A stretch of DNA of 54,835 nucleotides from Puniceicoccus vermicola (GTDB lineage Bacteria > Verrucomicrobiota > Verrucomicrobiia > Opitutales > Puniceicoccaceae): contig NZ_JACHVA010000019.1 of the NCBI RefSeq assembly GCF_014230055.1, forward strand, positions 1 to 54,835. The letters are read 5' to 3'. The notes under the pieces are model-generated. The model was not told where the DNA came from, made no database searches, and was given only the letters and a program-made list of their open reading frames with translations. The translations under genes were made by a program, and so were the position numbers. Below, in pieces: positions 1-54,835 of the stretch (its first letter is position 1; each line of letters opens with the position of its first letter).

Positions 1-255
1 TCTCAAGACGCTCCGGCGGAGGGGCACCGCGATGGGCGTAGCTAAAGCTCCGGTCCTACAGAAGTACCACAGGCTGCCAGCCTGTGTCGCAAACGCCGAG
101 CCCCACCGATCATTTTCCGCGAAGGACGCTACACTCTTCCGATTGCGAAACGGCTCTCAAGACGCTCCGGCGGAGAGGCAGCGCGATGGGCGTAGCTAAA
201 GCTCCGTCCCTACTCTGAACCTACGCACGAGAGCTGGAAGCTCTCGCTACTTTGG
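1..255. repeat. Palindromic repeat cluster, cut by the window edge
   Basis: A segment containing 'gggcgtagctaaagctcc' begins at 1 and again at 155, so this is a partial tandem repeat with a period of about 154 bp. A copy of the hairpin family built on CACAGGCT-GCC-AGCCTGTG lies at about 64-96. A copy of the GAGAGCT-GGA-AGCTCTC family lies at 229-254. I see no gene between 1 and the tRNA. Confidence 0.8.
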
Positions 256-296
256 GCCTGTAAGACCGCGGGAGGGCTGGAAAACCTTTCAAATTT

Positions 297-370
297 TGGC
301 AGGCCCGCAGGGATTCGAACCCCGACAAGCAGTACCAAAAACTGCTGTGCTACCATTACACCACGGGCCT
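297..370 (-). tRNA. tRNA-Gln (anticodon TTG)
   Basis: On the minus strand a full cloverleaf can be drawn. The acceptor stem AGGCCCG pairs with CGGGCCT over 7 bp. The anticodon stem GCAGT/ACTGC holds the loop TTTTGGT, giving anticodon TTG for glutamine. The T-loop GTTCGAATC is present. The discriminator base is G and the CCA end is encoded in the DNA, which sets the 3' end at 297. Confidence 0.95.
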
Positions 371-381
371 CCAAAGGGATA

Positions 382-410
382 AACAAAGTAGTCTTTCCCG
401 CTGGCGTCAA
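382..410 (-). promoter_or_regulatory. Possible promoter of tRNA-Gln
   Basis: Reading the minus strand, TTGACG (410-405) is followed after 17 bp by TTTGTT (387-382), which lies 11 bp upstream of the tRNA 5' end. The -35 box is good and the -10 box weak (3 of 6 consensus bases), so this is a tentative call from sequence alone. Confidence 0.35.
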
Positions 411-440
411 GGCGTCATTCTCGGATATTTTCGAGAAATT

Positions 441-1376
441 ATGCCGACGGTAATCACATCGATGCACGTACGGGAAGATTGCCAAACGCAATTCCACGAT
501 TTCCAAGTAAAGATCAGTCTCTTGGTTCGGGAACAGCCTGGGTTCTCGGGGCGAGAGGTCATTTGCCCTGTAGCGCCCTATCAAGAAGCCTGGGTGATCC
601 TCTTCCGGTTCGACAACAACGAGAACTTACAAAGCTGGCTCCACCACCCCGAAAGGCTTCGCCTCTTGGAGGAAATCGGCGCAAGCCTGGAAAAACCGAT
701 GAGTTTTCAAGTGGTGGCATCCGATCCCAAGAGCCCCCAACCCGCCTCCGCGGTTTTCTCTCATCGGGTCCAACCGGAGAAGGAGGAGCAATTTCACGAC
801 TGGAAACGCCGGCTCATCGAAGCCCGCAGCCATTTCCCGGGCTTACTGGATTCCGAAATGTACGAGCCGGTCCCCGGGATCCAAGAGGATTGGATCGACA
901 TCGTCCGGTTCGACAGTTCTGAAAACCTCAATGCTTGGTTCAATTCCGCGGAGCGAAAGCAGTTTCTCGAGGAAGCAAAAGAACTCTCGATCGATTCCTC
1001 CGCCCATTCCGTCGCCACGGGGCTGGAAAACTGGTTTCACCTTCAAGAAGACGAAGGCCAGTCCACTCCCTCGATCCCTTCTTGGAAACAGGCATCTCTC
1101 GTTCTCCTCGCTCTCTTCCCCGTGGCTCTCATCGTTCATCTCATTCTTCGTCCTCTTCCGGCAGAGCTCCCTTGGCCCGCTAAAGTTCTCTTCGGCAATT
1201 TCATCGGAGTTGCGGCACTCACCTGGGTGCTCATGCCCCGGATTAGTCAGCTCTTTGCCTTCTGGTGTCGCCCTCCCGCTCAATCAAGGAATTGGCGAGT
1301 ACACCTATTGGGCGGAATCCTTCTTTACGGAATCATCTTCTCGATACTCGCCCTCGCAATCGGATTGCTGGGGTGA
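441..1376 (+). CDS. Membrane-anchored tandem ABM-domain protein
   Basis: 311 aa. Two successive antibiotic-biosynthesis-monooxygenase (ABM, dimeric alpha/beta barrel) domains can be recognised at about residues 1-95 and 100-195. They share the pattern of an early H/R strand, 'pGf/pGL', 'W(V/I)(I/D)I.RFD..ENL..W' and a following E-rich helix, which points to internal duplication. The C-terminal part holds three likely membrane helices (about 216-236, 249-267 and 287-310). ABM domains are known for haem oxygenation, quinol oxidation or signalling. The substrate cannot be told here, and no catalytic residue pair is obvious. The gene stands alone between tRNA-Gln and a repeat block. It starts at the ATG that opens the frame. 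Confidence 0.8.
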   Translation: MPTVITSMHVREDCQTQFHDFQVKISLLVREQPGFSGREVICPVAPYQEAWVILFRFDNNENLQSWLHHPERLRLLEEIGASLEKPMSFQVVASDPKSPQPASAVFSHRVQPEKEEQFHDWKRRLIEARSHFPGLLDSEMYEPVPGIQEDWIDIVRFDSSENLNAWFNSAERKQFLEEAKELSIDSSAHSVATGLENWFHLQEDEGQSTPSIPSWKQASLVLLALFPVALIVHLILRPLPAELPWPAKVLFGNFIGVAALTWVLMPRISQLFAFWCRPPAQSRNWRVHLLGGILLYGIIFSILALAIGLLG

Positions 1377-2107
1377 AGACTGGGGAATCGGAGTGAAATG
1401 GCCTCTTTGGCGAGCTAGCGGGGATAGAAGAAATTGCGGACTGATGGTCGATCCAGCGCAAATCGAGAGCTGGACTTGTCCTGCGAAGCTGCAAATCGAG
1501 AGCTGGAAGCTCTCGCTACTTTGGCTAGAACCCCGTTCTCGCATGACTTTCAGCCATCCTGATTCTCCTGTAAAAGAGTGCCTTTGACGAACAGGAATGA
1601 CGAGGCCATAGGGCCCGAATGAAGAGAGACGGCTTCTCTCCAAACAAGGAAAGGCGCATTTCCATACCGTGCAGCTTTAGCAAACGGACCTCGTAATAGA
1701 GCGGCAAGAGCGAGAAAATCCTCCGGATTTCGGCGGTGAGGCAACGCTATGGGCGCAGCTGAAGCTGCGGCCCTACTCCTACGCAAATCGAGAGCTGGAA
1801 GCTCTCGCTACTTTGGCTAGCCCTGTTCTCGCATGACTTTCAGTCATGCTGATTCTACTGTAAAAGAGTAGCTTTGACGAACAGTAATGACGAGGCCATA
1901 GGGCCCGAATGAAGAGAGACGGCTTTTCTCAAAACAAGGAAAGGCGCATTTCCGTACCGTGCAGCTTTAGCAAACGGACCTCGTAATAGAGCGGCAAGAG
2001 CGAGAAAATCCTCCGGATTTCGGCGGAGAGGCAAACGCTATGGGCGCAGCTGAAGCTGCGGCCCTACTCCTACGCAAATCGAGAGCTGGAAGCTCTCGCT
2101 ACTTTGG
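1377..2107. repeat. Non-coding repeat block with a 292-bp tandem duplication
   Basis: This stretch has no convincing gene. A unit of about 292 bp occurs twice, starting near 1521 and 1813. Each copy contains one hairpin of the CGCAGCT-GA-AGCTGCG family (about 1750-1777 and 2040-2068) and one of the GAGAGCT-GGA-AGCTCTC family (about 1789-1816 and 2079-2107), with the same spacer between them. A partly related spacer reappears near 10780-10870. Confidence 0.85.
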
Positions 2108-2190
2108 CTCGGACGACTTTTGTCGCCTTTACCCCCTCTTTTTTGGGGCTCTGCTCGCGAAAACTGGCTCAATCCCAGCCGGAAAATCGA

Positions 2191-2922
2191 TCAGTCTTCG
2201 GCTGTGACGACTGTGCCAATCGCCTCACCACAGACCGCCCGGCGAATGCTACCCTCTTCCTGCATGGAGAAGACGAGGATGGGCATCTTGTTGTCGAGAC
2301 AGAGGGAGAAGGCTGTAGAATCCATCACTTTGAGGCGCTTCCGGAGGGCCTCGAGGAAATCGAGTTTCTCATACTTCTTCGCATCCGGATACTTTTTCGG
2401 ATCCTTATCGTAGACCCCATCCACATTCGTGGCCTTCAAAATCACATCCGCTCCCATTTCACTGGCACGCAGGGCCGCGGTTGTATCCGTCGAGAAATAC
2501 GGGTTACCGGTCCCGGCAACAAAAATGACGATGCGCCCTTTTTCCAAGTGTCGCTTCGCCCGGCGGAGGATGAAAGGTTCGGCAATCTTCTCTACGGGAA
2601 TCGCACTCTGAACCCGAACGGGAATCCCCATCTTCTCGATGACATCCATAAAAGCCAAGCCGTTGATCACCGTAGACAACATTCCCATGTAGTCCCCGGT
2701 GGTGCGATCCACACCGCGCTTTTCCCCTTTCAGTCCTCGGAAGATGTTTCCCCCGCCGACGACGATCGCAATCTCCACGCCCAGTTCGTGCACCTCTTTG
2801 AGCTGCCGAGCGATTGACTCCAGAACCGGAGGATCAAACGGTTCGCCCGTCTCCCGATTCAAGAGAGCTTCTCCGCTCAGTTTGATTACGACGCGTTTAT
2901 ATTTCGGTTCTTGATTTCCCAT
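2191..2922 (-). CDS. pyrH: Uridylate kinase (UMP kinase)
   Basis: Amino-acid-kinase-fold enzyme that phosphorylates UMP to UDP with ATP, the first committed step from UMP to UTP and CTP. It acts in the cytoplasm, usually as a hexamer. Visible family motifs are KLSGEAL near the N-terminus, the glycine-rich VGGGN segment, GDYMGML, and [14 protein letters not shown] followed by [14 protein letters not shown]. The chosen start gives 243 aa, the usual family length, beginning [11 protein letters not shown]. An in-frame ATG nine codons upstream (2949) would give 252 aa and cannot be excluded. In many bacteria pyrH is followed by frr. Here it is followed only by repeats. Confidence 0.95.
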
Positions 2923-2949
2923 GTTTTGAAAGCCCACCAAGGGGTTCAT

Positions 2950-3029
2950 TAGCCTATCGAATCTCTCCCGTCAAGAAGCAGCCCCGAGAAGTCTCTTTTT
3001 CTCGACGATTATCGAAATGCGGAAAAACA
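2950..3029. other. Intergenic stretch
   Basis: This is the region upstream of pyrH, ahead of the first REP-like array. I see no clear promoter or gene in it. Confidence 0.4.
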
Positions 3030-3360
3030 GGAGCGGAAGCGCGATAGCGATTTCGATGCGCCCGGAAAAGCCAGAACTCTGCCCGAACATTCGTAGAAAT
3101 GGCTATCGCCATTCCTCTCCACTGTAGAGACCGGCCAACAGGAAATTTGGAGCGGAAGCGCGAGAACGATTTCGATGTGTCCGGAGAAGCCAGAACCCTG
3201 CCCGACTATTCGTAGAAATGGCTATCGCCATTCCTCTCCACTGTAGAGACCGGACAACAAGAGATTTGGAGCGGAAGCGCGAGAGCGATTTCGATGCGCC
3301 CCGGAGAAGCCAGAACCCTGTCCGACTATTCGTAGAAATGGCTATCGCCATTCCTCTCCG
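3030..3360. repeat. REP-like tandem array, about 120-bp period, 3 units
   Basis: Three units place the motif CGTAGAAATGGCTATCGCC at 3092, 3211 and 3331. Between them lies GAGCGGAAGCGCGAKAGCGA (3031, 3150 and about 3269), whose reverse complement is a close variant of the first motif (GAAATCGCTCTCGCGCTTCC against GAAATGGCTATCGCCATTCC). The array therefore alternates one motif in opposite orientations. Open frames across it are artefacts of the repeat. Confidence 0.85.
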
Positions 3361-3500
3361 GAAGATTTTGGAACGGTCATAGTCCATCCGTTTTCCAAAA
3401 ATCGTATTTGGCTGACCATTCACATTCCCTCTCATCCCCACTAAAATCTAGGGGGTCTTCAGAAAAATGATAATTTCTTAAATTTTCTTCGATTTCGGGC

Positions 3501-3529
3501 TTGATCTAGTTCCAAAACCCTCTTGTATT
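3501..3529 (+). promoter_or_regulatory. Promoter of tRNA-Glu
   Basis: TTGATC (3501-3506) and TGTATT (3524-3529) are separated by exactly 17 bp. They lie 16 bp upstream of the mature tRNA 5' end, a good sigma-70-type arrangement for a stable RNA gene. Confidence 0.6.
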
Positions 3530-3545
3530 CCCATCTTTTTACCGC

Positions 3546-3623
3546 GTCCCGTTCGTCTAGCCAGGCCTAGGACACTGGGTTTTCATCCCAGCAACAGGGG
3601 TTCGAATCCCCTACGGGACGCCA
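3546..3623 (+). tRNA. tRNA-Glu (anticodon TTC)
   Basis: The acceptor stem GTCCCGT pairs with ACGGGAC. The anticodon stem CTGGG/CCCAG holds the loop TTTTCAT, giving anticodon TTC for glutamate. The T-arm contains GGGGTTCGAATCCCC. The discriminator G and an encoded CCA end the gene at 3623. The sequence closely follows the bacterial tRNA-Glu pattern. Confidence 0.95.
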
Positions 3624-3641
3624 TTTTAAAAAAGACGAAGA

Positions 3642-3673
3642 AAGTCAGCACCGAAAGGGAGCTGGCTTTTTTT
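3642..3673 (+). terminator. Rho-independent terminator of tRNA-Glu
   Basis: AAGTCAGC (3642-3649) pairs with GCTGGCTT (3661-3668) over 8 bp, including one G-U pair. The stem is followed by a run of T to 3673 and lies 18 bp downstream of the tRNA. Confidence 0.75.
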
Positions 3674-3825
3674 GTGATCGGATTTTTGGGCTCTCATTCG
3701 ACGCATGGATCCCCCCAAAACCTGGCGATTCCTCTCTGCGAAATTCCGAGAACCTTTCCCCAGGAGGGCGATTGTCGCAATCGCCGCAGTGCGAACCCCA
3801 TCCATCAAAAGAGGGTCCAGAAAAC

Positions 3826-4338
3826 GTTCGTAGAAATGGCTATCGCCATTCCTCTCCACCGAATAGACTGGCTAACGGGAACTTTGGAGCGGAAGCGCGA
3901 CAGCGATTTCGATGCGGCCCGTGAAGTCGGTGCTTTGCCCGACCCTTCGTAGAAATGGCTCTCGCCATTCCTCTCCACCGAAGAGACTGGCTAACGGGAA
4001 CTTCGTAGCGGAAGCGCGACAGCGATTTCGATGCGACCCGTGAAGCCGGTGCTTTGCCCGACCCTTCGTAGAAATGGCTCTCGCCATTCCTCTCCACCGA
4101 AGAGACCGGCTAACGGGAACTTTGGAGCGGAAGCGCGACAGCGATTTCGATGCGACCCGTGAAGCCGGTGCTTTGCCCGACCCTTCGTAGAAATGGCTCT
4201 CGCCATTCCTCTCCACCGAAGAGACTGGCTAACGGGAACTTTGGAGCGGAAGCGCGACAGCGATTTCGATGCGGCCCGTGAAGCCGGTGCTTTGCCCGAC
4301 CCTTCGTAGAAATGGCTCTGGCCATTCCTCTCCGTAAG
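3826..4338. repeat. REP-like tandem array, exact 119-bp period, 5 units
   Basis: CGTAGAAATGGCT begins at 3829, 3948, 4067, 4186 and 4305, four exact 119-bp steps. The inverted counterpart, containing GCGGAAGCGCGACAGCGATT, sits between successive copies. Units are nearly identical, so expansion looks recent. The array ends about 25 bp before the stop codon of the minus-strand peptidase gene. It belongs to the same family as the array at 3030-3360, from which it is separated by tRNA-Glu. Confidence 0.9.
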
Positions 4339-4363
4339 CTCGAGATGGTGATCGCGACTCCGA

Positions 4364-5587
4364 CTAGTCCTGCCCCTGCGGGAGGAGGAAGAGAGTCGAT
4401 CCGGGATCGACCGAGAACTTTTCCGACCACCAATCCTTGATTTCTCCGGGGGTGACGGCGTCATAAAATGCCTCGGAGGATTCGCCTAGGTCCGTATTCA
4501 GACCTTGAACACTCCGCACGGCCAATCGTTGAGCACGCCAACTTGAGCGCTGTCGACTGAGCAATAAGCCGGATCGGCATTGCGCGATACCCGCAGAAAA
4601 CTCATCCTCTGAAAATCCGCGGACGGCGATCCGCTGGAGAATCTCCTGCAAACGCTCGAGGAGGAAATTGGTCTGGCTCTCTTCACAACCCGAGACAAAG
4701 GCAATCAATCCCCGGTCCCGTCCGGCGACCAACCGGGCGGTCGAATAGTAAGCGAGTCCATGACGCTCCCGTATTTCCTCAAAAAGGGGTCCTGAGAGGC
4801 CGTTTAGGCAGCTCAGGGCTAGCTGTCTCTCATGAGCCGAGGAATCCCCATATCCGCCGCTGCGCAAGGCGTGAACGACGACGCTCTGCTCGCGGGGATG
4901 GCGCACGATTTCCCGGAACGTTTGTAGAGGCTCTTCATCGACCTGCCGCAAAGGCTCCCGACCTCCGGGATCCTGCCCGTCGAGCAAAGACTCCGCCAAG
5001 GCCCGCACCGAATCAGGATCGAATTCTCCACTGATTCCCAGTGACCTCGGCGAGCGCTCTCGAAACTGCTCTCCGAAATGCATCAAACTCTCCTCCGTTG
5101 CGCTCCTGAGATCTGTCTCCGAACCGAGGGGAGAGAGCCCCAGAGCCTCGGAGCCCAACAATTTCCTCCGCATCTGACGCAGTCCTTCGGAGGAAGGATC
5201 ATCCCGCTCTTCTTGGATTAGAGCCACACGCGCAGCCGATTCCCGTGCGCACAGGGACTTTTCAAGCTGAAAGCGACCTTCCATCAGAAGCCTAAGGGTC
5301 CGCAGGGACTCTCCGAGAACTTCCGGGAGGCAGGAATACCTGAGGCCACAGGCCCCATCTCCACAAAACGCGTGCAATCCACTCCCCCACTCGTCGAACT
5401 TGCGGGCGATTTCTTCTTCCGGGAGGATTCCCGCCCCCGACCGCAATATTTCCAGAAAAAGAGCGGTAAAGCCGAAGTTTCCTGCGGCCTCGTGCACCTC
5501 CGGTCCGGGAAAGGCCAAAGCCACACTGACCATCCCTGATCCCGGAAGCGGATCGAGCTGGAGAGGTTCGAAGTTCCCGAGGCTCAT
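4364..5587 (-). CDS. M16-family peptidase-like protein, non-catalytic partner
   Basis: 407 aa when started at the ATG that overlaps the stop codon of the preceding gene (ATGA, 5584-5587). The open frame continues further upstream, but that part overlaps the preceding gene and has no family features. The protein has the two-lobed M16 arrangement, with an R/Y region ('HGLAYYSTARLV') in the C-terminal half. It lacks the HxxEH zinc motif: the corresponding place reads FGFTALFLEILRSG. Many bacteria encode an active M16B subunit and an inactive one as neighbours that work as a heterodimer. The 4-bp overlap suggests translational coupling. Role beyond peptide or protein cleavage in the periplasm or cytoplasm is unknown; I see no signal peptide. 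Confidence 0.85.
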   Translation of the reverse strand: MSLGNFEPLQLDPLPGSGMVSVALAFPGPEVHEAAGNFGFTALFLEILRSGAGILPEEEIARKFDEWGSGLHAFCGDGACGLRYSCLPEVLGESLRTLRLLMEGRFQLEKSLCARESAARVALIQEERDDPSSEGLRQMRRKLLGSEALGLSPLGSETDLRSATEESLMHFGEQFRERSPRSLGISGEFDPDSVRALAESLLDGQDPGGREPLRQVDEEPLQTFREIVRHPREQSVVVHALRSGGYGDSSAHERQLALSCLNGLSGPLFEEIRERHGLAYYSTARLVAGRDRGLIAFVSGCEESQTNFLLERLQEILQRIAVRGFSEDEFSAGIAQCRSGLLLSRQRSSWRAQRLAVRSVQGLNTDLGESSEAFYDAVTPGEIKDWWSEKFSVDPGSTLFLLPQGQD

Positions 5588-6873
5588 GCGTTGCCCTCCG
5601 GGTGCAGTTGCCCTGCAAAAGCCTGATCCGGCCGCATGTAGCTTTTCAAAAACTGTCGAAGGGCTTCGGCATCCAGGTCTTGCAAGACCGCATGCTCCTC
5701 GGCCCAGGAAGGAACCATTCCCAGATTCGCAAACCACTCGCCTCCACGCGAGGCCCAGCCTTCTACTGTTTCCTGCTGCCGAAGTCCTCCAAACCGAAGT
5801 CGCGCTTTGCCGCGAGCGAGGTCTTCCTCGGCCCATGGAGCCTCGGCCAAGCGCTCTAATTCTCCGAGCAAAAGAGTCTCGACCTCATCCAGATGCTCAT
5901 CTTCCGCCAACCAAGAAAAACCCAGCAAGGATGTCGAACCGAGCGAGTACACGTATCCATCGAGAAAATGGGCCAAGCCTTTCTCCACCCGGATGACCCG
6001 ATTGAGATGACTGCTTTCTCCTCCAGTCAGGACTTCGACCACCCATTCTGCCAATAAGACCTCACGAACGGTTCGGGTGGGGACTTGAAAAAGAGCCATC
6101 CCACGGCCGCCTTCCCAATCCCCGCGGAGGTGAAGGCGAACCGGAGCCGGGACCTCCTCGGAGCCCCCGCTTTCGTCGCGACCGTCTCCAGACAGGTTTT
6201 CCTCATTCTCCAGCACTGGAACGATCGCACCGGCCCGGCGCATGAGTTCCGGGGTTAAATCACCCGCCATCAAAAGGAAGGACTTGGCCGAACGGTAATT
6301 CTGCGCATGAAAGCGGCGCAGGTCCTCAATCGTCAGCTTCCGAAAACGCTCTTCCAATCCGATAACCGGATACTGAAGGAGATCACGCCGGTAGGCGGCC
6401 TCCATGACGGCGTCGAAAAGATAGCTGTCGGGATCGTCCCGATACATGGAGATCTCCCTCAAAATCACATCCCTCTCCGGAGCAAAACCCTCCTCAGCCA
6501 GAGTCGGACTCCAGACGAAATCAGCGAGAAGGTCGACTCCTTCCGCAGCGTGGGCTGCCGGCAAGTCAATATGATACACCGTCCGGTCGTAGGACGTGTA
6601 GGCATTCAAGAAACCGCCCAGCCGTTCCGCTTCGCGATTGATCTCGAGAGCGGTCCTGAGGGCGGTACCCTTGAACACCATATGCTCCAGAAAATGGGCG
6701 ATACCGGCTCCCGGCCAACGGTCTTCCATACGGCTTCCGGCGCCAATCCAGATCTGCAGGGAAACCACCCCGCACCCCGGGCGATGCATGGAGAGAGAGG
6801 GAACGCCGCCCGGCAGAGGCTTGGCCTCCACCCATTCCCGCGCCGGGTTTGACTGCACACTACCGCCGCTCAC
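5584..6873 (-). CDS. M16B zinc peptidase, catalytic subunit
   Basis: 429 aa from a GTG start. The inverted zinc-binding motif HFLEH is at residues 60-64 (H60, E63, H64). E140 in 'ILREISMYRDD' lies 76 residues after H64, the spacing typical of M16 enzymes, so the metal site looks complete. The family includes pitrilysin-like and mitochondrial-processing-peptidase-like proteases. The exact substrate is not predictable. The gene starts 3 bp after the stop of the gene at 6877-7269 and overlaps its inactive partner by 4 bp, so the three probably form one transcription unit. Confidence 0.92.
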   Translation of the reverse strand: MSGGSVQSNPAREWVEAKPLPGGVPSLSMHRPGCGVVSLQIWIGAGSRMEDRWPGAGIAHFLEHMVFKGTALRTALEINREAERLGGFLNAYTSYDRTVYHIDLPAAHAAEGVDLLADFVWSPTLAEEGFAPERDVILREISMYRDDPDSYLFDAVMEAAYRRDLLQYPVIGLEERFRKLTIEDLRRFHAQNYRSAKSFLLMAGDLTPELMRRAGAIVPVLENEENLSGDGRDESGGSEEVPAPVRLHLRGDWEGGRGMALFQVPTRTVREVLLAEWVVEVLTGGESSHLNRVIRVEKGLAHFLDGYVYSLGSTSLLGFSWLAEDEHLDEVETLLLGELERLAEAPWAEEDLARGKARLRFGGLRQQETVEGWASRGGEWFANLGMVPSWAEEHAVLQDLDAEALRQFLKSYMRPDQAFAGQLHPEGNA

Positions 6874-6876
6874 GGC

Positions 6877-7269
6877 CTACTCGGAACGAGGAAGAAACGG
6901 TTTTTCGAAAGCGTCGGAAAAATCATAGCCATTCTCGAAATCCCGAATGTTGTCTTCATCGGTTTTCCCAAGGACCCCATAGTCGACGAGCTCGAAAACG
7001 ATGACCCCAAAATCCCGACAGCTCTCGATATTCCAGTGATCGAGGACCGCTTTGGCCATCGGACCAAACTGCTCCAATGCGTAGGCTCGAATGCCGTCCA
7101 GCAGCTTCTCACCAGATATGTGCTGGCGGGATTGGATCTCACCCCGCTCTTTCAATTGGGAGAGGGTAAAGTCCAGACCTTGCCGAACGAAAAGATAGGC
7201 GTTCGGATGAAACCGCCCATTTTCCGCACAGATCCGATCGACGACTTCACTGAATTCGGGAGACTGCAT
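6877..7269 (-). CDS. Minf_1886-type conserved protein (Verrucomicrobia/Planctomycete family)
   Basis: 130 aa, soluble, function unknown. The pattern matches the family I know as Minf_1886 / TIGR04138, which is largely restricted to Verrucomicrobia and Planctomycetes: 'HPNAYLFVRQGLDFT', then 'HISGEKLLDGIRAYALEQFGPMA' (split here for reference only), 'DFGVIVFELVDYG' and an aromatic DF-rich tail. It is first in an apparent operon with the M16 pair, with a 3-bp gap to the next gene. The gene is useful as a taxonomic marker. Co-transcription with a peptidase pair is the only functional hint. Confidence 0.85.
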   Translation of the reverse strand: MQSPEFSEVVDRICAENGRFHPNAYLFVRQGLDFTLSQLKERGEIQSRQHISGEKLLDGIRAYALEQFGPMAKAVLDHWNIESCRDFGVIVFELVDYGVLGKTDEDNIRDFENGYDFSDAFEKPFLPRSE

Positions 7270-8325
7270 GAGCCCCTACTCTCAAACCCGCTGTGGAAAA
7301 TCTCAAATCTGAAATGGTATCGGAACGAATTTATGGGATTCGCGTCCCGCTCCCCATCGGGTCGGTTCAGGGGGGACGCACCAGAGCACGCGCAACGAAT
7401 AAAGCGACCCCAACGCACGGAAAACGCATTTTCGCAGCCGCTCAGCTTCAGCTGCGCGGCCTAGTGTAGCGGGCCCACAGAAAACGAAAACCACGAGGCC
7501 ATGGAATTCCGGTCCCGCGGCCACGCAGGCGCAGCTGAAGCTGCGGCCCTACTCCAACGAGAGGTAGATTATATTCCTGCAAAGCCAAAAGGCGAAACCT
7601 AGGAATCCTCGCTTCCCTCACGAGAACCGCAATCTCCTGCACCAACGGTGCAAAACCCTTGAGCCCGGGGCAGCGCCCCGGGAAACCTCAACCATCACCG
7701 CAATCCCGAGCCCTGAAAGGGCGCAACTCCCAGAGCCTTCCCGAGTGTCATCCCTGCCGCAGCAGGGTAACGCCCTTTCAGGGCTATCCATTGGGGGAAA
7801 TCCTGAAACCCAGGGCGCTGCCCTGGGCTCTCGGGTGGATGCGCCTTTGGCGCATTGGACTCCGCGAAGCTCGAGGTCCTTATGGAAAGGCCAGGACGTT
7901 TTCACCGCCATGGGCGCAGCTGAAGCTGCGGCCCTACTCCAACGAGAGGTAGATATATTCCTGCAGAGCCAAAAGGCGAAACCTGGTAACACTCGCTCTC
8001 TCACGAGAACCGCAATCTCCTGCACCAACGGTGCAAAACCCGTGAGCCCGGGGCAGCGCCCCGGGAAACCTCAACCATCACCGCAATCCCGAGCCCTGAA
8101 AGGGCGCAACTCCCAGAGCCTTCCCGAGCTTCATACCTGCCGCGGCAGGGTAACGCCCTTTCAGGGCTATCCATTGGGGGGAGATCCCGAGAGCCCAGGG
8201 CGATGCCCTGGGCTCTCGGGTGGGTGCACCTTTGACGCGTTGGATTCGGCGACGCCCGAGGTCCTTATGGAAAGGCGAAGACGTTTTCTCCGCCATGGGC
8301 GCAGCTGAAGCTGCGGCCCTACTCC
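7270..8325. repeat. Long non-coding repeat region with a 383-385-bp direct duplication
   Basis: Nothing here looks coding. A unit of about 384 bp is present twice: 'actccaacga' occurs at 7551 and 7936, and 'cgagaaccgcaatctcctgc' at 7621 and 8004. Each unit carries a CCCGGGGCAGCGCCCCGGG palindrome, an inverted pair AGCCCTGAAAGGGCG / CGCCCTTTCAGGGCT about 50-60 bp apart, and a GCCCAGGGCG..CCTGGGCTC hairpin. Each unit ends with the CGCAGCT-GA-AGCTGCG family (about 7527, 7911 and 8295). A reversed, degraded copy of that hairpin lies near 7437-7475. Confidence 0.85.
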
Positions 8326-8336
8326 GATCCTATGTT

Positions 8337-8384
8337 CGAGAGCTGGAATTGTGCTGCGAAGCACGGAAGCTCTCACTACTTTGG
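8337..8384. repeat. Hairpin repeat variant with a nested second hairpin
   Basis: This is a copy of the GAGAGCT..AGCTCTC family in which the 3-nt loop is replaced by a longer insert containing GTGCT-GCGA-AGCAC, a second small hairpin. It lies about 50 bp before the SDR start. Confidence 0.6.
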
Positions 8385-8429
8385 GTGGGAACTGGTCAAA
8401 ACTCCGAAAATCCGCTAGAATACCCTCTC

Positions 8430-9272
8430 ATGAGCGATTCATTTTATTTCCGTGATGATCTCCCTCGCCACGACGGGTCTGAGCCCCGTTCTGTTCTCGT
8501 CACTGGAGCCTCTGGGCGTATCGGATCGTATTTTGCTCAAACTTGGAAAGATCACTACGATCTTACCTTGATGGTTCTTCCCGGCTCAGACACCTCCTCC
8601 ATCGAAGGATGCGGAAAGATCGTCGAAGCCAATCTGGAAGATCTCGATCAGCTGAAAGATGCTATTGAGGGGGTCGACTCTGTTCTTCACTTGGCGGGAG
8701 ATCCCAGTCCCAAAGCGGAATGGGGCAGTCTGCTCTCCAATAACATCAACGGAACCTACAACCTGATTCAAGCGGCGATCGACTGCAAATGCCGCCGTCT
8801 TGTCTACGCATCATCCATTCATGCCATCAGTGGTTTCCCCGTCGACCGTCAAGTCCACACGGATGACTCCGTCAATCCCGGCGACCTCTACGGGGTCAGC
8901 AAATGCTTTGGAGAGGCCCTCGCTCGCTATGCAGCCGAACAGCACAAGCTGTCCTCCATCGTCGTTCGCATCGGGGCTTGTCTACCCAAGGAGAAAATGA
9001 CTGAAGAAAAATCGGTCAAATGGATCAATTCGTTCGTCTCCCGCCGCGACATCAGTGAATTGTTCCGCTGCTGCATTGATGACGAACGCCTAGGCTTCGC
9101 CATTCTTCACGGCCTCTCCAATAACCTTTTCAATCGGATGGACACGAGCTCTGCCCGGGAACTCGTAGGCTACCATCCGGTCGACGACTTCACCGAGCTA
9201 CACCCGAAACTCCGGAACATCGATTTTCGGGAAGAAGTTCGCCCTCACAGCGAGACCGGCGGAAAAGAATAG
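8430..9272 (+). CDS. NAD-dependent epimerase/dehydratase, uronate-dehydrogenase-like
   Basis: 280 aa, extended short-chain dehydrogenase/reductase. The Rossmann motif GASGRIG is at residues 26-32. The catalytic YGVSK gives Y154 and K158, with a serine in YASSIHA (about 128-129). The segments 'YASSIHAISGFP', 'LYGVSKCFGEALARYAAE' and 'VVRIGACLP' resemble bacterial uronate dehydrogenases, which oxidise galacturonate or glucuronate to the aldarolactone with NAD. This identity is likely but not proven, since other sugar-nucleotide SDRs share the motifs. The frame is open upstream into the repeat block. The ATG at 8430 gives the normal family N-terminus. No sugar-acid catabolic neighbours are seen. 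Confidence 0.8.
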   Translation: MSDSFYFRDDLPRHDGSEPRSVLVTGASGRIGSYFAQTWKDHYDLTLMVLPGSDTSSIEGCGKIVEANLEDLDQLKDAIEGVDSVLHLAGDPSPKAEWGSLLSNNINGTYNLIQAAIDCKCRRLVYASSIHAISGFPVDRQVHTDDSVNPGDLYGVSKCFGEALARYAAEQHKLSSIVVRIGACLPKEKMTEEKSVKWINSFVSRRDISELFRCCIDDERLGFAILHGLSNNLFNRMDTSSARELVGYHPVDDFTELHPKLRNIDFREEVRPHSETGGKE

Positions 9273-9325
9273 CGGTCGACCGCCGAGCACCTCGAAGGCC
9301 CTCCGCCACACGCAAAAAACGTCCC

Positions 9326-9838
9326 TCAGGGCCAGAGTTCCAAGAGCGGTCCCTCGCCGCCCAACAATGGGTCCTCTTCCGGTTTCGGTGTCTCTCGGAT
9401 CGCTTCGCGCATGCGTTCCAGATCTTCGGAATCACCCCGATGGAGATCGTAATCCTCCTGGCCCGAAGGATAAGCGCCCACGACGAAGAAATCCGTCGAT
9501 GAATCCAAGTTCTTGTGCCCGGTGCCCGCGGGCAGGATGACCAAGTCTCCCGCTTTCACCTCGACCACTTTTCCTCCCGGCCCGCCCAAGGCGAGCTTAG
9601 CCTGACCGGAAATGACTCCCAATGCCTCATGGGCATTACTGTGGAAATGATGATAGTCAAATACACCCCACCGCCAGCAGCCGCCCCAGCCATTCGAGCC
9701 GAATCGCTTTTCCCACTCATCGGCATTCTCAATCCCAGTATTCCGGTATAACAGGACGGGATATTCAGGATGATTTGGGATGCCCTCCGACTCCTCAAAG
9801 AGAAAACTCTCGGGAACCCATGAAGCCGAATCGCTCAT
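9326..9838 (-). CDS. Cupin-domain protein (YjlB-like)
   Basis: 170 aa. A single cupin barrel with likely metal ligands in 'YHHFHSNAHEALGVISG' (H64, H66, H70 and E71 are candidates) and a second motif 'AGDLVILPAGTGHKN' with H108. Overall layout matches the YjlB family, whose reaction is not established to my knowledge. It follows the small gene at 9859-10122 on the same strand after 20 bp, so the two are probably co-transcribed. Confidence 0.8.
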   Translation of the reverse strand: MSDSASWVPESFLFEESEGIPNHPEYPVLLYRNTGIENADEWEKRFGSNGWGGCWRWGVFDYHHFHSNAHEALGVISGQAKLALGGPGGKVVEVKAGDLVILPAGTGHKNLDSSTDFFVVGAYPSGQEDYDLHRGDSEDLERMREAIRETPKPEEDPLLGGEGPLLELWP

Positions 9839-9858
9839 AAGAAATTCCTAACCGATGA

Positions 9859-10122
9859 TCAGTCTTGCAGGCTCTTGCGGATCTCGTCCCGCTCTTCGCG
9901 AAGATCTCCCTCACGGGGATCTTGCCCAGCCCGCTGATACCAATACCCGGCATTCCCATGGTCGCCCTCCTCGCGGTGCAGATTGGCGTGAATCCAAAAT
10001 GCCGCCGGATCATTGCCCGCCTGCACCAGTTCATGCGCCTCCGTCCAATCGCCGTTGTCGGCGAGAGAAAGAGCTTCGAGCCACTGTTTTGTAGAAGGAC
10101 CGGATTGTTCGGGAGAAGACAT
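9859..10122 (-). CDS. Small conserved protein of unknown function
   Basis: 87 aa, acidic, no signal peptide or membrane segment. The recognisable pattern is 'W.EALSLADNGDW.EAH', 'FWIHANLHREEGDHGNAGYWYQRAG', then a charged tail. I know this motif from uncharacterised proteins in several Gram-negative phyla. The helix spacing resembles a short TPR-like pair. It is the first gene of a probable two-gene unit with the cupin. No function can be assigned. Confidence 0.75.
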   Translation of the reverse strand: MSSPEQSGPSTKQWLEALSLADNGDWTEAHELVQAGNDPAAFWIHANLHREEGDHGNAGYWYQRAGQDPREGDLREERDEIRKSLQD

Positions 10123-10220
10123 GCGAAAACCCTACCACGAAGTGCTCTGCATCTCAAGCCTCCCCGGAAAACGAGAGGAGGCTTGCCGAAGTTGGGGTTT
10201 CTCCCCTAGATGGTGGGGCA

Positions 10221-10676
10221 ATGACCATTGTTCCGTCTGCCTCACCCCGTAATTTCCATCGCCGCGATGCCCGTCGTCGCTCAGGAGGTTTTACTCTCCT
10301 CGAAGTGCTCATGGCCATTGCCCTACTGGCTCTGCTCGTCGGGGTGGTTTTGACCAATGTCGAAGGGCTCTTCGGAGGCGGACAAGAGAAGGTCGCCTCG
10401 ATTTTCGTCAAGGAAACGGCCCGGACGGGTCTGGCAGCCTACCGCCTCGATACGGGAAACTATCCCAATGCGAGCCAAGGCCTGGAGGCCCTCGTCCAGA
10501 AGCCATCTGGCGAAGACGACTGGCGCGGTCCCTACCTCGATGACATCCCCGAGGATCCATGGGGGAACCCCTACCAATACCAATTTCCCGGAACCCGTAG
10601 TAACAAGGGTTACGATATCTGGTCCTTCGGACCCGACGCGACCAACGGCACTTCCGACGACATCGGAAATTGGTAA
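10221..10676 (+). CDS. gspG: Type II secretion major pseudopilin GspG
   Basis: 151 aa. The prepilin-peptidase site is clear: SGG|FTLLEVLMAIALLALLVG, with cleavage after G23, F24 as the methylated residue and E28 as the conserved mature Glu5. The globular part has the GspG pattern 'YRLDTGNYPNASQGLEALV', 'WRGPYLDDIPEDPWGNPYQY' and 'GYDIWSFGPDATNGTSDDIGNW'. The last stretch includes the aspartates of the known calcium site. GspG is the main subunit of the periplasmic pseudopilus that drives secretion across the outer membrane. Here it is isolated: no gspC-F, H-M genes are in the window. Confidence 0.92.
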   Translation: MTIVPSASPRNFHRRDARRRSGGFTLLEVLMAIALLALLVGVVLTNVEGLFGGGQEKVASIFVKETARTGLAAYRLDTGNYPNASQGLEALVQKPSGEDDWRGPYLDDIPEDPWGNPYQYQFPGTRSNKGYDIWSFGPDATNGTSDDIGNW

Positions 10677-11353
10677 GTCGCGCGGGAGGGCAGCGTTTCG
10701 TGTCTGCCGGGAGGTTCGCGTGGGGAAGATCGAGCCGGGAGCCTTTTGAGAGGGCTTTTCGGGCCCGGGGATGACGAAGTCATGGTTCCCGAATGAAGAG
10801 AGGCGGCTCTTCTCAATTCGAAGAGGCGCATTTCCGGAAAGGGGAGCTTTCGCAAACGCAACCGCGTTACAGAGCGCTCAAACATAAAGCCAGAAACTCC
10901 TTTGGATTGCGACTGAGGGGCTAACGCTATGGGCGCAGCTGAAGCTGCGGCCCTACTTCCCGTACCACAGGCTGCCAGCCTGTGTCGCAAACGCGGAGAA
11001 CCTTCCAGAGATCCCGACCCAACAAGCTAAACTCTTTTGATATCGGGCTTTTCCATGGAGAGTCCCAAAGCGGAGGGGCAAACGCTATGGGCGCAGCTGA
11101 AGCTGCGGCCCTACTTCCCGTACCACAGGCTGCCAGCCTGTGTCGCAAACGCTGAGAGCCTTCCAAAGATCCCGACCAAACCGCAAAACTCTTTTGATAT
11201 CGGACTTTTCCACGGAGAATCCCAAGGCGGTGGGGCAAACGCTATGGGCGCAGCTGAAGCTGCGGCCCTACTTTGATCCTAGGCTCGAGAGCTGGAAGCT
11301 CTCGCTACTTTGGGTAGAACCTCCTGCCTGGCTTTGAGCGCGAGGATCTACTT
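10677..11353. repeat. Repeat block with a 157-158-bp tandem unit
   Basis: Non-coding. 'gctatgggcgcagctg' begins at 10926, 11084 and 11241, a period of 157-158 bp. The first two units combine the CGCAGCT-GA-AGCTGCG hairpin with the CACAGGCT-GCC-AGCCTGTG hairpin (about 10959 and 11117). The last unit instead ends in the GAGAGCT-GGA-AGCTCTC hairpin (11285-11311). At 10780-10870 lies a diverged copy of the spacer seen at 1600-1740. Confidence 0.85.
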
Positions 11354-13003
11354 TTAGGACTTCTTTTTCGGCTCCGGTGGAGGGGGCTTGCGCTGCTCGT
11401 AGATTTGCCGGAATTGCTCAGCTTTGACGTACTCGCCTGCATCTTTGGCGACCTCTGCGGCTTTTTGCAGGACCGAGAGCTGGAGATCCAATGGCGCTCC
11501 CGGAGCGTTTGTCATGGCTTCGAGCAATCGCAGCGCCGTCGCGGTATCGCCGAGGTAATTGAACTCTTCGGCAATTCCGACCACCACTGCAATCTCGTCG
11601 GGGGCGGCATTCACGGAGTAGCGGAAGGGGCTGAGGAGATCGAGCGCCTCGACAGAACGACCATTCGTGCGCAACAGCGTCGCCGTCTTCAGCGCGAGAG
11701 CGAATCCCGGACACTGCATAAACTTCCGTTTCCCATAATCCGCCGCAGCCTCTTCCCCCTCTTCTCGGATCAAACGGTTCATTTCCCGAGTGATCACATA
11801 CTGGTCGAAAGAGTTCATGGGATCGATATCCTTCAGCTGCTCTTCCAAGGGCAGGGCAAACGGTCGATAGAGGGGATCCCCGAAAAGGACGGTCTGCCAG
11901 CTGAAGAAGCGATTGCTGCGAACGGCCGCTTCGGCGAGGCTCTTGCCTTTGAGCAGGCTATCGAGAAAAAGCACCGGGTTGTGAGTCCCCTCCAGGTAGG
12001 GCTCGAAAACATTGCCGACGGTGGCGGCCACTCCGCGATCAATAAGGGGACCGGACCATCCGACGTTGCGCTTGCGGACCGTAGTCGCGGAAAAGCTGTG
12101 AATGTGGAAGGCGATCGCTCCGGGAGGCACGGCTACGTCGAGATCCTTCCAAACCCCTGCCACCGACCGGGTGTACCACCCGAAGTAGAGAGCGGGAGCA
12201 TCAAACCGGGCCGAAGCCTTCATGATTGGACGACCACGGTCGACATCGAGATCGTAATCCGTCCCGCCCAAGAGCTCCGCGACCTCTCCCAGCCACTTGT
12301 CTCCGTTTTTGTGCGGACCGCCGATATCGACATAAGCCCGCCCCTTTAAACCTTCCTTTTCAGCCTGAATCGCCGAATCGATCATTCGCTGGGCCGCCGC
12401 GTAAGAGGGTCCATCCAACCGGGAAACCCGGACCACCTTTTCCAACGCAAACGAGGAGGGATCTTCCTCGTTGTAAACCGGATTTCGCATCGGGCCCGCC
12501 AGCCGGTAAGGACCGGCCGCAAGAAGCGCGAGCTCTGAATCGACGGAAGAGCGCGTCGTCTGGAAAGGCTTGGGCAGCCGCTTGGCATCCGCCTCCGAGT
12601 AAAAGAGCTTCTCATGATTCACCCGCAGAGGAACTCCTTTGCAAACCACCATGGCCCCGATCTTGTGACCGAAAACCATGACATTCTGGCGCGTGTAATC
12701 GTCCCGCCCGTTGCGGACAGACCCGCTGATCCAGCCTTCCTCGATCAGAGTTTCGGTCAACGGATCCCAGATCTTTTCAACAAAATCCATCCCGGAGAGC
12801 GTCTCCGCGGCCGGCATGGGGAGAGCGATAATATTTTCAGCAGGCACCTCCCGCTTCTCCGCATAGTATTTCGCCAAATCGACCGACTTCGGATCGGACG
12901 AATTGGCGACGATCACCACCGAGGCCGGATCAATTTCCGCTCGGGCGATAAACGGACTCAAGAAACTCAAAAGGGGAAGAAGAAAGCCAATCCAACGAGA
13001 CAT
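11354..13003 (-). CDS. TIGR03790-family exported protein
   Basis: 549 aa with a signal peptide (MSRWIGFLLPLLSFLSPFIARA, cleavage near residue 22; hydrophobic core about 5-18). The body follows the TIGR03790 pattern: 'VVIVANSSDPKSVDLAKYYAEKR', 'IIALPMP', 'VCKGVPLRV', 'SVDSELALL', 'VSRLDGPSYAAAQRMID', 'GRAYVDIGG' and 'SFSATTVR..GWSGPLIDRGVAATVGNVFEPYL'. The family has no established function. The last 130 residues are helical and may be TPR-like. It ends in a lysine-rich tail. It is transcribed alone, away from the plus-strand cluster that begins at 13374. Confidence 0.82.
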   Translation of the reverse strand: MSRWIGFLLPLLSFLSPFIARAEIDPASVVIVANSSDPKSVDLAKYYAEKREVPAENIIALPMPAAETLSGMDFVEKIWDPLTETLIEEGWISGSVRNGRDDYTRQNVMVFGHKIGAMVVCKGVPLRVNHEKLFYSEADAKRLPKPFQTTRSSVDSELALLAAGPYRLAGPMRNPVYNEEDPSSFALEKVVRVSRLDGPSYAAAQRMIDSAIQAEKEGLKGRAYVDIGGPHKNGDKWLGEVAELLGGTDYDLDVDRGRPIMKASARFDAPALYFGWYTRSVAGVWKDLDVAVPPGAIAFHIHSFSATTVRKRNVGWSGPLIDRGVAATVGNVFEPYLEGTHNPVLFLDSLLKGKSLAEAAVRSNRFFSWQTVLFGDPLYRPFALPLEEQLKDIDPMNSFDQYVITREMNRLIREEGEEAAADYGKRKFMQCPGFALALKTATLLRTNGRSVEALDLLSPFRYSVNAAPDEIAVVVGIAEEFNYLGDTATALRLLEAMTNAPGAPLDLQLSVLQKAAEVAKDAGEYVKAEQFRQIYEQRKPPPPEPKKKS

Positions 13004-13373
13004 CTTTCACAGGATTCCCGATCAAACGCTTTCGGACAAGCCGAAACCGGAACGAGGCGGAGACAGGGATGTCACGGATTCGATCCGTTTTACCATGATG
13101 TCTGCAGGAGAGATTATGCTCCTCGCACGCCCCCTCAGCGGCACCCGTTTGCTCGGAGAAGAGTCCTCCCCTCTGAAACCGATCCATCGGGGCGGAATAA
13201 ATTCCGCGCTCCTAGAGAGCGCTCTTGCCTCAACGAGGAGGGAATCCTCAGAACGGGGAAGCTATGAATTTAGGTACTCCACAACCCGACCGAGGCCCCA
13301 CTCGAATTCCGGGATGGACCTCGGGGAAATGTCTGCTTTGATAAAAATTTCTCCCCCCTTCGCTCAGTCACCC
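13004..13373. other. Divergent intergenic region
   Basis: 370 bp between two divergent genes. The only structured element I see is the short hairpin repeat at 13189-13215. Promoters for both sides are expected here, but none is clear enough to place. Confidence 0.4.
13189..13215. repeat. Hairpin repeat of the GCGGAAT..ATTCCGC family
   Basis: GCGGAAT-AA-ATTCCGC is a 7-bp stem with a 2-nt loop, followed by GCTCCTAG. A close copy lies at 47463-47488, so this is a dispersed family. It is next to a divergent promoter region. Confidence 0.6.
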
Positions 13374-15038
13374 ATGCGTATTTCGCTCTCCTCTTCCCGA
13401 AACGGTTCGGTAGGAATTGCCGGACGAATCTTCGGCTCCCTTTTCGGTCTGGTCTTTGCCTCCTTCGGATTCTTCTTTCTCTGGGGAGGAACGATCCAAC
13501 CCCTCCTGGAAAAATCGGAGACTAAGAATTGGGTTGAAGTGCCAGCGACGATTACCGAGTCAACCGTGACTGGCTCGGGAGACTCACTGAAGAACGTCAT
13601 TCGATTTGAATACCAATATAAGGACTATGCCAACGAGTCGGATCGCGCGCACTTGAATCCCCCCAAGCTCTCCATCTCCGAGGTCCAGCGATTGCGAGAC
13701 GAGTTGAGCGTCGGTGAGACTACGGCCGCCTATGTGAACCCCAAAAACCCGCAGGAGGCAGTGCTCTTTCTCAATGCAGAGAACTCGGTCTTCATCGGAT
13801 TGTTTTCGCTACCTTTCATCCTTATTGGGCTGGGAGTCGCGGGGTTCTCCCTTTTCGGAAAAAGCAAAAAAGCCAAGAGCCAAGGATTTTCGAAGCGGCC
13901 GAGCCGAGGTCCACTCGGCAAACGCAATCTGGTCCTCTCTCTGTTCGGAATCCCTTTCTTCGCGGCCGGAGCCGGTTTCTGCTGGTTCGGCGGAATCTCG
14001 CCCCTCCTCAAGAGTCAAGAGGCCCAGGACTGGCCCGAGGTCCCCTGTACCATCACTGAAAGCTACGTCGAGTCACACAGCAGCTCCGATGGAACCACCT
14101 ACAGCATCGAGATCCGGTTCAACTACGAATGGAAGGGAAAGGACTACTACGGGGAAAATTATACCTTTGGAAACACTTCATCCTCGGGCCGACCCTCCAA
14201 GAAGGCAGTCGTCCGTCGGTATCCGGAGGGGTCGCAATCCACCTGTTTCGTGAATCCAGACGACCCCTACGAGGCCGTGATCACAACCGATGTGGGTTGG
14301 CTGCCGATCGGACTCATCGGGTTTAGCTCCATCTTCATCCTGGTGGGCGGAGGACTCATCGTTTTCGGATTCCGCCGGAAGAAGGATCCGGGACCGAATG
14401 CCGTTCTTCCCGAGGAGGATTCATTCGGCGGTCCCAACGAGGTCCGGGAGCTCAAGCCCGTCACTGGCCGGATCGCCCGTGCCGCCGGCGCGGTGATCGT
14501 CGCTGTGATTTGGAACGGAATCTCCTCCATCCCCCTCGCGATCTACTTCAGCCAAGGCAACGGAGAGACGATGCTCCTGATCATTGGCCTCATCTTCGCG
14601 GCGGTTGGAATATTCCTCATCTTCACAGCCATCCGGGCTCTCCTCGCCCTCCGGAATCCCCTGCCCATCGTCATGGTTGCCCCCGGCCGGATTCAACCGG
14701 GCACCCGCATGATACTCTCCTGGAAACTGGAGGGATCCATCAGTCGGCTGAACAACCTCGAAGTTTATCTGGAAGGAATCGAAATTGCCCAGTATCAGCG
14801 GGGGACCAATACCGTCACCGACCGCAACGTGTTCTTTCAGGAGTGCCTCTTCACCTCGACGGAAAAAGGTTCGTTCCAAACGGGCTCCTCGGAGTTCCCG
14901 TTTCCGGGAAACACCGTTCCCTCCATGAAGAGTGATCACAACGAGATTCTCTGGCAGCTCGTCTTCATCGGGGATGTCCCGCGTTGGCCAGACCTCAGCG
15001 AAACCTATCGCCTCCCCATCGCTCCCGTTCGACGATAA
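13374..15038 (+). CDS. DUF3592-repeat membrane protein with arrestin-like C-terminus
   Basis: 554 aa from ATG 13374; a longer frame upstream is open but lacks family features, and no strong Shine-Dalgarno marks either start. Two DUF3592 units are visible. Each has a membrane helix, then 'W.EVPATITES..' / 'WPEVPCTITES..', a beta-rich stretch ending 'Y.NP..P.EAVL' / 'FVNPDDPYEAVI', and a second helix. Likely helices lie at about 17-37, 138-161, 187-207, 308-333, 370-391 and 400-422. Residues 430-554 ('GRIQPGTRMILSWKLEG', 'PSMKSDHNEILWQLVFIG', 'PDLSETYRLPI') resemble an arrestin-like beta sandwich. Function unknown. It heads a set of four plus-strand genes. Confidence 0.75.
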   Translation: MRISLSSSRNGSVGIAGRIFGSLFGLVFASFGFFFLWGGTIQPLLEKSETKNWVEVPATITESTVTGSGDSLKNVIRFEYQYKDYANESDRAHLNPPKLSISEVQRLRDELSVGETTAAYVNPKNPQEAVLFLNAENSVFIGLFSLPFILIGLGVAGFSLFGKSKKAKSQGFSKRPSRGPLGKRNLVLSLFGIPFFAAGAGFCWFGGISPLLKSQEAQDWPEVPCTITESYVESHSSSDGTTYSIEIRFNYEWKGKDYYGENYTFGNTSSSGRPSKKAVVRRYPEGSQSTCFVNPDDPYEAVITTDVGWLPIGLIGFSSIFILVGGGLIVFGFRRKKDPGPNAVLPEEDSFGGPNEVRELKPVTGRIARAAGAVIVAVIWNGISSIPLAIYFSQGNGETMLLIIGLIFAAVGIFLIFTAIRALLALRNPLPIVMVAPGRIQPGTRMILSWKLEGSISRLNNLEVYLEGIEIAQYQRGTNTVTDRNVFFQECLFTSTEKGSFQTGSSEFPFPGNTVPSMKSDHNEILWQLVFIGDVPRWPDLSETYRLPIAPVRR

Positions 15039-15054
15039 CCTTCCTTTTTGCGCC

Positions 15055-15495
15055 ATGCCGAATCATCTCATCCTCGAAGTCGCCGACAAAACCATCCGCC
15101 CGGGAGGCCCCGTTCAGGGAGAAATCCTCTGGGACTTGGAATCGGGACCACGTTCTCTCTACCTGAGCCTCGGCTGGTGGACCTCGGGCCGTGGCGACCG
15201 GGACGAGTTCATCGTCGCCGACCGGGAGTGGACCCATCCGGGACCGATCGGCAAAGAATCCTTCTCCTTCACGGTTCCGGATACCGTCGTTCCCTCTTTC
15301 TCCGGACGTCTGATTTCCGTCGAATGGGGGCTACAGCTCTCGGTAGCCGGAATACGCGTGGAAGACGTCCTCGAACCCCTCATCATCTCCCCCACTCGCG
15401 AGGAGATCGACATCAGTAGTGAGACCTATCAAAGCAAGGGAAAATCCGTTTCGATCCGAAAAGGTCGCAACCTTTCGCTACCAAATCGACGCTGA
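15055..15495 (+). CDS. Small arrestin-like protein
   Basis: 146 aa, no signal peptide. The pattern 'RPGGPVQGEILWDL', 'YLSLGWWTSGRGDRDE', 'GPIGKESFSFTVP', 'PSFSGRLISVEWGLQLSV' matches the logic of arrestin-N-type beta sandwiches (G-V-x-G turn, G..F.F..P and PSf.G....i.W.L). It starts 16 bp after the DUF3592 gene, whose own C-terminus has a similar domain. Its last 77 bp overlap the start of the ATPase gene in another frame. I infer a protein-protein adaptor for the membrane protein. The fold call is by motif only. Confidence 0.65.
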   Translation: MPNHLILEVADKTIRPGGPVQGEILWDLESGPRSLYLSLGWWTSGRGDRDEFIVADREWTHPGPIGKESFSFTVPDTVVPSFSGRLISVEWGLQLSVAGIRVEDVLEPLIISPTREEIDISSETYQSKGKSVSIRKGRNLSLPNRR

Positions 15496-15994
15496 GAGGA
15501 TTCGTCGCTGGCAACGGGATCTCGCGAGACATCCGGTCGCGCGCTGGTCGATCGTCGGCCCCGAGGGAACCGGAAAGACCGTCCTCCTGGAAGACCTTGC
15601 GGAGGGGGTGGAATCGGTCGAATGGCTAAAAATCCACGGGGAGGATTCCCTGCTCCAGCGCGCGCGGGCCGGCATGAAGCTCTTCCGCCGAAGTCGCATC
15701 CCTCTCTTTCTCGACGGAGCGGAAGTGTTGCCTCGGATTTTTCTCGCGACGAGGCCTCTCCTTCGCCCCAAAATAGTGGCCACCCTCCACCGTCCCCGAC
15801 CCTCTCTGGACATTCTTTTCGAAACCCGCTTTGACCCCGGTGCGGTTCTCGACTTGGTTCGTTCCCTGACCCATGCAAACCTTTCCCCAAACGAAACTGA
15901 GCGCATTCTCCAGATCGGGCGCAAGAATCATGGGAATGTGCGCGCGATTCTCCGCCAACTCTACCGGGAAGCCGGAGAAGGTCGGCGAATCTGA
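15419..15994 (+). CDS. P-loop ATPase of unknown function
   Basis: 191 aa from a GTG start; no internal ATG would keep the N-terminal motif. 'ARENPFRSEKVATFRYQID' precedes a Walker A motif GPEGTGKT at about residues 47-54, then a probable Walker B 'IPLFLDGAEVL' and a C-terminal helical part. It is shorter than typical AAA+ proteins and resembles small NPF-R-Y ATPases I have seen in Verrucomicrobia and Planctomycetes. It overlaps the arrestin-like gene by 77 bp, so the two are likely co-expressed. I infer an energy-using partner of the DUF3592/arrestin pair. Confidence 0.72.
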   Translation: MRPIKARENPFRSEKVATFRYQIDAERIRRWQRDLARHPVARWSIVGPEGTGKTVLLEDLAEGVESVEWLKIHGEDSLLQRARAGMKLFRRSRIPLFLDGAEVLPRIFLATRPLLRPKIVATLHRPRPSLDILFETRFDPGAVLDLVRSLTHANLSPNETERILQIGRKNHGNVRAILRQLYREAGEGRRI

Positions 15995-16007
15995 ACCCCT
16001 CCCCTAC

Positions 16008-16040
16008 AACCGTCGAAATGGCTCTCGCCCTTCCGCTCCA
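16008..16040 (+). repeat. Single degenerate copy of the 119-bp REP motif
   Basis: CGTCGAAATGGCTCTCGCC followed by CTTCCGCTCC is intermediate between the two inverted variants of the arrays at 3030-4338. It lies between the ATPase and the beta-propeller gene and shows that the family is dispersed. Confidence 0.6.
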
Positions 16041-16105
16041 GCTTTTCTCCCTCCCAACGAGGATCAAGGGCAACCGTTTCTACGAATCCCCGAAAAGACT
16101 GATCG

Positions 16106-17173
16106 ATGAGTTCACCATTGCGTAAACTACCGCTTCGCACGGGCTCCGGCTGGAAAGAGGTTCCGCCCCGGGAAACCCCTTGGAAAATTGCCTGGGAAGG
16201 CGGGGGCTCTCTTCATTTCTCCGACACCACATTTCGCAAAATCATCTCCGGCGGGCCCTCCGGATCGGTAGAGGCCCCCCTCGCCTACGATCCCGACAGC
16301 CACCGCGTTTTCCGCTACTACTGTCCCTCTCTGGCGCCGCGCGAGCGTGAGAATGGACTCCTGTCCATCAATCCGGATACCGGCGCACGAGAAATGACCT
16401 TCCCCCTGCATCCGCTTCGGATGATGCCGTGGATGCTGCAAAAAGTGCCCGGGCGCCCTCTCCTGATGAGCTTGGTAGTGACCGATACAAGCCGTCCCGA
16501 ACGTCCGGGAATCGTGTTGCAGCATCAGCTCGGGCTCTTTCATCTTTCCGAGAAAAAGTCGCTCTTCCGCAATCTTCCGGCCGGCTGCCAACACCCCGTC
16601 GCCGCCTCGCCCGCCAGTGACCGACTCCTCTTTCATGGGCCGGACGGATACCAATTGCTCAACCTCAAAGGTCACCGCCAGCTTCTGCTCTCGGACTCTG
16701 TCTGGGGAAACGGCCGAGGGGGAGCCGCCTTTCACCCCTCCCGTCAAACCTTTGCCATCGGCGGGCCTCACCTCGCCCTCTACGATCCGAACCAACGGCA
16801 GCGACAGGAACTTTGTTCCGGCGGGGCGTTTCCCGCGTGGACTCCGGAGGGCCAAAGTCTCTTTTATGCCACTTCGAGCAGCGACCTCCGGCTCTACCAT
16901 CTGGAAACGGGTGCCCAGGAAGAAATCGTCTCCATCCCGGCAAACCGACATCCGGAACTCAAGAAGGCACGCTCCGTCGAAATCAGCCCCGACGGTCGCT
17001 ACTTTGCCCTCCCGATTACCCGACGCTCTCCCTATCATTCAGAGACCGTCCGACCCGATCAGCCCTTGTGGTCCGAGCACCAGACACTCCTCATTGGCGA
17101 CCGGGAAAACCGGGAGCTCTGGCAGCACCCCGGACCGGTGGATTACTGCTCGTGGACCGGGATCTCGAAGTAG
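16106..17173 (+). CDS. WD40/TolB-like beta-propeller protein
   Basis: 355 aa, no clear signal peptide. Repeated blade-like segments can be seen: 'AYDPDSHRVFRYY', 'VAASPASDRLLFHGPDGYQLLNL', 'GGAAFHPSRQTFAIGGPHLALYD', 'FPAWTPEGQSLFYATSSSDLRLYHLETG' and 'SVEISPDGRYFALPIT'. They have the P-dG..l.f pattern of WD40/TolB-type propellers. Binding partner unknown. It is the last plus-strand gene of the 13.4-17.2 kb set. Its final 31 bp overlap the end of the convergent histidine-kinase gene. Confidence 0.72.
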   Translation: MSSPLRKLPLRTGSGWKEVPPRETPWKIAWEGGGSLHFSDTTFRKIISGGPSGSVEAPLAYDPDSHRVFRYYCPSLAPRERENGLLSINPDTGAREMTFPLHPLRMMPWMLQKVPGRPLLMSLVVTDTSRPERPGIVLQHQLGLFHLSEKKSLFRNLPAGCQHPVAASPASDRLLFHGPDGYQLLNLKGHRQLLLSDSVWGNGRGGAAFHPSRQTFAIGGPHLALYDPNQRQRQELCSGGAFPAWTPEGQSLFYATSSSDLRLYHLETGAQEEIVSIPANRHPELKKARSVEISPDGRYFALPITRRSPYHSETVRPDQPLWSEHQTLLIGDRENRELWQHPGPVDYCSWTGISK

Positions 17174-18117
17174 AAAACCGACCCCTCTCCCAACTTGGAC
17201 CAGCAGCCCACTCGTCCGTGCATGGCCTCGGCGAGACTCTTCACAATCGCCAGCCCCAGCCCCACCGAGTTTTCTCCTCCCGTGGGTCGTGCCGAGAGAC
17301 GGGCAAATTTGCCAAACAAATTCTTGTGATCTTCCGAGGTGAGCCCGGGTCCTTCGTCACGGACCTCCGTCCGAAGAAAGCCTACCGATCGATGAAAACT
17401 CACCCGCGTCACCGATCCGACCGGAGAATATTTCAGGGCATTCGAAATTAGATTTTCAAGGATCTGAAGATACGCCTGCGGATCGCCCATTGCACTGATC
17501 GGTTCCTCGGGCTCATCAAATTCGATGGTCTGCTCCTTTTTCTCGGCCCGCTTTCGAAAATTCTCAACGACAAGAGAAGCCGCCTCTCTCGGACAGAATT
17601 CTCGGATTTCCCAAACCATAGACCCGGTTTCGATCCGATTCACATCAAGCAAATTACTCAGAAGCTCCAACATCCTCCGGCATTCGTCTGTAGAATCACT
17701 GACAATGCCCTGCCATTCCTCGCGGCTCATCTCGACGTGGTCCTGCATCATCTCCAATCCCATGATGACATTGGAGAGAGGGTTCCTCAGATCATGGGCA
17801 GCAAAGCCCAGATACTCGTCTTTTTCCGCGGCAAGTTCGGTCAGGTGCTTATTCAGTTCCTCCTTTTCCCGCAGTGCCTTGCGCAACTCCCGCTGCGTAT
17901 CGACGAGCTGACGTTGAACCGAATCGCCAATTCGCGTCATTTTTGAAGCGGTGTCCAGCAGACGTTGAAATCCCCGGGTCAGCGCGGCAAAGCCTTCCCG
18001 GAGCTCGGACGGCTCAGGACTCTCCTGAGAACTGAGCTTCTCTGCCTTCGACAGAATCTCATGCTCCCTGCGGAAGATATCTCGATAATTACGCTCGCGC
18101 TGTTCTTTCTTGCTCAC
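17143..18117 (-). CDS. Soluble sensor histidine kinase
   Basis: 324 aa from a GTG start 3 bp after siaC. Residues 1-100 form a helical, charged stalk with a '.LL..ASKMTRIGDSVQRQL' segment (about 52-71) and a coiled coil to about 100. The HisKA H-box FAAHDLRNPL gives H108 as phospho-acceptor. HATPase motifs follow: N-box ENLISNALKY (221-230), G1 DEGPGL (254-259) and G2 SVGLGLAIVK (284-293). No membrane helix and no receiver domain are present, so input must come from a partner. Position as fourth gene of the Amt-phosphatase/SiaB/SiaC operon suggests that SiaC, or its phospho-form, is that partner (inference). No response regulator gene is adjacent. Confidence 0.9.
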   Translation of the reverse strand: MSKKEQRERNYRDIFRREHEILSKAEKLSSQESPEPSELREGFAALTRGFQRLLDTASKMTRIGDSVQRQLVDTQRELRKALREKEELNKHLTELAAEKDEYLGFAAHDLRNPLSNVIMGLEMMQDHVEMSREEWQGIVSDSTDECRRMLELLSNLLDVNRIETGSMVWEIREFCPREAASLVVENFRKRAEKKEQTIEFDEPEEPISAMGDPQAYLQILENLISNALKYSPVGSVTRVSFHRSVGFLRTEVRDEGPGLTSEDHKNLFGKFARLSARPTGGENSVGLGLAIVKSLAEAMHGRVGCWSKLGEGSVFYFEIPVHEQ

Positions 18118-18120
18118 CCG

Positions 18121-18495
18121 TCAATAGGATTTGAGTTCGAAGGGAATCCGCAGGTCGTAAGCGAAATCTTCACCGTTTTCCTGCATTACCTCAATGCCCT
18201 CTTTGTAGAGCCAAACGACTTGGACCTTTTTCCCTTCGTCGAAAAAGCCTTCGAGCATTTCCAGCAAATCCAAGATCGTCTTTGAACTACTGGTATTGAA
18301 ATAACGAAGATCGAAACGAACCTCCAAGCCATCAGAAGCCTTCAAATAGGTCTCCACCCTCTCCACGATCGGCTCGTAAAACTCACGGACATTCTCCGGA
18401 AAGGATTCTCCCTCAATGACTAACTGCCCCAACTGCGCATCCAAAGAGATCTTTGGGGTACAATCCGTGGGCTGAATGATAAACGATTCTTCCAT
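18121..18495 (-). CDS. siaC: SiaC-family regulatory phosphoprotein (DUF1987)
   Basis: 124 aa, DUF1987. The pattern 'ISLDAQLGQLVIEGESFPENVREFYEPI' and 'FDLRYFNTSSSKTILDLLEML' is characteristic. In Pseudomonas, SiaC is phosphorylated by SiaB and dephosphorylated by SiaA. Its unphosphorylated form binds and activates the diguanylate cyclase SiaD. By alignment of the FN-x-S-S-x-K segment, S71 here takes the place of the phosphorylated threonine (inference). It begins 2 bp after siaB, with AAGGA upstream, and 3 bp before the kinase gene. It is the switch protein of the operon. Confidence 0.9.
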   Translation of the reverse strand: MEESFIIQPTDCTPKISLDAQLGQLVIEGESFPENVREFYEPIVERVETYLKASDGLEVRFDLRYFNTSSSKTILDLLEMLEGFFDEGKKVQVVWLYKEGIEVMQENGEDFAYDLRIPFELKSY

Positions 18496-18497
18496 GA

Positions 18498-19022
18498 TTA
18501 ATCCTTCGCGACTCCTGCGGTGACGGTGAAAAAGAGCTGATCCTCATCGACCGGCTCAAACCCACACTCCACCTTCTCGCATCTTCTAAACAGCTCAATG
18601 AGACCGAGACCGGCCCCATCGCCCGTGCCCTTGCGCGCTTCCCGCCGTTTCTCCCGATAGAAAGTCCGCAATTCCTCTTGGTCCAGTTTCGATAGAGCGG
18701 AGAAGCTCAACTCCAACTGCTCCCGTATCGCAATGGGAATGAGATTACCCGAGGAAACCTGAAAGCAATGGTCTTCCTCACAGATAACCACGACCCCGAG
18801 GCCCACGCCCCCCACCTGCTCAGCCGAATAACGGAGAACATTCTGAGCCATCTCGACAAAAACTCCGAGCACCACCAGACGCCGATTCTCCGAAATCGAC
18901 TCCATACTCTTCAGCAACGCTCCGTATTGCTTTACAATCTCCTGGGAAATCGGACCAGTCACCGAAAGCATCAACCGCTCTCGATTCAAATTCTGGTAAT
19001 AGTCGAATAGTTTCTGATACAT
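18498..19022 (-). CDS. siaB: SiaB-family protein kinase
   Basis: 174 aa, soluble, distant GHKL/HATPase-like fold. 'VFVEMAQNVLRYS' supplies an N-box-like E57/N61, and 'KGTGDGAGLGLIEL' (131-143) supplies a glycine-rich nucleotide-binding loop. Layout matches SiaB, which phosphorylates the partner protein SiaC in Pseudomonas. It lies between the Amt-phosphatase fusion (48-bp gap) and siaC (2-bp gap), so kinase, phosphatase and substrate are encoded together. Its N-terminus 'MYQKLFDYYQNLNRERLMLSV' resembles that of SiaB proteins. The start ATG has no strong Shine-Dalgarno. Confidence 0.88.
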   Translation of the reverse strand: MYQKLFDYYQNLNRERLMLSVTGPISQEIVKQYGALLKSMESISENRRLVVLGVFVEMAQNVLRYSAEQVGGVGLGVVVICEEDHCFQVSSGNLIPIAIREQLELSFSALSKLDQEELRTFYREKRREARKGTGDGAGLGLIELFRRCEKVECGFEPVDEDQLFFTVTAGVAKD

Positions 19023-19070
19023 GAGGTGGTAGTGTTTATAAATTTAAAACTCAGAAAGCGCGACCGACTT

Positions 19071-21245
19071 CTAAAGAAATAGCCCGAGGACCGCGACATC
19101 ATCTTTTCTCCGAACGGACCCTTGGAAATCACGGAGAGACTTCAGAATCGCCTCCCGCTGTTTCTCCGGATCCTCCCGGTGAATCTTCTCAAGCAAACGA
19201 CGGAAACGAGACGTGTCGTAGGGTTCGCGGTTTTCATTCGTCTGCTCGACCAAGCCATCCGAGGACAGGTAAAGCTTCATCCCCTTTTCCCGCTTGATGA
19301 CCTCACAGCTAAAGGTGCGCTGCTCCTCTCTCTGTCGGCCACCAATCGATTTCCGATCTCCCCGCAAAACCTGACATTTGCCCGCTTTCGGACCAGTGGC
19401 CGGGATCCACATCAACGGACGCTTGGCTCCCGCAAAGGCGACAGAACTCGAGTCAATTCGAACGATGCAAACATCCATACCATCCTGAGCATCCGCTCCC
19501 GGTTGATCCTGCTTCAGCGTCGATCTCACCTTTCGGTGCAACTCCTCAAGAATTTCATCGGGCATCTCCCTTTTCTGCCCGAGGATGATCTCGTTCAGAA
19601 AGGTATGACCGATCAAGGACATGAAGGCACCCGGGACTCCGTGCCCGGTGCAATCGACGACCGCTGCAGTCAGGCGAGTCGAATTACGGTGAATCCAGAT
19701 AAAATCACCCGAAACCGCTTCGCGCGGTTCAAAAATCAGGAAATGACCGGCGATGTCCAAATCCAAAGAGGAGAGATCCGGAAAGACTGCAGATTGGATT
19801 CTCTTTGCATAGGAAATGCTGCTCATCAGATCACGAGTCACCTTCTCACTCGCTTCTTTCTCCACGGCCAGTTTGTCTGCCATCTCTTCCCGTCGAGTCA
19901 TCTCCTCGGCCACTCGCACGAGGACTCCGTTGTACTCGTGGGCGATCTGGCCCACCTCCGTATAGGGATCAAACGGGACCTGGGAGGAGAAATCTCCCCG
20001 CTCACGCTGCCGTCTCATATCCCCCAGCAAATCGAGAATCTCGGTGCTGGCACCGTGCTCGCAGACGTTGAGACCTTCCCGCTCTTCCCGCTCGCCAATC
20101 CGCAAAGGAAAGACCCGGTTGATCCCGTAAATGAGGAGGCCCCCAAGTACGAAGGTCCAGACGAAGACCGCCCCTACCCCCAGAGCCTGCACCCCAAACT
20201 GCTCGCTCCGAGTGAGGCCGGTTCCGAGGATTGAGAGGTCTCCAAAGATCGCAACCGCCAGGGTCCCCCAGACCCCAGGGAAGCCGTGGGCGCAGGAAGC
20301 CCCGACGACGTCGTCCACCCGCAGTTTTCCGAGCAAGACAGATCCGTAGTAGCTGAGGACTCCCCCCACGACACCGATGATGATCGATTCGATCTCCGAT
20401 ACGTAGGGAGCACAGGCCGTAATCGCCACAAGACCGGCAACGACCCCGTTCAGCATTTCCTTTAAATCGAAGATCCGGGTCCGAGCCCGCGAGAGACTCA
20501 AGATCATGAGGCCCCCGGCCGAAGCAGCGAGAAAAGTATTGAAAATAATCCCTGGAACCGAGGCATCAAAGGCCAAAGTGCTCCCGCCATTGAAACCTAT
20601 CCAACCAAACCAAAGAATGAGTACCCCGAAAGTGGCCTGCACGAGGCTGTGCCCACTCGCGAGAGATCGCTCCGTAGAGAACCGACCGATGCGAGGCCCG
20701 ATGACAATAACGCTGGCCAACGCCAACCAGCCCCCAACGGAGTGGACCACGGTAGATCCGGCGAAATCTATGAACCCCAAATTGGCGAGCCATCCATCAC
20801 CACCCCAAATCCAATGTCCCGAAATCGGGTAAATCACGGCCGTGACCAAAATTGAGATGATCAGGTACCCCGAGAACCTCATGCGCTCGGCAACCGCACC
20901 GGCGATAATCGTGGCGGCAGTGGCACAGAAAACCAGCTGGAAGAAAAAGAAGACTCCTTCGGAGAATCCCGTCGACACCTCAAAGAAGAACTCATTCTCA
21001 CCGAACCAGCCGGTGCTTCCAGCCCCGAACATTAATCCGTAACCAATTGCCCAATAAGCAATTACCGCGACACAAAAATCCACGAGATTTTTCGCCGCGA
21101 CGTTGATCGTGTTCTTCGTCCGCACGAGACCACTCTCCAGCATGCAAAAACCTAGTTGCATCAACATGACGAGAGCTCCGCTCAGCAAAACCCAAAGGAT
21201 GTCTAGAGGGGTGTCCACAGTTTTAATGAGCAAATTTAACGCCAA
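19071..21245 (-). CDS. Ammonium channel fused to SpoIIE/PP2C phosphatase (SiaA-like)
   Basis: 724 aa. Residues 1-385 form a full Amt/MEP channel. The pore pair H168 and H320 is kept ('VVHSVGG', '[10 protein letters not shown]'), as are D160 ('GFIDFAG') and 'ISGHWIWGG'. The canonical Amt tail '[12 protein letters not shown]' is at about 390-400. A HAMP-like stretch (about 405-450) and a coiled coil (450-478) lead to a SpoIIE-type PP2C domain (480-724) with metal-binding aspartates in SGDF (D514), DCTGHGVPG (D531), SSDG (D663) and KDDV (D715/D716). The domain resembles the phosphatase part of SiaA, which dephosphorylates SiaC. I infer an ammonium sensor or transceptor. No glnK/glnB lies beside it. 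The first possible start is TTG 21245; a GTG at 21218 is an alternative, and neither has a clear Shine-Dalgarno. Confidence 0.92.
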
Positions 21246-21272
21246 TTTAACAATGGTTTACTTCAATTTAAC
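21233..21272 (-). promoter_or_regulatory. Phased AATTTAAC direct repeats at the start of the Amt-phosphatase gene
   Basis: AATTTAAC occurs at 21233-21240, 21244-21251 and 21265-21272, spaced 11 and 21 bp, close to one and two helical turns. Such phasing is typical of response-regulator sites of the OmpR/PhoB type. The repeats overlap the most upstream start codon, which would favour the GTG start at 21218. The regulator is unknown. Confidence 0.4.
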
Positions 21273-21536
21273 AAGAGGGGGAAGGACATTCTCTTCAATA
21301 GAGCAACTGAATCCGCGCGGAGAATCCGACAAACCCCAAATCCGGAGCGAAACCTTCAAAATCAGTGCAGATCCAAGCAAAGTCGGTCTAAAAACGGATC
21401 AAAACAGGGAGGCAAAGACCATCCCCGTCTGCCATGAAGAGGACCCATCCTTTTCACATCTTTCGAACTTCGGCAAATTCCCAGAGGAAATCGTCGACCT
21501 CTCCAGAGCTTTTCTCCATTCATGATGGTTTGCGCC

Positions 21537-22676
21537 ATGACTTACGATTTCACGACATTTCCTGATCGAGCCAAAACCGGAAGCCTTAAATGGGACCGTT
21601 ACGCGGGCAAAGAAGTGCTGCCTCTCTGGGTAGCGGATATGGATTTCCGATCGGCACCCGAGATCCTCACAGCCCTCCACGAGAGAGTGGATCACGAGAT
21701 CTTCGGCTACACCATCCCCCACCAGGAGCCCATCGACGCCGTTCTCTCCTATCTGAAAACCCGCCATAACCTCGAAGTTTCAGCCGAATCGCTAGTCTGG
21801 CTCCCCGGCCTCGTTCCGGCCCTGAATCTCGCTGCCCGAGCATTTTGCAACGACGGCGGCTCCGTCATCACCTCGACTCCGGTCTACCCGCCTTTCCTCA
21901 GCGCTCCGAAGAACGCTGACGTTCCTCTGAACGCGGTCCCGCTCCTACGCGAAGGAGACCGCTGGGCGATGGACTTTGACCAGTTGGAGAAACAACCGGC
22001 TGGCGGCACGTTTTTCCTCTGTAATCCCCACAATCCTGTGGGAACCTGCTTTCCAGAAAAAGACATCCGCCGTCTCCTCGAACTCTGCCGGGAGAAAAAT
22101 TGGATCCTTTGCTCCGACGAGATTCACTGTGACCTCGTCCTCGACGAAAGTGCAAAACACATTCCGACCCTGACCCTCTCCGACAACGAGAAGGATCAGG
22201 TGGTCTCCCTCTACGCCCCGAGCAAAACCTACAATCTTCCTGGGCTCGCCACCGCCTTCGCCGTCATCCCCGGCACCCGCCTCCGCGCTCAGTTTAAGCG
22301 CCAGATCATGGGGATCATCACCGAAATCAACTGCTTCGGCTACGCCGGGTGCGCGGCCGCCTACAACCACGGCGAGCCATGGCGTCAGGAGTTACTCTCC
22401 GTTCTTCGCACGAATCGCGACCGAGTCTACCAGTTTTTCGCCGACAAGAGCGACCGCGTGAAGATTTTCCCCATGGAAGCTACCTACCTCGCGTGGTTCG
22501 ATTGCGGCCAACTTCCGGTGAAGGATCCCGCTCAATTCTTTGAAGAATTTGGAGTGGGTCTTTCCGACGGTGCCCCCTTCGGCGCCCCGGGGTGGCTTCG
22601 ACTGAATTTCGGTTGCCCCTCCGCAACCCTGGAAGAGGGACTCAAGCGGATGCAGCAGGCCTTTGACTCGCTGTAA
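21537..22676 (+). CDS. MalY/PatB-family PLP-dependent C-S lyase (cystathionine beta-lyase type)
   Basis: 379 aa, fold-type I aminotransferase. The opening 'DRAKTGSLKWDRY' and 'LPLWVADMDF' is diagnostic of MalY/PatB. 'CNPHNPVGTCF' and 'SDEIHCDLV' bind the cofactor ring, and the Schiff-base lysine lies in 'APSKTYNLPGLATAF'. These enzymes split cystathionine or cysteine conjugates to a thiol, pyruvate and ammonia. An in-frame ATG five codons earlier (21522) is also possible. It is divergent from the Amt-phosphatase gene, with 291 bp between them. Confidence 0.9.
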   Translation: MTYDFTTFPDRAKTGSLKWDRYAGKEVLPLWVADMDFRSAPEILTALHERVDHEIFGYTIPHQEPIDAVLSYLKTRHNLEVSAESLVWLPGLVPALNLAARAFCNDGGSVITSTPVYPPFLSAPKNADVPLNAVPLLREGDRWAMDFDQLEKQPAGGTFFLCNPHNPVGTCFPEKDIRRLLELCREKNWILCSDEIHCDLVLDESAKHIPTLTLSDNEKDQVVSLYAPSKTYNLPGLATAFAVIPGTRLRAQFKRQIMGIITEINCFGYAGCAAAYNHGEPWRQELLSVLRTNRDRVYQFFADKSDRVKIFPMEATYLAWFDCGQLPVKDPAQFFEEFGVGLSDGAPFGAPGWLRLNFGCPSATLEEGLKRMQQAFDSL

Positions 22677-22780
22677 CGGGCGCAAGAGGCGCAGCTAAAG
22701 CTACTGCCCTACTCCTGTACCACAGGCTGCCAGCCTGTGACGCCAATCGAGAGCATAGAAGCTCTCGCTACTTTGGGGCG
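22677..22780. repeat. Cluster of three dispersed hairpin repeats
   Basis: Between two convergent genes lie single copies of three families: GCGCAGCTAAAGCTACTG (about 22681-22712, degenerate), CACAGGCT-GCC-AGCCTGTG (about 22716-22742) and a GAGAGC..GCTCTC copy (about 22747-22777). This is the same mixture as at 10.9-11.3 kb. Confidence 0.7.
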
Positions 22781-23500
22781 TCAGATGCTTTCTCTGGAGT
22801 TCTCGACGAATTCTCCGTCCTGCATGGAGAGGACGACATCGCAGAGTTTGGCCAGGTTTTGATTGTGCGTTACCATGAGCACAGCCTGACCATGTTCGTG
22901 GCATAGCTTCCTCAAGAGATCGAAAACCATCGTGGAATTCTTTACGTCGAGATTTCCGGTTGGTTCGTCGGCGAAAATCACCGCAGGCTCGTTCGCGAGG
23001 GCGCGGGCCACGGCGACGCGTTGCTGCTCCCCTCCCGAAAGCTGATTGGCCAACCGGTGCGCTTTGTTACCGAGGCCCACTTCATCGAGAAGGCTCTGCG
23101 CGCGATCCCGCATTTGCTCGTCGGAGAGCTTCTGCAACTTCCTCATCGGGAGCATCAGATTTTCTAAAGCGGTGAATTCGGCGAGCAGGAAGTGGAACTG
23201 GAAAACAAACCCGATGGAAGAATTTCTCACGTCAGTGCGCACTTCATCGGAAGCCTTGGCCATATCCTGGCCCGCAATCCAGATGTCGCCGTCATCCTGA
23301 CGGTCGAGAAGACCGAGGAGATACATGAGCGTACTCTTGCCGCAACCGGAGGGTCCAACGATCGAGTACATCAACCCGGGCTGTAACTCCAAACCAACTC
23401 CCCGCAGGACGTGAACCTCGGATTCACCCTTCCCCAGATACTTGTGAATGTTCGAGCATCGGAGGACAGGGGCTTGTGAATTTTGATTCTTCTCTTCCAT
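22781..23500 (-). CDS. ABC transporter ATPase (LolD/MacB-type)
   Basis: 239 aa. The start at 23500 is preferred because AAGGGG stands 6 nt upstream. The frame is open further up, including ATG 23506, but that part overlaps the permease gene. Walker [10 protein letters not shown] is at residues 49-57. The signature [15 protein letters not shown], Walker B '[12 protein letters not shown]' and H-loop 'MVTHN' follow. The family powers FtsX/MacB-type permeases that expel substrates or shuttle lipoproteins. It is the last gene of the tolC-adaptor-permease-ATPase unit, starting 10 bp after the permease stop. Confidence 0.92.
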
Positions 23501-23510
23501 CTCCATCCCC

Positions 23511-24761
23511 TTAGCCACTGGTTCCGCGAATAATATCACCCGGTTCAAGTCGTGAGGCGCGACGCGCCGGGATGTAGGAAGCGACCATCACGATCACGGC
23601 GGCAATCACCGATGCGGTCGCATAGTGGGTCCAATCCCAATGAACGACAAAACTGTCCGTGGCAAAAATCCCGCGGATTCGAATCGGCAGACGCGAGATC
23701 CCATACGTGCACAACGCTGCCAAAGAGCAGCCGAGCGCAAGTCCCATGACCAACACGGTGAATCCCTGCCAAAGAAAGATTCGGCCGACGTCTTTTCGCC
23801 GATAGCCCATGGAGCGGAGGATCGCGATCTCCTTGGTTTTCTCCATCACGATCATGACCAACGTGTTGAACATGCCGAGACCGGAGATCAAAATAATACT
23901 CGAAACCGTGATCCCTGAGGAAACCCGAAGGGCACGGAAGACCTGCAGCCAAGTTTTTTCCCGTTCCTGCCAGCTCATCGAACCGTGCCAGACGACACGC
24001 TCAATTCGATCAGCGACTTCCGGGGCACGCTCATGGTCCAGCAGCGTCGCCTGAATATAGGAGACCCCAAACGGCTTCTTGAGCAAAGTCCTTGCCGCCG
24101 GCAGGTGAACAAAGACGCGCTCTTTGTCGACCTGCTCAATCCCGGTTTCATAGATGCCCGAAACCCGAAAGCGCATGTTTTCTCCACTGGCGTCCAATAG
24201 GACTGGATCGCCAACATCGAGCATCATCCGTTGGGCCAGTTTTGTCCCAACCAAGACCCCATAAGGGTTGTCGCGGAAATCGTCCAGATTCCCGTAGACA
24301 ATCTGTGTAGCGAGATCGGAGACGTTCACGAAACGCTCGAGGACGATCCCGTAGGGTTTGCAATACATCTCGCGAAAGTTGCCCTTGATCTGCGCCGAAC
24401 CCCGTAAGACTTCGGCCACGGAAACGACTTCGCGAAATCTCTGGACCGCGTCCATGACCTCATCCGGATGCTCGACCCCTTCGACGTAGTCCACTCCGTC
24501 TTCCATCGAAATCTGGAACCCCGTTCCGCCTTCGACTTCCATCGAGCGCATCGTTTGCTGGATGCGGTCTTCGACCCGGAGAGCGCCGTTCACCCCCAGC
24601 ATGGTGCGGATGAAGAATTGCTCAAATCCGGAAGTCTGCGCCTGGGTCACGATGAAGAACGCGACCCCGAAAACAATCCCGATCAAGCTCATGAACATCG
24701 ACCGCTTCCTCGATAGGAGAAAGCGAACGGCGATCAGAAAATTGGTTGAACCTCGGAACAT
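23511..24761 (-). CDS. ABC transporter permease, FtsX/MacB type
   Basis: 416 aa. One N-terminal helix ('SLIGIVFGVAFFIVTQ', about 24-42) is followed by a large periplasmic domain. Three C-terminal helices follow: 'GITVSSIILISGLGMFNTLVM', 'FTVLVMGLALGCSLAAL' and 'ATASVIAAVIVMVASYIPA'. The typical ending ARRASRLEPGDIIRG and the coupling motif 'EKTKEIAILRSMGYRRKDV' are present. Such permeases act mechanically on substrates in the periplasm. The adjacent adaptor and TolC-like genes point to a tripartite exporter rather than a Lol system. ATG start, 17 bp after the adaptor gene. Confidence 0.9.
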   Translation of the reverse strand: MFRGSTNFLIAVRFLLSRKRSMFMSLIGIVFGVAFFIVTQAQTSGFEQFFIRTMLGVNGALRVEDRIQQTMRSMEVEGGTGFQISMEDGVDYVEGVEHPDEVMDAVQRFREVVSVAEVLRGSAQIKGNFREMYCKPYGIVLERFVNVSDLATQIVYGNLDDFRDNPYGVLVGTKLAQRMMLDVGDPVLLDASGENMRFRVSGIYETGIEQVDKERVFVHLPAARTLLKKPFGVSYIQATLLDHERAPEVADRIERVVWHGSMSWQEREKTWLQVFRALRVSSGITVSSIILISGLGMFNTLVMIVMEKTKEIAILRSMGYRRKDVGRIFLWQGFTVLVMGLALGCSLAALCTYGISRLPIRIRGIFATDSFVVHWDWTHYATASVIAAVIVMVASYIPARRASRLEPGDIIRGTSG

Positions 24762-24778
24762 GAACGGTCCCCGAGAGA

Positions 24779-25915
24779 CTAGTTTTCAGATGGGTTTGCG
24801 ATGGAGACGTTGTCGCCATCCCGGAATCGATCAATTTCGTCGGAAATGACCATATCCCCCTCTTTCACGCCTTCAATGATTTCAGCCTGATTCAGACCAA
24901 GGAATCCACTACGCACCTGACGCATCTCCACCTTCCCGTCGTTGACGACGTAAATGAAGTTTCCAAAAAGGGCGCGACGCGGAACCAGAAGGGTGTCTTC
25001 CCGACGGTTCTTAATGATGCTGACCTCACCGGTAAGACCTGAGCGGAGATACTCTTGGCCCTCCTCCAGTTCCAGATAAACCGTATACTGCTGAGTCTCG
25101 GGGTCCGCATTGGGAAGAACCTTCTCAACGTGGGCTTGGAAGATCCGATCGCCAAAAGCGAGGAAACGGATCCGAGCCGGATGCCCGATTTGGATGCCGG
25201 CAAAATTCTCTTCATTCACCTTCGCCTCAACGAGAAGCTCATCACTGTAAAGGGTCGCGAGGGAAGTGCGAACTCCCACAAGCTCACCCGGCCAAGCAAA
25301 GATACGGGTAATGATCCCAGAAACAGGAGCATACACTGTCGTTTTCTCGAGTGTACGCTGCCATTCCTTCAACTGAATCTCCATTTGAGCCAGTTGGTTG
25401 TCATCCGAAATCTGCTGCTCTTTCTGACTCTCAAGGAGGAGCTGATAACTTTCCCGCGCCCGCTCGATATCCAAATCCGAAAGGTTCCCTCCACGGTAGA
25501 GGCGTTCCGAATTTTTCAGATCCTGCTCCGCTTGCTTCCGCTTGATTTCGTCATCCTGGCGAAGGACAATACGTTGCTTGAAGGCTTCGTAATTCGCCTT
25601 GAACGATTCGTACTGCAAACGCAAATCGGTCGGATCGATCTCAACCAAGAGCTCCCCCTCTTCGACCCGGCGACCGAGCTCCAGAGAACTGCTCAGGATC
25701 CGACCACTCACCTCGGTGGTAAGAGTCAGGCTGTAAGCGGGATTAACCGTGAGACTCCCTGGGACCGCATCCAGAGCGACACCGCGGGTAACGGGAGCCA
25801 CGGTTGCTTTCGGTTGTAGCCCCGTCAAAAAGAACCATACGACTCCCGCGATCAGGGCGAGAGGGATGATGATCTTTAATAATAGGGAAAGGAAGGAGTT
25901 TGATTTCTTAGCCAA
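24779..25915 (-). CDS. Periplasmic adaptor subunit (HlyD/MFP family)
   Basis: 378 aa from a probable TTG start. One N-terminal membrane anchor is at about 14-32 ('IIIPLALIAGVVWFFL'). A split lipoyl domain ('LELGRRVEEGELLVEIDPTDL' and 'TVYAPVSGIITRIFAWPGELV') flanks a helical hairpin of about 100 residues. A beta-barrel and membrane-proximal domain follow ('ARIRFLAFGDRIFQAHVEKV', 'YLRSGLTGEVSIIKNRREDTLLVPRRALF'). The adaptor links the inner-membrane permease to the outer-membrane channel. It lies between tolC-like and permease genes in one operon. Confidence 0.9.
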   Translation of the reverse strand: MAKKSNSFLSLLLKIIIPLALIAGVVWFFLTGLQPKATVAPVTRGVALDAVPGSLTVNPAYSLTLTTEVSGRILSSSLELGRRVEEGELLVEIDPTDLRLQYESFKANYEAFKQRIVLRQDDEIKRKQAEQDLKNSERLYRGGNLSDLDIERARESYQLLLESQKEQQISDDNQLAQMEIQLKEWQRTLEKTTVYAPVSGIITRIFAWPGELVGVRTSLATLYSDELLVEAKVNEENFAGIQIGHPARIRFLAFGDRIFQAHVEKVLPNADPETQQYTVYLELEEGQEYLRSGLTGEVSIIKNRREDTLLVPRRALFGNFIYVVNDGKVEMRQVRSGFLGLNQAEIIEGVKEGDMVISDEIDRFRDGDNVSIANPSEN

Positions 25916-25989
25916 TTCTTTGTCTTGGTTGAATAGCAGGAGACGAACGAAACCGCGGTTCCGTTCAAAGTTTCACAAAAAGACCGCGC

Positions 25990-27387
25990 TTAAACGTCAG
26001 TCTCGCTGAACTGGAGATAGTCGACGGCCCGGTCTGCATTAATGACCACGAGGTAGTCGGCAATGGCTTGGAGAAGGGCCGCGCGAGCAACGTGCAGATT
26101 GTACTCGTCAGCATAAAATTCCGCCTGACTGCTCCGGAATTCATTCATCGAAACCCGACCTTGGCCATACTGGGTCTTCACCCGTGAATAGATCTTCGAG
26201 TCCAGGTCGAACCGCCGTTCGACAAGCCGTTGCTTGCGGATCATGGCCATCAGGTCATTGGTCATCTTATAGCGCTCTTCCTCAAGAAGGTCGATGTTGG
26301 TACGAATCTGGCTTTCAAGGCGACGCTTCTGCAAGAGATTGATACGACGGCTGGCCTGAGTCGCGAAACCGTCAAATACGTTCCAACTCACAGAGAGACC
26401 GGCAAACCAACGAATTGTGTCCACATCATTGGCGGTCGCGGTGTTCACCGGAGCTTGGCTGACGCTGGCACTGAAGCTGACGTTCGGTCGCTGACGAGAC
26501 TTGATGATAGTCGAATCCAGATCGATTTTCTCCATCGTATTCCGGTTCAGCTGAATGTTGAAAGTTTCTTCGACCCAAGTCGGATCCAATTCATCTCCAC
26601 GGATCTCCGCCTCCAACGCATCAAGGTTAATGGGAGAAACTCCAGAAGGGATTTGCGGATCTTCTTGCACACCACTGATTCGCTTGAATGAAGAGAGGGT
26701 CTCATTGCGCTCGTCTTCGAGCTCTTCGATTTCGATGAGGGAGTTGTCCAACTCAATGAGATAAGAAAGGTATTCTTCCTCAGAAAGGCGCCCTGCACGG
26801 TAATCCGATTCGCGACGGGCCAAGCTGGTTTCCAAATTGGCTCGGCGCAGGCGGAGATTGCGCAGCTGCATTTCATTCAGGATCAACTCAAGGTATTGGT
26901 CCCGCAGGCGTTGCACCGTGGTCTGAAACTTCTCCTTGGTCTCCAAAAGGCTGTTCTCAAAATCAATCTCTCCCTGCTCGACTCCAGCTTCGACGGCACC
27001 CCAGAAAAAGAGAGGACGATTCAAACCGACCGAAACCGAACCGGAAGCACTGCCGTCACTTTCTTCCCCACTCCGTTGAACGTAACGATAACCGAGGTTA
27101 CCTCCGATTCCCAAACTCGGGTAATAGCGCGAGCGGGCGATGCGAAGACGCTCTTGCGCGACCTCACGGTCAATCCCGACCCGAACCAATTCCGGAGCTT
27201 GGCGCCCTGCTTTTTCAAGGATCTGTCGGAGCCCCGGATAGTAATCCTCGGGTAAAGGCAAATCGGTCATCCGCAGAGTAGAGCCCTCTGCAACCGCGCC
27301 GCCCTCTTCTTGGGCGGAAATGAACCCGACGGGCAGGGCGAGTAAAACAAAGGGGAGAACCCTCGGGAGGAGTTTGGAAACCGTCAT
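25990..27387 (-). CDS. TolC-family outer-membrane channel protein
   Basis: 465 aa with a signal peptide (about 1-25, 'LLPRVLPFVLLALPVGFISA'). Long heptad-rich helices contain the two internally repeated halves of TolC proteins, for example 'LRDQYLELILNEMQLRNLRL' and the C-terminal 'VKTQYGQGRVSMNEFRSSQAEFY'. The protein forms a trimeric channel across the outer membrane and periplasm. It is the first gene of the four-gene export unit, 74 bp before the adaptor. Substrate unknown: the FtsX/MacB-type permease suggests peptides, lipids or small hydrophobic molecules. Confidence 0.88.
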   Translation of the reverse strand: MTVSKLLPRVLPFVLLALPVGFISAQEEGGAVAEGSTLRMTDLPLPEDYYPGLRQILEKAGRQAPELVRVGIDREVAQERLRIARSRYYPSLGIGGNLGYRYVQRSGEESDGSASGSVSVGLNRPLFFWGAVEAGVEQGEIDFENSLLETKEKFQTTVQRLRDQYLELILNEMQLRNLRLRRANLETSLARRESDYRAGRLSEEEYLSYLIELDNSLIEIEELEDERNETLSSFKRISGVQEDPQIPSGVSPINLDALEAEIRGDELDPTWVEETFNIQLNRNTMEKIDLDSTIIKSRQRPNVSFSASVSQAPVNTATANDVDTIRWFAGLSVSWNVFDGFATQASRRINLLQKRRLESQIRTNIDLLEEERYKMTNDLMAMIRKQRLVERRFDLDSKIYSRVKTQYGQGRVSMNEFRSSQAEFYADEYNLHVARAALLQAIADYLVVINADRAVDYLQFSETDV

Positions 27388-27467
27388 AGGAGGTGAAGAA
27401 AGAGGGAGGAGCGGAGGGCTTCAACTAAAATAAACTGCGGCACCGTCAAATATTCGGCGACCTGCCA

Positions 27468-28541
27468 TTATACATTAGTCCCCATTCGCTCGCGTTTGTA
27501 TTTTCTCCGGTTAATCTCTTCGCACCATTCGCGGTTCTCGAGATACCAGAGGATCGTCTTGCGAATGCCAGTCTCAAAAGTCTCTGCAGGAGTCCACCCG
27601 AGTTCTGTCTCAATCTTGGTCGCATCAACCGCGTAGCGGCGGTCATGGCCGGGACGGTCGGTCACAAAAATCTTCTGGTCCTGATAAGAACCTCCTGCCT
27701 CGCGGGGGCTCACCTCGTCGAGGATCTGACAGATCTGGTCGACAATCTCAATATTCGGCCGCTCGCATTTCCCTCCGATATTATAGGTCTCCCCCACTCG
27801 CCCTTTCTTCAGAACTTCAAAAATGGCGGAACAATGGTCTTCCACGTAGAGCCAGTCGCGAATGTTCATCCCGTCTCCGTAGATCGGCAGATCCTTCCCC
27901 TCGAGAGCGTTGAGAATCATCAGGGGGATCAATTTCTCGGGAAACTGAAACGGACCATAATTGTTCGAACAGTTAGTCGTAACCACGGGAAGTCCGTAGG
28001 TGTGGTGGTAAGCCCGCACGATGTGGTCACTCGCAGCCTTGGAGGCGGAGTATGGGCTGTTCGGGCAATGGGAATTCTTCTCGGTGAAAGCAGGATCCTC
28101 CGGAAGCAGAGATCCGTAGACCTCATCGGTCGAAACATGGAGAAAGCGAAAAGCCTTCGCCTTGTCCTCAGGAAGCTCCTTCCAGAACTTCCGAACCGCC
28201 TGCAGCATTCGCAGAGTTCCATTCACGTTGGTCTCGAAAAACGGTTCGGGGGAATCGATTGAGCGGTCGACGTGAGACTCAGCCGCAAAGTTCACAACGG
28301 CCGTGACGTCATACCCTTTCAGCAATCGAGAAACGCCTGCTTCATCACCGATACTACCTTCCACCAAGACGTAACGCGAATCTTCCTCCAAATCGGCCAG
28401 ATTCGCCGGATTGCCCGCATAGGTCAGGGCATCAAGATTGACGACGGTGCCATCGAAACGGCCGTCCGAGAGGAGATAACGGACAAAATTGGACCCGATG
28501 AAACCGCATCCACCGGTGACGAGAATCGCTTGCTTGCTCAT
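27468..28541 (-). CDS. rfbB: dTDP-glucose 4,6-dehydratase
   Basis: 357 aa from ATG 28541, the usual length; the frame is open 15 codons further up without family features. The NAD motif GGCGFIGSNF lies near the N-terminus, then 'SHVDRSI', 'STDEVYG' with catalytic D/E, and YSASKAASD with the YxxxK pair. It converts dTDP-glucose to dTDP-4-keto-6-deoxyglucose in the cytoplasm, the branch point to dTDP-rhamnose and other deoxysugars. It is last in a unit with rfbA and two glycosyltransferases. rfbC and rfbD are not in the window. Confidence 0.95.
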   Translation of the reverse strand: MSKQAILVTGGCGFIGSNFVRYLLSDGRFDGTVVNLDALTYAGNPANLADLEEDSRYVLVEGSIGDEAGVSRLLKGYDVTAVVNFAAESHVDRSIDSPEPFFETNVNGTLRMLQAVRKFWKELPEDKAKAFRFLHVSTDEVYGSLLPEDPAFTEKNSHCPNSPYSASKAASDHIVRAYHHTYGLPVVTTNCSNNYGPFQFPEKLIPLMILNALEGKDLPIYGDGMNIRDWLYVEDHCSAIFEVLKKGRVGETYNIGGKCERPNIEIVDQICQILDEVSPREAGGSYQDQKIFVTDRPGHDRRYAVDATKIETELGWTPAETFETGIRKTILWYLENREWCEEINRRKYKRERMGTNV

Positions 28542-28593
28542 AAACCCATCATGCTTTGTCCGCAAAACGGGGAAACGCAAGTCCAAGAGTATC

Positions 28594-29760
28594 TTAAGCC
28601 GTCCCCTCCGAGGCGTCCGGCTCTTCGGCCGCCAATTGGCTCATCCATTCATCCCAAGTAGGCCAGGAACGAGCCAGCCCCTCACGAGCGAGTCGTTCGC
28701 GCAACTCCGGTTCCGTCAACAGATCGCGGATGCCGGCCGAAAGTTGGCCAGGATCTTCAACGCGCACCGTCCGGCATCCTCCCCCAGCCGCGATTTCCCC
28801 CACGGCCCCTTCGCCGGAACAGACACAGGGCCGCCCCCGCACGAGTGACTCCGCCACGGGGAGGCCATAACCTTCCGCCAGCGAGGGAAAAACCGTGAAG
28901 GCCGCCTTCGCGTAAAGTTCTTCCAACTCCGCATCGGAAACTTGTCCGAGCCAGTCGACCGAGCGACCCTTTGAGCGCAATTCCGCGATCCGGTCGGGAA
29001 TCTCATTTTCATTCTTCGCCCGCCGGCGGCCTACTAGAGTGAGCGAAAACTCCACTCCCTCCGTCCAGAGCAACTCGGCGGCCTCCAAAAGCGCAGCATG
29101 ATTCTTCCGCGCCTCGAGGGTCCCCACACAAAGGATCTCCAGCGGCCGCTCCTGCCTTGCCGGATGACTCCGCCCTCCTCCCGGAGGCCATGGAAGCACT
29201 TCCGGCTCCGCTCCCGCGACTCCTTCTTCCCGCTGAAAACGCTGCCACTCCGAAGCCGTGGCCTGGGAAGGGCAAATCACCCGCTCCACCAAACCGAGAA
29301 AGCGAAGGTAATCCGTGAATCCCTCCCGTCGGGAATCGGGAGTCCATTGCGGGCTACTCCAGCTCAACAAGTCATGACAGACCGCCGCCATCTCCATCTG
29401 GCGGGCACCGGTAGCGGCCAGGTCATCCAAAAATCGCAATCGATCGCCACTCGGTATCTCCGGAATCAACAGGAGGGTTCCTTCGGGTTCGTGTAAAAAA
29501 TCGATTTCCCATTTCTTCTCCCAGCGGTCGAGAAATCGGGAGATGCCCCTTTTCCGGTGAAGCCCGCGGGAAAAGACATCAATCAGCCGGCGGCGCTCTC
29601 CGCGGGTGGGAGCCCGAAAGCCCTCTCCACTCCAGATCACGGGGATCCACTCTTCCATCCGCACCGCCCCATAGAGGATAAGGCTTCGCACAACCCGCTG
29701 GATTCCGGTGTGATGCAGCGTGTTAGCCGTTGCGGTAGCGTCGATGTAGATCTTATCCAT
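28594..29760 (-). CDS. Glycosyltransferase family 1/4 (GT-B fold)
   Basis: 388 aa. The C-terminal donor-binding half shows 'EILCVGTLEARKNHAALLEAAELL', 'VDWLGQVSDAELEELYAKAAF' and the E-x7-E motif in 'FPSLAEGYGLPVAESL'. The N-terminal part opens with 'YIDATATANTLHHTGIQRVV', common in mannosyl- or rhamnosyl-type GT4 enzymes of polysaccharide clusters. It overlaps the upstream GT2 gene by 8 bp and precedes rfbB by 52 bp. It probably adds a sugar to a surface polysaccharide or LPS part. Donor and acceptor are unknown. Confidence 0.88.
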   Translation of the reverse strand: MDKIYIDATATANTLHHTGIQRVVRSLILYGAVRMEEWIPVIWSGEGFRAPTRGERRRLIDVFSRGLHRKRGISRFLDRWEKKWEIDFLHEPEGTLLLIPEIPSGDRLRFLDDLAATGARQMEMAAVCHDLLSWSSPQWTPDSRREGFTDYLRFLGLVERVICPSQATASEWQRFQREEGVAGAEPEVLPWPPGGGRSHPARQERPLEILCVGTLEARKNHAALLEAAELLWTEGVEFSLTLVGRRRAKNENEIPDRIAELRSKGRSVDWLGQVSDAELEELYAKAAFTVFPSLAEGYGLPVAESLVRGRPCVCSGEGAVGEIAAGGGCRTVRVEDPGQLSAGIRDLLTEPELRERLAREGLARSWPTWDEWMSQLAAEEPDASEGTA

Positions 29761-30670
29761 TCGGCCTCCCGTGTTTGCGCAGGGAATCGGCCCGGGCCCG
29801 CATCCATGCGGAGGGCTTTGAACGCAACCGCAGGAGGAAGGTCAAAGCATCCCAGGTTTTGCGACCATTGAGCTTCCAAGGACAGGTCTCATGTCGCTTT
29901 AGGTAATGCTTGGGCCAATCCTGCAGTCCCCACTTCTCGGTCTGGTCTCCCCACCGGGCCAAAAAACGACGAATGTTCCCGTCATCCCGATCCTTTCTCC
30001 CGGGGCTCGCACTGACCCAGTGCCCAATCCGACTGCCAAAAGCGACGCGATTTTCGTGCTGAGCCTCATCGAGCCGCAAGCAGAGATCGATATCCTCAAA
30101 CCCATTACGGTAATCGGCATCGAAACCTCCCATGGATTCGAATAACTCTTTGCGAATGAGGCAACAGGCCGCGGTGACCGCCCGAAACGAACGCATTCCG
30201 GTCTTCGGGATCGAACGATAGTTCTGACCCCAATGTTCGGGGATTCCCCACGGCGCAAAGACAATGCCCGCATGATCGATCCTGCCGGTATGAGCATTTA
30301 ATTGCACATTTCCGACCATCCCGGATCGATCGTCCAAGCAATCGATCATGGGCTCGATCCATCCCGGTCGCAGGACCAGATCGTTGTTGAGAAAGGCCAG
30401 AATTGGGGCCTTGGCCTCTGCCGCTCCCCGATTGTTTGATCCAGCGAAGCCGAGGTTTTCCTCATTCAGCAAGACCCTTACCTCAGGACGGTCCAGTTCG
30501 CGCAGGAACTCCCGGGTGCCATCGGTGCTGCCGTCATCCACTAGGATGACCTCGTAAGGAATTTCCCTCAGGGTTTGCGCCAGCTCGTCGAGAAACGTGC
30601 GCGTCAGGTCGAGCCGATTGTAGAGTGCGGTGATAATCGAAACCGCTGGAGCCTCTGCCCGACTATTCAC
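29753..30670 (-). CDS. Glycosyltransferase family 2
   Basis: 305 aa from a GTG start preceded by a G-rich GAGGGG sequence. The GT-A core has 'VSIITALYNRLDLT', the nucleotide-sugar motif VDDGSTDG (D45, D46), 'NLGFAGSNNRG' and the metal-binding NND (95-97). 'GFDADYRNGFEDIDLCLRL' is typical of rhamnosyl- or related GT2 enzymes (inference from the pattern). No membrane helices. Between rfbA (37-bp gap) and the GT4 gene (8-bp overlap), so it probably uses the same sugar-nucleotide pool. Confidence 0.9.
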   Translation of the reverse strand: MNSRAEAPAVSIITALYNRLDLTRTFLDELAQTLREIPYEVILVDDGSTDGTREFLRELDRPEVRVLLNEENLGFAGSNNRGAAEAKAPILAFLNNDLVLRPGWIEPMIDCLDDRSGMVGNVQLNAHTGRIDHAGIVFAPWGIPEHWGQNYRSIPKTGMRSFRAVTAACCLIRKELFESMGGFDADYRNGFEDIDLCLRLDEAQHENRVAFGSRIGHWVSASPGRKDRDDGNIRRFLARWGDQTEKWGLQDWPKHYLKRHETCPWKLNGRKTWDALTFLLRLRSKPSAWMRARADSLRKHGRPNG

Positions 30671-30707
30671 GCGCCCCTCGCCCTCGGCAATCCCCTCCCC
30701 GACCGGA

Positions 30708-31589
30708 TCAATCCTGAATCAGGGCTCGGAGGTAATCCGCATAACTGGTCTTCCCCAAAGCAGTGGCAAGCTCTTCCAGCTGAGGCTCATTGATCCATCC
30801 ATTGCGGAAAGCAATTTCCTCAATGCAGGCGATCTTCAGGCCCTGCCGTTGCTCAATCACCTGCACGAAGGAAGCCGCCGCATGCAGACTGTCATGAGTT
30901 CCGGTGTCGAGCCAAGCGGTGCCACGGCCCATCACTTCGACGCGCAAACGCTCTTCTTCCAGATAGAGTCGGTTGAGGTCCGTAATCTCCAGCTCGCCAC
31001 GCGCGCTCGGCTTGAGCGAACGAGCCATCTTGCAGACATCCCCTTCGTAAAAATAAATTCCCGGGACGGCAAAACGGGACTTCGGTTTCTCCGGTTTCTC
31101 TTCGAGGCTGACCACTCGGCCCGAATCGTCGAACTCGACGACCCCGTAGGCCTTGGGGTTGGAAACCTCGTATGCGAAAATGACCGACTCGTCGGAATCG
31201 GCTGCGTTGCGAATCGCGGAAGTGAAATTGCCTCCGTAGAAAAGGTTGTCACCGAGAACGAGCGCCGCCGGGGCACCGTCGAGAAACTTCTCCCCGATCA
31301 AAAAGGCTTGAGCGAGCCCCTCCGGCCGAGGTTGCTCTTCGTAGGAAAAACTCATCCCGAGACCCGAACCGTCGCCGAGGAGTTTACGAAAGAGCGGAAG
31401 ATCTTCCGGAGTGGAGATGATCAACACCTCCCGAATCCCGGCGAGCATCAAAGCCGACAGAGGGTAATAGACCATCGGCTTGTCGTAGACAGGCATGAGC
31501 TGCTTGCTGACCGCACGGGTTAGCGGAAAGAGACGAGTGCCCGATCCCCCAGCGAGAATGATGCCTTTGCGTTGCTTTTGGGTAGTCAT
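30708..31589 (-). CDS. rfbA: Glucose-1-phosphate thymidylyltransferase
   Basis: 293 aa from ATG 31589, matching the family length; the frame is open 71 codons further up into the divergent aldo/keto reductase region without family features. '[34 protein letters not shown]' is the nucleotide-binding signature. 'VLGDNLFYG', '[16 protein letters not shown]' and '[13 protein letters not shown]' follow. It makes dTDP-glucose from glucose-1-phosphate and dTTP, feeding rfbB. First gene of the rfbA-GT2-GT4-rfbB unit. A phosphohexomutase that could supply its substrate is encoded at 52290-54251. Confidence 0.95.
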
Positions 31590-31713
31590 AAAGTGGTTAG
31601 AATTGTCCCTGGAACCCGCGGCGGCAAACGTTTTTAACACCCCCCCTTTTTGAAAGGAATGGACTTCCTCCAGCCTGTTTGACAGCTCTCGCCCGAGAAC
31701 GCATCCTGTCGCC

Positions 31714-32607
31714 ATGAAATACCGCACCCTCGGATCCACCGGTTTAGAAGTTTCAGTCATCGGCGTAGGCACTTGGCAATTCGGAGGAGAATGGGGCCGC
31801 ACCTACTCGGAGAGCGACGCAAGCAAGATTTTCGCCGCCGCCCGGGACAGTGGGATCAATCTCATCGACACGGCCGAGTGCTACGGCGATCACCTCTCCG
31901 AGTCACTGATCGGAGCCTCGGTCGCTGAGAATCGCGAAGATTGGATCATCGCCACCAAGTTCGGTCATCATTTTAAGAAAAACTTCGACCGCAACCAAGT
32001 CATCGACCCCGAATCCGTGGTCAAACAGCTAGAGGACTCCCTCCGCGCCCTCCGCACCGACTATGTCGACCTCTATCAATTCCACTCTTTGGATGACCAA
32101 GCCTTCGCCACCGAAGGCCTCTGGGAAGCGTTGGCCAAGGAAAAGGAGAAGGGCAAAATCCGCCACCTCGGCACCTCGATCGGCAGCAACACGAACTCCC
32201 ACCAGGTGAAGGCCTCTCCCGATGTCGGGTCGGAGGTGATTCAGGTCGTTTACAATCGGCTCGATCGCGCCCCCGAATCGGAAGTTCTCCCAACCTGTCA
32301 GGAAGAGAATCTCGGTGTGCTGGCCCGGGTGCCGCTCGCCAGCGGTTATCTCAGTGGCAAATATAAGCCCGGCGCTCAGTTTCCCTCCAACGACGTGCGC
32401 AATGCCTGGCACACTGACAATTTTCGGGACTCGCGATTGAGGGAGGTCGAAAAGATCCAACGCGAGGAAGTTCCGGAGGGCACGGATATGGCCCAATGGG
32501 CCCTGGCTTGGTGCCTGAAGAATCCAGCCGTCACCTCGGTCATCCCGGGTTGTAAAGACGCCGACCAGACCCGGAAGAACGCTGCGGCGGCGGATTTGCT
32601 CGAATAA
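31714..32607 (+). CDS. Aldo/keto reductase
   Basis: 297 aa. The (beta/alpha)8 NADPH-dependent oxidoreductase family is clear from '[19 protein letters not shown]' and the catalytic tetrad D52, Y57, K82 and H124 ('LIDTAECYG', 'ATKFG', 'YQFHSLDD'). The C-terminal '[25 protein letters not shown]' fits the AKR11/12-like group. Substrate is not predictable; sugars and small aldehydes are usual. It is divergent from rfbA with 124 bp between, which holds both promoters. Confidence 0.9.
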
Positions 32608-32645
32608 GAGCCAGCAGACCGCGGCCCTCGCCCAGGCCTATTCGC

Positions 32646-33386
32646 TCAGCTCTGGTCCGCGGCCCAAACGGCCGCACCGATGATACCGGCCTTGTTCTTG
32701 GCCGTGGCGTGGCGGAGTTCGCAGCGGGTCTTGATCAAGTCTTTCACTTCCGGAAATTTCTTTGCGCCCCCACCTCCGACGATAATCATCCGAGGCCAGT
32801 AAAGATCCTCCAAGTGCTTCAGATATTCTTCGAACCGCTTGGCCCACTCTTCATTACTCAGGCCGTCGCGCTCCTTCGCGGTTCCGGAAACGTAATCTTC
32901 CGCCTCCCGCTTCCGACCGAAAAACATACGACCCATCTCCGTGTTTTGAACCAGCTTTCCGTCCGTAAAGAGAGCCGACCCCAGGCCGGTTCCAATCGTC
33001 AGCAAGATCACCGATCCGTCGACTCCCTGGCCGGCCCCGAAACGCACCTCAGCCACTCCAGCGGAATCGGCATCGTTCAGACCCCGAACCGGACGCTGAA
33101 GACGTTCGGAAAGGGCCTCCTCCAATGAGAACCCAATCCAATCCTGGTGAAGATTCTGCGCGGTCAAAACCTTTCCATCACGGACGACCCCGGGGAACCC
33201 TACCCCCACCGGCGAGATATCGCCAAAGGTTTCCAAAACCTCTCCGCAGGCATCGATGATCGCACTCGGCGTCGCCGGACGAGGGGTATCGATTCTTTGG
33301 CGCTTGGTGATTAAGCTTCCATCATCCGTATCGACCACTGCTGCTTTGATGCGAGAACCACCGATATCAATTCCAATTGCCTTCAT
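32646..33386 (-). CDS. ppgK: Polyphosphate glucokinase (ROK family)
   Basis: 246 aa. The ROK/hexokinase-fold motifs are GIDIGGSRIKAAVVDTDDG (phosphate 1), 'VGVGFPGVV', 'LNDADSAGVAEVRFGAG' with catalytic D, 'LLTIGTGLGSALF' (phosphate 2) and 'VGGGGAKKF'. The short form, the 'QNLHQDW' segment and the C-terminal 'WPRMIIVGGGGAKKF' fit polyphosphate-dependent glucokinases, which make glucose-6-phosphate from polyphosphate or ATP. It is convergent with the aldo/keto reductase gene and divergent from cls. Confidence 0.88.
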   Translation of the reverse strand: MKAIGIDIGGSRIKAAVVDTDDGSLITKRQRIDTPRPATPSAIIDACGEVLETFGDISPVGVGFPGVVRDGKVLTAQNLHQDWIGFSLEEALSERLQRPVRGLNDADSAGVAEVRFGAGQGVDGSVILLTIGTGLGSALFTDGKLVQNTEMGRMFFGRKREAEDYVSGTAKERDGLSNEEWAKRFEEYLKHLEDLYWPRMIIVGGGGAKKFPEVKDLIKTRCELRHATAKNKAGIIGAAVWAADQS

Positions 33387-33579
33387 AATTCAGAGATTTT
33401 GCGAGGGGTCGGTATCCAATGTGAATTCCCCATACCTTACCAGTGGTTTTTTTCGTTCTTTTTCGATTTTTCTGGGAAATCATCCGACCTTTGAGGGAGC
33501 ACAGTCGCTTTGACAGAATGACTTTTCCAGCGGAAACTCCTCTCTCTACTCGCCCTTCGATGCCGGAGGGCAACTCACT

Positions 33580-34977
33580 ATGTGGACGATCATCTTCTTT
33601 CTCTGGTTTCTCTCTCAACTCGCTGGTTTTGGCGCCCTTATCCATCTACTCCTTTCGCGCAAACGCACGACCTCCCTGGTTCTCTGGGCCTTGTGGCTCC
33701 TGATCTTTCCAGCCTTGGGGATTCCACTCTACCTGACCATCGGCTCAGACCGAATTCGCCGCCGTTCGATCCCTTCCCATCCCCCGGGAGAGCACCTGGA
33801 AGACCCCAATGCGCCATTAGGCTCTCCCGAGATCGCTCCGCTCCTGCAGAACGTCTCCCACCTATCGGGAAACACCCTGACTCGTGCCAGCGGTCTCAAA
33901 CTTCTTCCCGATACCACGACCTACTACCCCCATCTTCTGGAATCCATCGATAAGGCCGAGAAGTTCGTTCACATCCAGACCTACGTATTTCGGATGGACT
34001 CCGCGGGCGACCGCCTCCTCGAAGCCCTCTGCCGCGCCGCAAAACGCGGGGTCGAGGTTCGCCTTCTGGTCGATGAAATCGGTTCCGCTTCGACCCGAAC
34101 CCGCTATTTCAAACCCCTCATCCAGGCGGGTGGCCAGTTCAGCTGGTGCATGACCGTGCAGCCCTTCCGAAACCGCTATTTCCTGAATCTGCGCAATCAC
34201 CGGAAGATCCAGGTTATCGACGGCAAGATCGCCTACGTCGGAGGGATGAACTTCGGGGTCGAATACGAAGGCAAGGACTCTGAAGTCGGTCCTTGGCGCG
34301 ATATGCAAATGTCGGTTCGGGGGCCCGTCGTCGACGCCCTGCAAACCGTCTTCGCCACCGACTGGTCCTTCGCTACCGAGGAATGGCTGGCCGATCGCCA
34401 CTACACGGGATTCTCCAACGACGACGCCAATATTCCGGTCACCGTCGTCAACAGCGGCCCAGACGAGCCAGACCGTTCTTTCCTCAAGACCTTTATTTTC
34501 ACCTGCAATCACGCCAAGGAGAGGCTCGATGTCTTTACCCCCTACTTCGGTCCGGAAGAATCCGTCATCCTTGCCATGCAGCTGGCCGCACGCCGCGGAG
34601 TCCGCGTCCGGATGCTCATCCCCACCCCGAACGAACATCAATACATGGTCGATATTGGCCGGGCTCACTACGAACAACTCATGGAGGACGGGGTCGAGGT
34701 CTACGAATACCACGAAGCCGTTCACCACGGCAAAGTCTACATCATCGACGACAATCTATTCGTCCTCGGCTCGACCAATCTCGACGCTCGTTCGCTCCGA
34801 ATCAACTTCGAGACCACCCTCCTGATTGAGGATAGGGATACCGTCGCCCAGCTCGACAAACATTACGAAGTCTTCTTCGAACGGGCCGAACGCATCGAAC
34901 TTGAAAAATTCCGCAACCAACCGCTCACCGATAAATTAAAGCAAGGCATCTCCCGACTCTTTGTGCCGATCCTATGA
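33580..34977 (+). CDS. cls: Cardiolipin synthase (phospholipase D family)
   Basis: 465 aa. Two N-terminal membrane helices (about 3-25 and 31-54) precede the catalytic part. Two HKD motifs are intact: NHRKIQVIDGKIAYVGGMNF with H207, K209 and D214, and HHGKVYIIDDNLFVLGSTN with H383, K385 and D390. It joins two phosphatidylglycerols into cardiolipin at the inner membrane. Its last 4 bp overlap the start of the next gene (ATGA), so the two are probably translated together. Confidence 0.93.
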   Translation: MWTIIFFLWFLSQLAGFGALIHLLLSRKRTTSLVLWALWLLIFPALGIPLYLTIGSDRIRRRSIPSHPPGEHLEDPNAPLGSPEIAPLLQNVSHLSGNTLTRASGLKLLPDTTTYYPHLLESIDKAEKFVHIQTYVFRMDSAGDRLLEALCRAAKRGVEVRLLVDEIGSASTRTRYFKPLIQAGGQFSWCMTVQPFRNRYFLNLRNHRKIQVIDGKIAYVGGMNFGVEYEGKDSEVGPWRDMQMSVRGPVVDALQTVFATDWSFATEEWLADRHYTGFSNDDANIPVTVVNSGPDEPDRSFLKTFIFTCNHAKERLDVFTPYFGPEESVILAMQLAARRGVRVRMLIPTPNEHQYMVDIGRAHYEQLMEDGVEVYEYHEAVHHGKVYIIDDNLFVLGSTNLDARSLRINFETTLLIEDRDTVAQLDKHYEVFFERAERIELEKFRNQPLTDKLKQGISRLFVPIL

Positions 34978-35768
34978 AATTCCGCCTTCTCAGCTTCAAC
35001 GTCCAAAATCGGCGGACCGAACGCACCGCCCACCTTCGCAGCCGCATGGCGGAGATCGCCGATCTCATCCTCGCGCAAAAGCCCGACGCCGTCTGCCTCC
35101 AAGAGGTTCTCCCCGAAGCCTACCCCTACCTCCTCGAACGAATCGCTCCGAAGGACGCGGTCTTCTATCCCCGTGAAGACGGCACCCATACCGGCGAAGG
35201 GGTGCCCATTATGCTTCTCGGCGATTGCTTCTCCGTTTTCCACTCGGATCGGTTCTGGCTCTCCCCCACGCCGGATGAACCCTCGATCGGCTGGAAGGCC
35301 CGCTGCCATCGGCTGGCCGGAGTCCTCGGCCTCCACCCGAACCAAGATCCGGAGACCCGTGTCTGGCTCATCAATCTTCATCTCGACCACAAGAGCCGGG
35401 AGTCCCGGGCGCGCAGCCTCGAACTGCTGGAACAACGGCTTGAGACCTACGACCGCAATCCCGACGACCACATTCTCCTTTGCGGCGATTTCAACATGAG
35501 ACCGCGCAACCCTCTTTTTCAGGAACTCCTTTCCGGCCCCCCGGGTTTCAAGGACGCTTCCCGTAAAGAAGGAAAACCGGACCGCAGCCAAACCTTCCAC
35601 GGCTGGAGCCCTCTTCGCCTCGGCCGCGGACGCCTCGACTACTGCTTCCACACCCCCGAACTGCATTGCCAGGAATACCACGTCATTCCCGCCGCCATCG
35701 ACGGGCGCCGGCTCTCCGATCACAACCTCATTCTGACTGAGTTCGAATCCACTCGCTCGGCCGGATGA
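34974..35768 (+). CDS. Endonuclease/exonuclease/phosphatase-fold protein
   Basis: 264 aa, no signal peptide. EEP-fold motifs: 'RLLSFNVQNRR', 'DAVCLQEV' (metal-binding E), 'WLINLHLDHKS', 'LLCGDFNMRP' and 'RLSDHNLI' (catalytic DH). The family includes nucleases, inositol phosphatases and sphingomyelinase-like phosphodiesterases. Coupling with cls through a 4-bp overlap makes a phospholipid-related phosphodiesterase more likely than a DNase, but this is inference from context. Confidence 0.85.
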   Translation: MKFRLLSFNVQNRRTERTAHLRSRMAEIADLILAQKPDAVCLQEVLPEAYPYLLERIAPKDAVFYPREDGTHTGEGVPIMLLGDCFSVFHSDRFWLSPTPDEPSIGWKARCHRLAGVLGLHPNQDPETRVWLINLHLDHKSRESRARSLELLEQRLETYDRNPDDHILLCGDFNMRPRNPLFQELLSGPPGFKDASRKEGKPDRSQTFHGWSPLRLGRGRLDYCFHTPELHCQEYHVIPAAIDGRRLSDHNLILTEFESTRSAG

Positions 35769-35832
35769 GCGAGGAGCCCGGATTGAAGGTTTGAAAGGTG
35801 AAGATTTGGCTTTCGAGCCGATCACACGCGAA

Positions 35833-35861
35833 TCGAGAGCTGGAAGCTCTCGCTACTCTGG
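35833..35861. repeat. Single copy of the GAGAGCT-GGA-AGCTCTC hairpin repeat
   Basis: An intact copy with the usual CGCTACT tail lies directly upstream of the 271-bp structured element. On the opposite strand it reads GTAG followed by the palindrome. Confidence 0.75.
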
Positions 35862-35881
35862 GCTCTCCCCGAACTCGCATT

Positions 35882-36152
35882 ATACCGAATTTAGGAAGTT
35901 TTGATAGTTATGGCGGGATGGGAAATGAGTCTGAGCAAGGCGGCCCAATTGGAGGCGGGTCTGCGACCCGTGCCAATTGGGCTAACGCTGCTCGGGCTCA
36001 TTTCCCGCCCGTCCCAGGGGGATGCGTCCAGAATCGAAGGTCGCGGCGTTGCAGGGATCGGAGCGTATCTCGATACTAATCAGATCCCTGCGCCTTGCGC
36101 TGCTTCGATTCTGCGCTGCACCATAACGGTCAAACCTTACTAAATTCGGTAT
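35882..36152. mobile_element. MITE-like element folding as a three-way junction
   Basis: Terminal inverted repeats of 31 bp (35882-35912 and 36122-36152) match at 27 positions and begin ATACCGAATTTAG. Inside are two further imperfect palindromes of about 40 bp per arm. Arm 1 (about 35913-36015) is capped by GCCCAATTGG..CCAATTGGGC with an inner CGGGTC-TGC-GACCCG. Arm 2 (about 36021-36121) contains AGAATCGAAG..CTTCGATTCT and CAGGGATC..GATCCCTG. Almost every base lies in one of the three stems. There is no coding potential and no clear target duplication. Non-autonomous mobile element or large structured RNA are both possible. Confidence 0.6.
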
Positions 36153-36412
36153 TACTTGAGTCGTGCGATTCCCACGATAGGGCCCAAATTCCCACCGGCC
36201 TACCGACTCACCGACCCACCGACTCACCGACCCACCGACTCACCGCATTCGCGGAAATCCCTGGCCTTGGGATTTGCAGGGAAGGTGGAATGCCGTTTGG
36301 CTCTCTTTCCGTGGCGAGAAAATCAAATGGAAAACTTTGGGCGGAATTCGTCCGCAGCGGAGGAACGGCGAAAAACCGGGCCTCCACTCCGGAACGGGTC
36401 GACCGACGTCCG
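36153..36412. other. Intergenic stretch upstream of ruvC
   Basis: No gene seen. It contains the 16-bp tandem repeat at 36204-36246. An open plus-strand frame runs through to ruvC, but without recognisable protein features. Confidence 0.4.
36204..36246. repeat. 16-bp tandem repeat, about 2.7 copies
   Basis: CCGACTCACCGACCCA is repeated head to tail without mismatch, ending in CCGACTCACCG. It is non-coding and about 170 bp upstream of ruvC. Its function is unknown. Confidence 0.8.
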
Positions 36413-36907
36413 ATGGACGGCATCATTCTCGGAGTCGATCCCAGTCTACGCGGGACGGGGATCGCTGTGATCGAAACCAAGGGACGCCAGGCGACCCTGC
36501 TTCACTCCGAGGTTTTTCGATTTCCGCCGTCTTACAAAACGGAGGGATGCATTGGCGAGATATCCCGGCGCCTCGATAAGATTCTTCAGGATTTCCCCAT
36601 CAAAGTTGCTGCCGTCGAAGAGGCCATCTACGTCCAGAATTATCGGACCGCACTGGTTCTGGGAGCCGCCCGCGGATCGGCGATCGCTGCCATGGTCCTT
36701 CGCGGGGTTGAAATTAACGAATATCCCCCGCTCCGCATCAAACAAGCCGTGGTGGGCTACGGTCGAGCGAGTAAGGAGCAATTGCGCAGCACTCTTGTGC
36801 AGATGGTCGCTGGCGCGACCGAGAAAATCTCCCTCGACGAGTCCGATGCGACCGCGGTCGCCATGTGCCACTGGTTCACGACCAAACGGCCCCACATCAC
36901 CTCCTGA
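36413..36907 (+). CDS. ruvC: Holliday junction endonuclease RuvC
   Basis: 164 aa from ATG 36413, the normal length. The catalytic acidic residues are D9 (LGVDP), E69/E70 (AVEEAIY), D142 and D145 (LDESDA). It cuts Holliday junctions during recombination repair, in complex with RuvAB. ruvA and ruvB are not in the window. The next gene, crtI-like, begins 28 bp downstream on the same strand. Confidence 0.93.
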   Translation: MDGIILGVDPSLRGTGIAVIETKGRQATLLHSEVFRFPPSYKTEGCIGEISRRLDKILQDFPIKVAAVEEAIYVQNYRTALVLGAARGSAIAAMVLRGVEINEYPPLRIKQAVVGYGRASKEQLRSTLVQMVAGATEKISLDESDATAVAMCHWFTTKRPHITS

Positions 36908-36935
36908 CAGTCACTCTCCTCCATTCTGCTCGCTC

Positions 36936-38432
36936 ATGTCCTCCTCTCAGTATGACAGCCTCGTAATCGGTGGGGGATTCGGAGGACTCTCGGCCGCCTG
37001 TCGCATCGCTGCAGCCGGGAAATCGGTGCGCCTCCTCGAGAAAAATTCCCACCTCGGTGGGAAATGCGATTATTTTGAGCGGGACGGGTTTCGTTTCGAT
37101 CTGGGTCCCTCGGTCCTGACCCTCCCCTTCGTCCTCGATGATTTATTTCAATCTGTCGGTCGCGACCGCCGGGACTATCTAGAGATCGAACCGGTGGAAC
37201 CGGGCTGCAGTTATTTCTTTTCCGACGGATCCCGATTCGATGCCCCCGGGACAATGGACGACTTTGAATCAGCGATTGCCGAGAGCTTTCCCGATGAGAT
37301 CGACGGATTTCGACGATTCAGAGCCTACATTACGCGCCTTTGGGAAGTCAGCGGACCCGCTTTCCTTTTCAACCCGCCGGGCCTCCCGGCTCTTCGTTCG
37401 ATCCCTTGGGCGAAAGCCCTCCGAGCCCTCCCCGATTTCCTTCCCGGTCGAATGGAACCCCGGTTGCGGAAATATTTTCGAGATCCTCGCCTCATCCAAT
37501 TGTTTTCCCGCTTTGCCACCTACAACGGCTCAGATCCACACCAAACCCCGGCCATCTTCAATGTGGTTGCCTACGCCGAGCTGGCCTTTGGCTCTTGGCG
37601 ATGCCGCGGCGGCATGTACGCCTTGGTCCAGGCGCTCGAAAAACTCGCCGGTGAACTCGGAGTGGGAATCGAAACCAACGCCGAGGTCGACCGAGTTTCT
37701 TTCGATTCTCAAGGACGGGTAACAGGAGTCTCACTGTCCGACGGAGAGATGCTCCAGTCCCCCTCCGTCATTTGCAATCAGGACACCCTCCAAAGCCGGA
37801 CAGGCCCCCTCTTGGCCGATCACCCCGCCCACTCCCAACAGGCCCGGCGCACCGCGCGCAAGGAGGCTTCCAGCAGTGGATTTGTCATCTTGATGGCCCT
37901 GCAAAACCGTCACCCCGATCTAGCCTGTCACAACGTGTTTTTCCCGGGAGACTACCGCGAGGAATTTCATGCCCTGTTCACCGAGCCCCGACCTCTTCCC
38001 GATCCGACTCTCTACCTTTCGCGCCCCTCGGCCACCGAGCCCCATCTCGCCCCGGAGGGCAAGGAGGGATGGTTCGTCCTCGTCAACGCCCCGAGCCTAC
38101 AGAAGTTTCAAAATTGGGAAAACGACGCCTACGCCAGTCGAGTCATCGAACAGCTCCTCCAGCGCTATCCGATCGACCCTGAGGAAATCGAATGGTCGCA
38201 CTACCACGGCCCGACCTTTTATCAGGAATCCTACCGCGCCTGGAATGGATCTCTCTACGGGATGAGTTCCAATACTCAGCGACAAGCCTTCCTTCGCTCC
38301 CCGAATCGTGACCGCCGTTGCCCGGGTTTGTTTTATGCGGGAGGATCTGCCCATCCCGGAGGAGGAATTCCCCTCGCCCTCTTAAGTGGCAACTTCGCAG
38401 CGGACGCCTGCCTCTCATTTCTCGACCCATGA
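36936..38432 (+). CDS. Phytoene-desaturase-type carotenoid oxidoreductase
   Basis: 498 aa. The FAD motif IGGGFGGLSAACRIAAAGKSV near the N-terminus (quoted to the family core), 'LLEKNSHLGGKC' and 'FDLGPSVLTLP' are typical of CrtI/CrtN enzymes. The C-terminal 'GLFYAGGSAHPGGGIPLALLSG' is the second FAD-binding signature. It may desaturate phytoene or 4,4'-diapophytoene or act in a later carotenoid step. No crtB, crtE or cyclase is nearby, so the exact step is open. A longer open frame upstream overlaps ruvC and is not used. The stop overlaps the next start (ATGA). Confidence 0.88.
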   Translation: MSSSQYDSLVIGGGFGGLSAACRIAAAGKSVRLLEKNSHLGGKCDYFERDGFRFDLGPSVLTLPFVLDDLFQSVGRDRRDYLEIEPVEPGCSYFFSDGSRFDAPGTMDDFESAIAESFPDEIDGFRRFRAYITRLWEVSGPAFLFNPPGLPALRSIPWAKALRALPDFLPGRMEPRLRKYFRDPRLIQLFSRFATYNGSDPHQTPAIFNVVAYAELAFGSWRCRGGMYALVQALEKLAGELGVGIETNAEVDRVSFDSQGRVTGVSLSDGEMLQSPSVICNQDTLQSRTGPLLADHPAHSQQARRTARKEASSSGFVILMALQNRHPDLACHNVFFPGDYREEFHALFTEPRPLPDPTLYLSRPSATEPHLAPEGKEGWFVLVNAPSLQKFQNWENDAYASRVIEQLLQRYPIDPEEIEWSHYHGPTFYQESYRAWNGSLYGMSSNTQRQAFLRSPNRDRRCPGLFYAGGSAHPGGGIPLALLSGNFAADACLSFLDP

Positions 38433-39493
38433 AGTGGCTGTCGGTTCTCCTCCTCAGCTCCTTTTTCTCCATCACCATCCTCGCAGCGGGTTCATCGGTA
38501 ACCCCACCTGAGAGCGACTCCACAAGTCGCCCTCCGAAGCACATTCCCAGCAATGCACCCGATCAGGGGAACCTCCCGGAAGAAGAGGATCATGGACTCC
38601 TTCGGGGAGACCAATACGACTATCTCGACCATGCCAAAAACTCCGTCTACCTGACATTCGCCGAGAACCTCCAGATCCTCGACAGTTTTCTGTCGGACGG
38701 AACCCTCATTGAAGACGAGACCTTCCACAACCGAATCCGGCTGATGCCCTACCTCGTCTACCAAGAGAGCGACTCATCTGACTACCAATTCAAACTGGAT
38801 TACTACGCCTCCATTCGCCTGCGACGCCTGGAGAAACGATTGAGCCTGATCATCGACACCGGTGACCTCGCACCTCTCCCCAATACCCAGCCCAACGAAG
38901 AGGACAACGACCCGCAAATCGGCCTGCAGAAAAGGATCCTCAAAGGCACGTCAGTCAAAGTCGGGGGAAAGGTCCGCTGGCCCCCTGTCGGGTACGTAAT
39001 CGGCACCTGGTCCCAAGGTTTCCAGCCGATAGACTGGCAGATGATCCCCAAATACAGTGTCTTTTACCAGACAGATGAGGACGGATTTGGCACTGGAGGC
39101 AACTTTCTGCTCGGCCGCTGGTGGGACCCGATCATGCTCAAAAGTGACACTGGATTTCGTATTACGGAAGCCACGACTGGTATCGAATGGGCATCCTCCG
39201 TCACCTTGGCACATGTCTGGCGATTGATCGAACCCACAGATCGCCGCCCACTCGTCTCTGCCCGGTCCTACAATGAGGGTATCGACCTGATCTATCGTAT
39301 CTCCGGCCACATCAGCGGACATAAGACGATTGATGAGCATCGCGTCATCGCCAACTATCGCCACCCCCTTCGGAAAAATTGGCTCTTTTTCTTTGTGAGT
39401 CCCGAATTATTCTGGCAACGCGAGAACAATTGGGCACCCGAGTTCCGCCTCCGGGTCGGAATTGATGCACTCTTCTGGGGCGTCACTCGGTAA
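38429..39493 (+). CDS. Exported protein of unknown function, possibly outer-membrane
   Basis: 354 aa with a signal peptide (about 1-20, 'WLSVLLLSSFFSITILAAG'). After a proline- and acid-rich linker (about 21-60) come alternating hydrophobic strands with aromatic ends: 'FHNRIRLMPYLVYQ', 'YQFKLDYYASIRLRRLEKRLSL', 'TGFRITEATTGIEWASSVTL' and 'PEFRLRVGIDALFWGV'. This suggests a small outer-membrane barrel. I do not recognise a family with certainty. The ATGA overlap with the carotenoid enzyme gene implies coupled expression. Confidence 0.65.
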   Translation: MKWLSVLLLSSFFSITILAAGSSVTPPESDSTSRPPKHIPSNAPDQGNLPEEEDHGLLRGDQYDYLDHAKNSVYLTFAENLQILDSFLSDGTLIEDETFHNRIRLMPYLVYQESDSSDYQFKLDYYASIRLRRLEKRLSLIIDTGDLAPLPNTQPNEEDNDPQIGLQKRILKGTSVKVGGKVRWPPVGYVIGTWSQGFQPIDWQMIPKYSVFYQTDEDGFGTGGNFLLGRWWDPIMLKSDTGFRITEATTGIEWASSVTLAHVWRLIEPTDRRPLVSARSYNEGIDLIYRISGHISGHKTIDEHRVIANYRHPLRKNWLFFFVSPELFWQRENNWAPEFRLRVGIDALFWGVTR

Positions 39494-39592
39494 CGGAGAG
39501 CAAAACCTCTCGTCCCGAAGCTCGCGCCTCACGCGGGATTCACCGTCTCCGAGCAGCTCTCCCGCAAGCTCTATGCGATCCGGTAGAACCTC

Positions 39593-40780
39593 CTAAACCA
39601 GAAGTGGAACCTCTCCAGTGGGTTCCTCAACGATGGGTTTGTCTGCGGTGGGATTCAGCGGATAGCGGAAGAGACGCCCTTCGTAATTCCGGAGAACAAT
39701 CTCATCCTCCGTCACCTTCTCGACATAGTCGGGATTGATCGGAATTTTCCCTCCACCACCGGGAGCGTCGATGACAAATTGAGGGATCGCATAGCCAGTC
39801 GTGTTTCCACGAAGGGCCCGAATGATCTCCACCCCTTTCTCCACCGAAGTGCGGAAGTGGGAGCTTCCCGTGATGAGGTCGCACTGGTACAAGTAGTACG
39901 GTCTGACGCGCATCATCAACAACCGGTGGATCAGCGAGCGATAAATCTCGGGGTTGTCGTTCACTCCATTCAGCAGAACCGATTGATTCCCGATCGGAGT
40001 TCCGGAGAAGGAGAGGCGCTGGCAGGCTTGATAAAGCTCTTCCGTACATTCCTTCGGATGATTGACGTGGATACTCATCCAGATCGGCCCATGCTTCTTG
40101 AGCACCTCACAGAACTTGTCATTGATCCGCTGTGGAAGAAAAACCGGGATACGACTGCCGATACGGATGAACTCCACATGCGGAATCGCCCGCAAACGAC
40201 CAAGAAGGTAATCTAGCTTCGTATCGTTTAGAAGCAGTGGGTCTCCTCCACTGAGCAAGACGTCCCGTACTTCCGGGTGATTCTCAATATACTCGAGCCC
40301 CGCTTCGAAGCTCGGGTGAAAATTGTAATCCTGGGCATTGGAGACGAGGCGACTCCGCGTGCAGTAGCGGCAATACGAAGCGCAACGATCCGTCACCAAA
40401 AACAGAACCCGATCCGGATAACGGTGGACCAGACCTTCGACCGGCATAGTGGACTCCTCCCCGACCGGATCGAGAAGCTCTTCGGGTGCGGTGCGCGTTT
40501 CGCCGGCACGCGGGATCATCTGGAGCCGAACGGGGCAGTTCGGATCTTTCGGATCGATTAAGTTAAAAAAGTAAGGGGTGATGGCGAGAGAGAGCTTGAA
40601 TTCGGCAAACCGAGTACCCGCTTTCTCTTCGGGGGTGAGGTCGATATACTTCTCGAGCTGCTCTACCGAAGTGATCCGGTTCTGCAGCTGCCAGCGCCAA
40701 CTCTTCCACTTTTCCTCTGGGACGTCGGACCAGTAGCCCTGGCCCTTGTACCAATTATCACGGCGATCGTCTGGATACAT
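39593..40780 (-). CDS. kamA: Lysine 2,3-aminomutase (radical SAM)
   Basis: 395 aa. The radical-SAM cluster motif CASYCRYC (CxxxCxxC) follows 'VLFLVTDR'. The PLP lysine lies in 'DAPGGGGKIPINPDYV'. 'DVLLSGGDPLLL' and 'HVNHPKECTEEL' are family segments. It converts L-lysine to L-beta-lysine. In many bacteria and archaea kamA (ablA) pairs with the acetyltransferase ablB to make the osmolyte N-epsilon-acetyl-beta-lysine; no ablB is adjacent here. ATG start. Divergent from carA. Confidence 0.92.
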   Translation of the reverse strand: MYPDDRRDNWYKGQGYWSDVPEEKWKSWRWQLQNRITSVEQLEKYIDLTPEEKAGTRFAEFKLSLAITPYFFNLIDPKDPNCPVRLQMIPRAGETRTAPEELLDPVGEESTMPVEGLVHRYPDRVLFLVTDRCASYCRYCTRSRLVSNAQDYNFHPSFEAGLEYIENHPEVRDVLLSGGDPLLLNDTKLDYLLGRLRAIPHVEFIRIGSRIPVFLPQRINDKFCEVLKKHGPIWMSIHVNHPKECTEELYQACQRLSFSGTPIGNQSVLLNGVNDNPEIYRSLIHRLLMMRVRPYYLYQCDLITGSSHFRTSVEKGVEIIRALRGNTTGYAIPQFVIDAPGGGGKIPINPDYVEKVTEDEIVLRNYEGRLFRYPLNPTADKPIVEEPTGEVPLLV

Positions 40781-40827
40781 AAAAATTCTTTCTAACTTTC
40801 AGTTGGGAAACTAAAGAGAGTACGGGG

Positions 40828-40854
40828 GTTCACCTGAAAGTCAAAGGGGTGAAC
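40828..40854. promoter_or_regulatory. Inverted repeat between kamA and carA
   Basis: GTTCACC (40828-40834) and GGTGAAC (40848-40854) form a perfect 7-bp inverted repeat with a 13-bp centre. It sits between divergent kamA and carA, about 50 bp upstream of the kamA start and 113 bp upstream of carA. It could be an operator or a leader hairpin. Confidence 0.35.
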
Positions 40855-40967
40855 GTTTTCCCTCTTTTGCTCTATTTCGGAGACAAATCTCTGTGAAGCA
40901 CAAATCCCACGAGAATCCGCAGGTTTTTTCTTTGCGCCCGACACTTCAACCGATCACAAAGACAAAT

Positions 40968-42131
40968 ATGGAATACGAACCAGCGGTTTTTGCCCTCGAG
41001 GACGGAAGCTGTTTTTACGGCGTTGCTTTCGGCGCCAAGAAAACAGTGGTCGGTGAGGCCGTCTTTAATACGAGCATGACGGGCTATCAGGAAATCCTCA
41101 CGGATCCCTCCTACTTCAGCCAAATCGTCACGATGACAGCTCCCCAAATTGGCAATTACGGGGTCAATATCGACGACATTGAGTCAGCCCACCCGCAAGC
41201 CAGCGGTTTCGTGGTCCGCGAAATTAGCCCGGTCGCCAGCAACTGGCGCTCGACCCAGAGCCTCCCCGACTACCTGAACGAGAATGGCATCCCTGGGATC
41301 AGCGGGGTCGACACCCGCGCCATCACCAAGAAGCTGCGCACTTCCGGCGCCATGAAAAGCTGCCTTTCAACGGAAGGCATTTCCGGCGAAGAAGCCGTAA
41401 AGCGCGCCCGCGAATGGGCTGGCCTCGTAGGAGTCGACTTCGTCAAGGACGTTACTCGCAAAGAAGAAACACTTTTTGAGGGGACCGCCGAAAGCTGCAC
41501 CCCGTTTACCGTCATTGGCACCCATCTCGGCAAGATTCGGGAACCGCGGAAGCGTTTCCGGATCGCCGCCATCGACTACGGCTCCAAAGACTCGATGCTC
41601 AAGCATCTCTATGACCATGGGTTTGACGTCACAGTCTTCCCTGCAACTTGCTCGGCCGAGGAGATCGAAGCCTTCAATCCCGATGGCGTGTTCCTAACCA
41701 ACGGCCCCGGAGACCCCGCAGCGGTCACCTACGCCCACGAAACGGTTCGGAGCCTCATTGATCAATATCCGGTCTTCGGGATCTGCTTTGGTCACCAAGT
41801 GATCACCCATGCCATCGGAGGGAAAACCTTTAAGCTGAAGTTTGGTCACCGCGGCGGAAATCAGCCGGTCAAAAATCTGGAGACGGGCCAAGTCGTCATC
41901 ACGGCCCAGAACCATGGATTTGCCTCCGAACCCGATTCCATCGCAGATCGGGCCATCGTGAGTGAAATCAATCTCAACGATAAGACGGTCGCCGGACTCC
42001 GATTGAAGGATCGCCCGGTCTTCTCCGTCCAATACCATCCCGAAGCAGGCCCCGGCCCGAATGACGGGACGGGGAACTTCGAGAAGTTTTACCAAATGGT
42101 AGCAGCTTTCGCCCAAGAGGGCGAAAGCTGA
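40968..42131 (+). CDS. carA: Carbamoyl-phosphate synthase small subunit
   Basis: 387 aa from ATG 40968, the usual family length; the frame is open 25 codons further upstream. The N-terminal domain has 'FNTSMTGYQEILTDPSY' and 'GNYGVN'. The C-terminal class-I glutamine amidotransferase has the nucleophile in 'FGICFGHQ' and the triad His/Glu in 'YHPEAGPGP'. It releases ammonia from glutamine for the CarB subunit, feeding pyrimidine and arginine synthesis. carB is not adjacent; pyrH lies elsewhere in the window. Confidence 0.95.
   Translation: MEYEPAVFALEDGSCFYGVAFGAKKTVVGEAVFNTSMTGYQEILTDPSYFSQIVTMTAPQIGNYGVNIDDIESAHPQASGFVVREISPVASNWRSTQSLPDYLNENGIPGISGVDTRAITKKLRTSGAMKSCLSTEGISGEEAVKRAREWAGLVGVDFVKDVTRKEETLFEGTAESCTPFTVIGTHLGKIREPRKRFRIAAIDYGSKDSMLKHLYDHGFDVTVFPATCSAEEIEAFNPDGVFLTNGPGDPAAVTYAHETVRSLIDQYPVFGICFGHQVITHAIGGKTFKLKFGHRGGNQPVKNLETGQVVITAQNHGFASEPDSIADRAIVSEINLNDKTVAGLRLKDRPVFSVQYHPEAGPGPNDGTGNFEKFYQMVAAFAQEGES
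42105..42128. terminator. Perfect hairpin at the carA stop codon
   Basis: GCTTTCGCCC (42105-42114) pairs with GGGCGAAAGC (42119-42128) around an AAGA loop. It sits in the last codons of carA and between two convergent genes. There is no T-run on the exit side of either strand, so it may be a weak or Rho-assisted terminator or an mRNA-stabilising stem. Confidence 0.4.
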
Positions 42132-42137
42132 GAAAAA

Positions 42138-42407
42138 TTAATAGTCGCGCAGCGTGATCAGGCCCCAGAGGAGGGTCACGCTGTCACCACTGTAGTTATC
42201 GCGAGTGGTGACTTCATCGACGGACACTCCGGCGGTGGTGAGCGAAGGATGCTTAAAGGTACCTTGCTCCGACTTTACGATTCCGAAGAAGTTATAATTA
42301 TCGTTCGGCTCGAGCATATTTTCACGCTGAGCGGTAGTCGGTCCGGTATTGCATCCGGATAAGGCAACTAAGCAGAAGGCAGACAACAACAGGGCGATTT
42401 TTTTCAT
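42138..42407 (-). CDS. Small lipoprotein of unknown function
   Basis: 89 aa from ATG 42407. A lipoprotein signal peptide MKKIALLLSAFCLVALSGC ends in the lipobox LSGC with C19 as the lipidated cysteine. The mature part is short (about 70 residues), with 'NDNYNFFGIVKSEQGTFKHPSLT' and a tail 'SVTLLWGLITLRDY'. I do not recognise a family. It is convergent with carA, 6 bp apart. Confidence 0.7.
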   Translation of the reverse strand: MKKIALLLSAFCLVALSGCNTGPTTAQRENMLEPNDNYNFFGIVKSEQGTFKHPSLTTAGVSVDEVTTRDNYSGDSVTLLWGLITLRDY

Positions 42408-42505
42408 CCCGACCAGAATCGACAGCTGTCTGAAGTTTGGCAATGAAATTTTGGCATTTTGCCGGAACGGCAAACGAAAGCGGGCAAAACTTTACCCGAT
42501 AGGAT

Positions 42506-43021
42506 CTACTGACGAATCATCTTGGCCTTGAGGATCACTTTGCCGGTCCCTTTGTCGGAATGGAGCAACTCCTCCCCTACCACGCGAAGGATGGTTTCTC
42601 CGTTCTCTTCGGAAAACCATTCCTTCATCAGCCGCTCAGTATTCAAATCCACGTCGTAGGGCACCCAATCCAGCGACTCCTCACGAAGATATCCCCGGTA
42701 GGTCACCGTCTCCCCCTGTTGAGTGACATCGGCAAAGAGGAGGCCGTTGCGAAAGTAGTTTTCCGACTCAATGAAGGTCATTTCGCCCCCAACTTCGAAA
42801 GCGGTAAGCCCCTTCAACACATCTCCGGACTTCCAATACTCGGCCGCGAGCGGAAAGGTCCGGATCACTTCGCCACTGGAGTTCTCGACTGAGACTTCCC
42901 CTCTCCAAGCTCCCAAATACTGATCCAAATACTCCCGAACGTCTTTCTCGGTCGGCCCGGCTGCCAATACGATGAGGACCGTTGCCAGAAAGGAGAATGA
43001 AATTGCGAAGAACCGACTCAT
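42506..43021 (-). CDS. Exported protein, lipocalin-like, function unknown
   Basis: 171 aa from ATG 43021, with a signal peptide (about 1-20, 'FFAISFSFLATVLIVLAAG'). A helix 'EKDVREYLDQYLGAW' is followed by eight or so short beta strands with regular hydrophobic/polar alternation, as in lipocalin/DUF1579-like barrels. No ligand can be named. It lies 98 bp upstream of the small lipoprotein gene on the same strand, so they may share a promoter. Confidence 0.6.
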   Translation of the reverse strand: MSRFFAISFSFLATVLIVLAAGPTEKDVREYLDQYLGAWRGEVSVENSSGEVIRTFPLAAEYWKSGDVLKGLTAFEVGGEMTFIESENYFRNGLLFADVTQQGETVTYRGYLREESLDWVPYDVDLNTERLMKEWFSEENGETILRVVGEELLHSDKGTGKVILKAKMIRQ

Positions 43022-43096
43022 CTTGCCTCGCAGACAATCAAGCTGCCCCGATCGGGTCAATCAAACCTCTACGGAGTGAGAGATGTCCTCTCTGGA

Positions 43097-43708
43097 TCAG
43101 ACGTGCAGAGCAGCGCCACGGCGCGCGTCCACCTCGACGGTGGCCATACCGCAGATCCCCGCGGCCTTGAGACCCGCTTTGCCATCCTCGAAGACAAGGC
43201 ACCGCAAGGGATCGACTCCGAGCTGCTCCGCAGCCAAGAGGAAACAGTCGGGAGCGGGCTTGCCTCGAGTGACATCTTCGGCGGCCACGATCACGTCGAC
43301 CATCGAGATCAACCCTGTGACTTCCAAGGATTTCTCGACTGCAAAGCGTGCACTCCCCGAAGCGACCGCTGTCGGAATCCCACGGTCACGAGCCTCCTTG
43401 AGGTGCTCGACCACATCGGAAAAAGCTTTCAGGTCATGAATTTTCCGGTGGTAGAACTCTTCTTTGTGCTCTCCTACATTCTCGGCGAGCAGCTTTCCCG
43501 GAAAGCGAGCGTTCAGCTCTTCGACGACCTGCAGGAGTGATTTTCCTGCCGAATCATAAAAATAATCCTCCGGAATATCCCAATCCGCGCCAGCTTGTCG
43601 CAATCCATAGTTCCAGGCTTCGAGGTGCAAAGGCATCGAATCGATGAGAGTTCCATCACAATCGAAGATGTAGGCATCGAAGCGGCCTGGCGGAAGAGTT
43701 AATGACAT
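43097..43708 (-). CDS. HAD-superfamily phosphatase (beta-phosphoglucomutase/YqaB-like)
   Basis: 203 aa. HAD motif I is FDCDGTLIDS with D16 and D18. Motif II is 'AVASGS', motif III lysine lies in 'RGKPAPDCF', and motif IV is 'LVFEDGKAGLKAA'. The cap domain and length match the beta-phosphoglucomutase/YqaB group, which act on sugar phosphates. Mutase and phosphatase cannot be told apart with certainty. Transcribed alone, 75 bp upstream of the exported-protein gene. Confidence 0.87.
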   Translation of the reverse strand: MSLTLPPGRFDAYIFDCDGTLIDSMPLHLEAWNYGLRQAGADWDIPEDYFYDSAGKSLLQVVEELNARFPGKLLAENVGEHKEEFYHRKIHDLKAFSDVVEHLKEARDRGIPTAVASGSARFAVEKSLEVTGLISMVDVIVAAEDVTRGKPAPDCFLLAAEQLGVDPLRCLVFEDGKAGLKAAGICGMATVEVDARRGAALHV

Positions 43709-43941
43709 ACGAGAACAGAGAGCATGGTTTGCGCCAGCGTCAAAACGAAATCATTTTCTTTTCCAAATCGTCACAATTGGAGCAAAAGGACAAAAACCCG
43801 AATCGTGGATTCTAAGAAGACCCATTCTGGATGACTCCTCCCCTTCCTGACCCATGCTTCGCACCAACTCTTCCGACCCTGCAAACTCACTCACAAAATC
43901 AACTTTCCTCCGCTTCCAACATCTTCATAGTGGAGGCTGTC

Positions 43942-44376
43942 ATGGCCGGAACTCAAAAAACAGAAACGGACCCAAAGAAACGGCTACGCCGCACCCACCG
44001 GGCGATCCGCGGCCAGCACCGCGAGGAGAGAACGGAAGACTACGTCGAATCGGTCTACCGAATGGAGCGCAATGAAGAACCCGTTCGCGTCGTCGACCTG
44101 CAAAAGATTTTCGCCGTCTCCCACGTCACGGTCATCCGTGCTCTTGAAAAATTGAGTGAACAAGGCTTTCTCGAACGCAGTGAAAGCGGGATATCCCTTA
44201 CGGATAAGGGTCGCGAGCTCGGCGCCTGGTGCTACGAGAGACATCGGCTTGTCGAATCGTTTCTCGTCTCCCTCGGGGTCTCGAAAAATACCGCTTCCAA
44301 CGATGCCGAAGGCATCGAGCACCACCTGAGTCCGGAAACACTCTCCGCGATGAAGGAACACCTCAACGAACGATAG
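43942..44376 (+). CDS. mntR: Manganese-responsive regulator MntR (DtxR family)
   Basis: 144 aa from ATG 43942, supported by GGAGG 6 nt upstream. A winged helix ('VVDLQKIFAVSHVTVIRALEKLSEQGF', about 50-78) precedes the metal-binding/dimerisation domain. All six manganese ligands of Bacillus MntR are conserved with the same spacing: D33, E36, H101, E123, E126 and H127 ('TEDYVE', 'ERHRLVESFL', 'EGIEHHLS'). With Mn bound it should repress uptake genes. The mntABCD unit at 47.7-52.0 kb, whose promoter carries palindromes, is the obvious target. No such palindrome is seen upstream of mntR itself. Confidence 0.92.
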   Translation: MAGTQKTETDPKKRLRRTHRAIRGQHREERTEDYVESVYRMERNEEPVRVVDLQKIFAVSHVTVIRALEKLSEQGFLERSESGISLTDKGRELGAWCYERHRLVESFLVSLGVSKNTASNDAEGIEHHLSPETLSAMKEHLNER

Positions 44377-44480
44377 CCCCCCGGCCGGTTTTGCGGGAGT
44401 AGTTCGCCGTAAATTGATCTCCCGGAGATCGAGAATCCAGAATTTGCGATTTCCGACAGGCTCGATGGACCCAGTCCCAC

Positions 44481-45725
44481 CTACGAAGCCGAAGCGACTC
44501 GCAGCGCTTTGACTTGCGCCTTTTCGGAGAGAGGCCGACCGGGGAAACAGACCCTCGCCACGGCCTCTTCGAAGTCATTGGCACCGCGGAGGATGCCAAT
44601 TTCGAGGCGAAGAAAATAGATCGGAAGGCCGAAATCGATCTGCGAGCCGATCCGCACTGCGTCCTTTTCGGTAGTCACCAGAAAATCGACTCCGATTTCC
44701 TTCGCCTGCTCTCCGATCGACAGCAGCTCACGATCCGTAAACCAATGATGATCGAGGAAGCGGCGGTTGTAGCGAATCGTGGCCCCGTTATCACGGAGAA
44801 AAGCTTCAAACCCCTCGGGCACGGCGATCCCACTGAAGGCTCCGACCCGTGCACCCTTTAACTTCTCGACCGGGAACTTTTCGTTCAGATCGAGACTCTG
44901 CAGGTGGGTGGGCCGGTGCGAGCACTCAATGATTTCCACCTCAGGATGGTGTTTATGAATAAACCCTTCGAGCTCCTCGGAGGGCGAACCGTCCGACTTG
45001 GTCAAAAATACATACGATGCCCGCTTTAAATGGCTCACGGGCTCGCGGAGAATTCCTCGGGGCAGCAGCCGCCGGTTACCAAAAGGATTGGTCTTATCGA
45101 CGAGGACCAGATTCATACTTCCCTTGAGAGGGAGATACTGCAGACCATCGTCGAGGATCAAGGTGTCACACCCAAAACGACGAATGGCATACGCGCCCGC
45201 TTTGACCCGGTTTTTATCGACCAGCACGTGGACGCCGGGAAGATTTCGAGCGAGCATGTAGGGCTCATCCCCTGCTTCCTCGGGGCCCATCAATACCTTT
45301 TCCCCGTCGCTGACGATCCGCGGAGGGGGCTCGGAGACGTGCGTAACCGCCCGCCACCACTTCTTATAAAAAGGCTCCTTCTTGCTCTTATATCCTCGGC
45401 TGAGGATGGCGACCTTTCGCCCCTGCTCGTGGAGACTGCGGGCAAACTTTTCCACCACCGGTGTTTTACCGGTTCCCCCGACCGTCAAATTCCCGACTAC
45501 GACCACCAAACACCCGAGCGGACGATTGCGGAAAATCCGATTGCTATAAAGATACCAACGGAAGCGGACGATCGACTCGAAGAGATACGAAAACCCGTTC
45601 AGGATCGAACCGACCACGGTGGCCGAACGGCCAGTTCTGCGGTCGTAAACCACATCGACCAGAAACCCTTCCAGCGCGTCGAGACGGCTTTTGAACTTGG
45701 AATGTTTTTTCGGCTGGGAACTCAC
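44481..45725 (-). CDS. lpxK: Tetraacyldisaccharide 4'-kinase
   Basis: 414 aa from a GTG start. '[22 protein letters not shown]' contains the LpxK P-loop; '[11 protein letters not shown]', '[10 protein letters not shown]', '[12 protein letters not shown]' and 'LILDDGLQY' are family motifs. It phosphorylates the lipid A precursor at the inner membrane, so the organism makes lipid A. Somewhat longer than E. coli LpxK because of an N-terminal extension. It follows fumC after 27 bp on the same strand. Confidence 0.93.
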
Positions 45726-45752
45726 TCGTTCGTCACCCTCGACTCCATCGCC

Positions 45753-47138
<1,386 letters not shown>

Positions 47139-47279
47139 GACGAGGAGGATGAAAATCAATTCCCAGGAAGGCCAGCCTTTTCCTCTGGCCCGCCCTCCCC
47201 TCCGTGCAACCAGAAGTGCGGGGACTTCGGCTGGCGATTGCTGCCATTTTGTAAGAAAGCCCTGAAAAAGTTAAGTGGT

Positions 47280-47346
47280 GCGCGGTGCTTCAGCCCGCGT
47301 GTCTAAGCATAAGAAGATTCCGAAGACGCGGGCTGAAGCACCGCGC
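47280..47346. repeat. Long perfect inverted repeat (21-bp arms)
   Basis: The arm 47280-47300 (GCGCGGTGCTTCAGCCC followed by GCGT) is the perfect complement of 47326-47346, with a 25-nt loop. There is no T-run on either side, so it is not a classic terminator. 'gcttcagcccgcg' resembles part of the 127-bp array at the window end. Confidence 0.75.
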
Positions 47347-47462
47347 TCCCCTCAAGACCGAGAAAAATGAAATCACTTCGATCCAAAACTTTCCGCACTT
47401 GTCGTTACACCTGAAGGAATCACTACCCTCGGTATCCTTATACACTAGACCGAGAGGCATGC

Positions 47463-47488
47463 GGGGCGGAATGAATTCCGAGCTCCTA
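47463..47488. repeat. Hairpin repeat, second copy of the GCGGAAT..ATTCCG family
   Basis: GGGGCGGAATGAATTCCG followed by AGCTCCTA corresponds to the copy at 13189-13215, with a mismatch in the stem. Confidence 0.6.
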
Positions 47489-47678
47489 TGGAAAGGCCTG
47501 ATGCTCAAACCTCGGAGTCGAAAAATGGATGAAAGGACGTGCGAGTAGGAGGGCAGACCAGCGCCAGCGGGTGGGAAGTTTTTCCGCACAAATGGATCAT
47601 ACCTGCCATTCGCACCTAGAGACCACCCTCCCCGCATTGCTGGCGAGAGCCTAATCCTCAGGAAATGTAAATTCTAAC

Positions 47679-48617
47679 TCAGCTTCCTTCGGCTTCGGCC
47701 GAAACCACTGAGCGCTTGAAGAGGACGCGAGTGATCCACCCGTAACGCGGGGCAAAGAGCCAGGCGAGGAGGAAGAAGAGCCCGGTTGCCACCGCCATCA
47801 TTCCTGTCGTCGTCGTACTCTCGAATCCGATGAGCGGAGGCACCACCAAGGCCAAAAGGTGCCCGATTAAGGCGCTGAGCGCTCCGATAATGCTGGCTAG
47901 GATGAGCATCAACCCCAGCCGATCCGTCAGCAGATGGGCCGTCGCCGCCGGAGTGACCAGCATGGCGATAACGATGATGCTCCCCACCGCTTCAAATGCT
48001 GCGACCGTGGTCACTGCCACCTGGGTCATCAAGAGGTAGTGCATCCATTGCGCGTTGATCCCCTGAGTGGTGGCGAGATCCGGATCGAAGGAGCTGATTC
48101 GCAGTTCCTTGAAAAAGGCGATCACGATGAAGAGATTCAGGAGGCTGACGATTCCGAGAACGATCGCCGAACGCGGCACCTCGACCAGCAGATCTCCGAT
48201 CGAGAACGTCCATGCGGTATCCCAGGCGGCGACTTCGATCGAACCGTAGAGAACACAACCAGGATCCAAATCCACATGATCGGCCGCCTGGACAATGAGG
48301 AGGAGGCCGATGGCAAAGAGAGTCGTAAAGACAATCCCCATGGAAGCGCCCCGATCCACCTTACCCCAGGAACTGATCCATTGGGTAAAGACCGCCGTCA
48401 AGACCCCGACAACCGCGGCCCCGACAAACATCGAAAGACTGGCCCGGGCACCTGTAACCAAAAAGGCGATCGCCAATCCCGGCAACACTGCGTGGCTAAT
48501 CGCATCCCCCATCATGCTCATCTGGCGCAGGACCAAGAACGAACCCGGCAAAGCACAGGCGATCGCTGTCAGAGCACCGATAATGACAATCCACGTGTCT
48601 ATTGAATACCAAATCAT
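47679..48617 (-). CDS. mntD: Metal ABC transporter permease (MntD/TroD-like)
   Basis: 312 aa from ATG 48617, with AAAGGAGG 4 nt upstream and a 4-bp overlap with the mntC stop. Eight or so membrane helices. 'QMSMMGDAISHAVLPGLAIAFL' is the conserved coupling segment of ABC-3 (TroC/ZnuB-type) permeases. 'ELRISSFDPDLATTQGI' and 'AFEAVGSIIVIAMLVTPAATAHLL' also match. Unlike its partner it has no extra C-terminal domain. Last gene of the mntABCD unit. Confidence 0.92.
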   Translation of the reverse strand: MIWYSIDTWIVIIGALTAIACALPGSFLVLRQMSMMGDAISHAVLPGLAIAFLVTGARASLSMFVGAAVVGVLTAVFTQWISSWGKVDRGASMGIVFTTLFAIGLLLIVQAADHVDLDPGCVLYGSIEVAAWDTAWTFSIGDLLVEVPRSAIVLGIVSLLNLFIVIAFFKELRISSFDPDLATTQGINAQWMHYLLMTQVAVTTVAAFEAVGSIIVIAMLVTPAATAHLLTDRLGLMLILASIIGALSALIGHLLALVVPPLIGFESTTTTGMMAVATGLFFLLAWLFAPRYGWITRVLFKRSVVSAEAEGS

Positions 48618-50098
48618 ACTGCCTCCTTTCGAGATATACCGATCTCGTGCGGGCTCTCCGGCATAGAGGCCATTTTCAATTTCGACTCCAGCTCCCGGAC
48701 CATCTCGGTGCTCAGAAGGTGCTCGACCGAATCCGCATCGCGGTCGACGTGACTCGCGGCGATATCCGCGTGAGTAAAGAGGAAGATCTCCCAAAGCCGG
48801 TGATTCCGCGTCGTTCGGTAGGCCTCCCCAAATCCTGATTCGGACAAACGAAGCGTCCGCCAATCAACCCACTCAATGTGGTCCTCGCCTTGGGCTCGTT
48901 TCACCAATTTCTTCAACTGCCGTGGACTCCAAGTGCGATGATGAAGAAGTTGATCATAAGAGATATCGACATTCGCCGGTCGAAGTGACTCCTCTTTCCA
49001 AGTTTTCTCCTGGATCTCAAAGACGGCGCGCAACAGATGCTGACGGCCGACCTTTCTCTTCAATCGCCGCATCGACATACTGCGCCGCAAGATCCCCCGG
49101 GAGGCCCCGAAGATCATGCTAAAAAAGAAGATCGCTGCAGCCATGAGGACAATCACGGCTCCCGCTGGCAAGCGTGGGAGCAAAGCGCTCACCCCCGCCC
49201 CAAGCCAACCGCTCACACCACCGATCACCCCCGAAAGGATCAGCATCGTCCGCAAGTCGTTGGTCCAAAATCTGGCGGCTGCAGCCGGAGTAATCAGAAA
49301 AGCGATGATGAGAATCAACCCGACCGACTGAAGCCCGACAACAGTCACCGCCGCCACCAGAATCAACATCAGGACATCGAGCAACGACACGGGCCAGCCT
49401 TGGCTCCGAGCAAACCCTTCATCAAAACACAGGAGGGTAAATTCTTTGAGCAACAAAATCGAGCAGATCAAGGCGGCTACTGCGACTCCGGAAAGCAGCA
49501 GGAAATCCCGAAAGATCATCGACGCCGTCTTCCCGTAAATGAAATATTCCAGACCCGCCGCACTCGCACTGGGCATATTCTGGACCATCCCGAGAACCGC
49601 CACTCCTGCCCCAAAGAAAACACTCAGGACGATCCCCATCGCAGCGTCATCCTTAATCCTCGAGGTTTTGCGGATCAGCAAGACGAGGCCAACCCCCAGC
49701 AATCCAGTCACCGAAGCTCCCGCGAGCAAAACAGCGAGACTCTTCCCCTCTCCAAACAGGGTCACCCCGAGAATAAAGGCGATTCCGATCCCAGGCAAAC
49801 AGGCGTGCGAAAGGGCATCCCCCATCAAGGAGCGCTTCCGCAAAAGTAGGAAGCACCCCACCAGTCCCGAAGCCAGCCCGAGGATGAAGGTGCTCGCGAC
49901 CACGAGGCGCGTATTGTATTGCTGAAGAGTCACCACCTCCCAAATCGATTCGAAAGAAGGCCAATCGAATCCTCGATCCTGCAAACTCGAAAAGCTCCTC
50001 GGCCCGGATTGAGCCATCCCCGATTGCATCGGAACCACTACCGCGAGAAGAAGACCGAGGACCCGGCCCATTCCCGCTTTCATCCGAGACGACTTCAT
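48614..50098 (-). CDS. mntC: Metal ABC transporter permease with MntR-like C-terminal domain (MntC/TroC-like)
   Basis: 494 aa. Residues about 55-335 are an ABC-3 permease with '[21 protein letters not shown]' and '[21 protein letters not shown]'. An N-terminal hydrophobic stretch (11-29) may be a signal or extra helix. Residues about 345-470 resemble a DtxR/MntR regulator: a winged-helix-like part ('[20 protein letters not shown]', '[15 protein letters not shown]'), then 'NHRLWEIFL' (H433, E437) and 'DSVEHLLS' (D456, E459, H460) at the places of MntR metal ligands. I infer a cytoplasmic metal-sensing gate on the transporter. ATGA overlaps with both neighbours. Confidence 0.9.
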
Positions 50099-50922
50099 GA
50101 CCGATCTGCCTGAGAGAGTGCGTGTCCCGCTTCCGCCAGAAGACTCAACTTCCCACCGTAGGCCTTCCGCAGATTTTCCTGGGTAAACACCTCTTCGGTC
50201 GGACCGGCCGCCACGACTCGCATATTCAGAAGAATCACCCAGTCAAAATACTGCGCGACGGTCGCCAAATCGTGATGGACGACCAGAGTCGTCTTCCCCC
50301 GATGCTTCAGATCTTTTAATAGCGTAACGATTGCTCGTTCGGTCGCCGCATCGACTGCCGCAAAGGGCTCATCCATAAAATAAACTGTGGCGTCCTGGGC
50401 CAAAGCCCGAGCGAGGAAGACTCGCTGCTGCTGCCCACCCGACAACTGACTGATCTGACGGTCCGCCAAATGACCGATCCCGACTCGATCCAACGCCTCA
50501 CGGGCGATGTCTTTGTGCTTCTTTCTGACGGGCCGAAACCAACCGATCCGCCGATAGAGTCCCATCGCCACCACATCGACCGCACTGACCGGAAAATCCC
50601 AGTCCACGCTTTCACGCTGCGGAACATAGCCGACAAGAGACCGCTGCTTGCCATAAGGCTTCCCGTAGACCTTCACCTCCCCCGACGCCACCGGAATCAA
50701 ATCCAAACAGGCCTTAATCAGCGTGCTCTTCCCCGCGCCATTGGGCCCCACGATTCCGACCAACTTTCCTTCTGGGATGTCGAGATCAATGTCCCACAAA
50801 ACTGGCTTACGGTGATAGGCTACCGTCAAATCATGAATGGAAAGCGGCGCCTCCGGAGAATGATCTTCACCGCGGGAATAGGAATCCTGCGGCGGAGCCA
50901 TTTTTTGAAAAAATTTCGACAT
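50095..50922 (-). CDS. mntB: Metal ABC transporter ATPase (MntB/ZnuC-like)
   Basis: 275 aa. Walker [11 protein letters not shown]-loop '[24 protein letters not shown]', signature [15 protein letters not shown], Walker B '[12 protein letters not shown]' and H-loop 'LVVHHDL' are complete. The '[11 protein letters not shown]' Q-loop is typical of Mn/Zn/Fe importers. It overlaps mntC by 4 bp. It lies 123 bp after mntA, with a hairpin in that gap. Confidence 0.93.
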
Positions 50923-50993
50923 GAGAAAATTCGTAAACTCGGTTACTGAACAGATTTGAATTGGAGGAAAACGGCTTCAGCTTCGCTCAAAAT

Positions 50994-51028
50994 AGAAGAG
51001 TGCGATAAAAAGAGACAACCGCACTTCT
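50994..51028 (-). promoter_or_regulatory. Intercistronic hairpin between mntA and mntB
   Basis: On the minus strand AGAAGTGCG pairs with CGCACTCTTCT (one bulged base) around a 15-nt loop and is followed by ATTTTG. A stem in this place could end part of the transcripts or protect the mntA message, giving more binding protein than transporter. Confidence 0.4.
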
Positions 51029-51045
51029 AGTGCCAGAGTTTCGGC

Positions 51046-52017
51046 TCAACGGGAGTTTGAGAGTTTACCATTCATCCCTCCCTGAGGAGCCTCTCCTCCA
51101 AGAGCTCTGCTGATAGTGGTCGCATTGTGATCGATCATTCCGATATAGGTTCCTTCATAAGATCCTTCCGGCCCCATGGCGTCGGAAAACAAAGAACCCC
51201 CGATTTGGAGATCGTGCCCCCGCGCTTTTGCCCCCTCGACCAGAGCCCGGACATTCTTATCCGAAACCGAAGTTTCGACAAAGACAGCGGGAATTTGATT
51301 ATCGACCAGGAAATCGACCAAATTCTCAATATCTCGAACGCCCGCTTCGGATTCAGTGCTAATCCCCTGAATACCTTTCACCTCAATCCCGTAAGCACGC
51401 CCCATGTAATTGAAGGCATCGTGGGCAGTGACCAAGTATCGTTGATTTTCCGGAATGGAGCCGATCACTTCCGTCGCGTAGGCGTCCAGCTCCTCCAGTT
51501 TTTCAATGTAGGCTTCCGCGTTCGCGGCGTAGAAATCCGCATTCTCTGGATCATACTCCTCCAGAGATTCGGCGATCACATGAGTAGCCATGATCCATCC
51601 GTCGACATCCATCCAGACATGGGGGTCATAGTGATCGGCCTCGTCCGTCATCACATAGTCTTCGCTCTCGAGGATTTCTTCCGTTACCGCATAAACGGGT
51701 TTCCCTTTGCGGGCGACGCGGATCAAAACGTCCGCCATTTTCCCCTCCAGCATCAAACCGCTGTAGAAGACGATGTCCGCCCGACTCATCGCAACCACGT
51801 CTTTGCGCGTCGGTTTGTAGAGGTGAGGGTCAATCCCTTCTCCGATGATTCCTTCGACCTGCGCTTTATCTCCAGCGATGTTCTTCACCACATCAGTGAT
51901 CATTCCCACCGTCGTCACCGCTTTGTAGGGATAGGAGTCGGGGGCTGCGAACAAGGCACTTCCCGCCAACAAGAGTCCACCCAATGACGCGGCGATTTTT
52001 TTCCAGTAATTCTTCAT
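51046..52017 (-). CDS. mntA: Metal-binding periplasmic protein of Mn/Zn ABC importer (MntA/TroA-like)
   Basis: 323 aa from ATG 52017, with a signal peptide (about 1-24, 'IAASLGGLLLAGSALFA'). Cluster A-I binding-protein fold. Metal ligands by motif are H65 ('DPHLYKP'), H133 ('DPHVWMD'), H199 ('TAHDAFNYMG') and D296 ('MIDHN'). This His3-Asp set and its order are those of TroA. It delivers the metal to MntCD. The nearby mntR with a full Mn site favours manganese, though zinc is possible. First gene of the unit, downstream of two palindromic operators. Confidence 0.92.
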   Translation of the reverse strand: MKNYWKKIAASLGGLLLAGSALFAAPDSYPYKAVTTVGMITDVVKNIAGDKAQVEGIIGEGIDPHLYKPTRKDVVAMSRADIVFYSGLMLEGKMADVLIRVARKGKPVYAVTEEILESEDYVMTDEADHYDPHVWMDVDGWIMATHVIAESLEEYDPENADFYAANAEAYIEKLEELDAYATEVIGSIPENQRYLVTAHDAFNYMGRAYGIEVKGIQGISTESEAGVRDIENLVDFLVDNQIPAVFVETSVSDKNVRALVEGAKARGHDLQIGGSLFSDAMGPEGSYEGTYIGMIDHNATTISRALGGEAPQGGMNGKLSNSR

Positions 52018-52067
52018 AATCTTCGAGGGTTTGCTCAGTCGTTGTCCATTCGCTTTAAAATCCAGAA

Positions 52068-52083
52068 TGTAGCTATAGCTACA
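52068..52083. promoter_or_regulatory. Candidate MntR operator 1
   Basis: TGTAGCTATAGCTACA is a perfect 16-bp palindrome, located downstream of the -10 region of the mntA promoter. The core TAGC-n4-GCTA layout resembles MntR boxes known from enterobacteria. Confidence 0.65.
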
Positions 52084-52089
52084 CCCTTC

Positions 52090-52109
52090 AATGTATCCTT
52101 GGCTACATT
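52090..52109. promoter_or_regulatory. Candidate MntR operator 2
   Basis: AATGTATCCTTGGCTACATT is an imperfect 20-bp palindrome. Its centre is 24 bp from operator 1, and its half-site AATGTAGC is shared with it. It lies between the -35 and -10 regions of the mntA promoter. Confidence 0.6.
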
Positions 52110-52122
52110 CCGGTTCTGTCAA
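52090..52122 (-). promoter_or_regulatory. Promoter of the mntABCD unit
   Basis: On the minus strand a perfect -35 box TTGACA (52122-52117) precedes the operators. The -10 box is less clear: AGGATA after 17 bp or GATACA after 19 bp. Start of transcription would fall close to operator 1. Confidence 0.5.
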
Positions 52123-52289
52123 CGCCCTTTTCGAGAAATTCATTGCTGGAGACCAGCCCGTGAAAGCCTCCCTTCCCTGCCGAAGACGACAAAAACGTTT
52201 CAAAAGGGATTCGATTCCCGTAATTCCCTCGTTGCACCCGAGCCCGGGAATCTTTGAAATCCGAACTCGAACCTTCACGACTGCAAACC

Positions 52290-54251
52290 ATGCCGAACAA
52301 CACTGCTATCAAGGAAGCCGTCGACGCCGGGAAACTTCTCGCTGCGTCCGCCGAAAATTTGAACACCTGGCTGCAGAGCCCGAGTCTACCCCAATGGGCG
52401 ATCGACTCGCTCAACGAGCTCGTGGAGCAGGAGCAGTGGGAGGAGCTCAATGATCGTTTCTTCCAAAACATGGCTTTCGGGACCGGGGGCATGCGGGGAC
52501 GCACGATTGGTAGCGTCGCCACCTCTCAGGAACTCGGAGCCGGCGGGCCCGACAACCCCGATCACGCCGCGATCGGCGCGAATGTGCTCAACGACATCAA
52601 CGTCACCCGGGCAACGATGGGCCTCTTCCGCTATACGAAAGGCTTCCTTGCGGCGGATGGCCGTGATTACGAAGTGCCGAAGCTGGTCATCGCGCACGAC
52701 GTCCGATTCTTCTCCCGCCACTTTTGCGAATTGGCCTCATCCGTCTGGAATCAGATGGGGGGACAAGCCTACATTTTCGACGGTCCCCGCTCGACTCCGC
52801 AGTTGAGCTTTTCGGTTCGTTTTCTCGGGGCTCACACCGGCATCGTCATTACCGCGAGCCACAATCCCTCGCACGATAACGGGTACAAAGTTTACTTTGA
52901 AGATGGCGCCCAAACCGTCTCCCCACACGCCGAGGGAATCGTCGGAGAGGTCGATAAGGTCTCTCTCGATGAAACCGCCGAGTTCCTCGAAAAGGATCTC
53001 TCCCGGGTCGTCACCCTCGGTGAATCCGCCGACTCCGCCTACCTCGACGTCCTCGAAGGCAGCGTTCTCGACCGGGATCTTCTCAGCCGCAACCAGCCGA
53101 AGGTCGTCTTCACCGCGATTCACGGCACGGGCCGAGTTTCCTCGATTCCCCTTCTCAAGCGCCTCGGTCTCGAAGTCTCGGAAGTGCCGGAACAGGCGAT
53201 CGCTGATTCCCGCTTCCCGACGGTGAAGTCTCCGAACCCGGAAAATGCCGAAGCTCTTTCGATGGCAATCGCCCAAGCCAAAGAGGAAGGCTCTGACCTC
53301 GTCGTCGCCACCGATCCGGATGCGGACCGCATGGCCGTCGCCGTCCGGCGTGAGGATGGGGAAATGGTTCTGCTGACCGGCAACATGATCGGCTCCATCC
53401 TCGCCGAGTTCCGCATCCGCCAGATGAAGAAGAACGGGCTCCTCCCCGAGGAAGGCACCCAGAGCGCAACGTTGATCAAGACGTTCGTCACCACTCCCCT
53501 GCAGGAACGCATCGGCCACGGGCATGGGCTCAAGGTCATCAACACCTTGACCGGATTCAAATGGATCGGGGCCAAGCTCCGCCAATATCAGGAAACCCTC
53601 GACCAGAAGCTCCGGGAGACTCAGGGCATTGTCCTTTCCTACGACGATACCGACTACCAGACACGGGCGCGCCTCCTCCTCGAACACAGCACCTTCTACG
53701 TCTTCGGCGGCGAAGAAAGCTACGGCTATCTCGCCAACGACCTTATCCGCGACAAGGATGCGAATGCGGCGGTTCTCATGTTCTGCGAGCTGATGGCCTC
53801 CCTGAAGGAAGAAGGCAAAACCGTCCTCGAGTTCCTCGACGAAATCTATCTCAAGCACGGCTACCACCTCGAGCGCCTCGGCAACGTCTACTACGAAGGC
53901 GCGAGTGGAGCTGCCAAGATTGCCAACATTCTCAAATCCTACCGCGAGAATCCCCCGAAGGAAATGAATGGCGTGGCCGTCGAGAAGTTCACCGACTTCG
54001 GCACTCAGACCATCCACGATGCCGATGGGGACGTGATTCCGAGCCAGGATTTCTATTTCGTCAGTCTGGCCAATGGCCACAGCTACGCCGTGCGCGGCAG
54101 CGGAACCGAGCCCAAGATTAAATTCTATGTTTTCGGCCGCCAAGAAGTCGCCAGCGAGGAAGAACTACCCAAGGTAAAAGAATCCCTCGAGGCCGACCTG
54201 AAAGCCCTCCGCGAAGCCATTGAAGCCGACGCCGCCGAGCGCGCCGGATAA
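52290..54251 (+). CDS. Phosphoglucomutase/phosphomannomutase (alpha-D-phosphohexomutase)
   Basis: 653 aa from ATG 52290 ('MPNNTAIKEAVDAGKLLAAS'). The phosphoserine loop TASHNPSHDNGYKVY gives S190; the metal loop is 'DPDADRMAV'; 'FGGEESYGYL' binds sugar; 'GSGTEPKIKFYV' binds phosphate. Length is above the 450-570 aa norm, with 'MAFGTGGMRGRTIGS' and long inserts typical of PGM2-like enzymes. It interconverts hexose 1- and 6-phosphates and could feed rfbA with glucose-1-phosphate. Divergent from mntA. Confidence 0.92.
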   Translation: MPNNTAIKEAVDAGKLLAASAENLNTWLQSPSLPQWAIDSLNELVEQEQWEELNDRFFQNMAFGTGGMRGRTIGSVATSQELGAGGPDNPDHAAIGANVLNDINVTRATMGLFRYTKGFLAADGRDYEVPKLVIAHDVRFFSRHFCELASSVWNQMGGQAYIFDGPRSTPQLSFSVRFLGAHTGIVITASHNPSHDNGYKVYFEDGAQTVSPHAEGIVGEVDKVSLDETAEFLEKDLSRVVTLGESADSAYLDVLEGSVLDRDLLSRNQPKVVFTAIHGTGRVSSIPLLKRLGLEVSEVPEQAIADSRFPTVKSPNPENAEALSMAIAQAKEEGSDLVVATDPDADRMAVAVRREDGEMVLLTGNMIGSILAEFRIRQMKKNGLLPEEGTQSATLIKTFVTTPLQERIGHGHGLKVINTLTGFKWIGAKLRQYQETLDQKLRETQGIVLSYDDTDYQTRARLLLEHSTFYVFGGEESYGYLANDLIRDKDANAAVLMFCELMASLKEEGKTVLEFLDEIYLKHGYHLERLGNVYYEGASGAAKIANILKSYRENPPKEMNGVAVEKFTDFGTQTIHDADGDVIPSQDFYFVSLANGHSYAVRGSGTEPKIKFYVFGRQEVASEEELPKVKESLEADLKALREAIEADAAERAG

Positions 54252-54311
54252 GAATGGTCCTCGAAGGATAAGAACCGACCCGATTGGAGAACACCGATCG
54301 GTTGAGTTTTC

Positions 54312-54350
54312 CGAGAGCCGGGGCCCCGCCGCCCCGGCTCTCGCTGTTTT
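54312..54350 (+). terminator. Rho-independent terminator of the phosphohexomutase gene
   Basis: CGAGAGCCGGGG and CCCCGGCTCTCG form a perfect 12-bp stem with an 8-nt loop, followed by CTGTTTT. It is 60 bp downstream of the stop codon. Confidence 0.8.
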
Positions 54351-54433
54351 CAACGAATGGCTCAGCCCAGAACGTGCGGATGGTGATCTCAGTGAAAAAG
54401 ACCACTGGCAGAAAAGGACCCCACCCAGGACCG

Positions 54434-54835
54434 CTTAAGCTGCCGCAAAACCTCGAAAACGCTTCCGAAGCCCCCAAGAACCCTTCTCGCCAAACCGATC
54501 CGTTCACGCCATCGCACGGTGGGCGCTGAAGCGACCCACCCACTGTGGGGCACGGCCTTCAGCCTTGCCCGCGCAAACTCGAAAACGCTTCCCATAGATC
54601 CAAAGAACACTGCTCGCCAAACCGATCCGCTCACTCCATCGCACGGTGGGCGCTGAAGCGACCCACCCACTGTGGGGCACGGCCTTCAGCCTTGCCCGCG
54701 CAAACTCGGAAACGCTCCCCACAGATCCAAAGAACCCTTCTCGCCAAACCGATCCGCTCACTCTATCGCACGGTGGGCGCTGAAGCGACCCACCCACTGT
54801 GGGGCACGGCCTTCAGCCTTGCCCGCGCAAACTCG
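54434..54835. repeat. 127-bp tandem array running past the window edge
   Basis: 'gcacggtgggcgctgaagcg' begins at 54514, 54641 and 54768, an exact 127-bp period. Each unit holds GGTGGGCGCTGAAGCGACCCACC, a hairpin, and a second potential stem GGGCA..TGCCC. The last unit is cut by the end of the window, so total copy number is unknown. Frames open across it are repeat artefacts. Confidence 0.88.

Follow-up and report, generated by a model that had tools for sequence, protein, structure and literature searches.

A mobile repeat of MITE form with a folded core kept by compensatory change in Verrucomicrobiota

The element described here lies in a 54,835-nucleotide stretch of Puniceicoccus vermicola DNA (the window), between a gene of the endonuclease/exonuclease/phosphatase family (34974-35768, plus strand; Pfam PF03372, E 4.3e-18) and ruvC (36311-36907, plus strand; Pfam PF02075, E 5.5e-31; start inferred from the relative L052), both of which are outside it. 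A prediction made from the sequence alone had placed it at 35882-36152, a span of 271 bp, with outer repeats matching at 27 of 31 positions; the coordinates are exact, and the count was borne out on recounting. The left terminal inverted repeat (TIR; 35882-35913, plus strand) ends in ATGG and is matched at 27 of 31 positions by the right TIR (36121-36152, minus strand), which begins with CCAT; other copies likewise end at this repeat. The element is flanked by two copies of TTA, at 35880-35882 and 36152-36154, the first sharing its last base with the element's outer A and the second its first base with the outer T. Since this outermost A and T are part of the 3-bp duplication, the element proper runs from about 35883 to 36151. 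Its G+C content is 55%, against 56% for the window. Three overlapping frames of 80-93 amino acids cross it, and the ruvC open frame runs in from the right; the letters of these frames suggest nothing gene-like, in line with the predicted lack of coding capacity. Like MITEs, the element is short, non-coding and bounded by TIRs.

The proximity to ruvC, which the prediction had allowed might be accidental, is probably chance, since other copies have different flanking sequence and L052 (Opitutia bacterium UBA4506) has the endonuclease-ruvC pair in the same order with no element. Approximately 42 bases stand there in place of approximately 520 in the window; this is an empty site at the level of the locus rather than a base-exact one, and the gap in the window also holds a REP-like palindrome and a small tandem repeat. 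The latter, with an 8-bp unit (ACCGACTC/ACCGACCC), occupies 36202-36245, between the element and ruvC. Two longer tandem arrays are found at 2913-4397 and 54473-54835, with periods of 119 bp and 127 bp, the second reaching the end of the contig.

The original prediction had proposed comparing the fold of the element with that of shuffled sequence. As RNA, the plus strand has a predicted free energy of -161.7 kcal/mol, whereas shuffled versions average -94.7 (z -12.9) and none of 200 is as good; as DNA the z values are -12.4 for the minus strand and -13.0 for the plus strand, so that in either form the fold is far better than that of shuffled sequence. The elaborate fold that had been foreseen is therefore real; the junction at its centre, predicted to be three-way, is four-way, because a small hairpin (36012-36022) sits between the two long ones. 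Its parts are the TIR stem, hairpin 1, the small central hairpin and hairpin 2. Hairpin 1 (35914-36011, plus strand; helices 3-5 of a 14-copy alignment described below) carries the conserved motifs GCAAGGCG in its 5′ arm (35935-35942) and AACGC in its 3′ arm (35984-35988). The central hairpin, TCCC...GGGA, is helix 6 of the same alignment and helix 1 of an alignment of the hairpin-2 domain. Hairpin 2 (36023-36120, plus strand; helices 7-9 and 2-5 of the two alignments, respectively) has conserved motifs at 36040-36050 (GTCGCGGCGTT, the reverse complement of the AACGCC-GC type) in its 5′ arm and at 36090-36103 (GCGCCTTGCGCTGC) in its 3′ arm, all four motifs being read on the plus strand. Some features are oriented, namely ATGGC on the left as against ATGGTGC on the right, and GGGATGCG.

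A search for further copies, also proposed in the original prediction, found them widely dispersed. In the genome that contains the window (G000; 5.2 Mb, 143 contigs) 24 places match over the full length, with identities of 79-100% (94% or more in 20), and there are fragments besides; 40 of the 46 candidates from a first pass were scored. A second genome of the genus, G001, has eight full-span copies at 81-91% identity and two more that are cut by contig ends. No copies were found in G002, also of this genus, and no match to the window element was found in phages and plasmids. An exact 3-bp TTA or TAA duplication flanks 25 of 32 copies (34 less two at contig edges; seven fail), as compared with 12.5 when right flanks were shuffled. 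The counts by genome are 19 of 24 for G000 and 6 of 8 for G001, the latter not significant alone (p 0.11). Three internally deleted copies (G000:C75, 10467-10659, 17023-17193 and 38179-38286) retain both ends and have their breakpoints within the hairpins.

A second type of element, A2, is present in G000 (G000:C38, 36923-37194) and also in G001; its TIRs differ (ATACCACTTCTRAAAAATTC) and its core is the same, so the genome that contains the window has elements with two types of end. TWA duplications flank 3 of 3 A2 copies and 6 of the 9 copies with both ends in view from a further family, B (L079, L179 and L186 fail), and are also found in family I. Taken together, these data show that the element is a mobile repeat of MITE form: the many copies, the TIRs, the 3-bp duplications and the element-free locus in L052 support the MITE guess of the original prediction. 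Of the empty sites and target duplications that it had suggested looking for, the duplications were found, and L052 gives a candidate empty site at the level of the locus.

By crude gene calls, which placed the left neighbour of the window copy itself on the wrong strand, called open frames overlap the element in 2 of 32 cases. Both neighbours were called for 30 copies: the flanking genes are tandem in 16, convergent in 10 and divergent in 4, and in the tandem cases the element has the same orientation as the genes in 7 and the opposite one in 9.

Conservation of the fold was measured in a chosen alignment of 14 copies (five of family A from G000, six from G001 and three A2). Of 111 base pairs, 47 change on both sides, as compared with 21.4 in shuffles; this is a strong success for the check on compensatory change that the original prediction had advised. 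In the same alignment 96.1% of cells pair, against 87.0% when shuffled and 34.7-41.0% with partners slid, a comparison in which the structure, having been derived from these copies, is somewhat favoured over the slid versions. Seven of nine helices, including the TIR stem, contain both-side changes; helices 4 and 8 contain the conserved motif and show almost no variation, so that they are uninformative either way. Set beside the window copy, A2 has 31 pairs in which both partners differ and pairing is retained, 8 with a difference on one side, 72 without any difference and 4 in which pairing is lost. In the hairpin-2 domain of five families, 91.2% of cells are paired (73.1% shuffled, 34-49% slid), and both partners have changed in 18 of 33 pairs; the number of further pair types is not exceptional, 99 of 500 shuffles being as high. 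The fold is thus kept by compensatory change. The guess that the element might be a structured RNA stands in part, as covariation supports a structured nucleic acid but not RNA as such.

Pairing between arms is specific to each family. The inner and outer arms of hairpin 1 pair on average at -13.9 and -13.7 kcal/mol with their own partners, against -5.2 and -4.3 kcal/mol across families, in a test in which the motif missed hairpin 1 in 2 of 13 representatives. The corresponding values for hairpin 2 are -15.8 vs. -5.5 and -13.0 vs. -5.5 kcal/mol. Cross pairs as good as the median own pair numbered 0 of 100, 1 of 100, 0 of 146 and 10 of 146.

The two long hairpins share a motif in inverted form: GC-AAGGCG-(inner stem)-AACGCC-GC, subject to variation, is found in hairpin 1 and, on the opposite strand, in hairpin 2. 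R1, a covariance model of the hairpin-2 domain built from 18 sequences of five families, matches hairpin 1 of the window at 35910-36024 on the minus strand (44.9 bits, E 2e-10); no match besides hairpins 1 and 2 was found in the window at E up to 1. Opposite-strand matches of R1 to hairpin 1 were also obtained for a further five copies of family A (33-56 bits), for A2 copies (32-46 bits) and, outside the window's order, for L381 (41.0 bits), L383 (37.9 bits) and L385 (29.8 bits). Scores for hairpin 1 in families B, C and F are weak (18-27 bits) and no better than those of hairpin 2 on its own wrong strand (16-26 bits; L022, L066, L079 and L367), so in these three families the inverted homology is carried by the motif alone. 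Antisense matches at the four loci just named fall on hairpin 2 and were discounted as hairpin 1. At the threshold used, families D, H, I and J gave no hairpin-1 match to R1, and hairpin 1 is lost or reduced in the elements at L088 (190 bp long) and L101 (186 bp long).

The distribution of the core, followed in genomes of the window's phylum, extends well beyond the genus. An exact core 15-mer occurs in 21 of 273 genomes of the order and marks the element in 11 of them (one a half); the other 10 genomes were set aside, as their 11 loci (L057, L058, L067-L074 and L081) have no R1 match at E up to 0.1 and look, from their letters, like coding sequence. Across the phylum, R1 detects at least 9 of 387 genomes at a cut-off of E 0.001, which is a lower bound because filters were strict and only nine candidates were scored per genome. 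At E 0.01, 3 of 10 genomes from the order that includes G518 have a match, as do 6 of 189 from that of G429. Since about two chance genomes are expected among the 189, G744, G829 and G838 are regarded as tentative; paired ends are also visible at L388 (G829) and L390 (G838). Overall, the hairpin-2 domain is found at E ≤0.001 in 22 genomes of the phylum Verrucomicrobiota, 10 of which supplied sequences to the model and match by construction, while 12 contributed nothing to it. Fifteen belong to the window's order, three to another order of its class (G429, G710 and G738), and four are classed only to phylum (G476, G518, G582 and G699). Several carriers are incomplete: G476 lacks a TIR, G230 has half an element, G710 has pieces at contig edges, and in the 190-bp element of G078 hairpin 1 is reduced. 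A loose pattern picked out at least 120 stretches in viral contigs, and the best R1 score among 80 of them, 19.1 bits (E 0.034), is unconvincing.

Two of these genomes contain hairpin 2 in other settings. In G476 (L102 725-1479, L098 and L105) it is part of a dispersed repeat of approximately 210 bp that does not have this type of TIR and is present twice on one contig, approximately 410 bases apart. In G230, a solo hairpin 2 (L056, 1417-1533) directly follows a gene that is not a transposase; we take the flanking genes to be ruvX-like before it and rRNA methyltransferase-like after it.

The ends of these elements differ from family to family. Type A ends read TACCRAATTT; A2 ends read TACCACTTCTRAAAAATTC, with a close variant in G078; B ends, GAGGGYGTCTAAAAAGTCGA (G033, G048 and G063); D ends, GAGCAYTTTTCATCTAA (G082 and G116); F ends, GAGCATGTTCGCTTTAA (G055); I ends, GAGCCTATCCG (G518); and J ends, GGGTRTGTTT (G429). 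Types C (G034, G064 and G110) and H (G211) have ends of TACCA type, and further types are found in G582, G699 and G738. What distant genomes have in common is therefore the core and not the ends, which the original prediction had not foreseen. The retention of the folded middle while the ends change suggests that the folded shape itself does something.

The source of the activity that moves the element was sought through its ends. In the window's own genome the TIR pattern gave no pair at the distance expected of an IS. An A2-type end pattern allowing two mismatches has matches in 25 of 372 genomes, all covered by 30 loci; loci outside G000, G001 and G078 showed neither an R1 match nor a second end. 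Further leads gave no matching partner. Transposases of PF01609 have different ends wherever these could be read (CACTACTGTCCAGTTAG; GGCCGCGTGGACAAATT), others being cut at contig edges; unpaired family B ends in G048, G033 and G063 lead to contig ends or open frames, with no convincing second end; and ISAzo13 (PF07592) is nearly absent, occurring in 2 of 20 genomes (G064 and G518). As many contigs end at or inside IS copies, the absence of an autonomous partner is weak evidence. A parent IS would be expected to have TACCRAATTT or TACCACTTCT around a DDE gene.

A DDE transposase working on the TIRs would fit both these repeats and the 3-bp target duplication. Transposons of the Tc1/mariner-IS630 type duplicate only the 2-bp TA and do not fit: here the agreement extends to the middle base of TWA (26 of 32 copies vs. 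13.5 shuffled). The 3-bp TNA duplication of IS1031/IS5 is what is seen here (TTA or TAA, 25 of 32), and on the best reading the element is mobilised in trans by a putative DDE transposase with an IS1031/IS5-like target. According to PMC12016507, elements of the IS1031 subgroup of IS5 use TNA as their target and produce a 3-bp repeat on insertion, and the family B ends, GAGGGYGTCTAAAAAGT, resemble the GAACCTGTCTAGTATCT quoted there. Unlike that subgroup, the element has no transposase, and family A ends start with TACC.

MITEs are usually thought of as ends plus filler; here the conserved part is the middle and the variable part is the ends. Compared with bacterial MITEs as described in the review PMC10969869, the element is similarly short, free of genes, bounded by TIRs and target duplications, present in many mostly intergenic copies and predicted to fold stably. 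It differs in that its core is maintained through compensating substitutions and is common to families whose TIRs differ, and no parent IS was found for it; the same review describes MITEs as typically AT-rich, and the element here has 55% G+C. No description of the element was found in the literature searched, which was mostly at the level of titles and abstracts and included little subscription content.

We put at about even the chances that the element is a non-autonomous cut-and-paste MITE with a selected folded core, most likely acting at the level of DNA. A transposase supplied in trans would recognise the TIRs of approximately 31 bp, insert the element at TWA and duplicate 3 bp. The body would be the selected structure, consisting of two inverted-homologue hairpins joined by the small hairpin and closed by the TIR stem, each hairpin having a short G+C helix flanked by two AA bulges. 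As a single strand or a cruciform, it could bring the two ends together and offer two symmetric bulged hairpins to a putative protein, either a host factor or the transposase, thereby helping the element to spread. Set against this explanation, no transposase gene with matching ends was found, and hairpin 1 is weak, absent or lost in some families. More tentatively, and short of even odds, the folded core may define a class of mobile element, in which a phylum-wide dyad of bulged hairpins recruits a putative factor required for its spread while the ends evolve rapidly or are swapped to suit different transposases. If the core does help movement, the element would be selfish DNA that exploits its own fold. 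The dozens of natural variants in one genome offer a means of testing which bases matter.

Action as DNA is somewhat favoured over action as RNA, for four reasons. The element is a near-dyad in which each end is followed by one and the same hairpin, with identical polarity; minimum free energies do not consistently favour one strand, the plus strand being the better in 15 of 25 elements and in 9 of the 18 that are not of family A; the hairpin-2 alignment has about as many G-U as A-C cells (11 and 10), with no bias; and copies face either way relative to genes. Against action as DNA, the plus strand gives the better RNA fold in 6 of the 7 family A copies tested, the 25 elements together have 179 G-U pairs on the plus strand as compared with 129 on the minus, an excess that lies mostly in family A, and the oriented features would also fit an RNA. 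As a test for the active strand, the comparison of G-U with A-C was set aside as uninformative.

RNA is accordingly a serious rival, although we consider it rather unlikely. The core would be a structured RNA gene or cis-acting RNA riding on a MITE, forming its four-way junction on transcription from its own or a neighbouring promoter and using bulges and loops to bind a protein or make tertiary contacts; it would then be a phylum-wide mobile RNA family absent from Rfam. Conserved bulges, junction and loops combined with compensating stems are a classic RNA signature, and the oriented features of the junction and the plus-strand excess of G-U pairs are in its favour. However, a search of 35700-36400 against Rfam gave nothing at E up to 1, and at 11 loci with relatives only tRNA and group II matches reach the Rfam threshold, all outside the element; a sub-threshold match to mir-5985 (E 0.38) overlaps the L041 element. 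A simple consensus search of 35700-36500 showed no sigma-70-like promoter or intrinsic terminator. The near-even strand counts and the lack of a clear orientation preference relative to genes also count against RNA, as does the presence, in family A and some others, of hairpins 1 and 2 as inverted copies, which an RNA would not need. The element resembles the structured RNA families of Rfam 15 in its covarying stems with conserved unpaired bases, and is unlike them in lacking a threshold match, in folding about equally on both strands outside family A and in being flanked by TIRs and target duplications.

It is improbable that the element is an ordinary MITE whose palindromes have no function, the motif being inherited and the arms kept complementary by template-switch correction during replication. 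Covariation by itself can arise by template switching, and apparent traces of such correction are present: in L041 one arm of hairpin 1 has been turned into the near-perfect complement of the other, and in L022 and L087 hairpin 1 is inverted. These apparent events suggest that the hairpins form or recombine, and they make the survival of asymmetric bulges more telling, because correction should erase the AA bulges and should not keep loops or junction. Yet bulges, loops and junction all persist in families whose stems have largely changed, and distant genomes share the core and not the ends. A selected fold acting as DNA remains our preferred reading.

REPINs are pairs of inverted bulged hairpins, which the two hairpins here recall, and the window's genome has 50 Y1_Tnp matches; the guess that the element is a REPIN-like substrate of a single-strand (Y1/RAYT) transposase is nevertheless very improbable, since a Y1 match is lacking in 5 of the 16 carrier genomes tested (G055, G063, G078, G211 and G243, of which G211 is a single contig and G063 only 81% complete; 11 have one) and the element makes 3-bp target duplications, which are not expected of IS200/IS605-type elements. 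Neither GTAG nor CTAC occurs in the window's element, and 20 Y1 loci searched gave no R1 match. Compared with REPINs, RAYT-mobilised REP pairs and the TIRtrons of PMC3733652, the element similarly has an inverted hairpin pair and many, mostly intergenic copies; it differs from them in having no GTAG tag, in its long TIRs and target duplication, and in its presence in genomes with no Y1 match.

The window does contain REP-like palindromes of two families that end in CTAC (GTAG on the other strand), GGCGCAGCTGAAGCTGCGGCCCTAC and CGAGAGCTGGAAGCTCTCGCTAC. A first group lies at 35, 1752, 2043, 7528, 7913, 8298, 10932, 11090, 11247 and 22688, and a second at 228, 1497, 1789, 2080, 11286 and 35834; one palindrome is approximately 25 bases upstream of the element. 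At two Y1 loci of G000 (L217 and L227) the gene is surrounded by inverted repeats matching at 17 of 18 bp. The AAAAGGGGTCAG repeats of a G476 locus (L214) fit the GGGGWSAS motif given for TIRtrons in PMC3733652, and a near form of this type of repeat is found in G001 (L213 and L222).
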